Positions 1 through 64,000 of a stretch of DNA of 64,000 nucleotides are shown piece after piece. Made by a program: the position numbers and the translations under genes. The first letter of the stretch is position 1. Each line of letters starts with the position of its first letter. The notes under the pieces are model-generated. The model did no database searches. It had not been told where the DNA came from and was given only the letters and a program-made list of their open reading frames with translations. Source of the DNA: Gordonibacter sp. Marseille-P4307 (GTDB taxonomy: Bacteria; Actinomycetota; Coriobacteriia; Coriobacteriales; Eggerthellaceae); contig NZ_UWPD01000001.1 in NCBI RefSeq assembly GCF_900604965.1, forward strand, positions 496,001 through 560,000. Direction: 5' to 3'.

Positions 1-2383
1 CAGAGCCGTACCACAGTACGGAATCCTCCAACTTGTAGCCGGGATTCACCGCACTGCCCTCGGGCTTGAGAAGCTCGGTATCCGTATCGCCAAGAAGCTC
101 GAGAAGCTTCTGCTGATACGTGGCCTGGTTTATTACGGTAGCAATTTCACCGCCGTTTTCATCTTTCTCGATCTTGAAAACTTCGGGCTTCGTCTTGAAC
201 ACGGAAGAGTCGGTGAAGGAACCGCCGTTCGCAGAGAACTTGACGGTGTACTTCTCGTCTTCCCACTGAGCATACAGGTCGACCTTCTGGTCGCCCTCCG
301 GAACACTGATCGCGGATTGAGCCACATATGCCACTCCGGATCCGTCGGGTTTCGTGTTCCACGACTTGAACTTCTTGCCCGGTTGCAAGAAATCGTTCCT
401 GGCTGCGACCACGCTCTCGAACGAAAGCGCTTCCGTTACTCTATCGGGCCTGTTGTCAGATACCGCATACGTCACATCAGACGAAGTGTTGCTGTGGTAC
501 ACAACCCCGTAGCTTGAGGCGTTGGCCTTCCATTTGGCGTAAACAACCATATCGGACTTGACGACATCGGCTTGAGGAGCGAACGGCTTCTCGACGCCGC
601 CGTCTTTATAGAACCAACCCAGGAAGTCGTAGCCGATTGCCACCGGCGTGTTCGGCACCGAAGCCGTTCCAGCCGCGGGAACCGCAGCGGGCAGAGAGTA
701 ACCCCTCATCGCCGTTGATTCGAGATCGGCCGTGGTTCCGTCTGCATAGGTGGCCGCAACCTTGCTGGCGGCGTCATCCGCATTCAGCTTGAAGGTAACC
801 TTCGCTGCGGGAACCCATACGTGCTTTTTGCCGTCGGATGAAGCGGTTGCCACTTTGTACGAATACGTAGCGCCGTTTTTGTTAATGGGCTGAAGTTCAT
901 TGACGGACGAATCGGCAAGCGTGAACAGCATAAGCTTCTCGCCGCCGTTTGCAGAACCGTTGGTGGGTATCGCACGGCCCGTATAGAAGCTCTCGGAATA
1001 CTTCACGAGATAGGATCCGCCAAGAACCACATAACCATCGGCCTTCGTAGACTGGGACAGGCCGTTATCCGCGTCCTTGGAAGCGGGGGACTCAACGCGG
1101 CTGTTCCCATTGAAAGTTATGGTGCCCTTGTCCTGGCTTCCGAAAAGCGATCCGCGATTCTTCCCATAGCCGATCATGGTCGAATCGTTGAAGACAACGT
1201 CTCCGGTGTTCACGTTAAGACCACCTGTAGGCGAACCCTGCAAGTCCAAAACAGAGTCGTTGAACGTAAACGGGTTCTTGCCGCCGCTGGTGTTAACCGA
1301 AATTCCAGCGGTACGGCCGCCAAGCGTCGTGATACGAGAGGAGCTGACCGTTCCGCCCGCGCAGAAGAAGGCGGGGCCACCGCCGAAGAACGAACGATAC
1401 GGGTCGACCGTGAACTCGGAGTTGTCCATCGTCAAAACGTTCACATAGTAACCGGAGTAGCCGGAAACCTTCAGCGAAGCGTTTTTGAGGGTGAGATCCG
1501 TCTGATCGAACCACGTTTTGCTTGAAGTGACGCTGACCGTCGCGTTCTCGAAAACGGTGGAGTCACTATAAAAACTTGTGTTGTAACCGCCGGTGGAAGT
1601 AATCTTCACGCTGTCCTTTGCGGCAGAGCCCTTAACCGCGCCGGCGAGGTGGATTCCGCGACTATCCTTAGCTGCGCCGTTGTTCGTAAACTCGTACACA
1701 CCGTCGGTGATAGTCGAACCGGCCTGAGCGGTAAGCGCAGTAGCGAAACCAGACATGCTGAGCTTGCCTCCGGGCGCGCACTTAAGCGTCGTGCCGCCGG
1801 GGAATACCAAGCCGTTCTTGCCGGTTCCGGTCATGGCAACGTCGCCCTCGATGATAAGCGTGACGCCTGCGGGAATGGTGATGGGGTCGGTAAGCCCGAA
1901 ATTACCCTTCACGTGAATGGTTCCGCCGTCCTTTACGGCAGCTATTCCCGCCTGCAAAGTTTCAAGAGCCTCGCTCTCGCTGTTGCCAGCGGCCGCATCA
2001 GAGCCGTTGGTCTTGTTGACCCAAACCTCGGCAAGCGACTTAGCAGCGGGAGGCGCCGACACTGCGGCTTCCCCGCTCTGCGCCGCCATCGTGCCGCCGA
2101 CGGCGGGGGAACCCGGAGCGGATGCCGAATCGGAAGCGCTTGCAGTATCCACAGGATTAGCTTGGATACCTGCGCTTACAGCATCACCCCCCATTGAAGC
2201 GTCGGGATCACTCGATGCGGCCGGCGTTGCGGCGGGCGTCGAGGCATCAGGCGCGGCGGGCTCGTTCGTTTCGCCCTGGCCGAATGCGCCTGTGGGGAAC
2301 ATGAGCAAAGCAAGAGTTATCGACAAGAATGCCGAAAGCGCCTTCTTCGACCACGTTGAACCCGAAGATCTCGGTTGGTCCAT
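1..2383 (-). CDS. Secreted surface protein with InlB-type (Flg_new) repeats, 3' end outside window
   Basis: The frame is open from an ATG at 2383 (SD AAGGAGAG just upstream) to the window edge, about 794 codons, so the C-terminus is missing. The N-terminus is a signal peptide (basic TWSKK, then a hydrophobic run ending near AFG). A low-complexity Ala/Pro/Ser linker follows (residues about 30-120). Next comes a Gly/Thr/Ser-rich stretch reading like a right-handed beta-helix (about 120-450), with repeated short hydrophobic rungs such as ITIPAGVTLIIEGDV. Then come at least two Listeria-Bacteroides (Flg_new/InlB B) repeats ending in VVYAKW and VDLYAQW (about 600-710). By family these are extracellular adhesin or stalk modules. 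The function and wall anchor cannot be seen. The position beside tRNA and decayed surface-protein fragments suggests a variable locus. Confidence 0.8.
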   Translation of the reverse strand, partial: MDQPRSSGSTWSKKALSAFLSITLALLMFPTGAFGQGETNEPAAPDASTPAATPAASSDPDASMGGDAVSAGIQANPVDTASASDSASAPGSPAVGGTMAAQSGEAAVSAPPAAKSLAEVWVNKTNGSDAAAGNSESEALETLQAGIAAVKDGGTIHVKGNFGLTDPITIPAGVTLIIEGDVAMTGTGKNGLVFPGGTTLKCAPGGKLSMSGFATALTAQAGSTITDGVYEFTNNGAAKDSRGIHLAGAVKGSAAKDSVKITSTGGYNTSFYSDSTVFENATVSVTSSKTWFDQTDLTLKNASLKVSGYSGYYVNVLTMDNSEFTVDPYRSFFGGGPAFFCAGGTVSSSRITTLGGRTAGISVNTSGGKNPFTFNDSVLDLQGSPTGGLNVNTGDVVFNDSTMIGYGKNRGSLFGSQDKGTITFNGNSRVESPASKDADNGLSQSTKADGYVVLGGSYLVKYSESFYTGRAIPTNGSANGGEKLMLFTLADSSVNELQPINKNGATYSYKVATASSDGKKHVWVPAAKVTFKLNADDAASKVAATYADGTTADLESTAMRGYSLPAAVPAAGTASVPNTPVAIGYDFLGWFYKDGGVEKPFAPQADVVKSDMVVYAKWKANASSYGVVYHSNTSSDVTYAVSDNRPDRVTEALSFESVVAARNDFLQPGKKFKSWNTKPDGSGVAYVAQSAISVPEGDQKVDLYAQWEDEKYTVKFSANGGSFTDSSVFKTKPEVFKIEKDENGGEIATVINQATYQQKLLELLGDTDTELLKPEGSAVNPGYKLEDSVLWYGS

Positions 2384-2537
2384 GCTCTCTCCTTCCGATA
2401 AAAATCGATGCTGACTACCGATTAACCTCTGACTACATTCCTAGATTAAAAAAGTAATCTCCCCCTTATAGCATTCCTCTCGAAAAATAATCAGGAGAGC
2501 AGGCTGAATTATACAATTGAAATAGATGTGGAGACGT

Positions 2538-2573
2538 AAAGAAAAAGCACCCTGCCTGGTGAAAGGAGGATGC
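2538..2573 (-). terminator. Degenerate tRNA-type terminator
   Basis: On the minus strand a G-U tolerant stem (GCATCCTCC pairing with GCCAGG-type bases) is followed by TTTTTCTTT. It sits just 3' of the tRNA fragment at 2587, in the same arrangement as the intact tRNA-Ser and terminator at 4331-4471. Confidence 0.4.
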
Positions 2574-2580
2574 CTGTAAT

Positions 2581-2613
2581 TCAAAGTGGCGGAGGATGAG
2601 GGATTCGAACCCT
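2581..2613 (-). repeat. Direct repeat copy 1 (tRNA 3'-end, att-like)
   Basis: 33 bp matching 4374-4406 with two mismatches. It covers the acceptor 3' strand, T arm and a few downstream bases of a tRNA-Ser-type gene. The pair brackets the G+C-rich CWB2 islet, as attL/attR repeats of a tRNA-targeting element would. No integrase lies between them. Confidence 0.55.
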
Positions 2614-2630
2614 CTGGTAAAACCATCTTT
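2587..2630 (-). pseudogene. Truncated tRNA 3' half (Ser/Leu-like)
   Basis: Read on the minus strand, this has an encoded CCA, a discriminator G, the acceptor strand ATCCTCC, a perfect T arm (GAGGG-TTCGAAT-CCCTC) and a possible short variable arm (TGG-TTTT-ACCA). Further 5', no anticodon stem, D arm or 5' acceptor GGAGGAT can be found; the sequence becomes AT-rich and then joins the CWB2 islet. It is best read as a tRNA remnant or attachment-site scar. It is not identical to either intact tRNA-Ser nearby, so its parent may be another class II tRNA elsewhere. Confidence 0.6.
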
Positions 2631-2697
2631 GAACTTGCTATATTTATTAGTAACTCACATAGATCATGCTTTTTCTGTCCTGGCGCCGAGAAAGTGA

Positions 2698-2788
2698 GGC
2701 GGGTCGGCCACCGGGATCTTTCGAATTCCCGGAATGTCCGACCCGCCGGCAAGGTCGCTCGGGGCCGCCCCGCAAGGGCACGGCCCCG
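2698..2788 (-). terminator. Tandem G+C-rich hairpins after CWB2 gene
   Basis: Two stem-loops lie downstream of the CWB2 stop codon. GGCGGGTCGG pairs with CCGACCCGCC (2698-2747, with a nested CCGGGA/TCCCGG stem), and CGGGGCCG pairs with CGGCCCCG (2760-2788). T-tracts are weak, so these may act as mRNA 3'-end stabilisers rather than strong intrinsic terminators. Confidence 0.45.
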
Positions 2789-2797
2789 CTGCAAAAC

Positions 2798-3874
2798 TTA
2801 GCCTACCTCCGTCCGCTTCGACCCCGGGGTCGCCATCATGGCCTCGGTGGAGAGGGCTGCGGGGCCGCCGAAGATCCAGCCGTCGCACTCCTTCCAATCC
2901 GGGGTGCCCCAGCCGGCGGAGGCCACCTCGAGGACGGCCGAGGTGTCGTGGTCAGTGGCAAGGAGCAGCACCGACCCGCACCGGCCGCAGAGCGCCGCGC
3001 CCGTCAGGGCGTCGTACCAGCTCGAAGCCGTCGCCACCCCCATGCCGCTCCTCGAGGAGCCGTTAGCGAGGGCCCATTGCGCGAACAGCCTCGAGGTGTC
3101 GACCGAGTCGACCCCGCCCGCGCGGGTGAGGGGGCGTCCCCCCAGCTGGGACTCCGCCGACTCCGGGACGGCCTCCCGGCCGCCCATGATCACGACCCAC
3201 CTGTCCGCGACCTCGGCGAGCGCGGCGTCCGACAGGGAGCCGTCGGGGCCGGTGAGGAGCACGGGGCAGCCGTTCGCGTAGGCGTAGGGCGCGGCGGCGA
3301 GGGCGTCCTGGAACGTCGATGCGGTGGCGACGAGAACCTTGCGGCCCCCGTGCCCCAGTTCCCGCGACACGGCGACCGACGTCTCCGCGGCGTCCTGCCC
3401 GAACACGCGCCGGAGCTCGGCGCCGGACCTGCCGGCGATCTGCACGGCGGCGGCCTCGGACACGGCGGCCTCGCCGCCCACGACGATCACCTTCGAGGGC
3501 CGGAGCCTGTCGAGCTGCGCCAGCGTCTGCTCGGGGACGCCGTCCCTGTGCGAGAGCAGGACGGGCGCGCCCTCCCTCCCTGCGAGCGGGGCGGCGGACA
3601 GGGCGTCGTGCCAGCTCTCGTCGGTCGCCACCACGACCGTGCCACCCTGCTCGGCCCAGCCCCTGCCGCTCGACACGATGGCCGCCATCGTGTCGAGCGC
3701 GGTGTCCCCGGCCAGGCGGGGCCAGCCCGGCTCCAGTTTCCAAGCGGCGCCCGCATCCCCCGGCCCGGGCTCGGGCAGCGGCTGTGGCGGGGCCTCCCCG
3801 GCGAACGCGGCGCCGGCTCCCAGGAGCGAGACGCACAGGGCGAGCCCGGCGGCTATAGAAGTGGTTTTCCTCAT
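2798..3874 (-). CDS. Secreted cell-wall-binding repeat 2 (CWB2) protein
   Basis: The start is the ATG at 3874, chosen because AAGGAGATGTGACG precedes it and a signal peptide follows at once (MRKTTSIAAGLALCVSLL, cleavage near AFA-GEA). The mature 330 residues hold about three degenerate CWB2 units (PF04122 type). Each has an A-T-x-x-x-x-x-D-A-L motif (ESWHDALSAAPLA, TFQDALAAAPYA, SWYDALTGAALC) followed later by a VVVGG or IMGG turn and an alternating hydrophobic strand. The family binds anionic wall polymers non-covalently. No catalytic or other functional domain is attached, so the protein is essentially a wall-binding module. Its G+C is strikingly higher than that of the neighbours, and with the flanking tRNA-type repeats this suggests acquisition by transfer. 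Confidence 0.8.
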   Translation of the reverse strand: MRKTTSIAAGLALCVSLLGAGAAFAGEAPPQPLPEPGPGDAGAAWKLEPGWPRLAGDTALDTMAAIVSSGRGWAEQGGTVVVATDESWHDALSAAPLAGREGAPVLLSHRDGVPEQTLAQLDRLRPSKVIVVGGEAAVSEAAAVQIAGRSGAELRRVFGQDAAETSVAVSRELGHGGRKVLVATASTFQDALAAAPYAYANGCPVLLTGPDGSLSDAALAEVADRWVVIMGGREAVPESAESQLGGRPLTRAGGVDSVDTSRLFAQWALANGSSRSGMGVATASSWYDALTGAALCGRCGSVLLLATDHDTSAVLEVASAGWGTPDWKECDGWIFGGPAALSTEAMMATPGSKRTEVG

Positions 3875-3900
3875 CGTCACATCTCCTTTCCGGCGAGCCG

Positions 3901-4062
3901 TCACCAGACCGCCTTGTTGAGCGATTCCTCGACCTCTCGCGACAGGGCGGCGGTTCCACCGAAGATGTAGCCCTGCCCGATCAACGAGCGGTTCCTCTTC
4001 ACGAATGATACTAGATCGGCCGAGTTTCCCGTAGCCGTCAGGATCAGAGGGGCCAGGTATGC
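3901..4062 (-). pseudogene. C-terminal fragment of a second CWB2 protein
   Basis: About 53 codons read AYLAPLILTATGNSADLVSF, then a YIFGGTAALS turn typical of CWB2 repeats, ending in a TGA at 3901-3903. An in-frame TGA lies just upstream and there is no start codon, so only the last repeat of a lost gene remains. It sits directly upstream of the intact CWB2 gene, which suggests an original tandem pair or a recombination scar. Confidence 0.6.
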
Positions 4063-4330
4063 CCGATGACGTCAGGAGCTGAGGGGTTTGTGCTGTTCAT
4101 GTGGATCGTGATCATACTCGTCTGGGTGGGCGCGGTTGCAATCTGCACGTCCTCCCAAGTCGCTCTCGTGGTTCGATCCATCCAGATATGCCTGTACACG
4201 TACCTGGCCCCCATCCCGTCCGCCACCATTGCCTCAGATGCGCTCACACCTAAGTCACATAAGTTTTCTGATCCATAACGGATTCACATCGATTGCGGCA
4301 ATTACGGTCGGTTACGAGAAAGTTGCGCGC
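4063..4330. other. No recognisable gene
   Basis: Short open frames exist on both strands but none has a recognisable domain, convincing SD or family resemblance. This is probably eroded sequence between the CWB2 remnant and the tRNA-Ser terminator. Confidence 0.4.
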
Positions 4331-4369
4331 AAAGAAAAATGCATCTCGCTGGTGGGAGCGAGATGCATT
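4331..4369 (-). terminator. Intrinsic terminator of tRNA-Ser(CGA)
   Basis: On the minus strand a perfect 13-bp stem (AATGCATCTCGCT / AGCGAGATGCATT) is followed by TTTTTCTTT, directly downstream of the tRNA-Ser 3' end. Confidence 0.85.
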
Positions 4370-4373
4370 GAAT

Positions 4374-4406
4374 TCGAAGTGGCGGAGGAGGAGGGATTCG
4401 AACCCT
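4374..4406 (-). repeat. Direct repeat copy 2 (3' end of tRNA-Ser)
   Basis: Partner of 2581-2613 with two mismatches; it includes the acceptor and T arm of the intact tRNA-Ser(CGA). Confidence 0.55.
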
Positions 4407-4471
4407 CGTTACCCTTAAAAAGGTAAAACAGTTTTCGAGACTGCCGCATTCAACCGCTCTGCCACCCCTCC
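4380..4471 (-). tRNA. tRNA-Ser (anticodon CGA)
   Basis: 92 nt. The acceptor GGAGGGG pairs with CTCCTCC, the discriminator is G and CCA is encoded. The anticodon stem-loop is CAGT-CTCGAAA-ACTG, giving CGA. A long class II variable arm (TTACC/GGTAA) and the T arm GAGGG-TTCGAAT-CCCTC are present. It is followed by its own terminator. Confidence 0.95.
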
Positions 4472-4563
4472 GCGTGGGTGCGGCCAGCTGGTCTCAATAC
4501 CGGCCGTCGGACATGCGTCCAAGCGTTTGTCGAAGACTGCCGCCTGTAGGCGATCACGTAAAG

Positions 4564-4655
4564 TGGCGGAGAGATGGGGATTCGAACCCCAGATACGCTT
4601 TTGACGTATACACGATTTCCAATCGTGCTCCTTCGGCCAGCTCGGACATCTCTCC
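4564..4655 (-). tRNA. tRNA-Ser (anticodon GGA)
   Basis: 92 nt, class II. The acceptor is GGAGAGA/TCTCTCC with encoded CCA. The anticodon stem CACGA closes loop TTGGAAA, giving GGA. The variable arm is TACGTC..GCGTA and the T arm is GGGG-TTCGAAT-CCCC. It lies upstream of and in the same orientation as tRNA-Ser(CGA). Confidence 0.95.
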
Positions 4656-4822
4656 GCGTCTCCGACTGACTGCACCTCTGGGATGCAGCAGGTAGGTAGT
4701 ATACAACAGCTTTTCGGTGGTCACAAGAGTGCAGAACGCTATTCGCACAAGGGACGCGAGCCTTATCGGATCGCACCCCTTGAAGCAGAACAACCGCGAA
4801 ACAAACCCTGCGACAAAGCTCA

Positions 4823-5053
4823 CTACTTCGCTGCGCGACGCTTCCTCAGCGCGAAGGCAAGAGTCCCCGAGGAAACCAGAGCGAGGCCCGCGACAACCGC
4901 AGCAATCACGAACGCATCGCCCGTTATCGGCAGCTTCGCAGGAAAGGAAGCCTTAACGGCGGTATCGGCCTGCGCCTTGTCGGTGGTCGGTACGACACGA
5001 GCGGCGCTGTCCGCCGGTGCCGAGGAATTCAGTATCTCGTAAGCAACGAGTAC
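4823..5053 (-). pseudogene. Orphan LPXTG sorting signal (C-terminal remnant of wall-anchored protein)
   Basis: The frame ends at TAG 4823-4825 and reads TVLVAYEILNSSAPADSAAR, then a linker, LPITGD, about 22 hydrophobic residues and a final RKRRAAK. This is a textbook sortase sorting signal. No ATG/GTG/TTG start with an SD precedes it; going upstream the frame runs out of phase into the 3' end of the ABC ATPase gene. I read it as the tail of a surface protein whose body was deleted. Confidence 0.65.
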
Positions 5054-5865
5054 CGTCCTTGCATGTGCGTTACGAAAACAGATAGATCGAACAGGTCGCT
5101 CATCATACGATCCGTAAGTATCTCCTCTTTAGCGCCGTCGGCGAACACCCGCCCGTTCTTCAAAGCGATAACCCGCTCGATTTCGGGAACGATATCGTCC
5201 AGATAGTGCGTAACCAGCACCAGGGGCTTCCCCGCTTGCACGATGCGCCGCATAGCGTGCCTCACGTAATGCATGCCCTCGGGATCAAGTCCCGTGCACG
5301 GCTCATCGAAGCACAGGGCAGTAGGGTCGCCCACCAGGGCCCGGGCAATAAGAACACGGCGTGCTTGACCGGTGGACAGCGTCAACATGTCCCGTTTGGC
5401 AAGATCTGCGATCCCGATCTGCTCCATACAGATTCGAGCGATCTTCCGAGCGCGGGCAACCTCGCACGCATCCATGCGAGGACGCAAGCCCAGCGTTCCC
5501 TCCACCCCGCCGGCAACGATATCGAGAACAGGCAGATGAACGGCCGCTTCTTCCTGCATACCCGTCGACACCACGCCGACAAGCGAGCGGATTTCGGAAA
5601 GCGTTATGCGCGGACACCCCCGGAATACAACAGGGGGACGATCCCGATGCAGGGGGAGCAACGTGCGCGCGATAAGCCCGACAAACGTGGACTTTCCCGA
5701 GCCGTTCGGCCCGATTACCGCCACCGACTCCCCCTCGGCGAGCTGGAGGGAATCGATGGACAAGATGGGATGTCCCGCACGTTGAACCACCGCGTCTTTT
5801 ATGGAAACGAAAGGTGCGGGAGAGAGAAGCTCCCCCGCACCTTGAATATCGATAGCGCTCGCCAC
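5029..5865 (-). CDS. ABC transporter ATP-binding protein
   Basis: 278 aa with a GTG start at 5865, 8 bp after the foldase stop. It has Walker A GPNGSGKST (about residue 53), an ABC signature in the variant form LSTGQ (about 171), Walker B ALCFDEP and the switch histidine in LVTHYLDD. The C-terminal segment MQGRYSLL resembles the short tails of stand-alone ModC/YlmA-like ATPases. No permease is adjacent, so the substrate is unknown. A hairpin with a T-rich tail (5805-5841) lies inside the first 20 codons. The conserved VSIKDAVV strand follows it, so the upstream start seems needed. Confidence 0.85.
   Translation of the reverse strand: MASAIDIQGAGELLSPAPFVSIKDAVVQRAGHPILSIDSLQLAEGESVAVIGPNGSGKSTFVGLIARTLLPLHRDRPPVVFRGCPRITLSEIRSLVGVVSTGMQEEAAVHLPVLDIVAGGVEGTLGLRPRMDACEVARARKIARICMEQIGIADLAKRDMLTLSTGQARRVLIARALVGDPTALCFDEPCTGLDPEGMHYVRHAMRRIVQAGKPLVLVTHYLDDIVPEIERVIALKNGRVFADGAKEEILTDRMMSDLFDLSVFVTHMQGRYSLLTRY
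5805..5841 (-). terminator. Terminator-like hairpin inside ABC ATPase 5' end
   Basis: On the minus strand GGTGCGGG pairs with CCCGCACC and is followed by TTTCGTTT. It lies about 8-20 codons into the ATPase frame and 33 bp after the upstream foldase gene, so it could end foldase transcripts or attenuate ATPase expression. Confidence 0.45.
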
Positions 5866-5873
5866 GTTCCGGA

Positions 5874-6980
5874 CTACGAATTGGAAGCTGGCTTCTCGGA
5901 GTCGGAGGACGCGCCCGGCGCCGGCGAGGTGGAATTGCTAGGGTACTTGCTCATATCGATATCGTAGGACAGGCCCTTGGGCATGTCGGCCACCTCGATA
6001 GTCGCCTTCTCCTTCTGCTGCGCGATCCAATCGGAGAACGCAGACTGCGACTTCTTCGAAAGAGACATGCGCACGATGGCATCAAGCATGTCGGAGGGTA
6101 TCTGATCGATGCTGGTGATCTCGGAAGGGGCCTCCCAAATATCGGTGCACTTGATGATGTGAATGCCGAACTTGCTGGTTACCAGATCGCTTATCTGGCC
6201 TTTTTCAAGCGAACCCAGAGCCGTAGTATATTCGGAAACGAAACTGGACACCTTGTCCCAACCAACATCGCCACCGTTTGCAGCCGAGCCTCTGTCGGTT
6301 GAATCCTGCTTGGCCGCCTCTTCGAACGAAAGGACCCCCGATTTAAGCTGATCAAGAACTTTCTGGGCCTTTTCGGTGTCGTCGGAGGCGAACAGGATGT
6401 GGGAAGACCTCTTCGACCCGCTTAGAATCGAAGCGTACTGCTTGGCGTACTCAAGCTTCTCGTCGTCGGTAACCTCGACGCTTTCGGCAAGCTTGCGCTG
6501 GACATTGGTCTTCAAAATGGACGAGGTGATGGTGTCGCGATAGTCGTCCTCAGAGAACCCGGAGGAAGCCAGTGCCGACTCCCAAGCTTCATCGGAATCA
6601 TAATTGGCCCTCATCTGCTCGATGTAAGAGTCGACCTCGGAATCCTCAACGGAGATTCCCAGTTCAGCGGCACCACTTTTCACCAGCTCCTGCTCGACGT
6701 AAGCGTCGATCATCTGCTGACGGATGGTTTCGGGGGTCATGCCGTACTGCGCAAGCCACTGGCCCCAGGCAGAATCTTCAAGCAGACCGTAGCCATCGCG
6801 GATCGATTGGATCTGCGAAGTGATCTCGCCCTCGCTTAGCGTCGCGCCGTTGATGGTAACCGCGGTTTGGGCGCTGGGATCGGCTGTGGAGTTCGAACCG
6901 GAACAACCAGCAAGACCAAGGGCTCCAGCTACAACGAACGTCGCTGCAACGGCCATCTTCGCAAATTTCTTCTTCAGCAT
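5874..6980 (-). CDS. PrsA/SurA-type lipoprotein peptidyl-prolyl isomerase
   Basis: 368 aa from the ATG at 6980 (SD AAAGGTG); upstream in-frame starts would bury the signal peptide. The lipoprotein signal is MLKKKFAKM plus a hydrophobic run, with lipobox LAGC. Residues about 45-170 are a SurA_N-like helical chaperone region. Residues about 190-285 form a parvulin rotamase domain (SSHILFA, GGDVGWDKVSSF, KFGIHIIKC). The Ser/Pro/Lys tail is disordered. By family it catalyses prolyl isomerisation and helps secreted proteins fold outside the membrane. It probably has its own promoter, because typA upstream ends in a terminator. Confidence 0.85.
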   Translation of the reverse strand: MLKKKFAKMAVAATFVVAGALGLAGCSGSNSTADPSAQTAVTINGATLSEGEITSQIQSIRDGYGLLEDSAWGQWLAQYGMTPETIRQQMIDAYVEQELVKSGAAELGISVEDSEVDSYIEQMRANYDSDEAWESALASSGFSEDDYRDTITSSILKTNVQRKLAESVEVTDDEKLEYAKQYASILSGSKRSSHILFASDDTEKAQKVLDQLKSGVLSFEEAAKQDSTDRGSAANGGDVGWDKVSSFVSEYTTALGSLEKGQISDLVTSKFGIHIIKCTDIWEAPSEITSIDQIPSDMLDAIVRMSLSKKSQSAFSDWIAQQKEKATIEVADMPKGLSYDIDMSKYPSNSTSPAPGASSDSEKPASNS

Positions 6981-7107
6981 ATTCACCTTTTCTATCTGCC
7001 AGCGCATTCGCAAAGGAGCGCATGAACATACCCGCCCATTATCGCATTCATCTTGGCGGTCGATAATGCGTGCACAATAAGGACACTGATAGTTCACGAT
7101 GGTTATC

Positions 7108-7140
7108 AAAATAATAGGGGCCTCTGGTACCGGAGGCCCC
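7108..7140 (-). terminator. Terminator after typA
   Basis: On the minus strand GGGGCCTC pairs with GAGGCCCC around a CGGTACCA loop, followed by TATTATTTT. It lies 8 bp past the typA stop. Confidence 0.85.
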
Positions 7141-7148
7141 CGACTTCC

Positions 7149-8960
7149 CTACTGCTTGTTCGCCTTCTTCCGATCGATGGCCGAAAGCAAGCGCTTCCTC
7201 AATCGAATCGACTGGGGAGTAACCTCGACAAGCTCATCGTCCTCGATGTATTCAAGCGCCTCTTCCAACGTAAAGGTTTGGGGAGGCGTAAGCGAAATCG
7301 CCTTGTCGGCAGACGAGGAACGCTGGTTGCCCAGGTTCTTCGACTTCTCCACGTTCACCACCATATCGCCTTCTTTGGCGGACTCACCGACGATCATTCC
7401 CTCGTAGCAATCCTCGCCAGGACCGACGAACAGCTTGCCGCGTTGCTGAAGCGTATCGAGCGCATAGGCTACCGACTTGCCCGTATCCATAGCGATCATC
7501 GAACCGTTCTTACGATGCCCCATCTCCCCGCGGTAGGCACCGTACTCGGAGAAGTGGTGGAACATGACGGCTTCGCCACGGGTCGCATTCAGAAGGCGCG
7601 TGCGCAAACCCATCGTTCCCCTCGAAGGAATCTTGAACACCAAATGAGTGTCCTCGCCGCGCTGGTACATATCGATCATCTCGCCGCCGGCAGTTCCGAA
7701 CACCTCGATGGCCTTGCCCGCATACTCGCTGGGAACGTCAACCGTCGCTTCCTCGATAGGTTCGAGCTTGTTGCCGTGTTCGTCCTTCTTGATGATGACG
7801 CGGGGACGTCCCACCTGGAATTCAAATCCTTCGCGGCGCATCGTTTCCATAAGAACCGAAAGATGCAGAACGCCGCGGCCCGCCACCTCCATGCCCGTAG
7901 AATCGGGGACATCGGTGATGCGCATCGAGATATTGCTTTCCGCTTCCTTGAGAAGACGCTCACGAATCTGGCGGCCGCCCACGATATCGCCTTCGCGGCC
8001 GACCAGCGGGCTGGTAGAGGGTTCGAATACAACCGCCATCGTGGGCTGCTCGACTTCGATCGGATCCAGACGGATCGGGTTCTCGCGGCTGGTAACCATA
8101 TCTCCGATATCGGCGTCCTCGACGCCCACCACCGCGATGATGTCTCCCGCCGTAGCTTCGGCAACCTCCTCTTTACCCAGGTCGCTGAACACCATGACCT
8201 GCTTGATAGAGGTGTTGTAGCGGGTTCCGTCGTTCTTGATGACAAGAGCCTGCTCGTTTTTGTGCATCGTGCCGGAGTACAGACGGCCGACACCGATGCG
8301 CCCGACGAAGCTGGAATGATCGACCGTGCAGATCTGAAGGGCCACCGGACCCGACGGCTCGCAATCGGGCGAAGGCACCTTGTTCACGATGGTATCGAGG
8401 AGGGGGATCATGTCCATATTCTCGTCATCGTGGGAGTACCGAGCGTAGCCGTTCACAGCGGAGGCGAACACGACGGGGAAATCAAGCTGCTCGTCGTTCG
8501 CATCAAGCTCTACCATCAGGTCGAATACTTCGTCGACCACTTCGTCGGGACGTGCGCCGGGACGATCGATCTTGTTGACCACCACTACAATGCGCAAGCC
8601 CAAAGCCAGCGCATGGCGCAAAACGAATCGGGTTTGGGGCATCGGGCCCTCGAAGGCGTCCACGATAAGCAAGGCTCCGTCGGCCATGTTCAACACGCGT
8701 TCGACCTCGCCTCCGAAGTCGGCATGACCCGGGGTGTCGATGACGTTGATCTTAACGTCGCCATACTTGATGGCGATGTTCTTGGAAAGGATGGTGATGC
8801 CGCGCTCGCGCTCCTGATCGTTGCTATCCAGCACGCGCTCTTCGACGCGCTGATTCTCGCGAAAAGCGCCAGCTGCGTACAATAGACGATCAACCAGCGT
8901 GGTTTTGCCATGATCGACGTGGGCGATGATGGCGACGTTGCGGATGTTCTCTTGTTTCAA
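7149..8960 (-). CDS. typA: Ribosome-associated GTPase TypA/BipA
   Basis: Translation GTPase for ribosome assembly and stress growth. G1 is [10 protein letters not shown], followed by the switch region RERGIT, G3 DTPGHADF and G4 [11 protein letters not shown]-like domains II, III and V and the BipA C-terminal domain follow, including [11 protein letters not shown]. The start chosen is TTG at 8960, since [20 protein letters not shown] matches the usual N-terminus and AAAGAAGAG precedes it. A longer frame from a TTG at 9071 would overlap the J-domain gene and run through two hairpins (GAATCCC/GGGGATTC at 8980-8997; CGTCTG/CAGACG at 9009-9022), which look like 5' UTR structure. Length is about 603 aa, normal for the family. 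Confidence 0.95.
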
Positions 8961-9045
8961 TATCTCTTCTTTCTGTTGGAATCCCCATAGGGATTCGGAC
9001 GGCCTTTGCGTCTGTTCAGACGGTGGTTGATAGACGGGTAAACGG

Positions 9046-9588
9046 TTACTCGCTTGCGAGCTCTTCTTCAATCCGACGTTGCTCTTTCTTCAGCCTCTTC
9101 AGATGCTCGTCGATGGTATTCACCGTGTTGTTCGACGAAAACAGTTGAACGACCCCCCAAACGGCAACCGCAGAGGCAATGCCGGCGATGGCGGGAATAC
9201 GGCGCAACCCGAATGCAACCAAACCGCCTGCAACCAGCATCACCAGCCCCTGATGCCTTTGGTCGAGCGCCAAATCCTTCTGCTCGACCAGCTGGACGCG
9301 TGCCTGGGCTATTCCGGCCAATCGAGCCGAGCGCGTATCGCCGGCGGTCACCCCATCGGAAGGGCGCCCACATGCAGAGGAAGAGGGCGGCTGTTTCCCC
9401 TTCGTCAGAAAGTCGTACGCTTCCTGCAGGTACTTGAACTGCTCGGTTGCGCGGGACTGAAGCTTCGCGTTCGAGGCGAACTTGTCGGGATGAAGAATCT
9501 GAACCATCTCCCGATAGGCGGACTTGATGTCGTCCATCGAGGAGGTAGGCCCTAATCCCAACGCGCGCAGAGCCTCGTCTCTGTTCAT
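9046..9588 (-). CDS. J-domain (DnaJ-like) membrane protein
   Basis: 180 aa. The start ATG at 9588 is set by AAGGAGGGTTGC. Residues 1-65 form a J domain: LGLGPTSSMDDIKSAYREM, the HPD signature in ILHPDKF, then EAYDFLTKG. Two hydrophobic segments follow (about 113-150), then a charged coiled tail (KRLKKEQRRIEEEL). J domains stimulate DnaK ATPase; the membrane hairpin suggests a local DnaK recruiter. It sits just upstream of typA in the same orientation. Confidence 0.8.
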   Translation of the reverse strand: MNRDEALRALGLGPTSSMDDIKSAYREMVQILHPDKFASNAKLQSRATEQFKYLQEAYDFLTKGKQPPSSSACGRPSDGVTAGDTRSARLAGIAQARVQLVEQKDLALDQRHQGLVMLVAGGLVAFGLRRIPAIAGIASAVAVWGVVQLFSSNNTVNTIDEHLKRLKKEQRRIEEELASE

Positions 9589-9712
9589 GCAACCCTCCTT
9601 CACTTCCATGCGACCTTACATGGTAGCGGGCAGGGAGCTCGCGCATCCCATCTGGGATGAATTGCCATAAATATAACGGGCGGTTCATGACTTCAAGATG
9701 GGACGGGAAAAT

Positions 9713-9738
9713 GAAAAGCCGCCCCGAAGGGCGGCGGC
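9713..9738 (-). terminator. Terminator after tRNA-Ala
   Basis: Minus-strand stem GCCGCCC-TTCG-GGGCGGC followed by TTTT. Confidence 0.85.
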
Positions 9739-9742
9739 GTTT

Positions 9743-9818
9743 TGGTGGAGAATAGGGGGATCGAACCCCTGACCTCAGGCTTGCAAAGCCCGCGCTCTCC
9801 CAGCTGAGCTAATTCCCC
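9743..9818 (-). tRNA. tRNA-Ala (anticodon TGC)
   Basis: 76 nt. The acceptor GGGGAAT pairs with ATTCTCC and CCA is encoded. The anticodon loop is TTTGCAA, and the T arm is GGGGTTCGATCCCC. It lies downstream of tRNA-Ile, the pair usually found in rRNA spacers, but no rRNA genes are present. Confidence 0.95.
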
Positions 9819-9838
9819 GAAGGAACACGTTCTTGTAA

Positions 9839-9880
9839 TAAACGCTCCACCGGCAAACTCGGCTCACGGTGGAGCGTTTA
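9839..9880 (-). terminator. Terminator after tRNA-Ile
   Basis: Long inverted repeat (AAACGCTCCACCG / CGGTGGAGCGTTT) with a 14-nt loop. It ends in a T-rich run on the minus strand and separates tRNA-Ile from tRNA-Ala. Confidence 0.7.
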
Positions 9881-9892
9881 TCGCAAAGTAAA

Positions 9893-9969
<77 letters not shown>

Positions 9970-10093
9970 TTGCAAAAGTGCTTGAATACCTTACGTCAAA
10001 TATCCGTAGAAGGTCAAGCGAAAACTTCTACTTTTTTCTTTTTCCCTACCGAAGCCCTTAAAGAAACCTCCCCGCCGCATTTCGCAGCAGAGA

Positions 10094-10109
10094 GGTTTCA
10101 CGTGAAACA
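10094..10109. other. parS site (1 mismatch)
   Basis: GGTTTCACGTGAAACA differs from the parS consensus TGTTTCACGTGAAACA at one end position. It lies between gyrA and tRNA-Ile and is the leftmost of six sites around the origin. Confidence 0.8.
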
Positions 10110-10121
10110 GCAAGGGAGAGC

Positions 10122-12794
10122 CTACCCCTCGGAACCGCTCGGATCGGAGGCGTCGTCGTCGAGATCGTCGATATCCACGTCGTCGGCCTCGTTTTCTTTT
10201 TTGCGGCTCTTTTTGCCCTTCTTCGTTACCGCTACGGCCGACACACGGTCATCGTCGGCCACATTCATGATGCGCACGCCCTGGGTCGATCGGCCTTGCA
10301 TCGTAATTCCCGACACCGCCGTGCGCACAACCACGCCTTCCTCGGACATGATCATGACCTCATCGTCTTCGTTGACGATCTTCGTATCAATCAGCAGGCC
10401 CTTCTTCGCCGTCATATTGATGGTGAACACGCCTTGGCCGCCGCGATGCTGGTCGGGATATTCCGATACTTCCGTGCGCTTGCCGTAACCACGCTCGGTA
10501 AGAACCAGGAGGCAGGCATCGTCGTGGGCGATTTCCAATCCCAGCGCGGTTGCTCCGGCGGAAAGCGTGATACCGCGCACGCCCATGGTATCTCGTCCCA
10601 TCGGACGCGCTTCCGATTCATCCCACTTGATAGCCTTGCCGGCAGTGCTGGCCATCAGCACCTTGTCTCCTTCAGAAACGCGCTTCACCGCGATAAGGGT
10701 ATCGTTGTCCTTGAGGTTGATGGCGATCAGGCCGTCTTTGCGCGTGCGATCGTACAGCGCCATCGAGGTCTTCTTCACCATACCCTGAGACGTGGCGAAC
10801 ATCAGGTACTCATCTTCGGGGAAGTCCTTGGTTGCGATGACGGCCGAAATAACCTCCCCCTTCTCAAGCGGCAAAAGGTTCACGATAGCCGTCCCGCGGG
10901 CGTGGCGGGATGCTTCGGGAAGCTCGTACACCTTCAGGCGGTACACCTTGCCCTTCGACGAGAAGAACAGCATGTAGGAATGAGTGGATGCGACGAAGAT
11001 ATGATCGACGTAATCGTTATCCTTCAGGTTTACGGCCTGGGTGCCTTTGCCCCCGCGCTTCTGAGAACGGTACGTCGCAACGGGAAGGCGCTTGATGTAG
11101 CCGGCCTTCGTTACCGTTACTACCATGCTCTCGTCGGCGATAAGGTCCTCGACGTTGATGTCCTTGGCCTCTCCCCCGATCATAGTGCGGCGGGGAGTAC
11201 CGAAACGCTCCTTGATTTCCTGCATCTCCTCTTTGATGATGCTGCGAAGCAGTACGTTGTCAGACAGGACGCGCTTGAAATACTCGATGCGCTCGCGCAG
11301 TTCGGCAAGCTCTTCCTCGAGTTTCGCCCGCTCCATGCCCGTTAAACGACGCAGACGCATCTGGAGAATGGCTTCAGCCTGCTTGTCGCTTAGCGAAAAG
11401 CGTTCCATCAAACGAGAGCTCGCCTCGGCATCGGTCTGAGACGAGCGGATGATGGCGATAACCTCGTCGATGTTATCGAGCGCGATGAGGTAGCCCTCAA
11501 GGATATGGGCGCGCTCTTCGGCTTTTGCAAGCTCGTAGCGGGTGCGACGGGTAATGACGTCTTCCTGGTGGGAAATATAGTGATGCAGCACTTCTTTAAG
11601 GGAAAGAACGCGAGGGACGCCGTCGACCAGCGCCAGCATGATCACACCGAAGCCCACTTGCAGCTGGGTGTGCTTGTACAGTTTGTTCAGCACCACTTCG
11701 GGAATAGCATTCTGCTTGAGATCGATGATGATATCGATACCGTGGCGATCCGCGCCATCGTGGATGTTGCTGATCTCGGGAAGCTTCTTATCCCTTACCA
11801 ACTCACCCAGCTTCTCAAGCAGGCGCTGACGGTTCACCTGATAGGGAATCTCTTTGATAACAAGTTGGCTGCGGCCCTGTTTGGTTTCTTTGATCTGGCA
11901 TTTTGCGCGGATAGAAAGAGACCCGCGACCCGTTTCGTAAGCATCGCGGATACCTTTCGAACCCATGATGGTCGCACCGGTCGGAAAATCAGGGCCGGGC
12001 ATGACCTGCATAAGCTCGTCAACGGTGACATCGGGATTATCGATCATCATGCAGGTGGCGTCGATAGCCTCCCCCAGATTATGGGGAGGGATGTTCGTTG
12101 CCATGCCGACCGCGATACCGGCCGACCCATTTACCAGAAGGTTCGGGAACCGGGCGGGAACTACGACGGGCTCTTCCAAGCTCTCGTCGTAGTTAGGTTG
12201 AAAGTCAACCGTTTCCTTATCCAAGTCGCGCAGCAGCTCCATTGCCGCCTTATCCAAACGCGCTTCGGTGTAACGCATAGCCGCGGCGGAATCGCCATCG
12301 ATCGAGCCGAAGTTTCCGTGGCCATCGACCAGGGGAACGCGCATCGAAAACGACTGAGCCAAACGTACCATGGTGTCGTAAACGGCCGAGTCTCCATGGG
12401 GGTGGTACTTACCGATCACATCGCCGACGGTACGGGCTGATTTCATATGGGGACGGCTGGGGGTGTAACCCGATTCGTTCATAGCATAGAGAATGCGGCG
12501 ATGAACAGGCTTCAAACCGTCGCGTACATCGGGCAGCGCACGCGAGACGATAACGCTCATGGAGTACTCCAGGAACGAATTCTGCATTTCCTTTCCCAGG
12601 TAAGCGCTGCGCACGATGGTTCCTTCCCCACCGTTCGCACCTTCGATGATCTCCCCGTGGGGGCGCTCGAGACCGGTCTTGTCATCAGCTGTTTCCGACG
12701 GCTCTGCTCCCACAGACTGCCCATCGGTCTGGAACTCGGAAGCATCCGAAACGTCGTTGCGCTCGTCCGCGTCGTTATTGAATTCTTCGCTCAT
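10122..12794 (-). CDS. gyrA: DNA gyrase subunit A
   Basis: 890 aa; ATG at 12794 with SD AAGGAG. GyrA cuts and rejoins DNA in the A2B2 gyrase. An acidic N-terminal extension of about 70 residues precedes the conserved [19 protein letters not shown]-type start. The QRDR reads [12 protein letters not shown], with Ser and Asp at the usual quinolone-resistance positions, so it is wild-type-like. The catalytic Tyr is in MRYTEARL. The C-terminal domain has beta-pinwheel blades and a GyrA-box-like [11 protein letters not shown]. The C-terminus is acidic ([13 protein letters not shown]). It sits 12 bp downstream of gyrB. Confidence 0.98.
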
Positions 12795-12806
12795 AAAGAA
12801 AGCTCC

Positions 12807-14816
<2,010 letters not shown>

Positions 14817-14888
14817 CTATCGCCAAGCTCTGAATGCAAAAACCCGCGCGTCTGCAGCCAACCCAACATACTTAGCTTCCAATATACC

Positions 14889-14918
14889 ATTATAGAGGGA
14901 TGATTAGTTGATTCTGAA
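14889..14918 (-). promoter_or_regulatory. Candidate gyrB promoter
   Basis: On the minus strand there is a perfect TATAAT (14889-14894) with a weak TTCAGA-type -35 about 18 bp upstream. An inverted repeat CTTACAA-TGCG-TTGTAAG (14934-14951) lies farther upstream and could be an operator or a weak terminator of the DUF721 gene. Confidence 0.4.
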
Positions 14919-14964
14919 TAGGGTCTACACGCCTTACAATGCGTTGTAAGACCTTGGTTGGAAC

Positions 14965-15492
14965 TTAGTTGGAAGTTTTTCCCATTTTGGTAGAAAAATC
15001 AGCAACCATAGCTTTTCCAAGAGCCGAGCGCACTCGGTCGTTCTGCACTCCGGCAATTTTTTCCTCGATGGCCAAGCGCTGGACTTGAGAAAGAGCCCTA
15101 ACCTGTCTAACCTGCGTTTCCCTATTCTCAACATGAGCAAACGGATGCCTGTACCGCTGTGTTCCACGTGAAACATGGATATCGAACGTCCCAAGGTTTT
15201 CGCCGTACATTTTCAGAAACATCAGCTTCATCATTTCTCGCTGCGCATTCAGCTCGGCGGCGAAGATGCTTTCATCAACGTAGACGCTGAATTTCTTCTC
15301 ATCGCCCTCGCGCGTTATATACACCGCATTGACATGCCTGAGAATCAAGTCGGCGGCATCCGGGTAAACGCGGGTAACCACCCCTTTGAAGCACGATTGA
15401 ACGTGAGCAACGCGTGCATGGAGGCGCGCTTGGGAGGGATCGCCTCCGAACGAAGCGATAGCTGCGGTAACCTCGGATGAAAACTTTCTCAT
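14965..15492 (-). CDS. DUF721 (DciA-like) protein
   Basis: 175 aa; ATG at 15492, 3 bp after the recF stop, with GGAG upstream. Residues about 35-110 resemble the DUF721/DciA fold: VTRVYPDAADLILRHVNAVYI, then VYVDESIFAAELNAQREMM. The C-terminal segment is helical and basic. DciA proteins load or operate the replicative helicase, and the recF-DUF721-gyrB position is the classic actinobacterial one. A parS-type site (15160-15175) lies inside the coding sequence. The exact role here is inferred from family and context. Confidence 0.75.
   Translation of the reverse strand: MRKFSSEVTAAIASFGGDPSQARLHARVAHVQSCFKGVVTRVYPDAADLILRHVNAVYITREGDEKKFSVYVDESIFAAELNAQREMMKLMFLKMYGENLGTFDIHVSRGTQRYRHPFAHVENRETQVRQVRALSQVQRLAIEEKIAGVQNDRVRSALGKAMVADFSTKMGKTSN
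15160..15175. other. parS site inside DUF721 gene (1 mismatch)
   Basis: TGTTCCACGTGAAACA, one internal mismatch to the 16-bp consensus, embedded in coding sequence. Confidence 0.75.
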
Positions 15493-15495
15493 CGG

Positions 15496-16644
15496 TTACT
15501 CCGATCCTGCTAGGGGAAGCTGAATCACCGTGGCTTTCTCGAGAAAATCAGCGTCAAAATAATCGCAATGCGTTGCGGTGATAAAAATCTGAAGCCCCCG
15601 ATCGACGAATTCGAGCAGGGCCCGTCGGCGCGGGCCGTCGAGTTCGCTCATAACATCATCAAGCAGCAATACGGGATGGCTTCCAAATGTCGCCTCCATC
15701 TGATCGACTTCAGCTATCTTCCAGGCAAGCACAACGCTTCGCTGCTGGCCTTGAGAAGCAAAATCGGAAACATCGGATCCGTCAAGGAAGAGGCGTATCT
15801 CATCAGCGTGCGGGCCTATCATGCTGCGTTTCCTTTGCAGCTCGAGCGGGCGTGCAGTCGCCAAGCGGCAGGCAAGCGCCTCCCTTAGATCATCACGCGA
15901 AACATCGATAGAGTCCGTGGAGTCGTTCGGATACGGCAAAACGTCTTCGGTCTTTTCCAGCCTGTTCCACGAGTATCGATACGTCGCCGTGAGAAGTTCC
16001 CGCGCATCTGATATTCGTCCGTAATTAACCTGCGCATACCGCATGAGGTTCGAAAACAGATTGATACGGTAGAACATAAGCTGCGCGCCGCAATTAACCA
16101 GCATCTCATCGATGCTGTCAAGCATTCCCCGCGTATAAGAGTCATCCTTCAAAAGGCGGTTCTTGTTCTGAACCAGCTTGTCGTAGTCCTTTTTTACATT
16201 TTGGTAGCTCTGGGATATCTGAGCGCCCAGATCATCGATCGCCGATCTCTTCACCTGGGACGAGCCTTTGGAAAATTCGAGATGGTCGGGGGCGAAACAT
16301 ACCGAGGGGACGATGCCCCTCATATCGGCGGACGTCTTCTTCTTCCCATTTAGGAAATACGACCGCTGACCAGGTTTCAGGTCCAGCCTCAAATCAAGCG
16401 ACCGGGACGCATTCGCCGCACATGCGCGAACCGAACCCGCTTGCGCGCCGTGGCCGATCAGTTGGGACAAGGGAGGATGCTTGAATGAAACCAGCGACGT
16501 CATCATCTGGATCGCTTCGAGAATATTGGTCTTTCCCGCAGCGTTGCGCCCTACGATAAGAACGAGGTCGGAATCGAATTCCAGTTCGAGCCGGTGCCAA
16601 CTCCTGAAATCGAACAGGGATATGTTCGCTATTTTGAGAGACAT
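15496..16644 (-). CDS. recF: DNA replication/repair protein RecF
   Basis: 382 aa SMC-like ATPase for gap repair and RecA loading. Walker A is GRNAAGKTNILEAI (about residue 31). The signature-like region is SDFASQGQQRSVVLAWK, and Walker B is PVLLLDDVMSELD followed by FITATHCD. It lies between dnaN and the DUF721 gene, 6 bp after dnaN. Confidence 0.97.
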   Translation of the reverse strand: MSLKIANISLFDFRSWHRLELEFDSDLVLIVGRNAAGKTNILEAIQMMTSLVSFKHPPLSQLIGHGAQAGSVRACAANASRSLDLRLDLKPGQRSYFLNGKKKTSADMRGIVPSVCFAPDHLEFSKGSSQVKRSAIDDLGAQISQSYQNVKKDYDKLVQNKNRLLKDDSYTRGMLDSIDEMLVNCGAQLMFYRINLFSNLMRYAQVNYGRISDARELLTATYRYSWNRLEKTEDVLPYPNDSTDSIDVSRDDLREALACRLATARPLELQRKRSMIGPHADEIRLFLDGSDVSDFASQGQQRSVVLAWKIAEVDQMEATFGSHPVLLLDDVMSELDGPRRRALLEFVDRGLQIFITATHCDYFDADFLEKATVIQLPLAGSE

Positions 16645-16650
16645 GCCGAA

Positions 16651-17748
16651 CTACGACAAACGCACGGGCATAACCAGATACAGATAGTCCCCAGAGCTCG
16701 TATCCTTGAAAATGCCCGGTTTCATCGAACCCTGCAACTCCAGCGCCACGCTCTCGCTCGGAGCCGAGTTGAGGCCCTCTCCCACATAAGAGCTGTTGAA
16801 AGCTATCTCACACGATTCTCCCTCAACCTGGGCCGGCACAACCTCCTGAGTGGACCCGACATCCTGCCTTACCGAAGAAACAGTGATGATCTGGGCTTCG
16901 GGGCTGATGCTGAAGCGAACCGATGAACCAGACGAACCAAGCAGGGCCGCGCGCTTCACCGCCGCCGCAAGCGCGGCCGTATCGACCACCGCGCGCGTGG
17001 CGTGAGACGAAGGTAGAAGCTGTTTGTAGTTGGGATACTTTCCCTCGATGCGTCTGTTCACAAACGACGTTCCCTTATAGGACACCACGATCTGATTTTC
17101 GGCCAAGGCGATGGAAATATCGTCACCCGATTTGGGCAAAGCCGCTAATTCCGCAACGAACGCACCTGAAACAACCGCCGAAAACGCGGTCTCCCCCCGG
17201 TCGGACAGGCGCTGAGTTACCGAAAGACGGTATGAATCTGTGGCAACCATCTTCAACATGCCGTCCTCGAGGGTTATGAGGACGCCCGTGAGGATCGGAC
17301 GGCTATCATCGCGAGAAACCACGTTCGAGACCTTCTTCGCCATAGTCGAGAAGGTCTCGAACGGGATGCTGATTTGCTGGTCGGTTTCGACGAACGGGAA
17401 TCCGGGCCAATCCTGAGCATTCAGGCTTTTGATGGAAAAAGATGAGTTATCGCAGGTGATGGTAGCCGTCTCGCTGTCTGTGGAGATATGGACCGCAGCA
17501 TCGGGCAGGCTTTTCACAATATCGACAAGCAGTTTCCCGGGCAGCACGGCCGCGCCGGCTTCCTCGACGAGTGCAGTGCAGGTGAATTGGATCGAAAGAT
17601 CGAGATCAGTTGTTTGAAACACGATACTGTCATGATGGGCCTCGAGATATATCCCTGCCAGGATGGGAAGGGTCGAGCGCGCAGAAACGCCTTTCTGGAC
17701 GATCGAGAGCGCGTTGCCCAGCTCTGCTTGGTTGATCGAGAATTTCAT
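16651..17748 (-). CDS. dnaN: DNA polymerase III beta sliding clamp
   Basis: 365 aa. The start is ATG at 17748 giving MKFSINQAEL, the usual clamp N-terminus; a longer frame would add 28 unrelated residues. It has three repeated clamp folds, with conserved segments RSTLPILAGIYLEA, DSRPILTGVLI and a C-terminal DYLYLVMPVRL. The clamp tethers polymerase III to DNA as a dimeric ring. Confidence 0.97.
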   Translation of the reverse strand: MKFSINQAELGNALSIVQKGVSARSTLPILAGIYLEAHHDSIVFQTTDLDLSIQFTCTALVEEAGAAVLPGKLLVDIVKSLPDAAVHISTDSETATITCDNSSFSIKSLNAQDWPGFPFVETDQQISIPFETFSTMAKKVSNVVSRDDSRPILTGVLITLEDGMLKMVATDSYRLSVTQRLSDRGETAFSAVVSGAFVAELAALPKSGDDISIALAENQIVVSYKGTSFVNRRIEGKYPNYKQLLPSSHATRAVVDTAALAAAVKRAALLGSSGSSVRFSISPEAQIITVSSVRQDVGSTQEVVPAQVEGESCEIAFNSSYVGEGLNSAPSESVALELQGSMKPGIFKDTSSGDYLYLVMPVRLS

Positions 17749-18077
17749 AGCGCGTTCCCCTGTCACGTTCGACGGTGTTTCCGGATAGACGATTATACGA
17801 CCATTGACCCTTAGAAAACCTTGCGGTTTCATCGGGCTCGCTGACCCTCTCTACTCTGCTTCTATCTTCTTTTTATAAAACAGATAGTTGTAGTAATAAG
17901 GGCTATCGAATTGTTGAAAGCTTAGATTTTTCCCAGTTAGACACGGATATTCGCATACCGAGAAAAAGTTTGCAATCACGGCAGCATTTTCAACCTGTTT
18001 TATTGATTACGTTATCTCTCCGCAGAAAATCTCGGTTTCCCACCGTTTTTCACGGAGCTATGATCTTGTTTTAAAGA
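17749..18077. other. dnaA-dnaN intergenic region
   Basis: 329 bp, A+T-richer than its flanks. I see no perfect DnaA box (best partials are TTTTTCACG and TTTCCCACC) and no gene. It must hold the dnaN promoter. A small CCGT/ACGG hairpin (about 18044-18056) lies near the dnaA stop codon. Confidence 0.5.
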
Positions 18078-19700
18078 TTAAATGTTTCTAATGATCTTCT
18101 TAATCGTTTCGACTTCTTCCTGGACGATGCGTTCCTTGGAGAATCGGGATTCGACATCGTTTACCGCGTACATGACCGTCGCGTGGTCTCGGTTTCCAAA
18201 AGCAACGCCAACCTGGGCAAAGGGGATGTCGAGCATTTCCCGTGAAAGATACATGCACATTTTTCGGGCGTATGAGATATCCCTGGTTCGTTTCGGACCC
18301 ACCAGGTCGGTATGTGACACGCGGTAATACTCCTCGCATGCCTTTTGGATGTCTTCTATGGTGGTTTTCTTCATCGCGCCGCCGGAGAAGTGATCTTCAA
18401 GGAGCCGGCGTACATCGGGGATGCCGATCACATCGTTTTCGAACGCCTCTATGCTCGCGAGAACCTTGGTCACGGCACTTTTAAGCTCGCGTATGTTCGA
18501 GCTGGAGTTTTCGGCGATGTAGTTTTGAACCTCATCGGACAGCGATGCCGTCGATTCGGGGTTCATGTCCTCGTAGTCCCTTATGAAGTTGCGGATGATG
18601 CTGAGTTTGGTCTCCACTTCGGGCGGTTGGATATCGAACGTCCCGCCGGAGTTGAATCGGCTGATGTAGCGCTGGTCCATGTCGATGTTGGACGGTGCGC
18701 GATCGGCCGAGAGGATGACCTGGTACCCCTTTTCGATCCGGTTGTTCATGATCTGGAAGAACAGGTCGAGGGTCTGCTTTTTGCCTTGGAGCTGCTGAAC
18801 GTCGTCGAGCAGCATGACATCGGCCTGTTCGTACTTGTTTTGGAAGTTGCGGTAGCTCTGCTTGTTCCGGTCTTGTTCGGCTCCCGCATCGACGTACTGG
18901 TTCACGAACGACGCGGCATCGACGTACACGCATTCCAGATGCGGCATATTCACTTCGATGTAGTTTTCTATGGCTCTGATGAGGTGCGTTTTCCCCAAAC
19001 CCGACTGGCCGTAGATGAACAGCGGGTTCATTCTCGTCCCGCCGGGGTTCTCGGCTACGGAGACCGCCATCGAATAGGCGACGCGGTTCGAATCTCCGAT
19101 CACGTAGTTCTCGAACGTGAACGCCGAAGAGCGACGCGGTTTTTCGATGATGGGAGCGGGTTGGCTTGGTTCGGCGACCACGGGAAGCGCCCTGCTTGCG
19201 GATTGCTCGGAACTTATCTGGGCGCTTGCCGAACGCATGGCGCGCTCCCGCGCCGCCTCGAGCGCGCTCATCACCGTAGAATTAGCGACGTTTGAAGTGG
19301 TCGTGGCGGGTTGGGGGGACTCTGCGCTGTTTGCAAGCAGCGCTGCGGCCGCGTGGTTCGCGGAATCTTCTGGCTTGGGCGTTTCGGTTCCCGCGGAAAC
19401 GCCCATCGACGGCATCTGCGCGCCACCGGCATTCGATTGGGACGGATCGACCTCGACGAAAACCGTGTACTCTAGTCCATGCAAATCGCTAAGGGCCTGC
19501 TTTACCAGCGATACGTAGTGGGTTTCCACCCAGTTTCTAATGAACTCGTTGTCGGCGGTGAGCATAAGAAAACCCTCGCTCATAGCCTGAGGTTGCAGGC
19601 GGGAGAAAAACGCGTTCACCTGAGCCGTATCGACGCCGTCGTACGAGACGACCTTCGAACAGATTCGTCCCCATTCGCAGATAAGCTGTTCGCCGTCCAT
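18078..19700 (-). CDS. dnaA: Chromosomal replication initiator DnaA
   Basis: 540 aa; ATG at 19700 with SD GGAGAAGGA. Domain I is about residues 1-90 and domain II an Ala/Ser/Pro linker of about 100 residues. The AAA+ domain III has Walker A GQSGLGKTH, Walker B VMLLDDVQQLQGK and an SNIRELKSAV sensor 2 region. Domain IV carries the DnaA-box-binding motif FGNRDHATVMYAV. It sits 3 bp after the GHKL-ATPase gene, suggesting co-transcription. Confidence 0.98.
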   Translation of the reverse strand: MDGEQLICEWGRICSKVVSYDGVDTAQVNAFFSRLQPQAMSEGFLMLTADNEFIRNWVETHYVSLVKQALSDLHGLEYTVFVEVDPSQSNAGGAQMPSMGVSAGTETPKPEDSANHAAAALLANSAESPQPATTTSNVANSTVMSALEAARERAMRSASAQISSEQSASRALPVVAEPSQPAPIIEKPRRSSAFTFENYVIGDSNRVAYSMAVSVAENPGGTRMNPLFIYGQSGLGKTHLIRAIENYIEVNMPHLECVYVDAASFVNQYVDAGAEQDRNKQSYRNFQNKYEQADVMLLDDVQQLQGKKQTLDLFFQIMNNRIEKGYQVILSADRAPSNIDMDQRYISRFNSGGTFDIQPPEVETKLSIIRNFIRDYEDMNPESTASLSDEVQNYIAENSSSNIRELKSAVTKVLASIEAFENDVIGIPDVRRLLEDHFSGGAMKKTTIEDIQKACEEYYRVSHTDLVGPKRTRDISYARKMCMYLSREMLDIPFAQVGVAFGNRDHATVMYAVNDVESRFSKERIVQEEVETIKKIIRNI

Positions 19701-19703
19701 GTT

Positions 19704-20576
19704 CTATTCCTTCTCCTGCAGCCTTCGGGCGATGTCTTGGCCATATTCGGTGAGCTTTCGCTTTTTCGTTCCCGCAGGCTGCTCTATCAAAGCCAACTCC
19801 GTCAGCTTCGTCATGATTTTGTGGGTCGTTGAGTTCGCGGTATCGGTGTACGCGGACATCTCGGTCACGCCAAGAGGCCCCTCTACGAGGAATTGCTGCA
19901 AGAACAGCTCTTCCTTTTCGTTGAGAATAGGCATGGGCGCCTGTTTTGGCTCTTCGACGGCGCGTGCACCGTGGTCGCATTCGGCTTGGTTCGACGTCGA
20001 ATCACGTTGAACGGCCGCTCTCAGAGAGCTCTCCTGGCTCTCCCCCGCCTTTGCGAGGCTGATGGTAACCACTGCCCCTGCTCCGATATTGTCCTCGATG
20101 AGAACCGTTCCATGTTCCCCTTCGAAATACTCTTTAACGATGGGAAGGCCCGATCCTACTCCTCTGATGTATTTTTTCATCGGTTCTTTAGCCGAAGAGA
20201 AACCGGGAAGCTGAGCTTTTTCGATGCTGGCTATACCGGGTCCCTGGTCGGCGAACCGGATGGTGTTGCCGTTGTCGAGGATGGAAACGACGGCTTCAGT
20301 AAAACGCGCGTGGATGAAGTTTTCCGACACCTCCTGGATAACGCTGAAGGGGATGGATCCGCCCAGTTGGCGTGCAAGCGTATAGGTCTGAGAGGCGATA
20401 TCGGTTATGTATTCGTTCGTGGGAGCCGGCCTGATTTCGATCATGCGCGGTGCCGATCTTAGGTTGTCGTACACGGCGATCCGTGCAACGGCGTCGACGA
20501 AATCGTAATCGTCCCTATCGGTCGGAACGATCTGATCGGCTGCATCTCCCTTGTGATCGTTTGAAAAGTCGCTCAT
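19704..20576 (-). CDS. GHKL ATPase fused to winged-helix domain, dnaA operon partner
   Basis: 290 aa from ATG 20576; a 34-codon longer frame would read through a hairpin and is less likely. Residues about 60-175 are a histidine-kinase-like ATPase domain resembling anti-sigma kinases: N-box EVSENFIHA, G1 FADQGPGI, G2 RGVGSGLPIVKEYF. No phospho-acceptor His region or sensor is seen. A variable linker follows, then a C-terminal wHTH (about 220-290: GPLGVTEMSAYTDTANSTTH, then LTELALIEQPAGTKKR with EYG). The fold and its place directly upstream of dnaA suggest a regulator of dnaA or origin activity. That role is inference; no function is established from sequence. Confidence 0.75.
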   Translation of the reverse strand: MSDFSNDHKGDAADQIVPTDRDDYDFVDAVARIAVYDNLRSAPRMIEIRPAPTNEYITDIASQTYTLARQLGGSIPFSVIQEVSENFIHARFTEAVVSILDNGNTIRFADQGPGIASIEKAQLPGFSSAKEPMKKYIRGVGSGLPIVKEYFEGEHGTVLIEDNIGAGAVVTISLAKAGESQESSLRAAVQRDSTSNQAECDHGARAVEEPKQAPMPILNEKEELFLQQFLVEGPLGVTEMSAYTDTANSTTHKIMTKLTELALIEQPAGTKKRKLTEYGQDIARRLQEKE

Positions 20577-20617
20577 GTCCCGTTTGCTTTTCCGTTCCGT
20601 ACCGTTTTCCCTGAAAC

Positions 20618-20650
20618 TTTTAAAGAAGCCCCATTGTAGCGGCTTCTTTG
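20618..20650. terminator. Hairpin upstream of GHKL gene
   Basis: AAAGAAGCC pairs with GGCTTCTTT around a short loop (about 20620-20650). It lies in the leader of the GHKL-dnaA operon on the minus strand. It also contains a TACAAT that could serve as a -10. Confidence 0.35.
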
Positions 20651-20689
20651 TTAAAAAGCCGTTCCCACCATACGACAACTTTGCACTTA

Positions 20690-21235
20690 TTCACTCTTTT
20701 TCTCAGGTGAAAGACTGCAAGTTGAAAATTCATCTCTTCATTTCACTCTATTTCACACTTTTTAACATTTTATTCATCATTTGTGGAAAAGAATGAAATT
20801 ATGGGAAATACGAGGCGGAAAACATGATGAGGGGAATATTTGCGTTGAATAATGTTCAATGCCTGATGAACAAGGTGATCGTAGTTGCGATGAGGGTTGC
20901 TATTCGATTACGGGATTAAAACCACCTGCGGAAACGGGAAAGATACAGGGAATTATCGGCATCGGTATAAGAAAAACCCAGTTCAGATAGGTGTTTATTT
21001 TTTATAGCCGCAGTAACTGCTGTTCAAAAGCTATTTTGGAAAAACTGGTTTTTTGTATTGACTTTTCTGCTCTTCTAGCTTTTCCACATACTGACTTGCG
21101 CAAATAAAAAGTTTTCAACTTTTTCAACAACATATCTGTTGAAGATTAATAATCCACATCCGCCGAAAGATATTTTTCACTTCGTTTTTCATGAAAAGCG
21201 TTTCGGTGAGAAACGACGATTATCGCAATTGTGTC
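20690..21235. other. Probable oriC (DnaA-box cluster, AT-rich)
   Basis: Noncoding and very A+T-rich, at the point where gene orientation switches from leftward (dnaA side) to rightward (rpmH side). Perfect DnaA boxes (TTWTNCACA): TGTGGAAAA at 20782-20790 (minus) and TTTTCCACA at 21080-21088. Near matches: TAATCCACA at 21150-21158, TTTTTCACT at 21173-21181, TTTTCAACA at 21121-21129. AT runs around 20990-21010 and 21040-21060 could be the unwinding element. The remaining DNA to rpmH (21236-21490) holds no recognised gene. Confidence 0.75.
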
Positions 21236-21490
21236 TTCAATAGCTGCTTGGCACCATATATGGGGTGTGCGAGTTGAATTTTTCCTCTTACCGGCTTTTT
21301 TGCAGATGAATCATGGATTTTGGTGCTGGAGCTCATAAAAGAGTGTATGTGAAAGTGATGAACGATTATAATTTCGCTTCTCTGGGCTTTTACTAGGAAG
21401 ATAAGCGGTTGCTTGGTTTTCCGCTGAAGTTCGGAGGGGGAATGATTCAGCTTAGCTCTCTGTATGCAGGGAAACGAGCTGTTCGATGCT

Positions 21491-21518
21491 TTGTTGTTTC
21501 AGGGTAAGCCTGTATAAT
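21491..21518 (+). promoter_or_regulatory. rpmH promoter
   Basis: TTGTTG, 16-bp spacer, TATAAT, 37 bp upstream of the rpmH start. Confidence 0.6.
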
Positions 21519-21555
21519 GCTCGGGTTGCTCTTGTCAGTATTGGAAGGAATGTCA

Positions 21556-21690
21556 ATGAAACGCACCTATCAACCGAATACCCGTAAGCGGGCTAAGTGC
21601 CACGGCTTCCGTGCTCGCATGGCTACCAAGGGCGGCCGCCGCGTTCTTGCTGCTCGTCGCGCCAAGGGTCGTAAGCGTCTCACTGTCTAG
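21556..21690 (+). CDS. rpmH: 50S ribosomal protein L34
   Basis: 44 aa, very basic, beginning [20 protein letters not shown] and ending GRKRLTV, the full-length L34 family pattern. GGAAGGA lies 6 bp before the ATG at 21556; an ATG two codons earlier is also in frame but too close to the SD. Confidence 0.97.
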
Positions 21691-21703
21691 AAACGAGTCT
21701 GGG

Positions 21704-22042
21704 TTGGATACCATAAAATCCAGCGCAGAAATCTCTTCTCTGTTCAAACAAGGAAGACGTTTTAGCACTCCTTACTTCACGCTTATAGCTTCGCGCACAA
21801 AAAGTCAGCACGGCCTGAAGGGTCGTGTTGCTTTTATTGCGGGGAAGAAGTCGGGTAATGCGGTGTGGAGGAACAAGGCGAAGCGGCGGTTGCGCAGCAT
21901 TAGATTCGATGAATCTCCTGCCGGTTTCGATTGCGATGTCGTTTTGCTGGCAAAAACCCGCATAACCGCTTCTTCCTACGATGAAGTGAAGGCCGCCTAT
22001 CGGGATGTGCTGAAAAAAGCTCGTTTGGAACAGCGGGTTTAA
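21704..22042 (+). CDS. rnpA: Ribonuclease P protein component
   Basis: 112 aa from a TTG at 21704 (LDTIKSSAEISSLFKQGRRF), 13 bp after rpmH. A longer frame from 21611 would overlap rpmH out of phase. The central RNP signature is NAVWRNKAKRRLRSIRF, followed by VVLLAKTRITASSYDEV. It is the protein cofactor for tRNA 5' maturation. The start is inferred from family alignment; the SD is weak and coupling to rpmH is likely. Confidence 0.93.
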   Translation: MDTIKSSAEISSLFKQGRRFSTPYFTLIASRTKSQHGLKGRVAFIAGKKSGNAVWRNKAKRRLRSIRFDESPAGFDCDVVLLAKTRITASSYDEVKAAYRDVLKKARLEQRV

Positions 22043-22071
22043 CGTTGATAGCAAGGTTGGGACATATCGTC

Positions 22072-22311
22072 ATGCGATTGCCTTCCAATCTTGCTATTTT
22101 TCTTATCGTCGCCTATAGAGCCGTGATCTCGCCTTTGTTTCCTGGTTGCTGTCGTTTTGAGCCGACGTGTTCGCAATACGGAATCATCGCGTTCAAGAGA
22201 TTCGGGTTTTGGAAGGCGCTCGGTTTGACGACCCGACGTATTTTGAAATGCCGGCCCGGAGGTCCTCATGGGTATGACCCAGTACCCGAGGATGTTCCAA
22301 GATCCCATTAA
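22072..22311 (+). CDS. yidD: Membrane protein insertion efficiency factor YidD
   Basis: 79 aa from ATG 22072; an in-frame TTG at 22045 would add nine residues. An N-terminal amphipathic/hydrophobic helix (LAIFLIVAYRAVISPLF) precedes the family motif CRFEPTCSQYGIIAFKRFG, then RRILKCRPGGPHGYDPVP. Small inner-face protein assisting YidC-dependent insertion. It sits between rnpA and yidC in the conserved order. Confidence 0.93.
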   Translation: MRLPSNLAIFLIVAYRAVISPLFPGCCRFEPTCSQYGIIAFKRFGFWKALGLTTRRILKCRPGGPHGYDPVPEDVPRSH

Positions 22312-22322
22312 GGAATCATTTT

Positions 22323-23093
22323 ATGTGGGAAGCGTTTAAGAATCTCGTTTTCGATCTGATTCACTTTTTCTATTCCGTTGCAGGCGACTGGGGTATGGCG
22401 ATCCTCATCGTCACGCTTATCCTTCGCGTCATCATCTCCCCGCTTACGCATGCTTCGACGAAATCTTCCTACCAAATGCAGAAGATTCAGCCGAAGTTAC
22501 AGGAGCTTCAGGCTAAATATGCCGATGACCAGCCACGTTTGCAGGAAGAGATGCAGAAGCTCTATGCGGAGGCAAAATTCAACCCTCTTACGGGATGCTT
22601 GCCCATGTTCCTGCAGATGCCCATCTTCATCGCGCTGTTCCAGGTTCTCAACGAAATGTCTGCTCGTTTGGGCGATGTAAACTACTCGTTCTATCATCTC
22701 GTTCCCAACCTCATCACCAGTCCTTCGGTTGCTTTGGGCGAAGGGTTCGGATCGTTTATTCCCTACTCCATTCTTCTCGTGGTATTCGCCGGCGCAACGT
22801 TTGCGCCCATGGTTTTGATGCAGCTGAACCAGAAGAATAGCTCTCAGCGTACGCAGATGCTGGTCATGTCGGCATTCATGACCGTGTTCATGCTCTGGAT
22901 CGGCTGGAGTTCTCCTGCCGGTGTTTTGCTGTACTGGGGACTCTCTTCGCTTATCGGCGTCGCGCAGCAGCAGATATCCATGAAGATCATGAAGGACCGC
23001 GATGCGCGCCTTGAAGCTGAAAAGGAAGATGAACCGGTTGCTATCGAAGTGATCCGCAAAGAAAAGAAAAAACGCCCCACCAAGAAGCGCTAA
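22323..23093 (+). CDS. yidC: Membrane protein insertase YidC/Oxa1
   Basis: 256 aa. After a short N-terminus come five hydrophobic segments. The first core helix (MAILIVTLILRVIISPLT) carries the hydrophilic-groove Arg. Then come the cytoplasmic helical hairpin (KIQPKLQELQAKYADDQPRL), a GCLPMFLQMPIFIALF core and the paired helices ending in SSPAGVLLYWGLSSLIG. The basic C-terminus (KEKKKRPTKKR) may bind ribosomes. There is no cleavable lipobox, so it is of the short Gram-positive/actinobacterial type without a large periplasmic domain. Confidence 0.95.
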   Translation: MWEAFKNLVFDLIHFFYSVAGDWGMAILIVTLILRVIISPLTHASTKSSYQMQKIQPKLQELQAKYADDQPRLQEEMQKLYAEAKFNPLTGCLPMFLQMPIFIALFQVLNEMSARLGDVNYSFYHLVPNLITSPSVALGEGFGSFIPYSILLVVFAGATFAPMVLMQLNQKNSSQRTQMLVMSAFMTVFMLWIGWSSPAGVLLYWGLSSLIGVAQQQISMKIMKDRDARLEAEKEDEPVAIEVIRKEKKKRPTKKR

Positions 23094-23100
23094 ATGGTAC

Positions 23101-23116
23101 TGTTTCACGTGAAACA
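23101..23116. other. parS site (perfect)
   Basis: TGTTTCACGTGAAACA, exact 16-bp consensus palindrome, between yidC and jag and about 2 kb from the proposed oriC. Confidence 0.95.
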
Positions 23117-23157
23117 TTCGCGAAGCGCTGATTTGGATCAAGCAAGAGGAGCATTCG

Positions 23158-23712
23158 ATGGAAAACGAAATCCAAGAAGATGTAGTTAAAGAAGGTATTC
23201 CCCGCTTTGAAAAAGAGCCCGTTGACGAGCGTATGGATCTCACCGACGAAGAGCTTGATCATGTTGCGGATACCGCGATCGCTTCACTGAAACAAATTTT
23301 GAAGCATTTCGATGTCGGCGAAGTCACCATCGATGAATACGATGGAGACGAAGGCGAGCTCATTCTCGATATTACAGGCGACGATCTTGCCGTTCTGATC
23401 GGACGTCATGGTCGAACGCTTGAGGCTCTTCAGTTTATCGTTTCCGCTTTGACGGTTCGCCAGATTGGCTTCAGGTTCCCCGTTATCGTCGATATCGAAG
23501 GTTATAAGAACCGCCAACGTCAGAAACTAGAAGCGCTTGCGCGATCATCTGCTAAGAAGGCGGCTTATAACGGTAGAAGCGTGAAGCTTCGCCCTATGAG
23601 TCCGTACGAGCGCCGCATCATTCATGTTGCGTTGAGGGATGATGATCGAGTTCGAACCGCTTCGGAAGGTGAAGGGCCTGCGCGGCATATCGTTATTCTG
23701 CCTGTGAAGTAA
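23158..23712 (+). CDS. khpB: KH-R3H RNA-binding protein Jag/KhpB
   Basis: 184 aa. The acidic N-terminus is followed by a KH-like domain (about 50-125) with LIGRHGRTLEALQFIVSA, then an R3H-type domain (about 125-184) with RPMSPYERRIIHVAL, ending in ARHIVILPVK. SpoIIIJ-associated (Jag) family RNA chaperone, in its conserved place after yidC. Confidence 0.92.
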   Translation: MENEIQEDVVKEGIPRFEKEPVDERMDLTDEELDHVADTAIASLKQILKHFDVGEVTIDEYDGDEGELILDITGDDLAVLIGRHGRTLEALQFIVSALTVRQIGFRFPVIVDIEGYKNRQRQKLEALARSSAKKAAYNGRSVKLRPMSPYERRIIHVALRDDDRVRTASEGEGPARHIVILPVK

Positions 23713-23749
23713 CTGCCCGATAGAAGCGTTTGATACATGTGGGTATGCG

Positions 23750-23778
23750 AAAGACCTTCGGAAGCGGAGGTCTTTCTT
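23750..23778 (+). terminator. Terminator after jag
   Basis: AAAGACCT / AGGTCTTT stem with a T-rich tail (CTTGT), between jag and rsmG. Confidence 0.7.
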
Positions 23779-23837
23779 GTATGATGACTTCCATTCCGCC
23801 GCTTTTACTGTTCATCATCGTTTCCAGGGGTTTTAAA

Positions 23838-24509
23838 ATGGATAGCCATATAACAGAAGAGATGGCCGCTTTAATGCAGTCGCATCTTGAATTGGTTATC
23901 GAAGCAAATAAAACTACGAATCTCACGCGGATAGATTCCCTGGAAGACGGGATGCTCCTTCATGTTGAAGATTCTCTTGTAGGTTTGGAAGAGTGCTTAT
24001 CTGCCCCCGAAGGCATGTATGCCGATCTTGGAACAGGGGGCGGATTTCCCGGCATCACCATTGCAATTGCTACGGGTCGTATAACCAAGTTGGTGGACAC
24101 CAGAAGGAAGAAGACGGCTATTCTGGATGGAATAACCGAAAAGCTCGGTCTTACAGATTATATCTCTACGTATACCGGTCGCATCGAGGAGATGGCTTTG
24201 GAATATCCCAAAGCATTTTCCCTTATTACCGCCCGCGCCCTTGCCCGACTCTCGGTTCTTCTTGAGTTTGCGTCTCCTCTTTTGAAGCAAGGGGGTCGCT
24301 TGGTTTGCTATAAGGCTCAGGTTTCAGACGAAGAGCTAGGCCATGCGTTGGAAGTTCAGCGAACATTGGGAATGAACCTCGTTTCTCAGAGATCGGTGTA
24401 TTTAAGCGACGGGGAAACATTCAGAACCATTCTTTCTTTCGAGAAGATAGGCAACCCTCGAATCAAGCTCCCTCGTCCGGTGAGTTTTGCTCAAAAAAAG
24501 CCTCTCTAG
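23838..24509 (+). CDS. rsmG: 16S rRNA (guanine-N7)-methyltransferase RsmG
   Basis: 223 aa from ATG 23838; a longer frame would overlap the jag terminator. The SAM-binding motif is YADLGTGGGFPGITIAI (motif I), with KAFSLITARALARLSVLLEF and the basic region typical of GidB/RsmG. It methylates G527 of 16S rRNA. The context jag-rsmG-parA-parB is conserved. Confidence 0.93.
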   Translation: MDSHITEEMAALMQSHLELVIEANKTTNLTRIDSLEDGMLLHVEDSLVGLEECLSAPEGMYADLGTGGGFPGITIAIATGRITKLVDTRRKKTAILDGITEKLGLTDYISTYTGRIEEMALEYPKAFSLITARALARLSVLLEFASPLLKQGGRLVCYKAQVSDEELGHALEVQRTLGMNLVSQRSVYLSDGETFRTILSFEKIGNPRIKLPRPVSFAQKKPL

Positions 24510-24560
24510 ATCGCCCGGTCGGTTGTCTGAAGCTGCCGGTGAACCAAACGATAAAAGACG

Positions 24561-24576
24561 TGTTTCACGTGAAACA
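24561..24576. other. parS site (perfect)
   Basis: TGTTTCACGTGAAACA, 35 bp upstream of the parA start codon, where ParB binding could also autoregulate parAB. Confidence 0.95.
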
Positions 24577-24611
24577 CGCTATACTTGCATCGTATGATGA
24601 AAGGAGATCCC

Positions 24612-25622
24612 GTGGGTCTATTCGATGGTCTGAGGCTTAATAAGAAGACTGAAACCCTTCAAGAGCCCGAAAAAACTCCGACTCAGTTGAACGATGAAGC
24701 TGAGCGCGAGGTTATGGTCGATGAGGGTATGGTTATCGAACGCATGGAAGTGGTCGAGAGGCCTACGGATGTAGAAGAGGTATCTTCCCTGGAGGAAGAA
24801 GTCGCCTATAAGGAGCTGAAATCCTATAAGGATAAAAAACCGGTCAAGCACGTGATCGGTCAGACGAAGATCTTTGCGATCATCAACCAAAAAGGCGGCG
24901 TCGGGAAATCAACGACAGCCGTTAACCTAGCGGCTGCTTTGGGAGAGCAGGGCAAACAGGTTCTCCTGATCGATCTTGATCCGCAGGGTAATGCGACAAG
25001 CGGCTTGGGAATCAATAAAGCCGAAATCGACCGATGCATTTACGACGTGCTTCTTAACGATGTTCAGATCGAGGATATTATCATTCCGGATATAACCGAA
25101 GGGCTGGATCTTGCCCCGGCGACGATTAATCTGGCTGGTGCGGAAGTCGAGTTGGTATCGGAAATGGCTCGCGAAAACAGGCTGCGCGACACAGTTGGAA
25201 GACTGCGTGGGAAATACGACTACATTTTGATCGATTGCCCTCCGTCGCTCGGATTGCTTACGGTGAATGCTTTGGTTGCCGCAGATAAACTTGTTATTCC
25301 AATCCAGTGCGAGTTTTATGCGCTGGAAGGCGTGACAAAACTTCTCGATTCGATGAAACGTGTCAAATCTCGTCTCAATCCCTCGTTGGATATCTATGGG
25401 ATTCTTCTTACCATGTACGATGGTCGTACAACGCTTGCGAAACAAGTTGCCGGCGAGGTGAGAAGCTTTTTCGGGAAACAGGTGTTCGAGACCGTTATCC
25501 CCCGCACGGTAAAGTTGTCCGAGGCTCCCAGCTATGGCATTCCCATCACCCAGTACGATCCTGCTGGGAAGGGAGCCCAGTCGTATTCTGATCTTGCGAA
25601 AGAAGTGGTGAAGCGTGGCTAA
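24612..25622 (+). CDS. parA: Chromosome-partitioning ATPase ParA/Soj
   Basis: 336 aa from GTG 24612, chosen because AAAGGAGATCCC precedes it. Unlike most Soj proteins it has an acidic, Glu-rich N-terminal extension of about 80 residues. The ATPase core has a deviant Walker A KGGVGKST (about residue 97), a switch region LIDLDPQGNATSGL and Walker B IDCPPSLGLLTVNAL. It forms ATP-dependent DNA-bound dimers that move parS-ParB complexes. It overlaps parB by 8 bp. Confidence 0.96.
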   Translation: MGLFDGLRLNKKTETLQEPEKTPTQLNDEAEREVMVDEGMVIERMEVVERPTDVEEVSSLEEEVAYKELKSYKDKKPVKHVIGQTKIFAIINQKGGVGKSTTAVNLAAALGEQGKQVLLIDLDPQGNATSGLGINKAEIDRCIYDVLLNDVQIEDIIIPDITEGLDLAPATINLAGAEVELVSEMARENRLRDTVGRLRGKYDYILIDCPPSLGLLTVNALVAADKLVIPIQCEFYALEGVTKLLDSMKRVKSRLNPSLDIYGILLTMYDGRTTLAKQVAGEVRSFFGKQVFETVIPRTVKLSEAPSYGIPITQYDPAGKGAQSYSDLAKEVVKRG

Positions 25623-26724
25623 GAGCAAAGGAGGGCTTGGTCGGGGGTTGAACTCCCTTCTAGGCGGAGTGGGCATTGAAACGTCTAACGAGGTCCCAGG
25701 GCGCCAGCGCGTCGAAATGGAAAGCAGGGAAAACCAACAGGTCGAAGAACCGCCCGCCCCTGCCCTTTCAAGCGAAGTTTCCGAAGAGGACTTCCTCAAC
25801 GAAGATCGCATCACCATCAAAAGCGTAACGGCTCGCGAGGTATCTGACAAACCGGTTATCGAGCATATCCAGGTGCAGGAAGAGCCTCGTGAAACGATTC
25901 ATACGCGTAGGGAGGCGGACGAACCCGGAACCTCGAATAGGGAAGTGGATATCGAAAAGGTTGTTCCGAATCCCGACCAGCCGCGTACCAGTTTCAAAAA
26001 GGAAGAGCTTGAAGAGTTGGCCGAATCTATTAAGTCGAACGGCCTTCTTCAGCCGGTTTTAGTGCGTCCGGCGGCAGGCGGCACGTACCAGATCATTGCG
26101 GGCGAGCGTCGATACCAGGCATCGCTTTTACTGGGCGCTTCAAAACTTCCCATCCGTATCAAAGAAGCCGATGATGATAAAGCCCTCGAGCTTGCCCTTA
26201 TCGAGAACATTCAACGAAGCGATCTGAATCCTATCGAAGAGGCGTATGGATATCGTCGCATGATGGAGCATGGAAGCCTGACCCAATCCGAAGTTGCCCA
26301 GGCGGTATCGAAGGGTCGCTCTACTATTGCGAACGCGTTGCGTTTGCTCGAGCTTCCCGAAGATGCCCAGCAGTTGCTGTTCGAAGAGAAGATCACGGCG
26401 GGCCATGCTCGGGCTATTCTCTCGGTTCCCGATGAGGAAGGTCGTAGGAAGCTGACCGAGAAACTGGTGGCCGAAAAACTTTCGGTGCGTGAGACCGAAG
26501 CTCTTGCGAGGCTCATGTCCGGTAAGAAGGAGTCTTCTACGTCAACGCGCGTTCCGGTTCCCAAATCTTTCAAACGCGTTGCGCGTTCCTTAAGGAACTC
26601 TCTTCATACCAACGTGCGCGTGAAGACGGTCAAAGGGAAAAACAAGATTGAAATCGAGTTCAAGGACGAAGAAGATCTGGAGAGGTTGTTCAAGGAGCTT
26701 TCCAATCAAAATCATTCGGCTTAG
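25615..26724 (+). CDS. parB: Chromosome-partitioning protein ParB
   Basis: 369 aa; GTG at 25615 overlapping the parA stop. The N-terminal ParA-interacting motif is KGGLGRGLNSLLGG. An acidic linker of about 80 residues follows, then the ParB/Srx CTPase domain (VVPNPDQPRTSF, CTP-binding box AGERRYQAS, ENIQRSDLNPIEEA). The HTH parS-binding domain is SLTQSEVAQAVSKGRSTIANALRL. The C-terminal dimerisation domain ends KIEIEFKDEEDLERLF. Six parS sites in this window are its expected targets. Confidence 0.96.
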   Translation: MAKSKGGLGRGLNSLLGGVGIETSNEVPGRQRVEMESRENQQVEEPPAPALSSEVSEEDFLNEDRITIKSVTAREVSDKPVIEHIQVQEEPRETIHTRREADEPGTSNREVDIEKVVPNPDQPRTSFKKEELEELAESIKSNGLLQPVLVRPAAGGTYQIIAGERRYQASLLLGASKLPIRIKEADDDKALELALIENIQRSDLNPIEEAYGYRRMMEHGSLTQSEVAQAVSKGRSTIANALRLLELPEDAQQLLFEEKITAGHARAILSVPDEEGRRKLTEKLVAEKLSVRETEALARLMSGKKESSTSTRVPVPKSFKRVARSLRNSLHTNVRVKTVKGKNKIEIEFKDEEDLERLFKELSNQNHSA

Positions 26725-26736
26725 TTTCCGTATTTA

Positions 26737-26776
26737 AAAAACCGCCCGTTAGAATCGATTCTAACGGGCGGTTTTG
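26737..26776. terminator. Bidirectional terminator between parB and rlmN
   Basis: Perfect palindrome AAAACCGCCCGTTAGAATC / GATTCTAACGGGCGGTTTT, with A-run before and T-run after, between convergent genes. Confidence 0.95.
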
Positions 26777-26809
26777 ATATTAATCGTGTAGCAAGTCAAA
26801 AAACAAAAA

Positions 26810-27841
26810 CTAGGCCTTTAAAACTGAATTGGCAAGCTGTCCGCACGCACCGTCGATATCAGCGCCCCGAGATTGCCTTACCGTCGCGTTAATTCGGTTG
26901 CGTTCCAATTCACCGGTCCATCGTTCCAAAGTTTTTCGCGAGACCGGTCTGAAGGGTGAATCGGAGATCGGATTCAGCATGATGAGGTTCACATGGCACA
27001 GAAGACCCTTGCAGAAGCGAACGAGGCGATGCAGCTCCTGATCATCGTCGTTGGTTCCTTCGATAAGCGCGTATTCTAAAGAGACTCGCCTCCCTGTTTC
27101 TTTGGAATACGATTTAAGGGCGTCTCTCAAATCGGATAGAGGGAATCTTGCTAATTCGGGCATGATGAGATCACGCGTATTCTGATGAGCGCTATGGAGG
27201 GAAACGGCCAGCGTGAACTGTTCGGGTTCTAAGGTAAAGCTTTCTATTTTTGGAATTATCCCGCACGTTGACACCGTGATGCGCCGCGCTCCAATATCGA
27301 GGAGTTTCCCATGGTTCAGAATGCGCAGCGCTCCCATGAGGTTGCGATAGTTTGCAAAGGGTTCCCCTTGGCCCATAACCACCACGTTGGATATGCGCTG
27401 CCCGAAATCTTCGCCTACGACATTGATTTGGTCGACGATTTCCCCTGGAAGAAGGTTGCGCCTCAGCCCCTGTTTCCCCGTAGCGCAGAAAAGACACCCC
27501 ATGGCGCATCCCGCCTGGCTCGAGCAGCAGACCGTGAGTCGGCCATCATCGGAAGGTATCCCCACCGTCTCGACCAATGTGCCGTCCATCAATTCGAGGA
27601 GGTACTTTCGCGTGCCGTCATGCGAGACCTGACGATCCGCTATTGTCGGAAAGGTAAACGGATAAGCCAACGCAAGCTGTGAACGGAGAGCCGAAGGAAG
27701 GTTGGTCATCTCGTCGAACGAGCGCACGCGCTTCACGTACAGCCACGAGGCAATCTGCATCGCCCTGAATTTCGGGATGCCTCTGTGCTCAAGCGTTTGC
27801 CCAAGATCGGGAAGAGAGAATTGTTTGATCGAGTTTTCCAT
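26810..27841 (-). CDS. rlmN: 23S rRNA/tRNA A2503-type methyltransferase RlmN
   Basis: 343 aa from ATG 27841; longer frames would cross a parS site and promoter. Radical-SAM CxxxCxxC motif is CAMGCLFC, with conserved GEPFANY, a resolving Cys in the SRGADIDGACGQL tail, and LEYALIEGTNDD. Makes 2-methyladenosine in 23S rRNA and some tRNAs. A TATAAT lies only 8 bp upstream of the ATG, so the mRNA is probably almost leaderless, and no SD is visible. Confidence 0.95.
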   Translation of the reverse strand: MENSIKQFSLPDLGQTLEHRGIPKFRAMQIASWLYVKRVRSFDEMTNLPSALRSQLALAYPFTFPTIADRQVSHDGTRKYLLELMDGTLVETVGIPSDDGRLTVCCSSQAGCAMGCLFCATGKQGLRRNLLPGEIVDQINVVGEDFGQRISNVVVMGQGEPFANYRNLMGALRILNHGKLLDIGARRITVSTCGIIPKIESFTLEPEQFTLAVSLHSAHQNTRDLIMPELARFPLSDLRDALKSYSKETGRRVSLEYALIEGTNDDDQELHRLVRFCKGLLCHVNLIMLNPISDSPFRPVSRKTLERWTGELERNRINATVRQSRGADIDGACGQLANSVLKA

Positions 27842-27863
27842 GATCAGATTATAAGGGAGACTG

Positions 27864-27879
27864 TGTTTCACGTGAAACG
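27864..27879. other. parS site overlapping rlmN promoter
   Basis: TGTTTCACGTGAAACG, one terminal mismatch. The minus-strand -35-like TTCACG of rlmN (spacing 17 to TATAAT at 27847-27852) falls inside this site, so ParB binding could affect rlmN. Confidence 0.8.
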
Positions 27880-27968
27880 TACAGAAGGAAAAGGATGTAA
27901 TTACCTGGTCGGTCTGCTTTGATATACTTGCTAGGCATCGCATCTTACCGGAAGGCGGCACAGCCGAA

Positions 27969-28898
27969 ATGAATCCCGAAAACTGCAAGGTAGCTCTTCT
28001 GTACGGAGGCACAAGTGGCGAGCGCTCGATATCGATCGCTTCCGGAGAGGGGTCGCAGGCAGCGCTTATCGAAGCCGGCTACCAGGTTACGATGATCGAT
28101 ACAGCCGAAAAAGATCAGATCATGAGACTTTTTTCGGACGGTTTCGATGTTGCCTTTCTCTGTCTTCATGGAAAGATGGGCGAAGACGGCACGGTTCAGG
28201 GTTTGTTGGAGTACGCCGGCATCCCTTACACCGGTTCGGGCGTGCTATCCAGCGCGCTTTCCATGGATAAGGCGAAAGCCAAGGTTATGTACGAGAGGGC
28301 AGGTTTGCCCACCCCTCCGTCGATAGATCTTGTTCGTGGGGAATCGTATGAGGTCGATGAAATCGTTCGGTCGCTGGGGATTCCCTGCGTTGTGAAGCCC
28401 GCAACCGAAGGGAGCGCCCTGGGCGTTTTCATAGTCGAAAACGATTCGGAGCTCACGTTGCGAATCGAGGAAGCGTTCGAGATCGATAACCATCTTGTGG
28501 TGGAGAAGTATGTCAAAGGCATTGAATTGACCGCTGCGGTGCTGGGAAACGAAACGATCGAAGCCTTGCCGGTAATCGAGATCGTTCCTTCTCATGAATT
28601 TTACGATTTCGAGTCGAAGTACGCCCCCGGCGGTTCCCAGCATATCTGTCCCGCGCGCCTCTCTGATGAGGATACGGCGAAGGTGCAGCAGCTTGCTGTG
28701 GATGCCCATAAGGTTCTGGGCTGCCGAGGCGTTTCCCGTACCGATATGATCCAAGATGGCGAGGGACGGATCTGGTTGCTTGAAACCAATACGATTCCAG
28801 GCATGACCAGCACGTCTCTGCTTCCTGACGCCGCGCGCGCAGTCGGGCTCGGCTTTCCGCAGCTCTGCTCTAAGTTGGTTCAGCTGGCGTTGGAGTAA
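27969..28898 (+). CDS. ddl: D-alanine--D-alanine ligase
   Basis: 309 aa. Makes the peptidoglycan D-Ala-D-Ala dipeptide. The N-terminal motif is VALLYGGTSGERSISIASG. ATP-grasp features are HGKMGEDGTVQGLLEYAGIPYTGSGVLSSALSMDKA (residues about 58-93, with the Ddl-specific YTGS), CVVKPATEGSALG and the C-terminal ETNTIPGMTSTSL. The motif YTGS followed by SMDK indicates D-Ala rather than D-Lac specificity by family comparison (Tyr-type active site). It is divergent from rlmN. Confidence 0.95.
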   Translation: MNPENCKVALLYGGTSGERSISIASGEGSQAALIEAGYQVTMIDTAEKDQIMRLFSDGFDVAFLCLHGKMGEDGTVQGLLEYAGIPYTGSGVLSSALSMDKAKAKVMYERAGLPTPPSIDLVRGESYEVDEIVRSLGIPCVVKPATEGSALGVFIVENDSELTLRIEEAFEIDNHLVVEKYVKGIELTAAVLGNETIEALPVIEIVPSHEFYDFESKYAPGGSQHICPARLSDEDTAKVQQLAVDAHKVLGCRGVSRTDMIQDGEGRIWLLETNTIPGMTSTSLLPDAARAVGLGFPQLCSKLVQLALE

Positions 28899-28934
28899 CG
28901 CGTTTGAGGTGAACGCGGCGGCGCTTGCGGGCGG

Positions 28935-29570
28935 TCAGAACAGTCCGAGCTGCTTGAGAACCCAAACGCCCGCCGCAACGAACGCTAGGATAAAGGCCCA
29001 GCCAACGATAAAGCACCCCTTGTTTCCCGCGCGTCCCTGCTCGATCATGTGCTCGGAGAAGCGCCGCTTGCTTTTCATGATCACCATGCCCGACTTCTTT
29101 TTCGGAAGAGGGGTTGTCGCCGAGGGCATCCAGGCGCCCTTGCTTTCGATAACCTTTGCTTCGCCCTGTTCGGACAGGGCGATGTCGGGACGGATACCAT
29201 TTTGAAGCCGCTTCGATATTTGAGCGCAGAATACCTTGAAGCAGTCGCTTTCAGAGGCTGGATACGACACCACCGCCATCTCGCCCCAATACAGGCCGGG
29301 AGAGGGGTCTTCGGAATAGGCGACAAAAGAGAGCATAACTTTAATAACGTCGCCCCGCGCTTGCGCAAGCTGAATCTTGCGAGTCGCTTCGATGCCGAAG
29401 AAACCTATTTCGGCTCCGAACCTATTTCTGATCCATGCGACGGCTGTACCTCGCTCGTTTCTGATCTCTATATCGAATTCGTCTCCCACCAGGGTATCTG
29501 CGCCGATCAGCACGGCGGCGTCTTTCTTCGATACGGCTTCGAAGCGGGTGTAGAATCCTTCGTAGCGCAC
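28935..29570 (-). CDS. Hypothetical protein with C-terminal membrane anchor
   Basis: 211 aa. The soluble N-terminal part (1-145) is beta-rich: VLIGADTLVGDEFDIEIRN, then AVAWIRNRFGAEIGFFGIEATRKI, a pattern that loosely resembles HIRAN-like or beta-barrel folds but is not firm. One C-terminal transmembrane segment (GWAFILAFVAAGVWVLKQLGLF, about 186-211) gives a tail anchor. A KKKSGMVIMKSKRRF basic patch lies before the membrane. Function unknown; it stands alone between ddl and the DinG gene. Confidence 0.6.
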   Translation of the reverse strand: MRYEGFYTRFEAVSKKDAAVLIGADTLVGDEFDIEIRNERGTAVAWIRNRFGAEIGFFGIEATRKIQLAQARGDVIKVMLSFVAYSEDPSPGLYWGEMAVVSYPASESDCFKVFCAQISKRLQNGIRPDIALSEQGEAKVIESKGAWMPSATTPLPKKKSGMVIMKSKRRFSEHMIEQGRAGNKGCFIVGWAFILAFVAAGVWVLKQLGLF

Positions 29571-29731
29571 GTTATTCCTCTCGATCGTTCAGACGGGCGC
29601 AAGTGTATCATGCTTTTTGTGAAGGTCGCCTTTATGCGCTTTCGTCCGTAGCGCTTCGCTTTTTTCGCGGTGCGGTGGGCAAGCATCTTCTCGGAGCTGC
29701 TTATCGGTCGGTAATTTGCTAGTCTGTTGGA

Positions 29732-32700
29732 ATGGAATCTTCAATGTCCCGCCTGCGCGGAAATCTGGATGCAAACATCACCGACGGTACCCCGATCGAC
29801 GTCATCGAGCGGTACGCTTCTTTGAAGGATCTGGCCGACAGGCTTGATTTCGGTGCGCTTGATGAGAACGTTGTCGTTCTGGATACGGAAACGACGGGTT
29901 TATCGTTCTCGCACGACGAGCTGATTCAGGTGGCCGCGGCGCGCATGGATCATGGGAAAATAGAGTCCTGGTTCGTCAGTTTTGCCAACGCGGGAAAGCC
30001 CATTCCTGAAGAGATCGAGCATCTTACCCATATCTCCAACCAGGATATAGCCGCAGCACCGACGCCGAACGAGGTTATAGAGCGATTGGTCGAGTTCGTG
30101 GGCGATGCCCGCATCGTGGCGCACAATGCCGAGTTCGATCGGACGTTCACCACGAAATACCCTGCGGGCGCGGCGCTGCTTGAAAACGAATGGATCGACT
30201 CGCTGGATCTTTCTCGCATCGCGTTGCCCCGCCTGAAATCCCATAGGCTCATCGATCTCGTGAAAGCGTTCGACGCCCCTCTTTCGACCCATCGAGCTGA
30301 TGCCGATGTAGAGGCGACCTGTTCGCTGTTTCGGATATTGCTGACCGCCGTTTGCACGATGCCGCGATCTTTGGTGGCCGAGATTGCATCGATGACCGAC
30401 AAAAATCAATGGCCATCGGTGGTCGTGTTCGGCTATTTGCTGAATAATGCGCCTGCAGGATCGCCCCTTGCCGCTTTGGATGAGGCTCCTGCATCCGGTA
30501 CGGCCGATGCCGATGAAGGACGGCCAAAGCCTGCCGATCGGGCATCCTTGTTCTCATTGAGATCGATGCGGCGGCAGCGCGTCAATTCCTCTTTGAAGCC
30601 GCAACGGCCGACCGCGGTTTCGGATGCGACGGCCTTCGATGACGAGGGGATTTTTCTGGATGTTCCCTCTCGGGCGGATGTAGCGCGTGCTTTCAGCTCT
30701 GAAGGTCTGCTTGGGCGGATATACCGCAGCTACGATCCTCGCCCCGAGCAGTTGGAGATGGCCGAGGCCGTGCGTCTGGCGTTCGAGAGGTCGAACAATC
30801 TCGTGGTGGAGGCGGGGACGGGCGTCGGCAAGTCGATGGCCTATCTGGTTCCCGCCGCGCTCGCCTCGCTTCGCAGCAAAGCGGTGATGGGAGTTGCCAC
30901 CAATACGAACGCCCTGCTTGATCAGCTGGTTTTTTCCGAGCTCCCCGCTTTGGCCCGGGCCATTCGGCAGGAGGCCCCCGATCTTCCCGAATTGAGTTAC
31001 GCCGCTTTGAAGGGCATCGCTCATTACCCATGCCTTCGCAAGGTGGAAAAGATCGTATCGGAGGGTCCCTCGGTGCGCGAGGTGGCGGGTAAGCAGAAAA
31101 ACCAAGCCCCCGCTCTGGCGGCACTGCTTTCGTATATCGAGCAAAGCGGGTTCGACGATCTGGATGCGCTTAAAATCGACTACCGGCTGCTGCCGCGTTG
31201 GGCCATCACCACAACGAGTAACGATTGTCTGCGCAGAAAATGCCCTTATTTTGGAAGCCTGTGCTTCGGACACGGCGCGCGCCGCCGCGCGGAGCGCTGC
31301 AACATCGTGGTCACCAACCATGCGTTGCTGTGCTGCGATTTAGCGGCTGACGGCGGGCTTCTGCCCCAGGCCGCGTGCTGGGTGGTCGACGAGGCCCATG
31401 GTATCGAATCGGAAGCGCGCCGCGCTTTCACGAAGAAGGTCGATTCGGACGCGCTGTCCCGCCTGTCAGGACGCGTTGCCCCCTCTGCCGGCTCGCGGAC
31501 GATCTTCGCTCGGGCCGAGAGAGGGGCTGCGGGAGAAGTTGAGGAAAGTGCGCCGCTGTTCTACGGGCTTTCCGCCAAGGCTCAGGAAGCGGGTAACACT
31601 TTCGCACGCGCCGCTGAGGAATACTGTCTGCATGTGAAGGATCTTCTGTATTTCGATACCGAGAAGTCCGGAAGATCCTACGAGAGCATCGATCTGTGGC
31701 TGAACAGCGAGGTGCGCCATAGCTCGGTGTTCGCGAGCCTGAAGAGCCATGCCCTTGTCATGGTGGACGCAGCCGAGAAGCTGGTGCGTTGCTGCCAGGA
31801 TCTGGTGGCGTTTCTCGAAGGGATCGACGCCGCTGCAGAACCCCAGCGCGAGATCGCTTCGACCGCCATCGAGCTCAAAGAGCTCATCGAGGCATGCGAT
31901 CTGATTTTCAACAAGCAACCGGAGTCGTTCGTGTTTCAGGCGAATCTGCTTCGGAAAAAGGATCGTCTCGGAGATGCGCTTGGGGCTATGCCGCTCGAAG
32001 TGGGCTCTATGATGCGCGACGCCTTCTACAGCCGAACGAAGTCTGTGGTCTACGCCTCGGCCACATTATCGGTCGATGGTCGTTTTGAAGCGTTTACCAG
32101 GGCGATGGGGCTGAACGAGGACGAGGGGTCCTTCGCGCGCGAGCTTCAAGTCGATTCAAGCTTCGATTTCGACAACAACATGATCGTTTACGTGGCAAGC
32201 GATATGCCCGAGCCCAATGCGCCGTCGTATCTGGCGGCTTTGCAGAAGCTCCTTATAGGAGTGCACCTCGCACAGGGCGGTTCCATGCTCACGTTGTTCA
32301 CGAACCGCCGCGAAATGGAGCGCTGCTTCGACGAAGTGAACCCGTCGATGAAAAAGGAAGACCTACGTCTTGTCTGCCAGAGAAAGGGCGTGTCCCCCAA
32401 AGCCCTACGCGACGATTTCATTGCCGATGAGAGCCTGTCTCTGTTCGCCTTGAAGTCGTTTTGGCAGGGATTCGATGCCCCCGGATCAACGCTGAGGGGC
32501 GTCGTCATACCGAAGCTGCCGTTTTCACGCCCAACCGATCCGCTTTCGTGCGAGCGTTCGTCGCGCGACGACCGTGCGTGGTTCAGATACACCCTCCCGC
32601 AGGCTGTTATCGAAACGAAACAGGCAGCGGGCCGCCTCATTCGGAAGTCTGACGATGCCGGAGTCGTTATTTTGGCGGACAGACGCTTGGTGACGAAAAG

Positions 32701-32800
32701 CTATGGAAAAACGGTTCTGAATTCGCTCCAGAGCAAGACGGTGCGCATCTGTCCAACGAGCGAGATCATCGCTTCTCTTTCGGCGATGAGCGGACGCTAA
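29732..32800 (+). CDS. DnaQ-type exonuclease fused to DinG-like helicase
   Basis: 1022 aa. Residues about 45-215 are a DEDD 3'-5' exonuclease (VLDTETTGL, HNAEFDRT, HRADADVEAT). A linker follows, then an XPD/DinG superfamily-2 helicase: Walker A EAGTGVGKS (about 358), Fe-S-type Cys cluster (CLRRKCPYFGSLCF and a later ERCNIVVTNHALL), DEAH box VVDEAHGIE, and C-terminal SFWQGFDAPG and QAAGRLIR motifs. The exonuclease-DinG order is known in Gram-positive DinG proteins. Likely acts on ssDNA or 5' tails in repair. An alternative ATG is four codons in. Confidence 0.9.
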   Translation: MESSMSRLRGNLDANITDGTPIDVIERYASLKDLADRLDFGALDENVVVLDTETTGLSFSHDELIQVAAARMDHGKIESWFVSFANAGKPIPEEIEHLTHISNQDIAAAPTPNEVIERLVEFVGDARIVAHNAEFDRTFTTKYPAGAALLENEWIDSLDLSRIALPRLKSHRLIDLVKAFDAPLSTHRADADVEATCSLFRILLTAVCTMPRSLVAEIASMTDKNQWPSVVVFGYLLNNAPAGSPLAALDEAPASGTADADEGRPKPADRASLFSLRSMRRQRVNSSLKPQRPTAVSDATAFDDEGIFLDVPSRADVARAFSSEGLLGRIYRSYDPRPEQLEMAEAVRLAFERSNNLVVEAGTGVGKSMAYLVPAALASLRSKAVMGVATNTNALLDQLVFSELPALARAIRQEAPDLPELSYAALKGIAHYPCLRKVEKIVSEGPSVREVAGKQKNQAPALAALLSYIEQSGFDDLDALKIDYRLLPRWAITTTSNDCLRRKCPYFGSLCFGHGARRRAERCNIVVTNHALLCCDLAADGGLLPQAACWVVDEAHGIESEARRAFTKKVDSDALSRLSGRVAPSAGSRTIFARAERGAAGEVEESAPLFYGLSAKAQEAGNTFARAAEEYCLHVKDLLYFDTEKSGRSYESIDLWLNSEVRHSSVFASLKSHALVMVDAAEKLVRCCQDLVAFLEGIDAAAEPQREIASTAIELKELIEACDLIFNKQPESFVFQANLLRKKDRLGDALGAMPLEVGSMMRDAFYSRTKSVVYASATLSVDGRFEAFTRAMGLNEDEGSFARELQVDSSFDFDNNMIVYVASDMPEPNAPSYLAALQKLLIGVHLAQGGSMLTLFTNRREMERCFDEVNPSMKKEDLRLVCQRKGVSPKALRDDFIADESLSLFALKSFWQGFDAPGSTLRGVVIPKLPFSRPTDPLSCERSSRDDRAWFRYTLPQAVIETKQAAGRLIRKSDDAGVVILADRRLVTKSYGKTVLNSLQSKTVRICPTSEIIASLSAMSGR

Positions 32801-32803
32801 GCC

Positions 32804-34159
32804 ATGCCGTCGTTGCCGCAGCGCATTCGCGTTGCCCATATCAAACGGAATACGGAAGGGACATCCAACGAGATCTCGTTGGATGTCCTGGATGCTGCCC
32901 GTCAGTCTTTGGACGAGAGGAAGCCCACGGCAAAGCAGCGACTTCTCCGCATTTCGGGGGGAGTGCCGCATATCTCCCTTCCGCTGGGTAAGCGCAGCGA
33001 TGTTTCACGTGAAACATCAGAGGTTGCAGCGGGACGGACGGTCGAATCTACGGCGCCGTCCGATCGTGTCGATCCGTCGTCCTCTAAACGGATTCCTCGC
33101 AAGCTTCGTCAAGGACGCGGCCATCTAAGAGCGAGGCGCACGACTTCGCCTTCCGATGCGGCTGCCGCTTCTTCGGGAAAACGCGCATCCTCTCCTCAAG
33201 ATCAGGTGGCGTTCGAGATAGCGCGCAGGAAGCGCCGGCGTGCCATGAAGCGCGCAGGACGAGCAGCCCTTGCCGTTCTTGCCATCGTCGCCATCGGCGT
33301 TGCCGGGTATACGGCATTCACTTACGTGAAAGAGGATCGAGGCAACGAGGCCATGTTCTCGCGCGCTCTGAATAAGATAGGCGAAACGGATACGACGCTC
33401 GCTGCGCTCGATTCGTTGGTAGAGGATCCGGTTAAGGCAACCGAGAAGGGTGTGTGGGTTGCGGCGCATTCCGATATCGCAGCGGCGAAAGATTCTCTGG
33501 GCGAGGCGAGCTCGCTGCTCCGCGCCCTCTCTTCTCGGCGCTTGCCTCACGGAGTTTCCGCCGCGATGACAGCGGCTCGGGAAAACGTCGAGGCGCGCCA
33601 GCAGATGATCGGCGAAGCGGAGCGGGTTATGGAGAAGGCCGCCGCCGCGCAAGATCTATTGAAGCGGCTGCGCGACGCATGGTCGAGCCTGCAGGAGGGA
33701 GACACCCTTGCGCGGGAGGCCGCCGGTTTATCGTCGAAGGCGGCATCGGTCGACGAGATCAAAGACGTGCGGGAGAAGGGCGCGCGGGCGGCGCAGCGGT
33801 TCAACGATGCGCTGGACGGGTTGTCCTCAGCGCTTTCAGCGGCACCCGGCATCAAAGTCGAACCCTATATCGAATACATCGAAGCGCGTTTGGAGGCTCT
33901 TGGCTATGCTGACGCAGCCGACGCGGCGCTTATCGATCGAAACAAAGATGAAGCGCGCGCGCAAAACGATCGCTACACCGAATCGGACGAGCGGGCGTCT
34001 CGCCTCGCAAAAGGACTTCCTGTTTCGGTTGACCAGGTAGTTCTCGATTTCGTACAAGCTCAGTCGTCAAGCGAAGCTGAAAGCTATCGCCGTGCGCGTG
34101 CAGAAGCTACGCAATCGGATTCCGAGCTTCGCGATTACTTGGGCACTCAATCCAAATAG
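32804..34159 (+). CDS. Single-pass membrane protein, unknown function
   Basis: 451 aa, starting 3 bp after the helicase stop. The cytoplasmic part (1-145) is basic and Ser/Arg-rich and contains the residues encoded by a perfect parS site. One transmembrane helix follows (AALAVLAIVAIGVAGYTAF, about 152-172), then an extracytoplasmic Ala/Glu/Arg-rich alpha-helical, probably coiled-coil domain (about 185-451). No catalytic motif is seen. Likely a scaffold or envelope protein of this lineage. Confidence 0.65.
   Translation: MPSLPQRIRVAHIKRNTEGTSNEISLDVLDAARQSLDERKPTAKQRLLRISGGVPHISLPLGKRSDVSRETSEVAAGRTVESTAPSDRVDPSSSKRIPRKLRQGRGHLRARRTTSPSDAAAASSGKRASSPQDQVAFEIARRKRRRAMKRAGRAALAVLAIVAIGVAGYTAFTYVKEDRGNEAMFSRALNKIGETDTTLAALDSLVEDPVKATEKGVWVAAHSDIAAAKDSLGEASSLLRALSSRRLPHGVSAAMTAARENVEARQQMIGEAERVMEKAAAAQDLLKRLRDAWSSLQEGDTLAREAAGLSSKAASVDEIKDVREKGARAAQRFNDALDGLSSALSAAPGIKVEPYIEYIEARLEALGYADAADAALIDRNKDEARAQNDRYTESDERASRLAKGLPVSVDQVVLDFVQAQSSSEAESYRRARAEATQSDSELRDYLGTQSK
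33001..33016. other. parS site (perfect) inside coding sequence
   Basis: TGTTTCACGTGAAACA encodes DVSRET within the membrane-protein gene. It is the rightmost of six sites, about 12 kb from the proposed oriC. Confidence 0.93.
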
Positions 34160-34218
34160 TTTATACTTTCATGCGAGTATGCGCATCGAACAGCGCATAT
34201 CAGATGAAAGGCATACTG

Positions 34219-37200
34219 ATGGCTGAACTTTTGGATAACGTGCAGTACCTCTCTCAAGAGGTTGGACCTCGACCGGCGGGTACTGAGGAAGAGCAGCAGG
34301 CCGCGCTCTACATTGCCGATCAGATGCAGAAGGAGTCGGGTTTCGCCGCGGTGATCGACGATTTCTCGACCTCCATAGAGTCGAGCTTCGTTCGCGGCGT
34401 ATGCGCTGCCGTCATTATCGTGGCCACCGTTGCGGGCATGGTGTTTCCCGCTTTGGCAGTCGGAGTGCTGGTTGTCACGATCGTCGCAGCCGCGGTGTTC
34501 GCTCTCGAGATCCTTGACCGCCCGTACGTGTCTGACCAGCTGGGCAAGGGGGTGTCGCAAAATGTTGTGGCCAAGTACGTCCCCGATCGCCAAGAGGGGA
34601 TGCCGCGTCGCAGTCGGAAGGTCATCCTGGTTGCGCATTACGATTCCGGCCGCGTACGTCCATCTTATCTGCGCTTCATCGAAAACGTTCCCGCTCCGAT
34701 GCCTCAGATCTGCGCGGGGGCCGTTGTCGCCGTTCCCATCCTAACGTTGTTTCGCCAGCTTATCGCCCCTCAAGGTCCGGGTGCGGTATTCTTCAACTTG
34801 CTTCTTGCCGTAGCCCTCATCGGTTGCGCGGTGATGGTCGTTCGCACGGTGGCTGCTCGCATCGCTCCTTTTAGCGAAGGGGCGAACGACAACGCCAGCG
34901 GTGTTGCGGCTCTGCTGGAAGTGGCCCGTCGGGTGGGGGGCGGATCGAGCAACGCAGACGCCCGCATCCACGGGTACGAAGCAGCTGTCGAGCAGGGTTT
35001 GGTCGATGATGAGACCGAGGTGGTTTACGAGGCTTCTGCCTCCGAAGCGCCTGCCCGCGCGGGCGTTGTAGATCAGCCCGTGTCTCGGTCGCAGTCTGCT
35101 GCGGCCCCTCGGACTCCCGAGATCGACCCCGCCGATCCCCTGAATGCCGCCAAGGCCGCGCTTGCCGCCTTTACCGGCGCCCCGGGCGCGGTGTGGACGC
35201 CGCAGGACGAGCGCAGTGCATCCGTGTCGCAACCTTCGAAGCCGTCTGTCAACGAGGTCGCCCCGACACCCGAAACCATCGAGGAGACGTCTTCCGTCGA
35301 GGGGGGTTCAGAGTCCGAGGCCGTATCGCCCGCTTCGGAAGACGGGCGGGCGCATGCGCCTGCCGCCTCTGAGCTTGCGGGTGATCCCTCGGTTCCCGCC
35401 TGGTTCGTTGCAGCGCAGCAGAAGGCCCGGAGATCCGATTCCGAGGTGGACGAATCCCTTCGTTCGCGCTACGCCGACGCTGGCGAGGAGGCTCTGGCCC
35501 AGCGGGAGGCTCAGGCGGAGCTCCCGCATTCGGCCGCTTCCTTTGACGAACCCGTCGCTGCTTCTGCCCCCGAAGAGGATGTCTGGCATACCATCGAAAC
35601 CGAAGATGTCGGCGATGAGCAGGGAGCATTCCCAGCTGTGGCCGACCAGCCCGCTGCGGTGCGATCCGCATCGTCGGAAGCGATTGGCGAGGAGGAGCAG
35701 GTTGCCGCCGATTCCGCTACCGCGCTCGATGCACTGTACGCATCGGAAGAGCTTGCGGGTTCGGAGGGTCGGGCTGCTACGGCTCAGGATGCGCCGTCCG
35801 AGGTCATCAGCACCGAAAGCTATTTCTCCCCCGCATTGCTGGGCGAGGAGGCCCCGGTCGATCGCGACGCTCTGTCTGCCGAGTTCGCCAGCCTGATCGA
35901 GCGAAAAAAAACATCGGACCCCATTATTCCTCCCGATCAGAACCTTACCGAGGGAGCGTTCGAGAAAAACGTTCCCGAACCGGGATTCATGAGGAACTGG
36001 CCCGAAGGCAGCGCCGAGCTTACCGGCAGGATCGACGTTACCGATCTCGATATCCCCGCTTCGGAATCTCTTGTAGACGCGAAGCCGGTTATCACACCGG
36101 CGTCGTCTGCGGTCGAGCTACCCCGCCTCGATGCTCCTGCAGCAGATGCCGTGGAGCCCAGCAAGCAGCCCGCACCCCTTGCCGACCAGCCTCCCGCTTC
36201 GGCGGTTGCGCGCGGTCTGGAGCGCGTGCCTGTAATCGATCCTGCGGCTATCGCAGCCGAGCATCCTTCCAAATCGGGCGTGATTCGGGGGATGCGCACG
36301 GTTCTTCCGTCGGTTTCCGGCACCATTACGCGCGTGAACGCCGAAGATCCCTCTCCTGTTTCCACGGTCGGGTCGTTCGTGGCGGGGGCGACGGGTTCTA
36401 TCACCCCGGTGGGGGAAGAGTTGCTTGAGGGGGCCGCCCCCGAGGAAATCTACGTTGACGACGCCGACGATTCGGGCATCGAAGAGAACTTCACCGATTC
36501 AGGCGCTCCCGCCGGCCCGGGATACGTCGAGATGCCCAAGAGCCGCTTCCAGCGCTTCATGGATCGCTTGGGCTTTTCGAGCAGGAAAGAGGATTTGAAA
36601 GAGACTCCCCAGGAATGGCTTGATGTCGAACAGGATTTCGACGCCCGCGAAACTGGACGCGCACGGGGAGGATGGGAGAGCTTCCGCGATGGGTCGCGGT
36701 CCTACGATTCGGCTGCCCGCGCCCGTAAAACCGCCGACGAAGGCGATGCTTCCAATCGAAGGAGGCCGACCGACGTTCGAGGCGGAGTGGCATCTGCCCC
36801 CGAGGCATACACCGAAGGCGGAGGGTATCTGCTGGTTGACGATTCCGCGCTCGACCCCGATGCTCCCTACAGCGAGATCGGGCCGAGCGAGCCTTGGGAT
36901 AGGCGCACGTGGAACGGCGGCGCCTTCTCGCGCGTACAGCTTGGGCGGGTCGATACGAAGTCGGGATCCGAGAATGCGGGGGAAGACGAGCCGATCAAAG
37001 AGCATGCACCGGCCCCTCTTCTCGAGGTGGCTGCCGAGCTGAATGAAGAGATCAGCCAGATCTATCATTTCAACAACCCGGATTTCACGACGGAGATCTG
37101 GTTCGTCGCTCTGGGATCCGAGATCGGAAGGCGCGACGGCATGCGCGCGTTTTTGGATAAGTACGCTTCTGATCTGCGCGGGTCCATCCTCATCGACATC

Positions 37201-37521
37201 GATTCGATTGCGGCGGGCAAGCTGGCGTTGGTTCAGGAAGAGGGTACGGTGCGCAAGGTGAGGCCGTCGGCGCGCATGAAGCGCTATATTCAGAAAGCCT
37301 CGCGAGTTACGGGCAGGAAACTTGACTCGATTTCTCTTCCATGGAACGAGTCGGCGATCACGGTGGCGTCGCGTCGGGGCTTGCAGGGGATGCACCTGGT
37401 GGGCATCGAAGCGGAAGAGGTTGCCCTGTCGGCAACCAGCGAGGATGTGATCGAGAACGTATCTGCGGATGTTCTGGCGGAGAATACCGACTTCATCACC
37501 GAGCTGGTGAAGAGCATCTAA
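34219..37521 (+). CDS. M28-like membrane peptidase split by a roughly 700-residue disordered insert
   Basis: 1100 aa from ATG 34219 (AAAGG nearby; a 16-codon longer frame is less likely). The N-terminal M28 part has VGPRPAGTEEEQQAALYIADQ, then zinc-site motifs HYDS (about 140) and GANDNASG (about 224). Four hydrophobic segments are interspersed. Residues about 245-950 are Ala/Glu/Pro/Ser-rich with no predicted fold. The domain resumes with FTTEIWFVALGSEIGRRDGM and SILIDIDSIAAGKLALV. The canonical EE pair is only SE-I here, and the last His ligand is not evident (SLPWNESAITVASRRG). It could be a divergent or inactive peptidase. Confidence 0.75.
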   Translation: MAELLDNVQYLSQEVGPRPAGTEEEQQAALYIADQMQKESGFAAVIDDFSTSIESSFVRGVCAAVIIVATVAGMVFPALAVGVLVVTIVAAAVFALEILDRPYVSDQLGKGVSQNVVAKYVPDRQEGMPRRSRKVILVAHYDSGRVRPSYLRFIENVPAPMPQICAGAVVAVPILTLFRQLIAPQGPGAVFFNLLLAVALIGCAVMVVRTVAARIAPFSEGANDNASGVAALLEVARRVGGGSSNADARIHGYEAAVEQGLVDDETEVVYEASASEAPARAGVVDQPVSRSQSAAAPRTPEIDPADPLNAAKAALAAFTGAPGAVWTPQDERSASVSQPSKPSVNEVAPTPETIEETSSVEGGSESEAVSPASEDGRAHAPAASELAGDPSVPAWFVAAQQKARRSDSEVDESLRSRYADAGEEALAQREAQAELPHSAASFDEPVAASAPEEDVWHTIETEDVGDEQGAFPAVADQPAAVRSASSEAIGEEEQVAADSATALDALYASEELAGSEGRAATAQDAPSEVISTESYFSPALLGEEAPVDRDALSAEFASLIERKKTSDPIIPPDQNLTEGAFEKNVPEPGFMRNWPEGSAELTGRIDVTDLDIPASESLVDAKPVITPASSAVELPRLDAPAADAVEPSKQPAPLADQPPASAVARGLERVPVIDPAAIAAEHPSKSGVIRGMRTVLPSVSGTITRVNAEDPSPVSTVGSFVAGATGSITPVGEELLEGAAPEEIYVDDADDSGIEENFTDSGAPAGPGYVEMPKSRFQRFMDRLGFSSRKEDLKETPQEWLDVEQDFDARETGRARGGWESFRDGSRSYDSAARARKTADEGDASNRRRPTDVRGGVASAPEAYTEGGGYLLVDDSALDPDAPYSEIGPSEPWDRRTWNGGAFSRVQLGRVDTKSGSENAGEDEPIKEHAPAPLLEVAAELNEEISQIYHFNNPDFTTEIWFVALGSEIGRRDGMRAFLDKYASDLRGSILIDIDSIAAGKLALVQEEGTVRKVRPSARMKRYIQKASRVTGRKLDSISLPWNESAITVASRRGLQGMHLVGIEAEEVALSATSEDVIENVSADVLAENTDFITELVKSI

Positions 37522-37545
37522 AGAGTTGTGCGCGATCTCGTTTGG

Positions 37546-37579
37546 AAGGGCGGCCCCTAAGGAGGTCGCCCTTCTTGTT
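37546..37579 (+). terminator. Terminator after M28-like gene
   Basis: AAGGGCGgcc / ggtCGCCCTT stem-loop with CTTGTT tail. Confidence 0.75.
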
Positions 37580-37697
37580 CTTGCGGCCGGAGCCGGGGGT
37601 CGGCTTCGTGTATGAAGAACGATCGTCTCTCGCATACAGTCGATTGTGAAACAGGGGAAACGCTTCCATCTTCTCCTCTCTTCCTGAAACTCCGAGT

Positions 37698-38241
37698 TTG
37701 TTGGAAGCGCAGATGATCGACCTGCTGGGTAGGGTTCCGCTACGGCTTTACCTCTATCCAACCTGCACCCGTGACCTTGCAAGGGCGAAAAAGCTCAGGC
37801 GAAGATTTTCCCACAGCGCCATGATTGACGTGCTAGGATTGAAGCAGTTCATGGACGACGTGGCATCGACGCATACTTGCTTACGACGTCATGCTGCAAG
37901 ACGGCGTCAACCTGTCGTTCGGGACGGATGCGCCTGTGACGGATGTGAATCCACTCTTGGGCATCCATGCCGCTGTAACCCGGGCGGAGACGTTGCCGGA
38001 TGGGCAAAGTCGGCTATGGTATCCATCTCACGACATAAGCGTGTACGACGCCATCCGTGCATACATTTACGGCACTGTCGTCTCAAATGGACGCGGGCAC
38101 GAGCTTGGAATCTTGGAAGTGGGAAAGCTTGCAGACATCGTGGTGCTGGATACCGACATCACCAGATGTGCGCCTGCAAAGAGTCTCGATGCAAAAGTAC
38201 TGTTTACGATATGCGATGGCAACGTGGTATACCGCAGGTGA
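37698..38241 (+). pseudogene. Amidohydrolase (YtcJ-like) remnant, deleted and frameshifted
   Basis: Two pieces of an amidohydrolase-3-type protein lie in different frames. Frame 37698 gives PLRLYLYPT, then LKQFMDD, the middle-domain GxKxFxDG-like region. Near 37880 the reading shifts to LAYDVMLQDGVNLSFGTDAP, the metal-site GTDAP motif, ending with LGILEVGKLADIVVLDTD and a normal C-terminus at 38241. The N-terminal half (including the HxH metal site) and about 150-200 internal residues are missing. Nonfunctional. Confidence 0.7.
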
Positions 38242-38258
38242 ATCGGAAAGGCTCCATC

Positions 38259-38870
38259 ATGACTGACATACGCATCGGCGATCTTCGTCGTGAAGACTTC
38301 AAGCGCGCCATAGATTTTGCGATTGAAGGCATGCACTTCAAAGAGCTTGTAGGCGGAGGACCGCTTCTCAGATTGTATGGCACGTATTTCTGGTACCTGG
38401 AACTTTTGTATGCAACGCAGGCCATCGCCGCATATGCGGACGGGCGCTTCGTAGGCGCGCTGCTTGCATCGTATGCGGGAGAGCCGAGGGTGTTCAAGTC
38501 CGCGCCGATGTCCGCTTTCGTTGCTGCGTTCGGCTTCGTCGAAAAAGCGGTAGACCCGAGCGCTAGGGACTACTACCAAGCGAATGACCGGATGCTTTCC
38601 GAATTGGAGGCGGTCGTTAAACCCGACGGCGAGCTTCGCTTCTTGGCTGCCGAGCCGGGCGGTAGCGTTAAGGGGGTAGGAACCGCGCTTCTGGAAGAGC
38701 TTGCCCGGCGCGAGCGCGGAAAGCTCACCTATCTGTACACGGATTCAGGCTGCACATACCAGTTCTACGAGAAGCGCGGATTCGAATTGGTGGGACAGGA
38801 AGAGGTTGCCGTTGGTTCTGGAAAGGACAGAAAGCCCTTGACGTGCTTCCTGTTCGCGAAGGTGCTTTGA
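38259..38870 (+). CDS. GNAT family N-acetyltransferase
   Basis: 203 aa from ATG 38259 (GGAAAGG upstream). The acetyl-CoA-binding motif A is seen as GSVKGVGTALLEELARRERG (V-x-x-x-x-R/K-G-x-G/A type). The C-terminal beta-bulge and YQFYEKRGFELVG are typical of GNAT enzymes. The substrate cannot be told from sequence. It is bounded by two pseudogene remnants, so this spot is a small turnover zone. Confidence 0.85.
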   Translation: MTDIRIGDLRREDFKRAIDFAIEGMHFKELVGGGPLLRLYGTYFWYLELLYATQAIAAYADGRFVGALLASYAGEPRVFKSAPMSAFVAAFGFVEKAVDPSARDYYQANDRMLSELEAVVKPDGELRFLAAEPGGSVKGVGTALLEELARRERGKLTYLYTDSGCTYQFYEKRGFELVGQEEVAVGSGKDRKPLTCFLFAKVL

Positions 38871-39057
38871 TTGTACGTGCATATTTCCTGACCGTCACCC
38901 ATCTCCCCAGGGTCTTCTCGTTGATACCGAGGCCGGCGGCCACTTGGGCGATGAGCTTCTCCGACGCGATGGCGAACTCGGCGGCTGGGTCGCGCAGGAC
39001 GGAGGGAAGCGTGCGGTCGCTTAGGACATGTTGCATGATGATTTGCTGAAATGACAA
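38868..39057 (-). pseudogene. IS3-type transposase OrfA fragment
   Basis: The minus strand reads EFAIASEKLIAQVAAGLGINEKTLGRWVTVRK, the helix-turn-helix of IS3/IS150 OrfA proteins, then goes off-family. There is no OrfB, no terminal inverted repeat that I can see, and no direct repeat. It is a decayed insertion sequence scrap upstream of tRNA-Gly. Confidence 0.55.
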
Positions 39058-39095
39058 AGGAAATGAAGGAGGTACGGTTATAATGCTTTCCTACT

Positions 39096-39169
39096 GCGGG
39101 CGTGATTCAATGGTAGAATTTCAGCTTCCCAAGCTGACCACGCGGGTTCGATTCCCGTCGCCCGCTCCA
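39096..39169 (+). tRNA. tRNA-Gly (anticodon CCC)
   Basis: 74 nt. The acceptor is GCGGGCG/CGCCCGC with encoded CCA. The anticodon stem TCAGC closes loop TTCCCAA (CCC), and the T arm is GCGGGTTCGATTCCCGT. A TATAAT lies at 39080-39085. Confidence 0.95.
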
Positions 39170-39177
39170 AGAGTTCT

Positions 39178-39207
39178 AGCCGATCCTCCCGGGATCGGCT
39201 TTTTCGT
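39178..39207 (+). terminator. Terminator after tRNA-Gly
   Basis: AGCCGATCC / GGATCGGCT stem followed by TTTTT. Confidence 0.85.
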
Positions 39208-39228
39208 TACAGGGCAAGGAGCCGCTTC

Positions 39229-39894
39229 ATGCAGCGCAGCAATCTTAAAGGGCTTGTGTTCGACTTGGACGGGACGCTGCTCGATACGCTTCCCGACCTT
39301 GCGGCGCTGACGAACGAAACGTTGCGCCACCATGGATACCCGACGCATAGCATTGAAGCCATCAGGGGTTTCGTGGGTAAAGGCGCTGCCATGCTGATAC
39401 GTCGCGCGCTTCCGACGGGGGTTTCCGATGCCGAGATCGAGGCGGTGGTCGCCACGTGGCGCGCGCTGTTCCCCTCGTTGGGGCATGCGAACACCAAGCC
39501 GTACGAGGGTATTCCCGAACTGTTGGCCCGTCTTTCCGATCGCGGCTGCCGTCTTGCGGTGCTGTCGAACAAATTCGATGCCGCCACACAGGAGGTGATA
39601 GGAGCCCATTTCCCCGGTGTGTTCGACGAGGTTCACGGCGAGTGCGCGGATTATCCGCGCAAGCCCGATCCCACCGGGTTGATGAAAACCATCTCTCAGC
39701 TGGGATGCATCCCGTCAGAGGTGGGGTATGTAGGCGATTCGGGCACCGATATGGAGGTGGCTTTGCGCTCGCATGCGATCGCGCTTGGGGTTTTGTGGGG
39801 ATACCAGTCGCGCACGACGCTGATCGAAGGCGGCGCGCAGGTTATTATCGACCGACCGGGCGACTTGCTTGATTGGGTGCAGAATAGGGAGTGA
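39229..39894 (+). CDS. gph: HAD phosphatase, phosphoglycolate-phosphatase-like
   Basis: 221 aa. HAD motif I is FDLDGTLLDTLPDL, motif II VLSNKF, motif III the Lys in YPRKPDP, and motif IV YVGDSGTDMEVA. An alpha-helical cap lies between motifs I and II. SD AAGGAG precedes the ATG. By family it hydrolyses 2-phosphoglycolate or similar small phosphates; the substrate is inferred. The phosphosugar mutase follows 4 bp later. Confidence 0.85.
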   Translation: MQRSNLKGLVFDLDGTLLDTLPDLAALTNETLRHHGYPTHSIEAIRGFVGKGAAMLIRRALPTGVSDAEIEAVVATWRALFPSLGHANTKPYEGIPELLARLSDRGCRLAVLSNKFDAATQEVIGAHFPGVFDEVHGECADYPRKPDPTGLMKTISQLGCIPSEVGYVGDSGTDMEVALRSHAIALGVLWGYQSRTTLIEGGAQVIIDRPGDLLDWVQNRE

Positions 39895-39898
39895 CGTC

Positions 39899-41587
39899 AT
39901 GTTGGATTATCGCAATAAGCTGGATCTGTGGATCGATTGCGTCGAAGACGAAAGCCTTGCGGCCGAGCTTTGCTCTATGAGGGATGCGGGCGATGACTCC
40001 GTTATCGCCGATGCGTTCTTCAAAGATCTGGAGTTCGGCACCGCGGGTTTGCGCGGCGTGATCGGAGCGGGCACGAACCGCATGAACGTCTATACCGTGG
40101 GCCGCGCCACCCAGGGTTTGGCCGATTATCTGAATTCTCGCTTCGAGCGCCCTTCGGTAGCCATTGCGCGCGACAGCCGCCATATGGGCGAGGTGTTCGT
40201 GCGGCATGCGGCCTCCGTTCTGGCAGCCAACGGGGTGTCGGTTCATGTGTATCCGCGCATCGAACCCACGCCGGCCCTTTCGTTCGCCGTGCGCGATCTG
40301 GGCTGCGCGGGGGGCATCTGCATGACGGCTTCGCATAATCCCGCTGCATACAACGGCTACAAAGTGTACGGGGCCGACGGCTGCCAGATCACCAGCGAGG
40401 ACGCTTCGGATATCTCTGCGGCCATCGCGAAGGTCGATCCGTTTTCCGGAGTGAAGGCCGTGCCGTTCGAGGAGGCGGAGAGGGCCGGGCTTATACGGTG
40501 GATCGATGAGGGTACGCTTGATCGGTACATAGACGCCGTAGCCGCGGTTGGAGTCGATCCCGGCGCGGACGCGGATCTGAAGGTGGTGTACACGCCGTTG
40601 TGCGGTTGCGGTCGCGAGTGCGTCGAGCGCATCCTTGCCCGCATCGGTGTGACCGATGTGGCCGTTGTACGCGAACAGGGGGAGCCGAACGGCGATTTCC
40701 CCACGTGCGAATACCCGAACCCCGAAGAGCGCGCTGCGCTGCAGAAGGGCATCGATCTGTGCGAAGAAGTGCGTCCCGATTTGCTTTTGGCCACCGATCC
40801 CGACGCCGATCGCGTGGGGGTGGCGGTGAAAGACGATGGCCGCTACATCCTGCTTTCGGGTAACGAGATGGGCGTGCTGCTTCTGGACTACCTGGCTCGT
40901 CGTGCGATCGAGGAAGGCCGAACCCTCGACCGCCGCATCGTTGCGACCACGATCGTGTCATCCACCATGGTGGATGCCCTTGCGGACAAGTACGGTTTTG
41001 CGGTGCGCCGCGTTCTGACCGGCTTCAAGTACATCGGCGGAATCATCGGCGAGCTCGAATCCTGCGGCGAGGAGGAGCGCTTCCTCTTCGGATTCGAAGA
41101 AAGCTACGGATACCTGAACGGCACGTATGTGCGCGATAAAGACGCCGTGGACGCCTCGATGCTGATATGCCAGATGGCGCGGTACTACAAGGCGCGGGGA
41201 TTGAACCTTGCCCAGGCTATGCGCACCCTGTACGAAGAGCACGGCTTTTACCGCAACAAGACGCTGTCGTTCTCGTTTCCCGGGGCGGCCGGGGCGGCCG
41301 GCATGGCCGACTTGATGGCCGGCTTGCGAGCCGACCCCCCTGTTCTCTTGGCGAATCGCCCCGTGACAAGGCTGGTTGACTACCGGTTAGGGGAAGGGGG
41401 CCTGCCGCCCGCGAACGTGGTGGAGTTTTCCGTCGAAGGGGATCACAAGGTGGTGTTCAGGCCCAGCGGCACCGAGCCGAAGGTGAAGGCGTACGTGTTC
41501 GCGAGCGGTTCGGATGCCGAGGCTGCCGACAGGGTGGTGTCGGAGCTGGAAGACGAGGTGCGCCATTTTGTGGAAGGGTTCTGCTAG
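39899..41587 (+). CDS. Phosphoglucomutase/phosphomannomutase
   Basis: 562 aa from ATG 39899 (a longer frame would overlap gph). The phosphoserine loop is CMTASHNPAAYNGYK (Ser about 144), the Mg2+ loop is DPDADRVGV, the sugar-binding loop is FGFEESYGYL and the C-terminal phosphate-binding motif is FRPSGTEPK. The length fits the PgcA-like bacterial phosphoglucomutase group, interconverting hexose 1- and 6-phosphates. Together with galE farther on this supplies sugar nucleotides. Confidence 0.93.
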   Translation: MLDYRNKLDLWIDCVEDESLAAELCSMRDAGDDSVIADAFFKDLEFGTAGLRGVIGAGTNRMNVYTVGRATQGLADYLNSRFERPSVAIARDSRHMGEVFVRHAASVLAANGVSVHVYPRIEPTPALSFAVRDLGCAGGICMTASHNPAAYNGYKVYGADGCQITSEDASDISAAIAKVDPFSGVKAVPFEEAERAGLIRWIDEGTLDRYIDAVAAVGVDPGADADLKVVYTPLCGCGRECVERILARIGVTDVAVVREQGEPNGDFPTCEYPNPEERAALQKGIDLCEEVRPDLLLATDPDADRVGVAVKDDGRYILLSGNEMGVLLLDYLARRAIEEGRTLDRRIVATTIVSSTMVDALADKYGFAVRRVLTGFKYIGGIIGELESCGEEERFLFGFEESYGYLNGTYVRDKDAVDASMLICQMARYYKARGLNLAQAMRTLYEEHGFYRNKTLSFSFPGAAGAAGMADLMAGLRADPPVLLANRPVTRLVDYRLGEGGLPPANVVEFSVEGDHKVVFRPSGTEPKVKAYVFASGSDAEAADRVVSELEDEVRHFVEGFC

Positions 41588-41847
41588 AGGCTGAGCGCCA
41601 GAAGATCTTCGGGGGTTACCGAAAGCGCATCGGCGAGGCGGATGATGAGGGATAACCTCGGATCCGCCTCGCCGTTTTCTATTTTGTCGAGCAAGGGCCT
41701 TCCGATGCCCACCATCATCGCGAACGTCTGTTTGGTGAGACGTTGCTCGGTGCGCAGTCGCCTGACGTTGTATCCCAAAGCGGCACCGAGTTCCCCGGCG
41801 GGGGGTCCAGATGCATAGGCGAAGGGCATGTCGGTGCGGTAATCCAT
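41584..41847 (-). CDS. XRE-family HTH regulator
   Basis: 87 aa. The HTH is at about residues 27-82 (LRTEQRLTKQTFAMMVGIGR, then IENGEADPRLSLIIRLADALSVTPEDLL). No other domain is present. Its stop codon overlaps the end of the mutase gene on the opposite strand by 4 bp. The upstream region is long and A+T-rich. Confidence 0.88.
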   Translation of the reverse strand: MDYRTDMPFAYASGPPAGELGAALGYNVRRLRTEQRLTKQTFAMMVGIGRPLLDKIENGEADPRLSLIIRLADALSVTPEDLLALSL

Positions 41848-42238
41848 GCGGTTAGCGTAACGTTGCCGTTTCGCATCGATGTAATTCAGAGGTTACAGTT
41901 AGAAAATATATAATCGCTGTTCAAAATCGGTTTTATTATCTGCGGAACGATCTTTTTAGCAAAAAACTAGCAATCGTTTCGCGGTTGCATCCGCGTTCTA
42001 TCGAACGCGAACGTTTCCCCGAAGCCGATCTGCGATCGCCCCGATCTCTTTTACTGTGTGCCCCTTGTCGCGTCGGGATGCCCGTTCTATGGCGAATGGG
42101 CCTAGATGGTAATATGAACGGGTTCGATTATCGACCGCGTACTCGGGCATCTGAAGACCTCATGTTGAAGGTCGAGGCTACAAGCCCTGCGGATTTGAGT
42201 GCATGCGCGGGCCTTCGCCTGCGCTTGGAGGAGACTAC
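41848..42238. other. Intergenic region, divergent promoters
   Basis: 391 bp between the XRE gene (minus) and the LCP gene (plus). The left part is A+T-rich with a TATAAT at 41909-41914. A GCGTTC-TATC-GAACGC inverted repeat lies near 41992-42007. No convincing small gene is seen. Confidence 0.5.
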
Positions 42239-43645
42239 ATGGCAGGAAAGCACGCTCGAAAGAAGAACGAGGCCCCGAGTCTGAAAACCCCTTCTGTCAC
42301 CGACGGCGCGGAGCAGGGTTCTTTCAAGCCTGCTTTTGATTACATCCCCTCGTCGATTCCGCGTGCGGCGGTGGAAGCCTACGCCCGCGATGCTCAGCAG
42401 TATTCGGTGCGAAGCAAAAAGAAGATGAGCCGCGCAAAGCGCATCGCTCTCGGTGTCTTCATCGCCTTTGCCGTGGTGCTGGTGGGGGCCGGGACAGCGG
42501 CGGCCCTCTACATAAACGCGATCAATGCGACGCTGGCGGGCAACAAGACCGATCAGGAGATAGCCGAGATCAACGAGGTGCTTGCCCCTGCGAAGTCGAA
42601 TCTGACCGAGCCGTTCTACGTCATGCTGGTGGGTTCGGACGAACGTGAGGACAACGACGAGATCGGACGGCGCTCCGATACGAACATCGTGGTGAGGGTC
42701 GATCCGAAGACCAACAAGGTCTCGATGGTTTCGATCCCTCGCGATACCGCCATCAACCTCAGCGAATACGGAACGGTTAAGTTCAACGCGGCATATACTT
42801 TCGGGGACACGGCGGGTTCCATCAAGCAGGCCTCTGAAATGCTGGGAGTGGATATCTCGTACTATGCCGAGATCAACTTCTCGGGCCTGATAGGCCTCGT
42901 CGATGCGGTGGACGGCGTCGACGTGGACGTCGAGGAGCGTATCGACGATCCCGATGCCGGCCCGGTGGTGATCGAGGCGGGGCACCAGCATCTCGATGGC
43001 GAGGCGGCGCTCGTGTTCGCCCGCAGCCGTGCCTATGCCGACGGCGACTACACGCGCGTCTCCAACCAACGCAAGCTGATTCAGGCGATCGTCACCAAGA
43101 TCGAGTCCCTTCCCGTAACCGAAATACCCGGGGTGATCCAAGCCGCCGCGAAATGTGTTGCCACGAATCTGAAGGTTACCGATATCATCGGGCTTGCCCA
43201 GGCGGTCAAGGGCAACGGCGATATGACCATCTACTCTGCGACGGTTCCTTCGCTGCCGGCCCAGTACAACGGAGCATCGTACGTGTTCGCCGATTACGAT
43301 GCTATCAAGAAGATGATGGAAGCGGTGGATGCGGGTCTTGACCCCAGCACGGTGACTACCGAGAAGACGCCCGAGAAGCTGATGGCCGAGTACCAGCAGC
43401 GGGTGTCGGGCGTCTCTTCGCGTTCCGGAACGGAAGTCGCCCCGTCATCGGGATATTCGCCGAACGCGTATTCGAATCCGAATCCCAATCAGTATTCAGG
43501 GCAGACCCCCCAAGGCGGTGCGGGCAACGGCGCATACGCGAACACCGGAAACCAGAATGGAGGCGGCACCTATAACAGCGGCTCTTCCAGCGCTGCCGCA
43601 GGCGGTGCTCCGAATGCTGGCGGTGCGGGGGCGGCGGGGTACTAG
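42239..43645 (+). CDS. LytR-CpsA-Psr (LCP) family protein
   Basis: 468 aa from ATG 42239 (SD GGAGGAGA). A cytoplasmic N-terminus of about 65 residues is followed by one transmembrane helix (IALGVFIAFAVVLVGAGTAAALY) and the LCP domain: RSDTNIVVRVDPKTNKVSMVS, SIPRDT, and ARSRAYADGDYTRVSNQRK with the conserved Arg residues for polyprenyl pyrophosphate. LCP enzymes attach glycopolymers to the cell wall. The C-terminal 80 residues are Gly/Asn/Ser-rich low complexity. Confidence 0.93.
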   Translation: MAGKHARKKNEAPSLKTPSVTDGAEQGSFKPAFDYIPSSIPRAAVEAYARDAQQYSVRSKKKMSRAKRIALGVFIAFAVVLVGAGTAAALYINAINATLAGNKTDQEIAEINEVLAPAKSNLTEPFYVMLVGSDEREDNDEIGRRSDTNIVVRVDPKTNKVSMVSIPRDTAINLSEYGTVKFNAAYTFGDTAGSIKQASEMLGVDISYYAEINFSGLIGLVDAVDGVDVDVEERIDDPDAGPVVIEAGHQHLDGEAALVFARSRAYADGDYTRVSNQRKLIQAIVTKIESLPVTEIPGVIQAAAKCVATNLKVTDIIGLAQAVKGNGDMTIYSATVPSLPAQYNGASYVFADYDAIKKMMEAVDAGLDPSTVTTEKTPEKLMAEYQQRVSGVSSRSGTEVAPSSGYSPNAYSNPNPNQYSGQTPQGGAGNGAYANTGNQNGGGTYNSGSSSAAAGGAPNAGGAGAAGY

Positions 43646-43672
43646 GCCCGAGCAGCCCGCTTCGGTCCTCCG

Positions 43673-44803
43673 CTAGCGGGCGTTGTAGCCGTCGGGGTTG
43701 TTCGACTGCCAACGCCAGCTGTCAGCGCACATGCGCGACAGGTCGAATCGAGCCGCCCAATCAAGCTCGTCGCGCGCCTTGTCGCATACCGCGTAGTTCA
43801 CGGCGATGTCACCCGCGCGCCGTGGCTTGATCTGGTAGGGGATATCTTTTCCGCACGCTTGTGAGAAGGCCTTCACCACATCGAGGACGCTGGAGCCCGT
43901 ACCGGTGCCCAGGTTGAAGATGCCAACGCCCGCCCGCGTGCCGTTTGTTTGCGTCGGACCTTCGATCGAGCCCAGGCCGATGGCTTTACCGGTTCCCACT
44001 TTGCCGCCCATCCAGCGCAGCGCGGCCACGTGGCCGCGCGCGAGATCAACCACATGGATGTAGTCGCGCACGCCGGTTCCGTCCGGGGTGTCGTAGTCGT
44101 CGCCGAACACCCCAACGCTTTCCAGCTTTCCCACGGCTACCTGCGCCACATAGGGAAGCAGGTTGTTGGGGATGCCCTTGGGGTCCTCGCCGATAAGCCC
44201 GCTTTCGTGGGCGCCGATGGGGTTGAAGTAGCGCAGGAGCACGATGTTCCACTCGTTATCGCCCACGTAAAGATCGGTGAGGATCTGCTCGAGCATCGAT
44301 TTCGTCTGCCCGTAGGGATTCGTGGCGCTGTGTTTGGGGCACGCTTCGGTGATGGGGATGAACTCGGGTTCGCCGTACACGGTTGCGCTGCTGGAAAACA
44401 CGATGTTCTTCACGCCGTGCGCGCGCGCTACGTCGCAGAGCACAAGCGTTCCCGCGATGTTGTTCCAGTAGTACTCGAGGGGCTTTTGGACGCTTTCGCC
44501 CACGGCCTTGAACCCCGCGAAGTGGATGATCGCATCGATGTCGTTTTCGGAGAAGATGCGCTTTAGGGCGTCGCGGTTAAGTATGTCGCTTTCGTAGAAC
44601 CGGAGGCGGTCATCGGCAACGCCGGTGATGGTGCGCACGCGTTCGAGCGCGGCGGCACTCGAGTTGCTGAGGTTGTCCACGACGACGACCCGGTACCCTT
44701 CGTCCAAAAGCTCGACGCAGGTGTGGCTTCCGATGAAGCCCGCGCCTCCGGTGACGAGCACCGTGATCTCGTTTTGGTTCTGAGCGAGGTTTTTGTTGGC
44801 CAT
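43673..44803 (-). CDS. galE: UDP-glucose 4-epimerase
   Basis: 376 aa short-chain dehydrogenase. The NAD-binding GxxGxxG is TGGAGFIGSH, the catalytic Ser-Thr lies in FSSSATVYG, YxxxK is YGQTK, and the substrate loop is LRYFNPIGAH. The length is longer than the usual ~340 because of a short C-terminal stretch. Converts UDP-glucose and UDP-galactose for envelope glycans, fitting the neighbouring LCP protein and mutase. Confidence 0.95.
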   Translation of the reverse strand: MANKNLAQNQNEITVLVTGGAGFIGSHTCVELLDEGYRVVVVDNLSNSSAAALERVRTITGVADDRLRFYESDILNRDALKRIFSENDIDAIIHFAGFKAVGESVQKPLEYYWNNIAGTLVLCDVARAHGVKNIVFSSSATVYGEPEFIPITEACPKHSATNPYGQTKSMLEQILTDLYVGDNEWNIVLLRYFNPIGAHESGLIGEDPKGIPNNLLPYVAQVAVGKLESVGVFGDDYDTPDGTGVRDYIHVVDLARGHVAALRWMGGKVGTGKAIGLGSIEGPTQTNGTRAGVGIFNLGTGTGSSVLDVVKAFSQACGKDIPYQIKPRRAGDIAVNYAVCDKARDELDWAARFDLSRMCADSWRWQSNNPDGYNAR

Positions 44804-44943
44804 GACGTTCCTTCCCGGAATCGGAATCGTGTGTCGTTTGACGATCGATCGAGACGAATATCATGGTATCAGGGGTTCGCGCGCCGTGCAGGGTGTAACC
44901 TTGGTTCTAGCACAAATGCTGTCACTCCGTTGAAAAGGAGCAC

Positions 44944-46207
44944 TATGAACGATTTCGTCTTCTATTCCCCAACCGAGTTCCATTTCGGCCGCACGGCTAC
45001 CGATGGCATGGGAAAAGCTCTGAGCGAAGCGGGCTTCAAGTGTGCGCTGGTGGTGTGCGGTCAGGGGTCCGTGAAACGCTCGGGCGTGCTCGACCAGGTG
45101 AAAAGATCGCTGGCCGAAGCCGGCGTTGATCTGATCGAGCTGGGCGGCGCCCGTCCGAACCCCGAAGTGGGGTTCGTGCGCAAAGGTATCGAGCTGGTGC
45201 GCGCGCACGGCCTCGACAGCGTTGTTGCGGTGGGCGGGGGCAGCGTCATCGATGCCGCCAAGGCCATCGCTTTCGGAGTGTTCTACGAGGGAGACGTATG
45301 GGATATTTTCTCGCAGCGGCTCCCCATCGAGCGGGCGCTCCCCATCGCGGCCCTCGTCACCATTCCCGCCGCAGGCTCTGAAGCGTCCGCTTCGTGCGTT
45401 ATTAGCAACGACGCCGAGGGACGCAAGGTGGGCGTGGGAAGCGATGCCTTCCGGCCCCGCTTCGCTTTCATGAACCCCGAGCATACCTTCAGCCTTCCCG
45501 CATACCAGACCGCCGCAGGCGTGACCGATATGTTCGCCCATATCTGCGAGCGCTATTTCAGCGGCCTGGGAACGGTGACGGTTACCGACGGAATCGCCAC
45601 CTCGCTTCTGCGCACGCTTATCGAGCATGGGCCGCGCGCTATCGAACATCCCGAAGACTACGAGGCTCGAGCCAACATCATGTGGGTGGGAATGCTGGCT
45701 CATAACGATATCGCCGGGTGCGGGAGGGCTCTGAACCCCGGCGGGCGCGCAGGCGGTTGGGAGAGCCATGGGCTCGAGCACGAGGTGTCGGCGCACTTCG
45801 TCGACGTGACGCATGGGGCGGGCCTGGCGGTGATCATGCCGAACTGGATGCGCTACGTGTGGTCTGCCGACCCGAGCAGGTTCCTGTCGTATGCGCGCGA
45901 CGTATTCGGCATCGAACCCGTCGACGATACGGCAATCGCGATCCGCGACGCGGTGGAAGCGGCCATCGACGAGACCCAGGAGTTCTTCATGTCTTTGGGC
46001 ATGCCCTCGTCGCTGCGCGAGTTCGGGATCGATCGGTCCGACATCGAAACCTTCATCACCACGCTCGAGAAAACCAAAGGAGAGCGGTTCGGCTCGTTCA
46101 GACCCTTGGATATGGAAGACTCCCGGGCTATTTACCGGATGTCGCTGGAGCCCCACGAGCCCAACGTGTGGGAGACCGAGGAAGAGCGCGAAGCGCAAGC
46201 GGGGTAA
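44944..46207 (+). CDS. Iron-containing alcohol dehydrogenase
   Basis: 420 aa from ATG 44944 (SD AAAGGAG). Group III ADH: the N-terminal NAD(P)-binding GGGSVIDAAKA, then metal ligands in the helical domain (TDMFAHICERYF, GLEHEVSAHFVDVTHGAGLAVI). Closest in style to YqhD/BdhA NAD(P)H-dependent butanol dehydrogenases. Reduces aldehydes to alcohols; the actual substrate is unknown. Confidence 0.92.
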
Positions 46208-46297
46208 GGCAGCGACCTCTTGCGGTGGGAGAGGTGCGAGAGGGTCGTGAGGAATGATGACGCAGGCCGCCGAGGCTCCCGAGGGAGGAGAGGACGG

Positions 46298-47893
46298 CTA
46301 AGCGGTGTATTCTTCCAGGTAATCGATCAGCTCTTGGCGCGAATGCAGGTCGGTTTTGGCGTAGATCCGCTTGATATGCGCGTGGGCCGTCCCTTGGCTA
46401 ATGAACAGGGTTTCGGCCACGCGCTTTTGCGTGTATCCCTGGGCGTAGAGCGCCAGCACCTCTATTTCCCGGTCTGATAAAAGGAACTGCCGGCCCATCT
46501 GCCGGGCGCTCTGCTGCATCATCTCTTCGCGGGTCTGGGCCGATTCCGAATTGTTGTCCAAGCCCATCAGCTTGCTGAGCTTCGAGGGGTTCGGCTTGCG
46601 CCGACACGAGCGGCAGTCGCCCTCGCACGAGGGGGAGCTTTCGACCTGCGATTGGTTTTCCACGTGAAGGAACTGGATGAACACGATCTGAGCCGATACG
46701 AGCAGAATAAGGCTCATAACGGAGAGCACCAACCCGCTATCGAGGGCAAGGGATGCCAGGGCGATGATGGACAGACGCATGACCGCGCGGCATCCGATCC
46801 ACACGATCCAGCCGGCACAGGTGTAGTAGTACGGGTCGCGCCATCCCGCGCTCATGAATGCGAGGGAAACGTACCAGGTGAAACCTACCATAAGGGCGTT
46901 GAGCGTCGTGGTGGGAACCGCACCTATGTGCAGTGTGTCGGGAAAGGCCGAGTACAGCACCAATGCGATCGCGGCCAGCAGCTGCATGGCGACGAACATG
47001 CCCACAGTGGTGGTGCGCTCGGATCCGCGCAGCGTGGCTATGATGATGAGGGAGCAGCAGAAGATGACCGCCAGCGGGTAGGCAAGGCGCGTGGCGGGAT
47101 CGAACACGATGGACGCCCCGTTGGGGTACCCGCGCAGAAAGCCGATGACGATGGACAGTGCGCCGATACCCACCGCGGTGGCCATGAGGAACTGGCGCCT
47201 TTGGATCTCGGTTTTCGAGAAGGAGAAGTAATCCGACTCGAATTCTCGGCCCTCGATGTGTTTGGGGATCGTGCGCGTGCGCGCGGAGAGCCTAAGCGGA
47301 TACTGCAGCAAGACGATCGAGGCGGATAGCGCCATCTCAAGGAAATCGGGCAGGATGGACAGCGCGTACAGAAGCGCTTCGCTTAGCGCGAGCGAGGTGA
47401 AGACGTAAACCACCGCCACGACGGTGTTCGTTTCGCGCGCACGACGCAACCAGTAGAAGATGCATAGCGACGCCGAAAGGCTGACCAGGGCCCCGATGGC
47501 CAAGCGCATTCCAGGGAAGGGCTCGCCGAGGGCGAACATGGCGGCCATGGCGAATCCCGAGAGCGACTCGACGGCGATGGACGCGAGCATCAGCCGATTC
47601 ACGAACCGTTTCTTCAGCGGGGTTTTTCGCCGAGTGATGACGGCGAGGAGGACTCCCAGGGCCGCTAGCGCGATAAGCATGCTGCTGTCGGTGAGCGCGC
47701 CGTCATCGGTGCGCGCATATCCCCCGTACGATGCGGTGAGCAATCCGACGCGGGAGATGACCAGGCCCGCTACAAGCGGAATCAGAGCCGAGAAACGCTC
47801 GGTCAGGCCCTTGAGGCCGCCGGGGCCCTCGAGATAGGATCCCTCGTTACCCCGAACCGCTGCTCGCTCGGTGTTCTTTCCGTCTCGCGACAT
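46298..47893 (-). CDS. Membrane-bound LuxR-type transcriptional regulator
   Basis: 531 aa from ATG 47893, preceded by GGGGGAGGATGC; a longer frame adds 23 residues. About 12 hydrophobic segments cover residues 30-410. A juxtamembrane CEGDCRSCRRK (three Cys near 420-430) follows, and a C-terminal LuxR HTH (LSDREIEVLALYAQGYTQKR, then LFISQGTAHAHIKRIYAKT) ends the protein. No receiver or PAS domain is seen, so signal sensing is presumably through the membrane part or the Cys motif. Divergent from the NifU-like gene, with a 17-bp dyad in the shared region. Confidence 0.88.
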   Translation of the reverse strand: MSRDGKNTERAAVRGNEGSYLEGPGGLKGLTERFSALIPLVAGLVISRVGLLTASYGGYARTDDGALTDSSMLIALAALGVLLAVITRRKTPLKKRFVNRLMLASIAVESLSGFAMAAMFALGEPFPGMRLAIGALVSLSASLCIFYWLRRARETNTVVAVVYVFTSLALSEALLYALSILPDFLEMALSASIVLLQYPLRLSARTRTIPKHIEGREFESDYFSFSKTEIQRRQFLMATAVGIGALSIVIGFLRGYPNGASIVFDPATRLAYPLAVIFCCSLIIIATLRGSERTTTVGMFVAMQLLAAIALVLYSAFPDTLHIGAVPTTTLNALMVGFTWYVSLAFMSAGWRDPYYYTCAGWIVWIGCRAVMRLSIIALASLALDSGLVLSVMSLILLVSAQIVFIQFLHVENQSQVESSPSCEGDCRSCRRKPNPSKLSKLMGLDNNSESAQTREEMMQQSARQMGRQFLLSDREIEVLALYAQGYTQKRVAETLFISQGTAHAHIKRIYAKTDLHSRQELIDYLEEYTA

Positions 47894-47940
47894 GCATCCT
47901 CCCCCGGGTCGCTTTCGGCCCATGCACGTTTGTTGGCGGT

Positions 47941-47957
47941 TATCCTCAAAGAGGGTA
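47941..47957. promoter_or_regulatory. Candidate LuxR operator (copy 1)
   Basis: TATCC-N7-GGGTA dyad (one mismatch to TACCC-N7-GGGTA) in the luxR/nifU-like divergent intergenic region. It shares AAAGAGGGTA with the ydhV/ydhY promoter dyad at 52294-52310. Confidence 0.6.
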
Positions 47958-48074
47958 GGCATTCCATAGCCGTTGGACGAGTATGCAATGCGGGTCGGTT
48001 CATCTGGACCGGCCTCCGGTACGTTATTCTAGCGCGTGTTCGGTGAAACAGAGCGATTTAATCGAGGGGGGCGT

Positions 48075-49829
48075 ATGTCGTCTATTGACGGGCGAGCCGA
48101 GGAGTTCGGCGAAGTTGAGGATCCGGTGCGCGATGTGTTCAACGAGCCGCGAGAGCGCGCCGTGATCCGTACGCAGGATGTTTACCAGATGGAAACCGAG
48201 GTGGGCACGATCGGGTACTCCGACACCCTGCTTTCGGTTATAGCCCATTACACCAACAGCGGGCGCCCCAAGGGGTACAACGCCCAGTGCATGGTGGGCA
48301 AGTCGAAGAAGGGCGAGACCGCGCTGCGCCTGTTCGCCGTAATCGACCCTGAAACCGAGACGTTCGTGCGCGCGGGCTTTCAGTCGCGGGGTTGCCTGGC
48401 CGTGACGGCCTGTGCGAGTGCGGTGTGCACCATGATCGAGGGGAAGACCTTTGCCGAGGCCCTTTCCATCAAGCCAGATGATATCGCCGCCGCGCTCGAC
48501 GGGGTTCCCAGCGACAAAACGTATACGCCGCATTTCGCGACCGAGGGCGTGCGGGCTCTGGTGGGGGATTACTGGTTCAGGCGGGGCATGACGCTTGAGG
48601 ATTTCAACGCCCGCAAGCTGTGTGACGACGGATCTTTGTCGTGCATTCTGTGCGAGAACTGCTCGCTTAGGTCGTTTAGGATGGAAAAGCTGGTGGAAGG
48701 GCTTTCTCCGGCTGCGCCCGCTGCGTGCGGGTCCGAAAGCGCACCGGACGATGCCGTCGAGGAAGCTCGGATCGAAACCTCGGCCGCTGCGATGGCGGCG
48801 GGGTCCGAGGCCGCCCCTTTGCTGGCCCCTGTCGCCACAGGAGCCGCGATGTCCCCCGTCGGGGGCGCGTCGCCGTCCGCAGACCCGTCCGCCCTGCCGT
48901 GCGAGGATCCCGAGAAGCGCGCGATCCTCGAGAACAACGCGCTTGCCCGCGCCTTCGACGATGTGCGCAAGCAGTCGGCCGAGGGCCATCTGGTGTGCGC
49001 CACACGCTGGGTTGATCTGGGTATCATACCGCCGCATATGACCGAAGACGAATTCGAGATGACGGTGTACCACTACGTGTGCGACCACGGTTGCGAGGAG
49101 GAGAAGCCGAAAGGGGCGGCTGCGCAGAAAAACCCCCATATCGAAAGCCGCTTCAGAACGGCTACGCGCCCGGTGGGGGTGCCGAGGTTCTTCGACCACG
49201 CGCGCAGGGGCCGCACCGATGCGGACGAGGCCGCCGAATTCGATGAGGGTCTCCCCTCGACCGGTGAGGGCGCGCCGGTTTCCTCCGCGCCCCTCCGCCC
49301 GATCGAGACGAATAACGACGCTGTGTACGACCAGGTGTTCGGTTCGCTGAAGCTTCCCGACGGATACAAGCTTATCGAGCGGGACGGAGAGTGCGTTATG
49401 GTGCCCCTCGAGGACGAAGACCGGTTCATTCCCTTGAAGGTGGAGTGTTCGACCATCGCCGTGCTCGAGGGGGCCTACGAGTACTACCTGTACGATACGC
49501 GGTCGATGACCTCGTCGTTCGCTCACTGGGCATTCCTTGCGGCGGAAGGCGACGACGAGGCTACGTTTGCGGATTGCGTGCGCGAGGAGTCGCGCGTGTA
49601 TCCGCGCCCCATGCCTGCCAGCGGGTTTTCCAACCGCCCCTTCAACAAAACCCCCGAGGAAGTCGAGCAGATGTGGAAGGCGGTAAGCGAATCGGGTCGC
49701 TACCCCGATATCCAGCGCACGGTCGCCTCCAACGGAGATGTGTTCTTCTTCTCGACGAAGCACCTTGCTGCCGACTACGCATCCTCTTTGGCCGAGTGGG
49801 CGGCGGTGGGCCGCTCGATGAGCGTGTAG
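48075..49829 (+). CDS. NifU_N/IscU-like Fe-S scaffold protein fused to Cys-cluster and unknown C-terminal domains
   Basis: 584 aa from ATG 48075 (AGGGGGG nearby). Residues about 50-170 match the NifU N-terminal scaffold: NAQCMVGKSKKGETALRL, the GC-type loop RGCLAVTACASAVCTMIEGKTFAEAL. The usual third-ligand HC is not seen (YTPHFATEG). A second Cys cluster (C183, C190, C193, C196; ILCENC) could hold a [4Fe-4S] or zinc. Residues about 215-300 are Ala/Pro-rich and disordered; 300-584 is an unrecognised domain. Likely delivers or stores clusters for the nearby metalloenzymes (inference). Confidence 0.7.
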   Translation: MSSIDGRAEEFGEVEDPVRDVFNEPRERAVIRTQDVYQMETEVGTIGYSDTLLSVIAHYTNSGRPKGYNAQCMVGKSKKGETALRLFAVIDPETETFVRAGFQSRGCLAVTACASAVCTMIEGKTFAEALSIKPDDIAAALDGVPSDKTYTPHFATEGVRALVGDYWFRRGMTLEDFNARKLCDDGSLSCILCENCSLRSFRMEKLVEGLSPAAPAACGSESAPDDAVEEARIETSAAAMAAGSEAAPLLAPVATGAAMSPVGGASPSADPSALPCEDPEKRAILENNALARAFDDVRKQSAEGHLVCATRWVDLGIIPPHMTEDEFEMTVYHYVCDHGCEEEKPKGAAAQKNPHIESRFRTATRPVGVPRFFDHARRGRTDADEAAEFDEGLPSTGEGAPVSSAPLRPIETNNDAVYDQVFGSLKLPDGYKLIERDGECVMVPLEDEDRFIPLKVECSTIAVLEGAYEYYLYDTRSMTSSFAHWAFLAAEGDDEATFADCVREESRVYPRPMPASGFSNRPFNKTPEEVEQMWKAVSESGRYPDIQRTVASNGDVFFFSTKHLAADYASSLAEWAAVGRSMSV

Positions 49830-49925
49830 AGGCAAGACGTCCGCGCCGTCCTTTCCATCGGCGCTTCGGCCGCGAGGCGCGCCCGCACCTGCCGTCGAAC
49901 CGAGCGCTTCATCCCAGAAACGCAA

Positions 49926-49955
49926 TCGCCCCGCCTTCAACGGAAGGCGGGGCGA
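49926..49955. terminator. Bidirectional terminator, nifU-like/ydhV
   Basis: Perfect 13-bp stem TCGCCCCGCCTTC / GAAGGCGGGGCGA with an AACG loop, lying between convergent genes. T-tracts are modest on both sides. Confidence 0.75.
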
Positions 49956-49990
49956 CCTTGTTAGAGCGACCTTTCGGGCCGTTCTACAAG

Positions 49991-52126
49991 CTAGGGAAGG
50001 AGGCCGAGCTTATCGAGGTCTTCCTTGATGTCGGCCATGCCGTACTCGTCTAGGCACTCGCGGGTCGGGCAGCCGAGCTTTTCGTCCCACCCGAACTTCC
50101 CGTAGACCATGGTGAGGGCCTTCTGGAAGTCGTCGCGGTCCATTTTGTCGGTACCCTCGGTGAACGGCTGCTTATCGGGATCTTTGGTGAACACCCACTC
50201 GGTGATCTTGTCATGATCGTCGCGCAGGTTGTTGTTACCCAGGGTTCCGTCGGACTTGGCCATGCCGCGCACGGTCGCTGCGCGCTGCAGCGTCATGATC
50301 TTGGCGCCAGCCTTGTACAGATCGTCGGTGGTGGTGTCGATGCCGGTCACCGCCGTGAAGAACTTGGCCTCCAGGTCGAGGTCCCCGCGGTAGTCGCGGG
50401 TCTTAGACGGGCTCATGGTCATCGGCCACACCCAGTTGCACAGGGTAAGCGAGTCGTGAAGGACGTCGGTCACGATACTCCACCAGGCGAAGTTCGCCTT
50501 GTGGTCGTTCATGGGCGTGTAGTTCTTGTTCTTGTCGATGGCCTCTTCGCTGCCCCAGACCTCCTTGGCGATCTGCTGCTTCAGTTCGAAGGGAAGGCCG
50601 CATCCTTGGAAGTTGACGGCGGAGTGGATCATGTCGTCGCGGTTGAACATCATGTTGTACACGGCGCCCACCTGGCCGAAGCACTCGATGGAGTGGTGGA
50701 CCGGCCAGCCGCGGTAATTGATGAGCTGGGATGCCACGGTATCGAACCACTTCATGTCGTCCCAGCGCTTGCACCAGACGATGGGGCCGTGGCCGATGTA
50801 GGACATCTCGTTGTCGTTTTGGGCGATGTGCTTCAGCACGTCCACCATGAGGCTGGGATCGTTGGTCTTGAACTTCTCCCAGTCGAACATCTCGTACTCT
50901 TCCTTGGGAAGGACGCGCTCGAACACGCCGCTTGCGTAGCAATGGGCGATGTCGCGGTAGAGCTGCGCGTAGTTGCACCACAGGCCAAGATCGTCAACAG
51001 TCGACCCCATGGCCTGGTTCCAGATGACGAAGTCGTCCCCGTTTTTGGAGACGGTGGTCTTGTCCTTCAAGATCGCCTGCATGTAAAGGAAGGGGAAGTT
51101 CGGCACGCAGGAGTTGCCGGTGGTCTCGAAGCCCCCTGCCTTGGAGCTTTGGGGAACACGCAGGTCGGCGTAGCAGTGGACGGGGCAGCTGTGGCAGCCG
51201 TCCATCTTCACCGTGTACTTCTCGGCCTCGGGGCCGTCGTCTTTGGTGGATTTCATGCAGCGGTAGCCCATGGTGTTCAGCTCGCCGGGTTTGGGCTCTC
51301 CCGTATCGATCGCTCCGCCCTCGGCCAAGGCCCAGGTGAGGCCCTTGCGCGAGGTCCAGCGGGAACCCTTGTCGTAGTACTCGGCCCACTCCTGCTGGGT
51401 CGAGGGAACGACGTGGTTGTTGTTCGAGCCGATGACTTCGCCGATCATGTAGTCGGAAAGCTCGGCAACGGCCTTGGGGTCCTTGACGTAGACCGATCCG
51501 TTGCCCCTGACGACCAGCCCCTTGAGCTTCTTGGAACCCATGACCGCGCCCAGGCCGCCGCCGGCGGAGTGGCTGCGGGAGTTCAGCATGCAGGCGTAGG
51601 GCAGCAGGTTCTCGCCGGCAGGGCCGATGGCCGCCACGCAGCAGTCGACGCCCTCGAGGCGATTCAGCGCTTCGGTGGTTGCGTGGATGCCGGTGCCCCA
51701 GACGAAGGAGGCGTCCTTGATCTGGACGTCGTCGTCTTTGATGCACAGGTACACCGGGGTTTCGGATTTGCCCTCGACGATGATGGCGTCCCAGCCGGCC
51801 AGCTTGATCTTGGCGCCCAGCATTCCGCCCGTATGGGCGTCGACCACGAGATGGTCGGTGGTGAAGGTGGACAGGAAGCTGATGGAGGTGCGGCCCGCCA
51901 AGGGCACGCCGGATGCCGTCAGGGGACCGACGGCATACACGATCTTGGCGTCTTCGGACAGCGGATCGCATCCGACGGGCACCTCGTCGTAAATGATCTT
52001 GTTGGCGATGCCCATACCGCCGACGTATTCCTTGTAAGGATCGGTGGATTCGACGGTGACCTTTCTGGTGCCGAGGTTCACGCGCAGGATCTTGCCGGTC
52101 CATCCATATGACTTCGCGTCAGTCAT
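49991..52126 (-). CDS. ydhV: YdhV-type aldehyde ferredoxin oxidoreductase (AOR family)
   Basis: 711 aa. N-terminal MTDAKSYGWTGKILRVNLG, VGGMGIANKIIYDEVP and AGRTSISFLSTFTT match the AOR N domain. The iron-sulfur Cys motif is CHSCPVHCYA (about 310) with further conserved Cys later; WCNYAQLYRD and CNWVWPMTMSPSKTRDYRGDLDLEAKFF and FTEGTDKMDRDD are shared with E. coli YdhV, remembered from the protein family. Binds tungsto- or molybdopterin and a [4Fe-4S] cluster; the substrate is unknown. Divergent from ydhY across two candidate operators. Confidence 0.88.
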   Translation of the reverse strand: MTDAKSYGWTGKILRVNLGTRKVTVESTDPYKEYVGGMGIANKIIYDEVPVGCDPLSEDAKIVYAVGPLTASGVPLAGRTSISFLSTFTTDHLVVDAHTGGMLGAKIKLAGWDAIIVEGKSETPVYLCIKDDDVQIKDASFVWGTGIHATTEALNRLEGVDCCVAAIGPAGENLLPYACMLNSRSHSAGGGLGAVMGSKKLKGLVVRGNGSVYVKDPKAVAELSDYMIGEVIGSNNNHVVPSTQQEWAEYYDKGSRWTSRKGLTWALAEGGAIDTGEPKPGELNTMGYRCMKSTKDDGPEAEKYTVKMDGCHSCPVHCYADLRVPQSSKAGGFETTGNSCVPNFPFLYMQAILKDKTTVSKNGDDFVIWNQAMGSTVDDLGLWCNYAQLYRDIAHCYASGVFERVLPKEEYEMFDWEKFKTNDPSLMVDVLKHIAQNDNEMSYIGHGPIVWCKRWDDMKWFDTVASQLINYRGWPVHHSIECFGQVGAVYNMMFNRDDMIHSAVNFQGCGLPFELKQQIAKEVWGSEEAIDKNKNYTPMNDHKANFAWWSIVTDVLHDSLTLCNWVWPMTMSPSKTRDYRGDLDLEAKFFTAVTGIDTTTDDLYKAGAKIMTLQRAATVRGMAKSDGTLGNNNLRDDHDKITEWVFTKDPDKQPFTEGTDKMDRDDFQKALTMVYGKFGWDEKLGCPTRECLDEYGMADIKEDLDKLGLLP

Positions 52127-52245
52127 GTTGGTTTCTCCAAATCTCTCTCTTTACGTGTGTTGCGCGGCACGTAGGCAATGCGATTTGGAGCGCGGATTTG
52201 ACTGTTACGTCGCCGTGCATTCTTTCAAACGTCGGGGCGGTCCCG

Positions 52246-52262
52246 TACCCTCTTTAGGGGTA
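52246..52262. promoter_or_regulatory. Candidate LuxR operator (copy 2)
   Basis: TACCC-N7-GGGTA (TACCCTCTTTAGGGGTA), a 17-bp dyad of the kind that a LuxR HTH dimer binds. Confidence 0.65.
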
Positions 52263-52293
52263 ATCGGGAGAAAAAACCTTGTCAGAGAGGGAA

Positions 52294-52310
52294 TACCCGC
52301 AAAGAGGGTA
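52294..52310. promoter_or_regulatory. Candidate LuxR operator (copy 3)
   Basis: TACCC-N7-GGGTA (TACCCGCAAAGAGGGTA), centre-to-centre 48 bp from copy 2. Confidence 0.65.
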
Positions 52311-52465
52311 CGGGTGCTTATAAAGGCGGACGCATAGTAGTCCCATGTTGCGCGGCTGAAAGCATGCGGGGGGCATGCGTCTGCGGTTTGCGAACTGAGA
52401 GGGATCGCGATCGACCGCAGCGCCCATTAAGACAAATCGATACGTGTTGTGAGGGGGATCACAGG

Positions 52466-53197
52466 ATGCCGGATACTAATCTGAGCGCAAGCGCTGCCGA
52501 GGAGCAGACGAGGTCGGCCGACGCTGCAGCCACTACGGCGGAATCTGGATCTACGGGTAAGAAGACGATCACGCGTCGCAACGTTTTGGCCCTGGCGGGA
52601 ACCGGCGTGGCGGGCTTGGTCGCGGGCGGTGTGCTTGCGACATGGGGCGTGACCCAGGAGCGCCTTGCCAGCGGCGAGCTTGATCTGCGCACTACTCCCA
52701 CGAAGATGATCGTGACCGATCGCGCCCGCTGTTCGGGCTGCCAGCGCTGCGAGATGATGTGCACGCTGAGAAACGACGGTCGCGTCTGCCAGCACATCGC
52801 CCGCGTGCGCGTGTGGGACAACTATTATTTCGGGAAGAGCGTCGATACGGGCGAGGGCATGTTCACTGGCAACTGCCAGTTCACCGTCGAGCATTGCAAG
52901 CAGTGCGCCGATCCCATGTGCGCCAAGTACTGCCCTGTGCACGCCATTCACGCCGACAAGGATACCGGGGCCCGCGTGGTGAACGCCGAGGCGTGCATCG
53001 GCTGCGGGATGTGCGGTCAGGCTTGTCCCTGGAACATGCCTCGCGTCGATAGCGACACCGGTGTGTCCACGAAGTGCGTCTCGTGCGGCCGCTGCGCCCA
53101 GCAGTGCCCCAACGGCGCCATCCAGTTCGTTGACTGGCAGGACATCGCTCAGGCCGTCATCGACAAGGGCGTCGTTCGGACGGCCACGCTCGTCTAG
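52466..53197 (+). CDS. ydhY: YdhY-type Tat-exported 4Fe-4S ferredoxin
   Basis: 243 aa from ATG 52466 (SD GAGGGGGAT). Tat signal TITRRNVLALAGTGVAGLVAG follows an N-terminal Ala/Ser tail. The mature part has at least four [4Fe-4S] motifs: CSGCQRCEMMC, CKQCADPMCAKYC, CIGCGMCGQAC and CVSCGRCAQQC. The sequence IVTDRARCSGCQRCEMM and NYYFGKSVD closely match YdhY of E. coli as I recall it. Acts as the electron donor or acceptor of the oxidoreductase. In the same operon as the molybdoenzyme that follows. Confidence 0.9.
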   Translation: MPDTNLSASAAEEQTRSADAAATTAESGSTGKKTITRRNVLALAGTGVAGLVAGGVLATWGVTQERLASGELDLRTTPTKMIVTDRARCSGCQRCEMMCTLRNDGRVCQHIARVRVWDNYYFGKSVDTGEGMFTGNCQFTVEHCKQCADPMCAKYCPVHAIHADKDTGARVVNAEACIGCGMCGQACPWNMPRVDSDTGVSTKCVSCGRCAQQCPNGAIQFVDWQDIAQAVIDKGVVRTATLV

Positions 53198-53250
53198 CGA
53201 CCCATCCGTTCGGGCTAGAGGAAGGGTGCCGCGGGCAAGGGGGTGTGCAG

Positions 53251-53904
53251 ATGGAGGATAGCGAGGTGTTCGCCGTACTGTCCCAATGCTTCGTCGATGG
53301 CGGCGAAGCCGAGTGGGACCGGTTCGTCGCCGAGCAATGGGCCGAGTTCTGCGAGGCCGTTGCGCGCATCGAGTCGTTCGGATTCGGGGCCGAGGGCGCG
53401 CCGCCGAAGGTGTGCGAACCGGCTCTTCCCGCCCCGCCATCGGGTGCCGAGAAGGATTCGTATGCGCGTCGCCGCTACACCGGAGGACTTCCGTCTTCGG
53501 CGATGCCGGTCGAATCGCTGTACGCTTCTTTTGCACAGACGGGATCCGGGGCTGCGCGGTACCGAGCGCTTTGCGCCGACTACATGGCCGACGTCGCGTC
53601 ACGCATGGGGCTTTTCATTCCCGAGCGGTTTGCGGCGTACCCCGACCATCTGTCACTCGAGCTCGATCTGATAGCAGTGCTTCTTCGGGCCGATGCGCTC
53701 GACTCCGCCCGCACCGTTGCGGTCGAACGCCTCGCATGGCTGCCCGATTACCGAGCCGATCTCGAGCGGTTCGACGATGCGGGGTTTTACCGGGCTCTGC
53801 TCGATCGCTTGGGGCGCATACGCCGTCGCCTTGCCGACGAGAAGGAATCCGAACGGTTTCACTATGACGAGAAAACTCTGATAACGAACATACAGGAAGG
53901 ATGA
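53251..53904 (+). CDS. TorD/DmsD-family chaperone
   Basis: 217 aa from ATG 53251 (AAGGGGGT upstream). All-helical. The family core motif is PDHLSLELDLIAVLL with the preceding helix PVESLYASFAQ. TorD-family proteins bind the Tat leader of molybdoenzymes until the cofactor is in place. Located directly upstream of its probable client, with a 1-bp start-stop overlap region. Confidence 0.85.
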   Translation: MEDSEVFAVLSQCFVDGGEAEWDRFVAEQWAEFCEAVARIESFGFGAEGAPPKVCEPALPAPPSGAEKDSYARRRYTGGLPSSAMPVESLYASFAQTGSGAARYRALCADYMADVASRMGLFIPERFAAYPDHLSLELDLIAVLLRADALDSARTVAVERLAWLPDYRADLERFDDAGFYRALLDRLGRIRRRLADEKESERFHYDEKTLITNIQEG

Positions 53905-53909
53905 CAGCA

Positions 53910-56102
53910 ATGTCTGAAAAGGCTTTGACCAGGCGAAGCTTCCTGGCCGGCACTGCGGGGGCGGCAAGCCTTGCTGCAGTGGGCGGTTTTGCGGGTTTCA
54001 GCGCCTGGGAAAACGCGCAGGCTGTCGAAGGCGCCGAGAAGGATCTGCGCCTCGTCCATTCGCTGTGCAACGGCTGTTCGAGCAAATGCGGGTTCACGGC
54101 CTATACAAGCAAGGGCAAGCTTATCAAGCAGATCGGCGATCTGGCGCACAACGACGCCCAGGGCAAGCTCTGCGCGCGCGGTTACGGGTTCGCGAACATC
54201 GCGTTTTCCAAGGATCGCCTTACCGATCCGCTGAAGCGCAACGCCAAGGGCCAGTTCGAGAAGATATCGTGGGATCAGGCGTATGCCGAGATCTCCGATA
54301 AGCTGAAGGGCATCATCGACGAGTCGGGGGCCGCCTCGGTCGCCCTCGTCCACGATCCGCGTCCTTCGGGAAGCTATTACGGTCCTCGCTTCATGAACGC
54401 GCTGGGTTCGGCCAACATCTACACGCACGGCGCCGCATGCTACGCTTCCCGCAAGGGCGGGTTCAAGCAGGTTCTGGGTTACGGCGATTGGACGAGCGAC
54501 GTCGAGAACTCGAAGATGACCATGTTCATCGGCCGCAGCTATGCCGACGGCATCAAGCCCTCCCAGCTCATGAGCCTTCAGCGCGCGCACGACAGGGGAT
54601 CGAAGATCGTTTTGGTCGATCCTCGCTGCAGCAATACCCGACCTTTTGCAACCGAGTGGGTGCCCATCAAGCCCGGAACCGATATGGCGCTTGTTCTGGC
54701 TCTGTCGTGCGAACTGGTGCGCACGGGCAACTACGACAAGGAATACGTGAAGGCCAACGTCGAGGGCTTCGACCAATGGTGGGACTACACCCGCACCTGC
54801 ACGCCCGAGTGGGCCGAAGAGATCACCGGCGTCCCCGCCGACACGATCTGCCGTTTGGCCGCCGATTTCGCGGCAGCTGCTCCGGCTGCGTCTATCGAGG
54901 CCAGTTGGCGCGCTGCGTTCGGATGCATGTACACCAACTCCGGTGAAACCGCTCGCACCGTGGCCATCTTCAACACGCTTCTCGGCTGCTGGAACCAGAA
55001 GGGCGGCGCCATCTTCACGTCCAAGGCCAAACTGGGAAACATGGACAAGACCAAGTTCAAGCCTACTCCCAAGATCGAAGCGAAGCCCTACGGCAACTCC
55101 GATCTGAAGCTGGGAACCGAGGCGAACTGCCTCATGGCCGCCCAGGGAGCGCGAAAGGGCGATCTTAAGGCCATGTTCTTCTACAACTCGAACATGGTGG
55201 CCGGCTATCAGAACCCGAAGTACCTGGGAGAGTGTCTGGACAACCTCGAGCTGTGCGTCGTCATCGACGTTCAGATGAGCGAGACCGCCCAGCATGCCCA
55301 TTACATCCTGCCCGAGTGTAGCTATCTAGAGCGTGCCGAGGTTCCGCAGCTCAACGGCGGCATGATCCCGTCAGTCACGTTCCGCGACCAGGTGCTCGAC
55401 GTGATCCACCCGAATACGCGCTCGTGCGACAAGATATACACCGAGCTGGCCGAGGCGTGCGGCGTGGGCGAGTACTTCCAGTTCACGCTGGAAGAGCTGT
55501 CCGAGGCCCAAATGAAGAGCATCGGCCACAGCATGGACGAGCTTCGTCGCGTGGGCACCATCAACCTGCACGACAAGGCGTTCAAGTACGGTACCGCCCC
55601 GAAGTTCTCCACTGATACCGGCAAGATCAAGTTCTGCAACGACGCGGTGACAGAGTACGGCTACAGCGCCGCCCCCCATTGGGAAGCGCCCAGCGTTTCG
55701 CCGAATACCGACGAGTATCGCCTGATTGCGGGTAAGCAGGCGATCCAGAGCCACAACCAGACGGTCAACGTCGGCACCCTGATGGATATTTCCAAGGAAT
55801 ACGGCCTCGAGCGCCTGTGGATCAATCCTGCGGTAGCAGACAAGATCGGCGTCAAGGACGGCGACACGGTGGAGATGTCCAACGCGCTTCACACCGGCAG
55901 GATCAAGGTGAAGGTTACCGAGCGCATGAGTCCCTGGGCCGTCTACATGCCCAGCCATTACGGCTGTTCGGTGAAAGAGCAGACCAATGCCTACAGCTTC
56001 GGTTTGCGCGCGATGGACTTCACCGAGTTTCGCATCGAACCCGGTTACGGCGGATCGTGTAACCACGAGAACTCCGTCAAACTTAAGAAGGTGAATGCAT
56101 AA
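53910..56102 (+). CDS. PhsA/PsrA-like molybdopterin oxidoreductase, catalytic subunit
   Basis: 730 aa from ATG 53910 (GGAAGG). Tat signal ALTRRSFLAGTAGAASLAAVGG. A [4Fe-4S] site CNGCSSKCGF, later GKLCARG, heads the bis-MGD enzyme. The metal-ligand region THGAACYASRKGGF (Cys) fits the thiosulfate/polysulfide reductase class. The C-terminal domain ends with HNQTVNVGTL and NHENSVKLKKVNA. It overlaps the Fe-S subunit start by 1 bp. The substrate may be thiosulfate, polysulfide or another S/N-oxide; this is not decided by sequence. Confidence 0.9.
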   Translation: MSEKALTRRSFLAGTAGAASLAAVGGFAGFSAWENAQAVEGAEKDLRLVHSLCNGCSSKCGFTAYTSKGKLIKQIGDLAHNDAQGKLCARGYGFANIAFSKDRLTDPLKRNAKGQFEKISWDQAYAEISDKLKGIIDESGAASVALVHDPRPSGSYYGPRFMNALGSANIYTHGAACYASRKGGFKQVLGYGDWTSDVENSKMTMFIGRSYADGIKPSQLMSLQRAHDRGSKIVLVDPRCSNTRPFATEWVPIKPGTDMALVLALSCELVRTGNYDKEYVKANVEGFDQWWDYTRTCTPEWAEEITGVPADTICRLAADFAAAAPAASIEASWRAAFGCMYTNSGETARTVAIFNTLLGCWNQKGGAIFTSKAKLGNMDKTKFKPTPKIEAKPYGNSDLKLGTEANCLMAAQGARKGDLKAMFFYNSNMVAGYQNPKYLGECLDNLELCVVIDVQMSETAQHAHYILPECSYLERAEVPQLNGGMIPSVTFRDQVLDVIHPNTRSCDKIYTELAEACGVGEYFQFTLEELSEAQMKSIGHSMDELRRVGTINLHDKAFKYGTAPKFSTDTGKIKFCNDAVTEYGYSAAPHWEAPSVSPNTDEYRLIAGKQAIQSHNQTVNVGTLMDISKEYGLERLWINPAVADKIGVKDGDTVEMSNALHTGRIKVKVTERMSPWAVYMPSHYGCSVKEQTNAYSFGLRAMDFTEFRIEPGYGGSCNHENSVKLKKVNA

Positions 56103-56644
56103 TGGCCCGTTACGGAATGCTTATCGATACGAGCAAATGCGTCGGGTGCTTCACCTGCCGTACCGCTTGTCAGCGCCAGAACGGCCTGTTGGATGACGAG
56201 TCGTTCATTCGCTTCGAGACTCGCGAGGTGGGGAAGTTCCCGAACGTGACGTTTGAGACGGTGCCCCTGCAGTGCATGCACTGCGACGATGCTCCCTGCG
56301 CAGCGGTGTGCCCTACGGGTGCGGCTCGCATGGGAACCGACGGTATCGTTCAGGTTGACCAGGGGCGCTGCATCGGTTGCCTGTATTGCATGGCGGCATG
56401 CCCCTACCAGGTGCGCGTGCGCAACAGCGAGACGGGCTCGGTTGACAAATGCCGTTTCTGCACGGTTTCCGCCGCTGTGGACGGTACTGCTATGTGCACG
56501 TGTGTGGAGGCTTGCCCCACTGGCGTGCGCGTCTTCGGCGATTTGGACGATCCCGATTCCGAGATTTCCAAGCTGCTGGCTGAAACCAAGGCTCAGCCCA
56601 TCGCCGAGGGCCTGTCCGAGCCCAAAGTCTACTACGTGAGGTGA
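56102..56644 (+). CDS. 4Fe-4S electron-transfer subunit (PsrB/DmsB-like)
   Basis: 180 aa with four cysteine motifs: CVGCFTCRTAC, CMHCDDAPCAAVC, CIGCLYCMAAC and CRFC/CTCVEAC. It belongs to the NrfC/PsrB family of four-cluster subunits that relay electrons between the membrane subunit and the Mo enzyme. It starts on the last base of the catalytic gene (ATG over TAA-type junction). Confidence 0.93.
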   Translation: MARYGMLIDTSKCVGCFTCRTACQRQNGLLDDESFIRFETREVGKFPNVTFETVPLQCMHCDDAPCAAVCPTGAARMGTDGIVQVDQGRCIGCLYCMAACPYQVRVRNSETGSVDKCRFCTVSAAVDGTAMCTCVEACPTGVRVFGDLDDPDSEISKLLAETKAQPIAEGLSEPKVYYVR

Positions 56645-56649
56645 TGAGC

Positions 56650-57543
56650 ATGGAATTCGAACCTATTTGGGAGCTTCCCATTGCGCTGTACCTGTTCTTG
56701 GCCGGTTTGGGCGGCGGCGCGTTCATCACATCGGTGTTCATGAACTGGAAGAACCCCGACACTAAAAAGATCCAGCGCTTCGCTCACCTGGCCGCCCTCG
56801 TGTTCGTGGGCGTCGGCTTGGTGTTGCTGATGACCGATGCGAAGGCCGGCTTGTTCCATCCGTGGCGGTTCATCTTGCTGCTGGTGAACTTCGGCTCCGT
56901 CATGACCTGGGGCGTGGTGTTCCTCGCCGGCTTCATGGCGGTCGATCTGGCTGTAGTGGTTCTGGAGTGGACCAAGCGGGTGGTGCCGCGCTGGCTCGAG
57001 ATCGCGGGCTGTCTGTTCGCGGTGTGCGTGGGCATCTACACCGGCGCCTTGCTGGGCGTGCCCCATACGTTCCCGCTGTGGAACAGCGCGGTTCTTCCGC
57101 CCCTGTTCCTGGTCTCCGCCGTTTCGACGGGCGCTGCGGCGGTTCTGCTGTACGGCGTGCTAGCCGTACCCGAGGAATTCGAGCGCACCGGTTGGGTGAA
57201 GAAAGCTCACTACTTCTTGCCGATCGTCGAGATCGTGTTGGTCGCAGCGCTGCTTTTCATCACCTTCTACAACGGCGAGGCGGGTCGGAACTCGGCTATG
57301 TCGCTTCTGTGCGGTCGGTTCGCCGTGGTGTTCTGGCTGGGCTTTGTGCTTATCGGTCTTTTGGGTCCGATCGCGATCGAGACGGCGATGCTGTTCGTTG
57401 CGAAGCCCGAGTTCGAAGAGACTCCGACGGGCCGATACCTGCTTGCGGGCGGCAGCGTCGGTGTTCTTATCGGAGGGTTTCTGCTGCGTTACCTGGTGGT
57501 TATGGCGGCGCTTCCGGTCACGTTGGTCGTTCCGTTTATCTAG
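56650..57543 (+). CDS. NrfD/PsrC-like quinol membrane subunit
   Basis: 297 aa from ATG 56650 (GAGGTGA). About eight transmembrane helices; conserved N-terminal ELPIALYLFLAGLGGGAF and a middle GIYTGALLGVPHTFPLWNS are family features. Carries quinone oxidation/reduction for the complex. A G+C-rich terminator follows. Confidence 0.92.
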   Translation: MEFEPIWELPIALYLFLAGLGGGAFITSVFMNWKNPDTKKIQRFAHLAALVFVGVGLVLLMTDAKAGLFHPWRFILLLVNFGSVMTWGVVFLAGFMAVDLAVVVLEWTKRVVPRWLEIAGCLFAVCVGIYTGALLGVPHTFPLWNSAVLPPLFLVSAVSTGAAAVLLYGVLAVPEEFERTGWVKKAHYFLPIVEIVLVAALLFITFYNGEAGRNSAMSLLCGRFAVVFWLGFVLIGLLGPIAIETAMLFVAKPEFEETPTGRYLLAGGSVGVLIGGFLLRYLVVMAALPVTLVVPFI

Positions 57544-57567
57544 GTCGGAGTTCTCCCCTCTTCATGT

Positions 57568-57602
57568 CGGCGGCCTGCGTTCATCGCGGGCCGCCGTTTT
57601 TG
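57568..57602 (+). terminator. Terminator of the molybdoenzyme operon
   Basis: CGGCGGCC / GGCCGCCG stem with a TTTTT tail, 25 bp after the NrfD gene. Confidence 0.9.
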
Positions 57603-57646
57603 CTGCTGCGGTGTTTGCTACAATGGGCGCTTCGGGGGGAGGCTGA

Positions 57647-58918
57647 ATGGTCGAAATGAAAAGCCCGGCCGTCGCGTTCGTCGGCCGCCATAACTCGGGG
57701 AAAACAACCCTGATCGTCAAGCTTATCGAAGAGCTGGTTGCTCGCGGCGTCGATGTGGGCAGCGTGAAGCACCACAGTCATGCGGGCTTCGATATCGATA
57801 TCCCCGGCAAGGATTCGTACCGACATCGCCATGCGGGGGCTTCGGAGACGGTGATTGTCGCTCCCGGGCAGATGGCGTGCGTAAAAACGATCGAGGGGGA
57901 TCTCGATTGCTCCCGCATCGTGGCCAGTATGCCGGGGCACGACCTGGTTATCGTGGAGGGATACCGTAAAAGCGGTCTTCCCACTATCGAGATCATGAGA
58001 CAGGGCAACCCGGCCGATGTGAAGGCGGCTCGGGTCTTTGCGCAGGGCGCGCGCGAGGGATGGTCGCTCGATTCCGATTTCACGCAGATCGGGCGCCGGG
58101 TTTCGGATGCCGATCCCGGTCGAATCGATTATCTGGATGTTTCCGAGAAGCTGCCCGGATCGGCCACGGTGGCTATCGTAAGCGATATCCCGTGTGCACT
58201 CGAAGCCGCGCGTTTATACGGGATACCGTCGTTCGGGCTGGAATCCGTATCCGAGATCGCCGACTTTCTCGAACGGAGCTACGCCCGGCCGAAGGTGACG
58301 GTGGTGATCCAGGCGGGCGGGGAGAGCCGCCGTATGGGCACAAGCAAGGCCACGGTTTCCTTCGGGGGTCGTCCTTTGATATGCCGCCTGATAGACCGCG
58401 TCTCTTCGGTTGCCGACGAATTGGTGATCACCACCAACGAACCCGACAACCTCTCGTTTCTGCTTGAGGACTATCCGAAGCTGGCCATTCGGCTCGAGCG
58501 CGACGTGTGCGCCGCTCGCGGTGCGCTTCCCGGACTCTACACCGCCCTCGAGGTTGCATCCCATCCCTATGTAGCGGTGGTGGCCTGCGATATGATCTTT
58601 GCTTCGCCCCGTTTGATCGCAGCCGAGGTCGAGGCGCTCACGCGGTCGGGGGCCGATGCGGTGGTGCCCGTGAACAAGCACGGTTACGAGCCGTTCCATG
58701 CGCTTTACCGGAAAAGCGCCTGTCTGCCGGTGGTGAGGGAGGGCGTCGAAGCGGGCCAGCGCGCCGCCCAGTACGTTATGAGGCACGTGAACGTGCGCGA
58801 ATTCCCGCAAAGCGAGGTTCTGGCGGCCGAGCCCATGGGAGGCTGTTTCGTGAACGCGAACACGCCCGAAGAGCTGGCGTCGTTTGAAAGCTGGTATTTG
58901 GATGCCCAGCATCGATGA
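57647..58918 (+). CDS. MobB-MobA fusion (molybdenum cofactor guanylylation)
   Basis: 423 aa, ATG at 57647 with GGGGGGAGG. Residues 1-225 are MobB (P-loop GRHNSGKTTLIVKLIEEL, then KHHSHAGFDID). Residues about 235-423 are a MobA nucleotidyltransferase (QAGGESRRMGTSKA, ACDMIFASP, NKHGYEPFHALY). The protein makes MGD cofactor. The fusion order is MobB then MobA. It serves the neighbouring Mo/W enzymes. Confidence 0.92.
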   Translation: MVEMKSPAVAFVGRHNSGKTTLIVKLIEELVARGVDVGSVKHHSHAGFDIDIPGKDSYRHRHAGASETVIVAPGQMACVKTIEGDLDCSRIVASMPGHDLVIVEGYRKSGLPTIEIMRQGNPADVKAARVFAQGAREGWSLDSDFTQIGRRVSDADPGRIDYLDVSEKLPGSATVAIVSDIPCALEAARLYGIPSFGLESVSEIADFLERSYARPKVTVVIQAGGESRRMGTSKATVSFGGRPLICRLIDRVSSVADELVITTNEPDNLSFLLEDYPKLAIRLERDVCAARGALPGLYTALEVASHPYVAVVACDMIFASPRLIAAEVEALTRSGADAVVPVNKHGYEPFHALYRKSACLPVVREGVEAGQRAAQYVMRHVNVREFPQSEVLAAEPMGGCFVNANTPEELASFESWYLDAQHR

Positions 58919-60053
58919 TTTGGTCTCGGTTGCCGAGGCGTTCCAGAAAAGCCCCGTCTACATCGATCGCGATCGCTGCGTTGCCGTGCGCAACCGCAAT
59001 GCGTCGTGCCGTCGTTGCGTGGACGCTTGCCCCTGCGATGCGATCGAGGTCATGAACAACGAGATCACCCTCGATGTTCGGGCATGCAGCGCCTGCGGGG
59101 CGTGCACTGCGGTGTGCCCTACGGGTGCGCTGGTGCCCCTGCGCCCCTCCGACGACGATCTGTTCGATGCGTGCGTGCAGGCTGCGGGAGCGTCTGTGGG
59201 ACGTGCGGTCATCGCCTGTGCCCGCATCTCGTCTCGGCGGGAGGCCGATCCGACGCGGTATGCCGAGGTACCCTGCCTGGCCCGTGTTGACGAGAGCGTC
59301 CTCATGAGGCTGGCGGCCGAGGGCGTCCGAGAGATCGTTCTGGTCGATGGGGCTTGCGCGACCTGCCGTTATCGGGCCATCGATGAAGGCGTCAATATCA
59401 CGTGCGGGGCGTTCCAGCAGCTCGTCGGGGCCCAAGGGGCAGAAATTCCGATATCCCGCACGAGCGCCTTCCCGCACGATATGCTGATCGAGGATGCAAC
59501 GGGCCTGTTCGGAACGACGCGCCGAGATTTCTTCTCTGAAACCGCCCGATCGGCCCGCGATCTGGTGAGCACGGCCGCGAAGGCCGCGCTTGAAAGCGAG
59601 CTGGCAGACGCGAAGGAGCTTTCCATCGGCGCGCGCCTGCGGGCGGGCGAAAACGGTGCGCTTCCTACGTTCGAGATCCGCCGCCATGCCGATATCGTCA
59701 ACGCTATGGATGCGCTGGGGCAATCCGTTGTCGAGGAAGTGGTTGCGCGCGTATTCGCGACGGTCGAGATCGATGTGGAGAAGTGCAACGGGTGCGGTAT
59801 GTGCGCCGTATTCTGCCCGACGGCGGCCATCAAGCGCGACGAGCGCAAGAAGCCCTACACGAACCCCGAATACCTGGAGTTCTGGGCTTCCGAATGCATT
59901 CAGTGCAACCTATGCCAGGACGTGTGTTGGAAGAAGTGCCTGAAAGTCAGTCCGGTCGTTCCCACCAAGCAGCTGTTCAGCTTCGATCCGGTGGTGTTCG
60001 ATTTGCGGTCTTCCGCGGGCGCCTCCAAGCCGTTCGGCCTGGGTTCGAGCTAG
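58902..60053 (+). CDS. Polyferredoxin-like 4Fe-4S protein
   Basis: 383 aa from ATG 58902, overlapping the MobBA gene by 17 bp. N-terminal pair of clusters (CRRCVDACPCDAI, CSACGACTAVC), an internal segment with scattered Cys (VDGACATCRY), and C-terminal clusters CNGCGMCAVFC and CIQCNLCQDVCWKKC. No signal peptide, so cytoplasmic. The middle resembles a sulfur-carrier or cofactor-binding domain but I do not recognise it. Likely transfers electrons to or from the pterin enzymes. Confidence 0.8.
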   Translation: MPSIDDLVSVAEAFQKSPVYIDRDRCVAVRNRNASCRRCVDACPCDAIEVMNNEITLDVRACSACGACTAVCPTGALVPLRPSDDDLFDACVQAAGASVGRAVIACARISSRREADPTRYAEVPCLARVDESVLMRLAAEGVREIVLVDGACATCRYRAIDEGVNITCGAFQQLVGAQGAEIPISRTSAFPHDMLIEDATGLFGTTRRDFFSETARSARDLVSTAAKAALESELADAKELSIGARLRAGENGALPTFEIRRHADIVNAMDALGQSVVEEVVARVFATVEIDVEKCNGCGMCAVFCPTAAIKRDERKKPYTNPEYLEFWASECIQCNLCQDVCWKKCLKVSPVVPTKQLFSFDPVVFDLRSSAGASKPFGLGSS

Positions 60054-60116
60054 GATGCGGGGTCTTGCTTTCCGCTTGGCAGCGCCGTGCGGCTCTGCGG
60101 TAAGGGGCGGGTCGTA

Positions 60117-60122
60117 TATAAT
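60117..60122 (+). promoter_or_regulatory. TATAAT -10 upstream of small membrane-protein gene
   Basis: A perfect TATAAT lies 31 bp upstream of the start at 60153; the -35 is weak. Confidence 0.4.
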
Positions 60123-60152
60123 CGGTTGAACCAGACCGGCGAAAGGGCCCCC

Positions 60153-60539
60153 ATGACCGACGATACCCGCAGGCACATTACGGTAACTCCCGACGACGAG
60201 GAGGATTTCGTTATCCGAGCCGGGGTCTCCTCGATTCCAGCCGAGCCGTCGGCGGAAGCGGGCGTCCGCGCCGTTAACCGATCCGGGATTCAACCGACGC
60301 CGCCAGAGGATTCCCTGCCTGCTTCGCAGGAAACCACGGATCCCTCTGTGTTGCGGAATGCGTCGCCATCAAGTGATCCTGCATCCGAACAGGCTTTTGG
60401 TCGGGATGGGTACAAAGAAACCACGCTCGAGGACATCGAATCGGCCGGCGGGATGTCGAAGATGCAGGGCATCATCATCGCGCTGGCGGTGCTGGCGGTT
60501 CTCGGGTTCATTCTGTATTACAACGTGGCTATGCGCTAG
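60153..60539 (+). CDS. Small tail-anchored membrane protein, unknown
   Basis: 128 aa from ATG 60153 (AAAGGG). An acidic, Ser/Pro-rich N-terminus of about 100 residues is followed by one C-terminal transmembrane helix (IIIALAVLAVLGFILYYNVAMR). No known domain. In operon with the next membrane protein. Confidence 0.6.
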   Translation: MTDDTRRHITVTPDDEEDFVIRAGVSSIPAEPSAEAGVRAVNRSGIQPTPPEDSLPASQETTDPSVLRNASPSSDPASEQAFGRDGYKETTLEDIESAGGMSKMQGIIIALAVLAVLGFILYYNVAMR

Positions 60540-60565
60540 CGCCGCCGCTACGAGAAGGGCATCCC

Positions 60566-61762
60566 ATGAGCGAGAACGAACAGACCAGCTCCAGGCGATC
60601 CGAAGAGGCTTTCGCTTCGCACGGTGGCGCACAGGCCGTTCCATACGATGATCCCATTGGTTTGACCAGCGCATTTGCACCCATCGGAACCCCCGACGAC
60701 CCAGACGGGGGAGAGTTTTCCCAAAACGAGGAGAGGTCTCGCCCGGCTCGTCACGCCCGACGCGCGGCTTGCGGCGATGAGGGTGCATCCGACAACGAGG
60801 ATGTGCAGCCTTCCGATGCGGAAGCGCCCGATCGCCCGCTTGCTTACGAGGGGGACGTTCAGGAGGATTTCCGCGATCCGGTGGAAGCGCTGGAACCGGT
60901 TGCGGCAGCCCCCCTGCTGGTGGGGGATGACGGTTTGGCGGACAGATTCTCCGAAGAGGATCGCAAGGGCGCACGAAGGGGCAAGGCGGCCGACTTGCCG
61001 GCTCCCGCGAGGAAGAGCCGGCGCATACGCCGGCGCCTCATTGTGATCATCGTGCTGCTGATCGTGCTTCTGGGGGGCTTCGGCTATCTTGGATACACGC
61101 TGTTCAAAGATACGCAGAACGGCGCGGCCGAGCTCTCAGCCCTCCGCGCCAGCGTAACCGTTGCGGCAACCGGCGAAGACGTGTCCAAACCCTCCGTTCA
61201 GAAGACGACGGAGGTTCCACGTTTGCCTGCGGTTATCGGTTTGGAGAAATCAGAGGCCATCGAAAAGATAGGCCACGGTGCGACCGAGGTTAAATCCAGT
61301 GAGGCCGCTGATGCCGACAGCGTCATCAAAACCAATGTGACCTGCAGTCTTACTTCGGAACCGGCCGATCCCAAGACGGGTGTCCCGTCGGTGTATCTGG
61401 GGCTGGACGAGGACGGGAAGGTTGTTCAGGCGGGTTATTCCGCGTCGCCCACCGCACTCGGATTCGGCGATTTGAGCTTTTCCGACCTGGTGGTCAATGG
61501 GCATGCGATCGAGGGTGCGCTGAGGGAGGCGGGCCTTAAGGTGCAGGACGGCGCCGCCCTGCTTCCCGCCGATGCCTCCGAATACACCACGTATGCGGCT
61601 AACCAGACGACGGTGCAAAAGCAACAGTACGCCTTCGAAGGTACCGCCGATTCGTACGCATGGTCGGCAGTGCTCAGCTACGACTACAGTGCGGCCAACC
61701 TGTCCGGCGGCAACGTGAGCGACACCGTTCGCGTGCTGTATCTGTACATAGAGAAGGCATAG
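60566..61762 (+). CDS. Single-pass membrane protein with extracytoplasmic domain, unknown
   Basis: 398 aa. Acidic disordered N-terminus (1-150) with RKSRRIRRR before the helix IVIIVLLIVLLGGFGYLGYTL (about 155-178), then a 220-residue beta-rich outer domain (VIGLEKSEAIEKIGHGAT resembling a PASTA-like unit, then STYTTYAANQTTVQKQQYAFEGT). No catalytic motif. 26 bp after the small tail-anchored protein. Confidence 0.6.
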   Translation: MSENEQTSSRRSEEAFASHGGAQAVPYDDPIGLTSAFAPIGTPDDPDGGEFSQNEERSRPARHARRAACGDEGASDNEDVQPSDAEAPDRPLAYEGDVQEDFRDPVEALEPVAAAPLLVGDDGLADRFSEEDRKGARRGKAADLPAPARKSRRIRRRLIVIIVLLIVLLGGFGYLGYTLFKDTQNGAAELSALRASVTVAATGEDVSKPSVQKTTEVPRLPAVIGLEKSEAIEKIGHGATEVKSSEAADADSVIKTNVTCSLTSEPADPKTGVPSVYLGLDEDGKVVQAGYSASPTALGFGDLSFSDLVVNGHAIEGALREAGLKVQDGAALLPADASEYTTYAANQTTVQKQQYAFEGTADSYAWSAVLSYDYSAANLSGGNVSDTVRVLYLYIEKA

Positions 61763-61841
61763 CGCTTCGGGGTTCCAGCATGAGGTCTGCGCGTTTCTTC
61801 GCATACCGCCTGTCGGAGCGGCATGCGTTTGCGCAGAATTC

Positions 61842-61869
61842 TTGCAGATGTCAGGCGGTATGGTATGAT
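61842..61869 (+). promoter_or_regulatory. infC operon promoter
   Basis: TTGCAG, 16-bp spacer, TATGAT, about 100 bp upstream of the leader attenuator. Confidence 0.55.
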
Positions 61870-61969
61870 CTTCCAGGTACGTTACTGAAGAGAGGTCAAT
61901 TCCTCCACCTAGTTCGGCTGCAGGTCGATGGGTTGCTTGAATAGAGGTCGTTGCAGACAGCTTTCATTC

Positions 61970-62003
61970 GCCCGTTGCCTTCGCAGCGGGTTTCGTTTTT
62001 TTT
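61970..62003 (+). terminator. infC leader attenuator
   Basis: An 8-bp stem (CCCGTTGC / GCAGCGGG, CTTC loop) is followed by TTTCGTTTTTTTT and lies between the promoter and infC. Such attenuators are known in infC-rpmI-rplT leaders regulated by L20, but an alternative antiterminator was not traced here. Confidence 0.75.
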
Positions 62004-62040
62004 GCGGCGCGTAAGCGCAGGAAGTCAGGAGGTGAGCGCC

Positions 62041-62637
62041 ATAGCAGCTCAGGAGCCACGGCTCAATAGAGAGATCACCACGCGTGAGTGCCGTCTGATC
62101 GGCTACGACGGATCTCAGATGGGAATCTACGCCACGGTTCAGGCGCTTCGCATCGCCGAATCCGAAGGGTACGATCTGGTGGAGATCGCTCCGAATGCGG
62201 AACCTCCCGTATGCCGCATCATGGACTACGGAAAGTTCAAGTATGATCAGGCTATCAAGGCGAAGCAGGCTCGGAAGAACCAGAGCAGGATCGAAACCAA
62301 GGAGATGAAGTTCCGCCCGAAGATCGATGTGGGCGACTACACTACCAAGAAGAAGCACGTTTTGCGCTTCCTCGATGCCGGCGACAAGGTGAAGATCACG
62401 ATCATGTTCCGTGGCCGCGAGATGGCCCATCCCGAGCAGGGGCTTTCCATTCTGGAGCGCCTTGCCGAGGATCTGAAAGACATGGCCGTCATCGAATCTG
62501 CGCCGAAGATGGAAGGTCGCAACATGCACATGCTCATCGCTCCTTTGCCTTCCGCCGTGAAGAAAAAGAAGGAAGCGAAAGCGGGAAAGAACGAAAAGGT
62601 CGCCGAGGGCGATAGCACTGAAGGAAAGGACGAATAA
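62041..62637 (+). CDS. infC: Translation initiation factor IF-3
   Basis: 198 aa starting at ATA 62041, preceded by a strong SD AGGAGGTGA. The N-domain starts [17 protein letters not shown]; the linker is [15 protein letters not shown]; the C-domain contains [14 protein letters not shown] and [14 protein letters not shown]-3 genes commonly use rare AUU-type starts for autorepression, so ATA is plausible. An in-frame GTG at 62032 is possible but lies inside the SD. Confidence 0.88.
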
Positions 62638-62834
62638 TGCCTAAGATGAAAACCCATCGGGGTACTGCGAAGCGCTTCCGCGTGACCGGTTCCGGCAAGA
62701 TCATGCGTGCCAAGGCTTTCAAGAGCCACATCCTCACCAAGAAAAGCCCCAAGCGCAAGCGCAACTTCCGTCAGGAGACCGAGCTGTCTGCTGCCGACAA
62801 TCGCGTTGTCGCTCGTAACCTCGGCCTTCGCTAA
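62637..62834 (+). CDS. rpmI: 50S ribosomal protein L35
   Basis: 65 aa, beginning [20 protein letters not shown]. It overlaps infC by one base (TAATG). Confidence 0.97.
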
Positions 62835-62853
62835 TCGATAAAGGAGAATCATC

Positions 62854-63207
62854 ATGCCTCGTGTAAAGCGCGCAGTTAACGCTCATAAGAAGCGCCGCAC
62901 AATCCTCGGCCGTGCGAAGGGTTACTACGGTGCCAAGTCCCGCTCCTACAAGAACGCGAAGCAGCAAGTCCAGCATTCGCTTCAGTACCAGTACCGCGAC
63001 CGCCGCAACAAGAAGCGCGAGATCCGCCGCCTGTGGATCACCCGCATCAATGCGGGCACCCGTGCAAACGGCATCGTGTACTCCCAGTTCATGAACGGTT
63101 TGAGGAAGGCCGGCATCGAGCTTGACCGCAAGGTCCTCTCCGATATGGCCATCAACGACGCTCCCGCGTTCGCTCAGCTGTGCGAGATCGCCAAGAAGGC
63201 CCTGTAA
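62854..63207 (+). CDS. rplT: 50S ribosomal protein L20
   Basis: 117 aa, [20 protein letters not shown], ending in the L20-type IAKKAL tail. SD AAGGAG. L20 is the usual autoregulator of this operon. Confidence 0.97.
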
Positions 63208-63234
63208 TCGCTTCAAAGCGAAGCCTCGTGCACC

Positions 63235-63272
63235 AAGCCCCCGAAACTCTCAAAGGTTTCGGGGGCTTTCTC
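63235..63272 (+). terminator. Terminator of infC-rpmI-rplT
   Basis: AAGCCCCCGAAAC / GTTTCGGGGGCTT stem followed by TCTCGTTT. Confidence 0.92.
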
Positions 63273-63330
63273 GTTTGATTCTGCGGTCTGCGTCGTCCCG
63301 GCTGTCGAAACCATGTTGAAAAACCGAGGC

Positions 63331-63370
63331 TGGGTCGATTTCGTAACCGCCGGGTTACGAAATCGACCCA
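63331..63370. repeat. 18-bp perfect palindrome
   Basis: TGGGTCGATTTCGTAACC and its exact reverse complement around a GCCG loop. No T-tract follows, and the rplT operon terminator is already upstream. Its role is unknown. Confidence 0.7.
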
Positions 63371-63463
63371 TTCGCTATCGCATTTCTTTAATGCGTAAAA
63401 AATGCATCTGATCTGCGGCCATCAAATTGATATCAGAAATGTCGTGTTAATCTGACAGACAAA

Positions 63464-63696
63464 CAGGGGAGGTCCAATCCATGGCCGGAGAGGCCGATGG
63501 CCAAGCAGGCGCCTCCCCTGATGTCCTTTCGTTTCCGATCCTTTTCGCCTATGCGGTGAAAACGTGCGCTTTGGCGACGCCTTTTCGTCGCTAAAGCGCA
63601 CGGGAGTAGAATGATCAGGGTTAATGGGCGCTTTTCACAAGAGCGCCGGGAAGCGGCGGCGTCCCTCGGGGGCGCTTTCGATGAAGGGACGGTACC
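63464..63696 (+). promoter_or_regulatory. Structured leader upstream of ilvE
   Basis: Stems at 63464-63520 (CAGGGGAGG / CCTCCCCTG, branched), 63563-63602 (CGTGCGCTTT / AAAGCGCACG and inner GCGACG) and 63627-63647 (GGCGCT / AGCGCC). The last 40 bp can pair CGTCCCT (63660-63666) with AGGGACG (63685-63691), hiding the SD AAGGGA. AGTA at 63605-63608 and ATC in ATGATC recall T-box features, but a consensus T-box is not found. Confidence 0.5.
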
Positions 63697-64000
63697 ATGG
63701 CCGATATCCAAGAGGTCCAGTATATCTGGAAGAACGGCGAGATCATTCCCTGGGCGGAGGCTACGACGCACGTTCTTAGCCACTCGCTGCATTACGGATC
63801 GGGCGTGTTCGAGGGTATTCGCTGCTACGAAAACCCCGATACGCACAAAAGCTACGTGTTCCGCCTTCAGGACCATATGGAGCGCCTGGTTCGCAGCTGC
63901 AAGATCTCCATGATCGACCTTCCCTATACCGCCGAGCAGCTGGCGCAGGCGACAGTCGCGCTGATCAAGGCGAATAACCTGAAGAAGTGCTATATCCGGC
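63697..64000 (+). CDS. ilvE: Branched-chain aminotransferase (partial)
   Basis: ATG at 63697 (AAGGGA SD, sequestered in the proposed leader). The first 101 residues show YIWKNGEIIPWAEATTHVLSHSLHYGSGVFEGIRCY, typical of IlvE class IV PLP enzymes (residues about 9-43). The C-terminus lies beyond the window. Transaminates valine, leucine and isoleucine. Confidence 0.92.
   Translation, partial: MADIQEVQYIWKNGEIIPWAEATTHVLSHSLHYGSGVFEGIRCYENPDTHKSYVFRLQDHMERLVRSCKISMIDLPYTAEQLAQATVALIKANNLKKCYIR

Follow-up and report, generated by a model that had tools for sequence, protein, structure and literature searches.

Within the window, which is the whole 64 000-bp stretch of DNA analysed here, a gene for a membrane regulator of the LuxR type lies next to genes for a tungsten/molybdenum oxidoreductase. 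The luxR gene (46298–47893, minus strand) encodes a 531-aa protein with a C-terminal GerE/NarL-type helix-turn-helix (HTH; PF00196, residues 472–525, 8.4e-15), and the AlphaFold2 model (pLDDT 84) has 12 transmembrane (TM) helices ahead of this domain. A fold search of the PDB showed that the membrane part resembles MFS transporters (ferroportin, OxlT and VMAT2; TM-scores of 0.4–0.5 by query length), and the HTH is nearest in sequence to the NarL, VraR, LiaR and DosR types. The number of helices, the C-terminal HTH and the position beside aor and mopB, in a conserved neighbourhood of which luxR is the sole regulator, are those of the LuxR family with 10–12 TM helices, whose genes lie close to molybdenum or flavin enzymes. 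A CxxxCxxC sequence in the linker was considered as a metal site and rejected, because it is not conserved.

Upstream of luxR and facing away from it is a nifU-like gene (48075–49829, plus strand), a fusion of a NifU_N domain (PF01592, 3.6e-14) with a second domain. It is followed by aor (49991–52126, minus strand), a ydhV-like (WorL) gene for the large subunit of a class V-type tungsten/molybdenum oxidoreductase (AFOR domains PF02730/PF01314; 65 related loci). Facing away from aor on the plus strand are genes for a ydhY-like Fe-S subunit (WorS; 52466–53197; Fer4 families, and a twin-arginine-like motif, TRRNVLALAG, read by eye), a NarJ/TorD-like chaperone (53245–53904; PF02613), a molybdopterin oxidoreductase partner subunit (MopB; 53901–56102; PF00384/PF01568/PF04879), a 4Fe-4S ferredoxin-like subunit (56102–56644; PF13247), an NrfD-like membrane anchor (56641–57543; PF03916) and a MobB-MobA fusion for cofactor nucleotide attachment (57647–58918; PF03205/PF12804). 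The arrangement nrfD-fdx-mopB-(narJ)-ydhY against aor, and nifU against luxR, is stable among related loci. By its YdhV/YdhY pair and membrane partners, as predicted from the genes, the enzyme corresponds to a class V WOR; the AFOR domains, a Fer4 protein with a TRR motif (by eye) and NrfD are all present. Class V WORs (clade 41) have been reported in Eggerthella, Gordonibacter, Slackia and Collinsella, and their activity, substrate and role are not known (PMC13328260). In Berryella the nifU-like gene is a single fusion, and in L037 (12277–13874), L030 (8969–10957) and L041 (14119–15750) two separate genes stand in its place; the split genes of Eggerthella and its relatives encode a NifU_N protein plus a partner of unassigned function. 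Fusion in one genus and separation in others suggest that the two parts act together, and the presence of this gene in the regulon proposed below suggests a role in maturation.

The initial annotation had placed three TACCC-N7-GGGTA dyads in the divergent intergenic regions of this locus, and they are located exactly there: at 47941–47957 between luxR and nifU (TATCCTCAAAGAGGGTA, with a single mismatch), and at 52246–52262 (TACCCTCTTTAGGGGTA on the forward strand, TACCCCTAAAGAGGGTA on the minus strand) and 52294–52310 (TACCCGCAAAGAGGGTA, plus strand) between aor and ydhY. The first of them would lie inside the longest luxR open reading frame, which begins at ATG 47962. The most likely start, however, is ATG 47893, with GGGGGAGG just upstream, and with this start all three dyads are intergenic. 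The 14-bp inverted arm attributed to the two ydh copies is likewise exact (CCCGTACCCTCTTT at 52242–52255, AAAGAGGGTACGGG at 52302–52315), and a longer core, TACCCTCTTT, is common to all three dyads. A fourth one-mismatch dyad at 21579–21595 (TACCCGTAAGCGGGCTA), with a position weight matrix (PWM) score at background level (3.6), is probably due to chance.

The bare pattern occurs exactly only twice in the 1.8-Mb genome, both times at this locus, and with up to one mismatch 21 times, compared with 91 for a reversed control pattern. It is therefore not enriched genome-wide and is weak evidence by itself, so that random frequency, which the initial annotation had named as a possible objection, does apply to the bare pattern. 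It does not apply to the extended element TAYCCTC-AAA-GAGGGKA followed by a –10 box, which is conserved across Eggerthellaceae and nearly confined to two intergenic regions, aor-ydhY and luxR-nifU. Sixty-five AOR loci with their flanks were collected by protein similarity, independently of the motif. With a PWM built from the same sites (its training and test data overlap), sites scoring above the 99% level of shuffled sequences were found in 44 of 51 aor-ydhY regions and in 59 of 69 luxR-nifU regions, where they are orthologous to the nifU operator of the window; duplicate loci are counted among the luxR-nifU regions. In most of the 44 site-bearing aor-ydhY regions the aor operator is some 120–140 bp upstream of the aor start. 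The spacer is specific as well: 1.45 Mb of related loci contain 27 dyads with N7, against zero to two for each spacer of 3–6 and 8–13, the window sites and a few other places being counted in more than one locus.

The search of Eggerthellaceae genomes proposed in the initial annotation gave the same picture. Among 138 genomes of the family, all 36 exact matches to TACCCTCTTTNNGGRTA and 52 of the 66 one-mismatch matches are found no more than 15 kb from luxR or aor, nearly all of them within 1 kb, and most of the remote one-mismatch matches, when inspected, were inside open reading frames. A stricter form, TAYCCTCAAAGAGGGKA, was matched exactly 27 times when 397 genomes from the order were searched, each time at a LuxR/AOR locus (control, 0). 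Several LuxR-bearing loci (L052, L078 and L080) have no clear site. The genome that contains the window is Berryella-like, its AOR being 85% identical to that of B. wangjianweii, and this congener (L016) has a degenerate luxR-nifU site with a score of 8.9. When the own genome was searched for further regulon members with a composite promoter pattern, only nifU and aor were recovered at up to one mismatch, and at two mismatches the matches were at the control level.

The element co-occurs with the regulator. Six Eggerthellaceae and four Collinsella genomes have kept aor and have no LuxR match at E 1e-15 or 1e-20, and their aor promoter regions have no site. In a tree-based comparison the site was present in 0 of 9 LuxR-less rows and 59 of 68 others (Fisher 3e-7, a value that overstates the evidence because the tree implies only about two independent losses of LuxR); among the nine rows of the second group that have no site, several have a technical explanation, namely a tandem second aor copy (L034), a truncated aor (L057) and a misplaced boundary (L041). 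Conversely, in Gordonibacter pamelaeae luxR is around 18 kb from aor and each has a site, and in two Collinsella metagenome-assembled genomes (L142 and L146) luxR is on a different contig from aor, with its own site. No compensating consensus –35/–10 elements were found in the LuxR-less promoters, nor any regulator gene common to the surroundings of these loci. In the aor-ydhY intergenic region of one LuxR-less Eggerthellaceae clade (L044, L171, L177, L178 and L180) there are GTAAC/GTTAC dyads instead, which may be bound by a regulator that has replaced LuxR.

These distributions bear on the strongest alternative, that another dimeric regulator binds the dyad, for example a repressor of the CsoR/CstR type or a regulator responding to metal or redox state, luxR being a mere neighbour. 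The half-sites resemble those of CsoR-family operators, and one CsoR-family protein is encoded in the genome. However, operators of that family have the form TACCC-N5/6-GGGTA, whereas the window dyads have an N7 spacer; the csoR-type gene has an upstream N5 dyad of its own (CATACCCTCTGGGGGTATG) with a PWM score of –2.2; the sites are gone from LuxR-less genomes and stay with luxR when aor is distant; and the class II position described below argues against a simple repressor. We consider this explanation unlikely. The dyad CATACCCTCTGGGGGTATG itself (1354–1372 of L185, G000:C2), upstream of the CsoR-type gene and then a gene for an apparent copper-binding protein, is likely to be a CsoR operator.

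Assignment of the dyad to LuxR is also consistent with variation in the regulator. In four loci (L063, L072, L075 and L213, the last being the second locus of G054) the recognition helix reads IRH or IRN, not IKR, and the half-sites of the aor promoter are changed, for example to TGACCCCAAAGAGAGGA and TCGCCTCAAACGGGCGA, with the –10 box still at +30. A second, inverted operator copy is present far beyond shuffled expectation in two of the three altered-helix loci tested. Since the set is essentially one clade, it is only suggestive that the recognition helix and the operator change together. These loci form a second AOR clade, with altered operators in an unchanged promoter architecture, and the two operators of L075 are exact reverse complements 37 bp apart. 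In L205 (Rubneribacter, around position 2025) a dyad, TACCCTGAAAAAGGGTA, lies around 0.6 kb from a paralogous 12-TM LuxR gene and is possibly a related operator for another target.

In the aor, ydhY and nifU promoter classes alike, the element has a constant orientation, TAYCCTC-AAA-GAGGGKA pointing towards the gene; at nifU the proximal half is GAGGGTA. A CATACT/CATAAT-like hexamer begins 30 bases from the operator centre. After removal of near-duplicates this –10 hexamer was found at +30 in 20 of 32 aor, 17 of 27 ydhY and 18 of 34 nifU promoters, where about 0.5 is expected per offset. The boxes predicted in the window are AAGAAT for aor (52219–52224, minus strand; +30, from the offset test and an alignment of 43 promoters), GAGTAT for nifU (47979–47984, plus strand; +30, at a position conserved in orthologues) and CATAGT for ydhY (52333–52338, plus strand; +31), the last two being imperfect. 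No –35 is recognizable at the operator position, where matches are mostly two or three of six. All –10 boxes are predictions; with them at +30, the operator centre falls at about –41.5/–42, over the –35 region, in all three promoter classes, and this is a predicted class II-type activator geometry.

The two operators between aor and ydhY also have a preferred spacing. Their centres are 48 bp apart in the window and 37, 47–48, 58–59, 80–83 or 91–92 bp apart among related loci, a period of around 11 bp (simulation p < 0.005, with coarse clusters and hand-chosen representatives), and a second site at a phased spacing is present in 34 related loci. By this spacing the aor and ydhY operators are helically phased. 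Four loci from Collinsella and relatives (L056, L069, L071 and L079) have a tandem, not divergent, arrangement: a strong site 54–57 bp upstream of a degenerate second site, with the –10 at +30 of the latter.

The promoter geometry also bears on the proposal that LuxR binds the dyad mainly as a repressor, its own gene included. The window site is 48–64 bp upstream of the luxR start, so that a bound protein could cover the luxR promoter, and the level of FLAG-DadR is altered upon induction, which hints at autoregulation in the family (PMC9734109). Against this, in all three target classes the operator takes the place of the –35 and its distance to the –10 is constant, whereas luxR begins anywhere between 52 and >400 bp from the site and has no –10 on its side, and the known members of the 12-TM LuxR family are activators. 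We regard repression as very improbable. The –10 element being only on the nifU side, we assign the site to nifU, and the control of luxR by its own product put forward in the initial annotation is not upheld. That the dyads arose by chance or are a non-regulatory repeat would suit the frequency of the bare 10-base pattern in the own genome, but family-wide conservation and the tests of position, orientation and spacing refute it almost completely.

We conclude, with a probability of about 0.84, that the linked 12-TM LuxR-type regulator, a one-component activator, uses the dyad as its operator to control the aor, ydhY and nifU units. The central proposal of the initial annotation, one putative operator linking the membrane LuxR to these promoters, thus gains support from family-wide conservation, co-occurrence with LuxR and the GerE-type, dimer-site appearance of the element. 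In the mechanism that we envisage from these sequence comparisons, the MFS-fold membrane domain would sense a ligand; by analogy with DadR, HcdR and CadR, this is probably what the oxidoreductase uses as its substrate. A dimer of the NarL-type HTH domains, for which the inverted half-sites of a GerE-type operator are present, would then bind TAYCCTC-AAA-GAGGGKA near –41.5/–42 in place of a –35, and bound LuxR would recruit RNA polymerase in a class II-type manner. The units switched on would be aor, the nifU-like gene and ydhY-(narJ)-mopB-fdx-nrfD-mobBA; aor and ydhY, with their divergent promoters, would be served by two phased operators facing opposite ways. A wider reading, to which we give somewhat less than even odds, is that a first operator/promoter code has been defined for a large family of Coriobacteriia, the MFS-fold membrane LuxR receptors. 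In this reading a membrane-retained, transporter-like receptor would activate class II promoters via a pair of helically phased operators that lie between promoters facing away from each other, and which operator is recognized would depend on whether the recognition helix has Lys or Arg.

Through the proposed operator one could approach the function of this tungsten/molybdenum enzyme, which is encoded by Coriobacteriia from the gut and other host habitats. The known 12-TM LuxRs are responsive to the substrates of their target enzymes, and a reporter screen built on the operator and promoter could be used to seek the substrate of class V WORs. The proposal also concerns a regulator family for which our search of the open-access literature found no binding motif or published operator; a single E. 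lenta strain has 83 transmembrane members of this family, and 74 of these have 10–12 TM helices.

The system is a fresh member of an already known regulator family. The 10–12-TM LuxRs of Coriobacteriia (DadR, HcdR and CadR) are substrate-specific activators of adjacent enzyme genes (PMC9734109), and the window LuxR shares with them 12 N-terminal TM helices, a C-terminal PF00196 HTH and a gene beside a molybdo/tungstoenzyme operon. It differs in that its target is of the AOR/WOR type, not a catechol dehydroxylase, and in that the system is conserved across many genera; an operator is proposed here, whereas the main text of PMC9734109 gives no operator motif for DadR, HcdR or CadR. The enzyme resembles class V WOR and the E. 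coli ydh operon in its YdhV-YdhY pair and membrane-associated, multi-subunit organization, but in the coriobacterial version the partners include MopB and NrfD, and there is a regulator of the LuxR type (PMC13328260, the text of which contains neither 'regulat' nor 'LuxR'). The window dyad is similar to NarL-type operators (PMC7419079) in its inverted 7-base half-sites with a TACYY-like start and in the GerE HTH of its putative regulator, and its promoters, by their predicted geometry, resemble NarL-activated ones with the activator site near –41/–45. In contrast to the 7-2-7 arrangement of NarL sites, it has a 7-3-7 arrangement (17 bp), with a spacer of three bases instead of two and an A-tract of fixed polarity at its centre, and unlike NarL, the window LuxR has neither a receiver domain nor a kinase.
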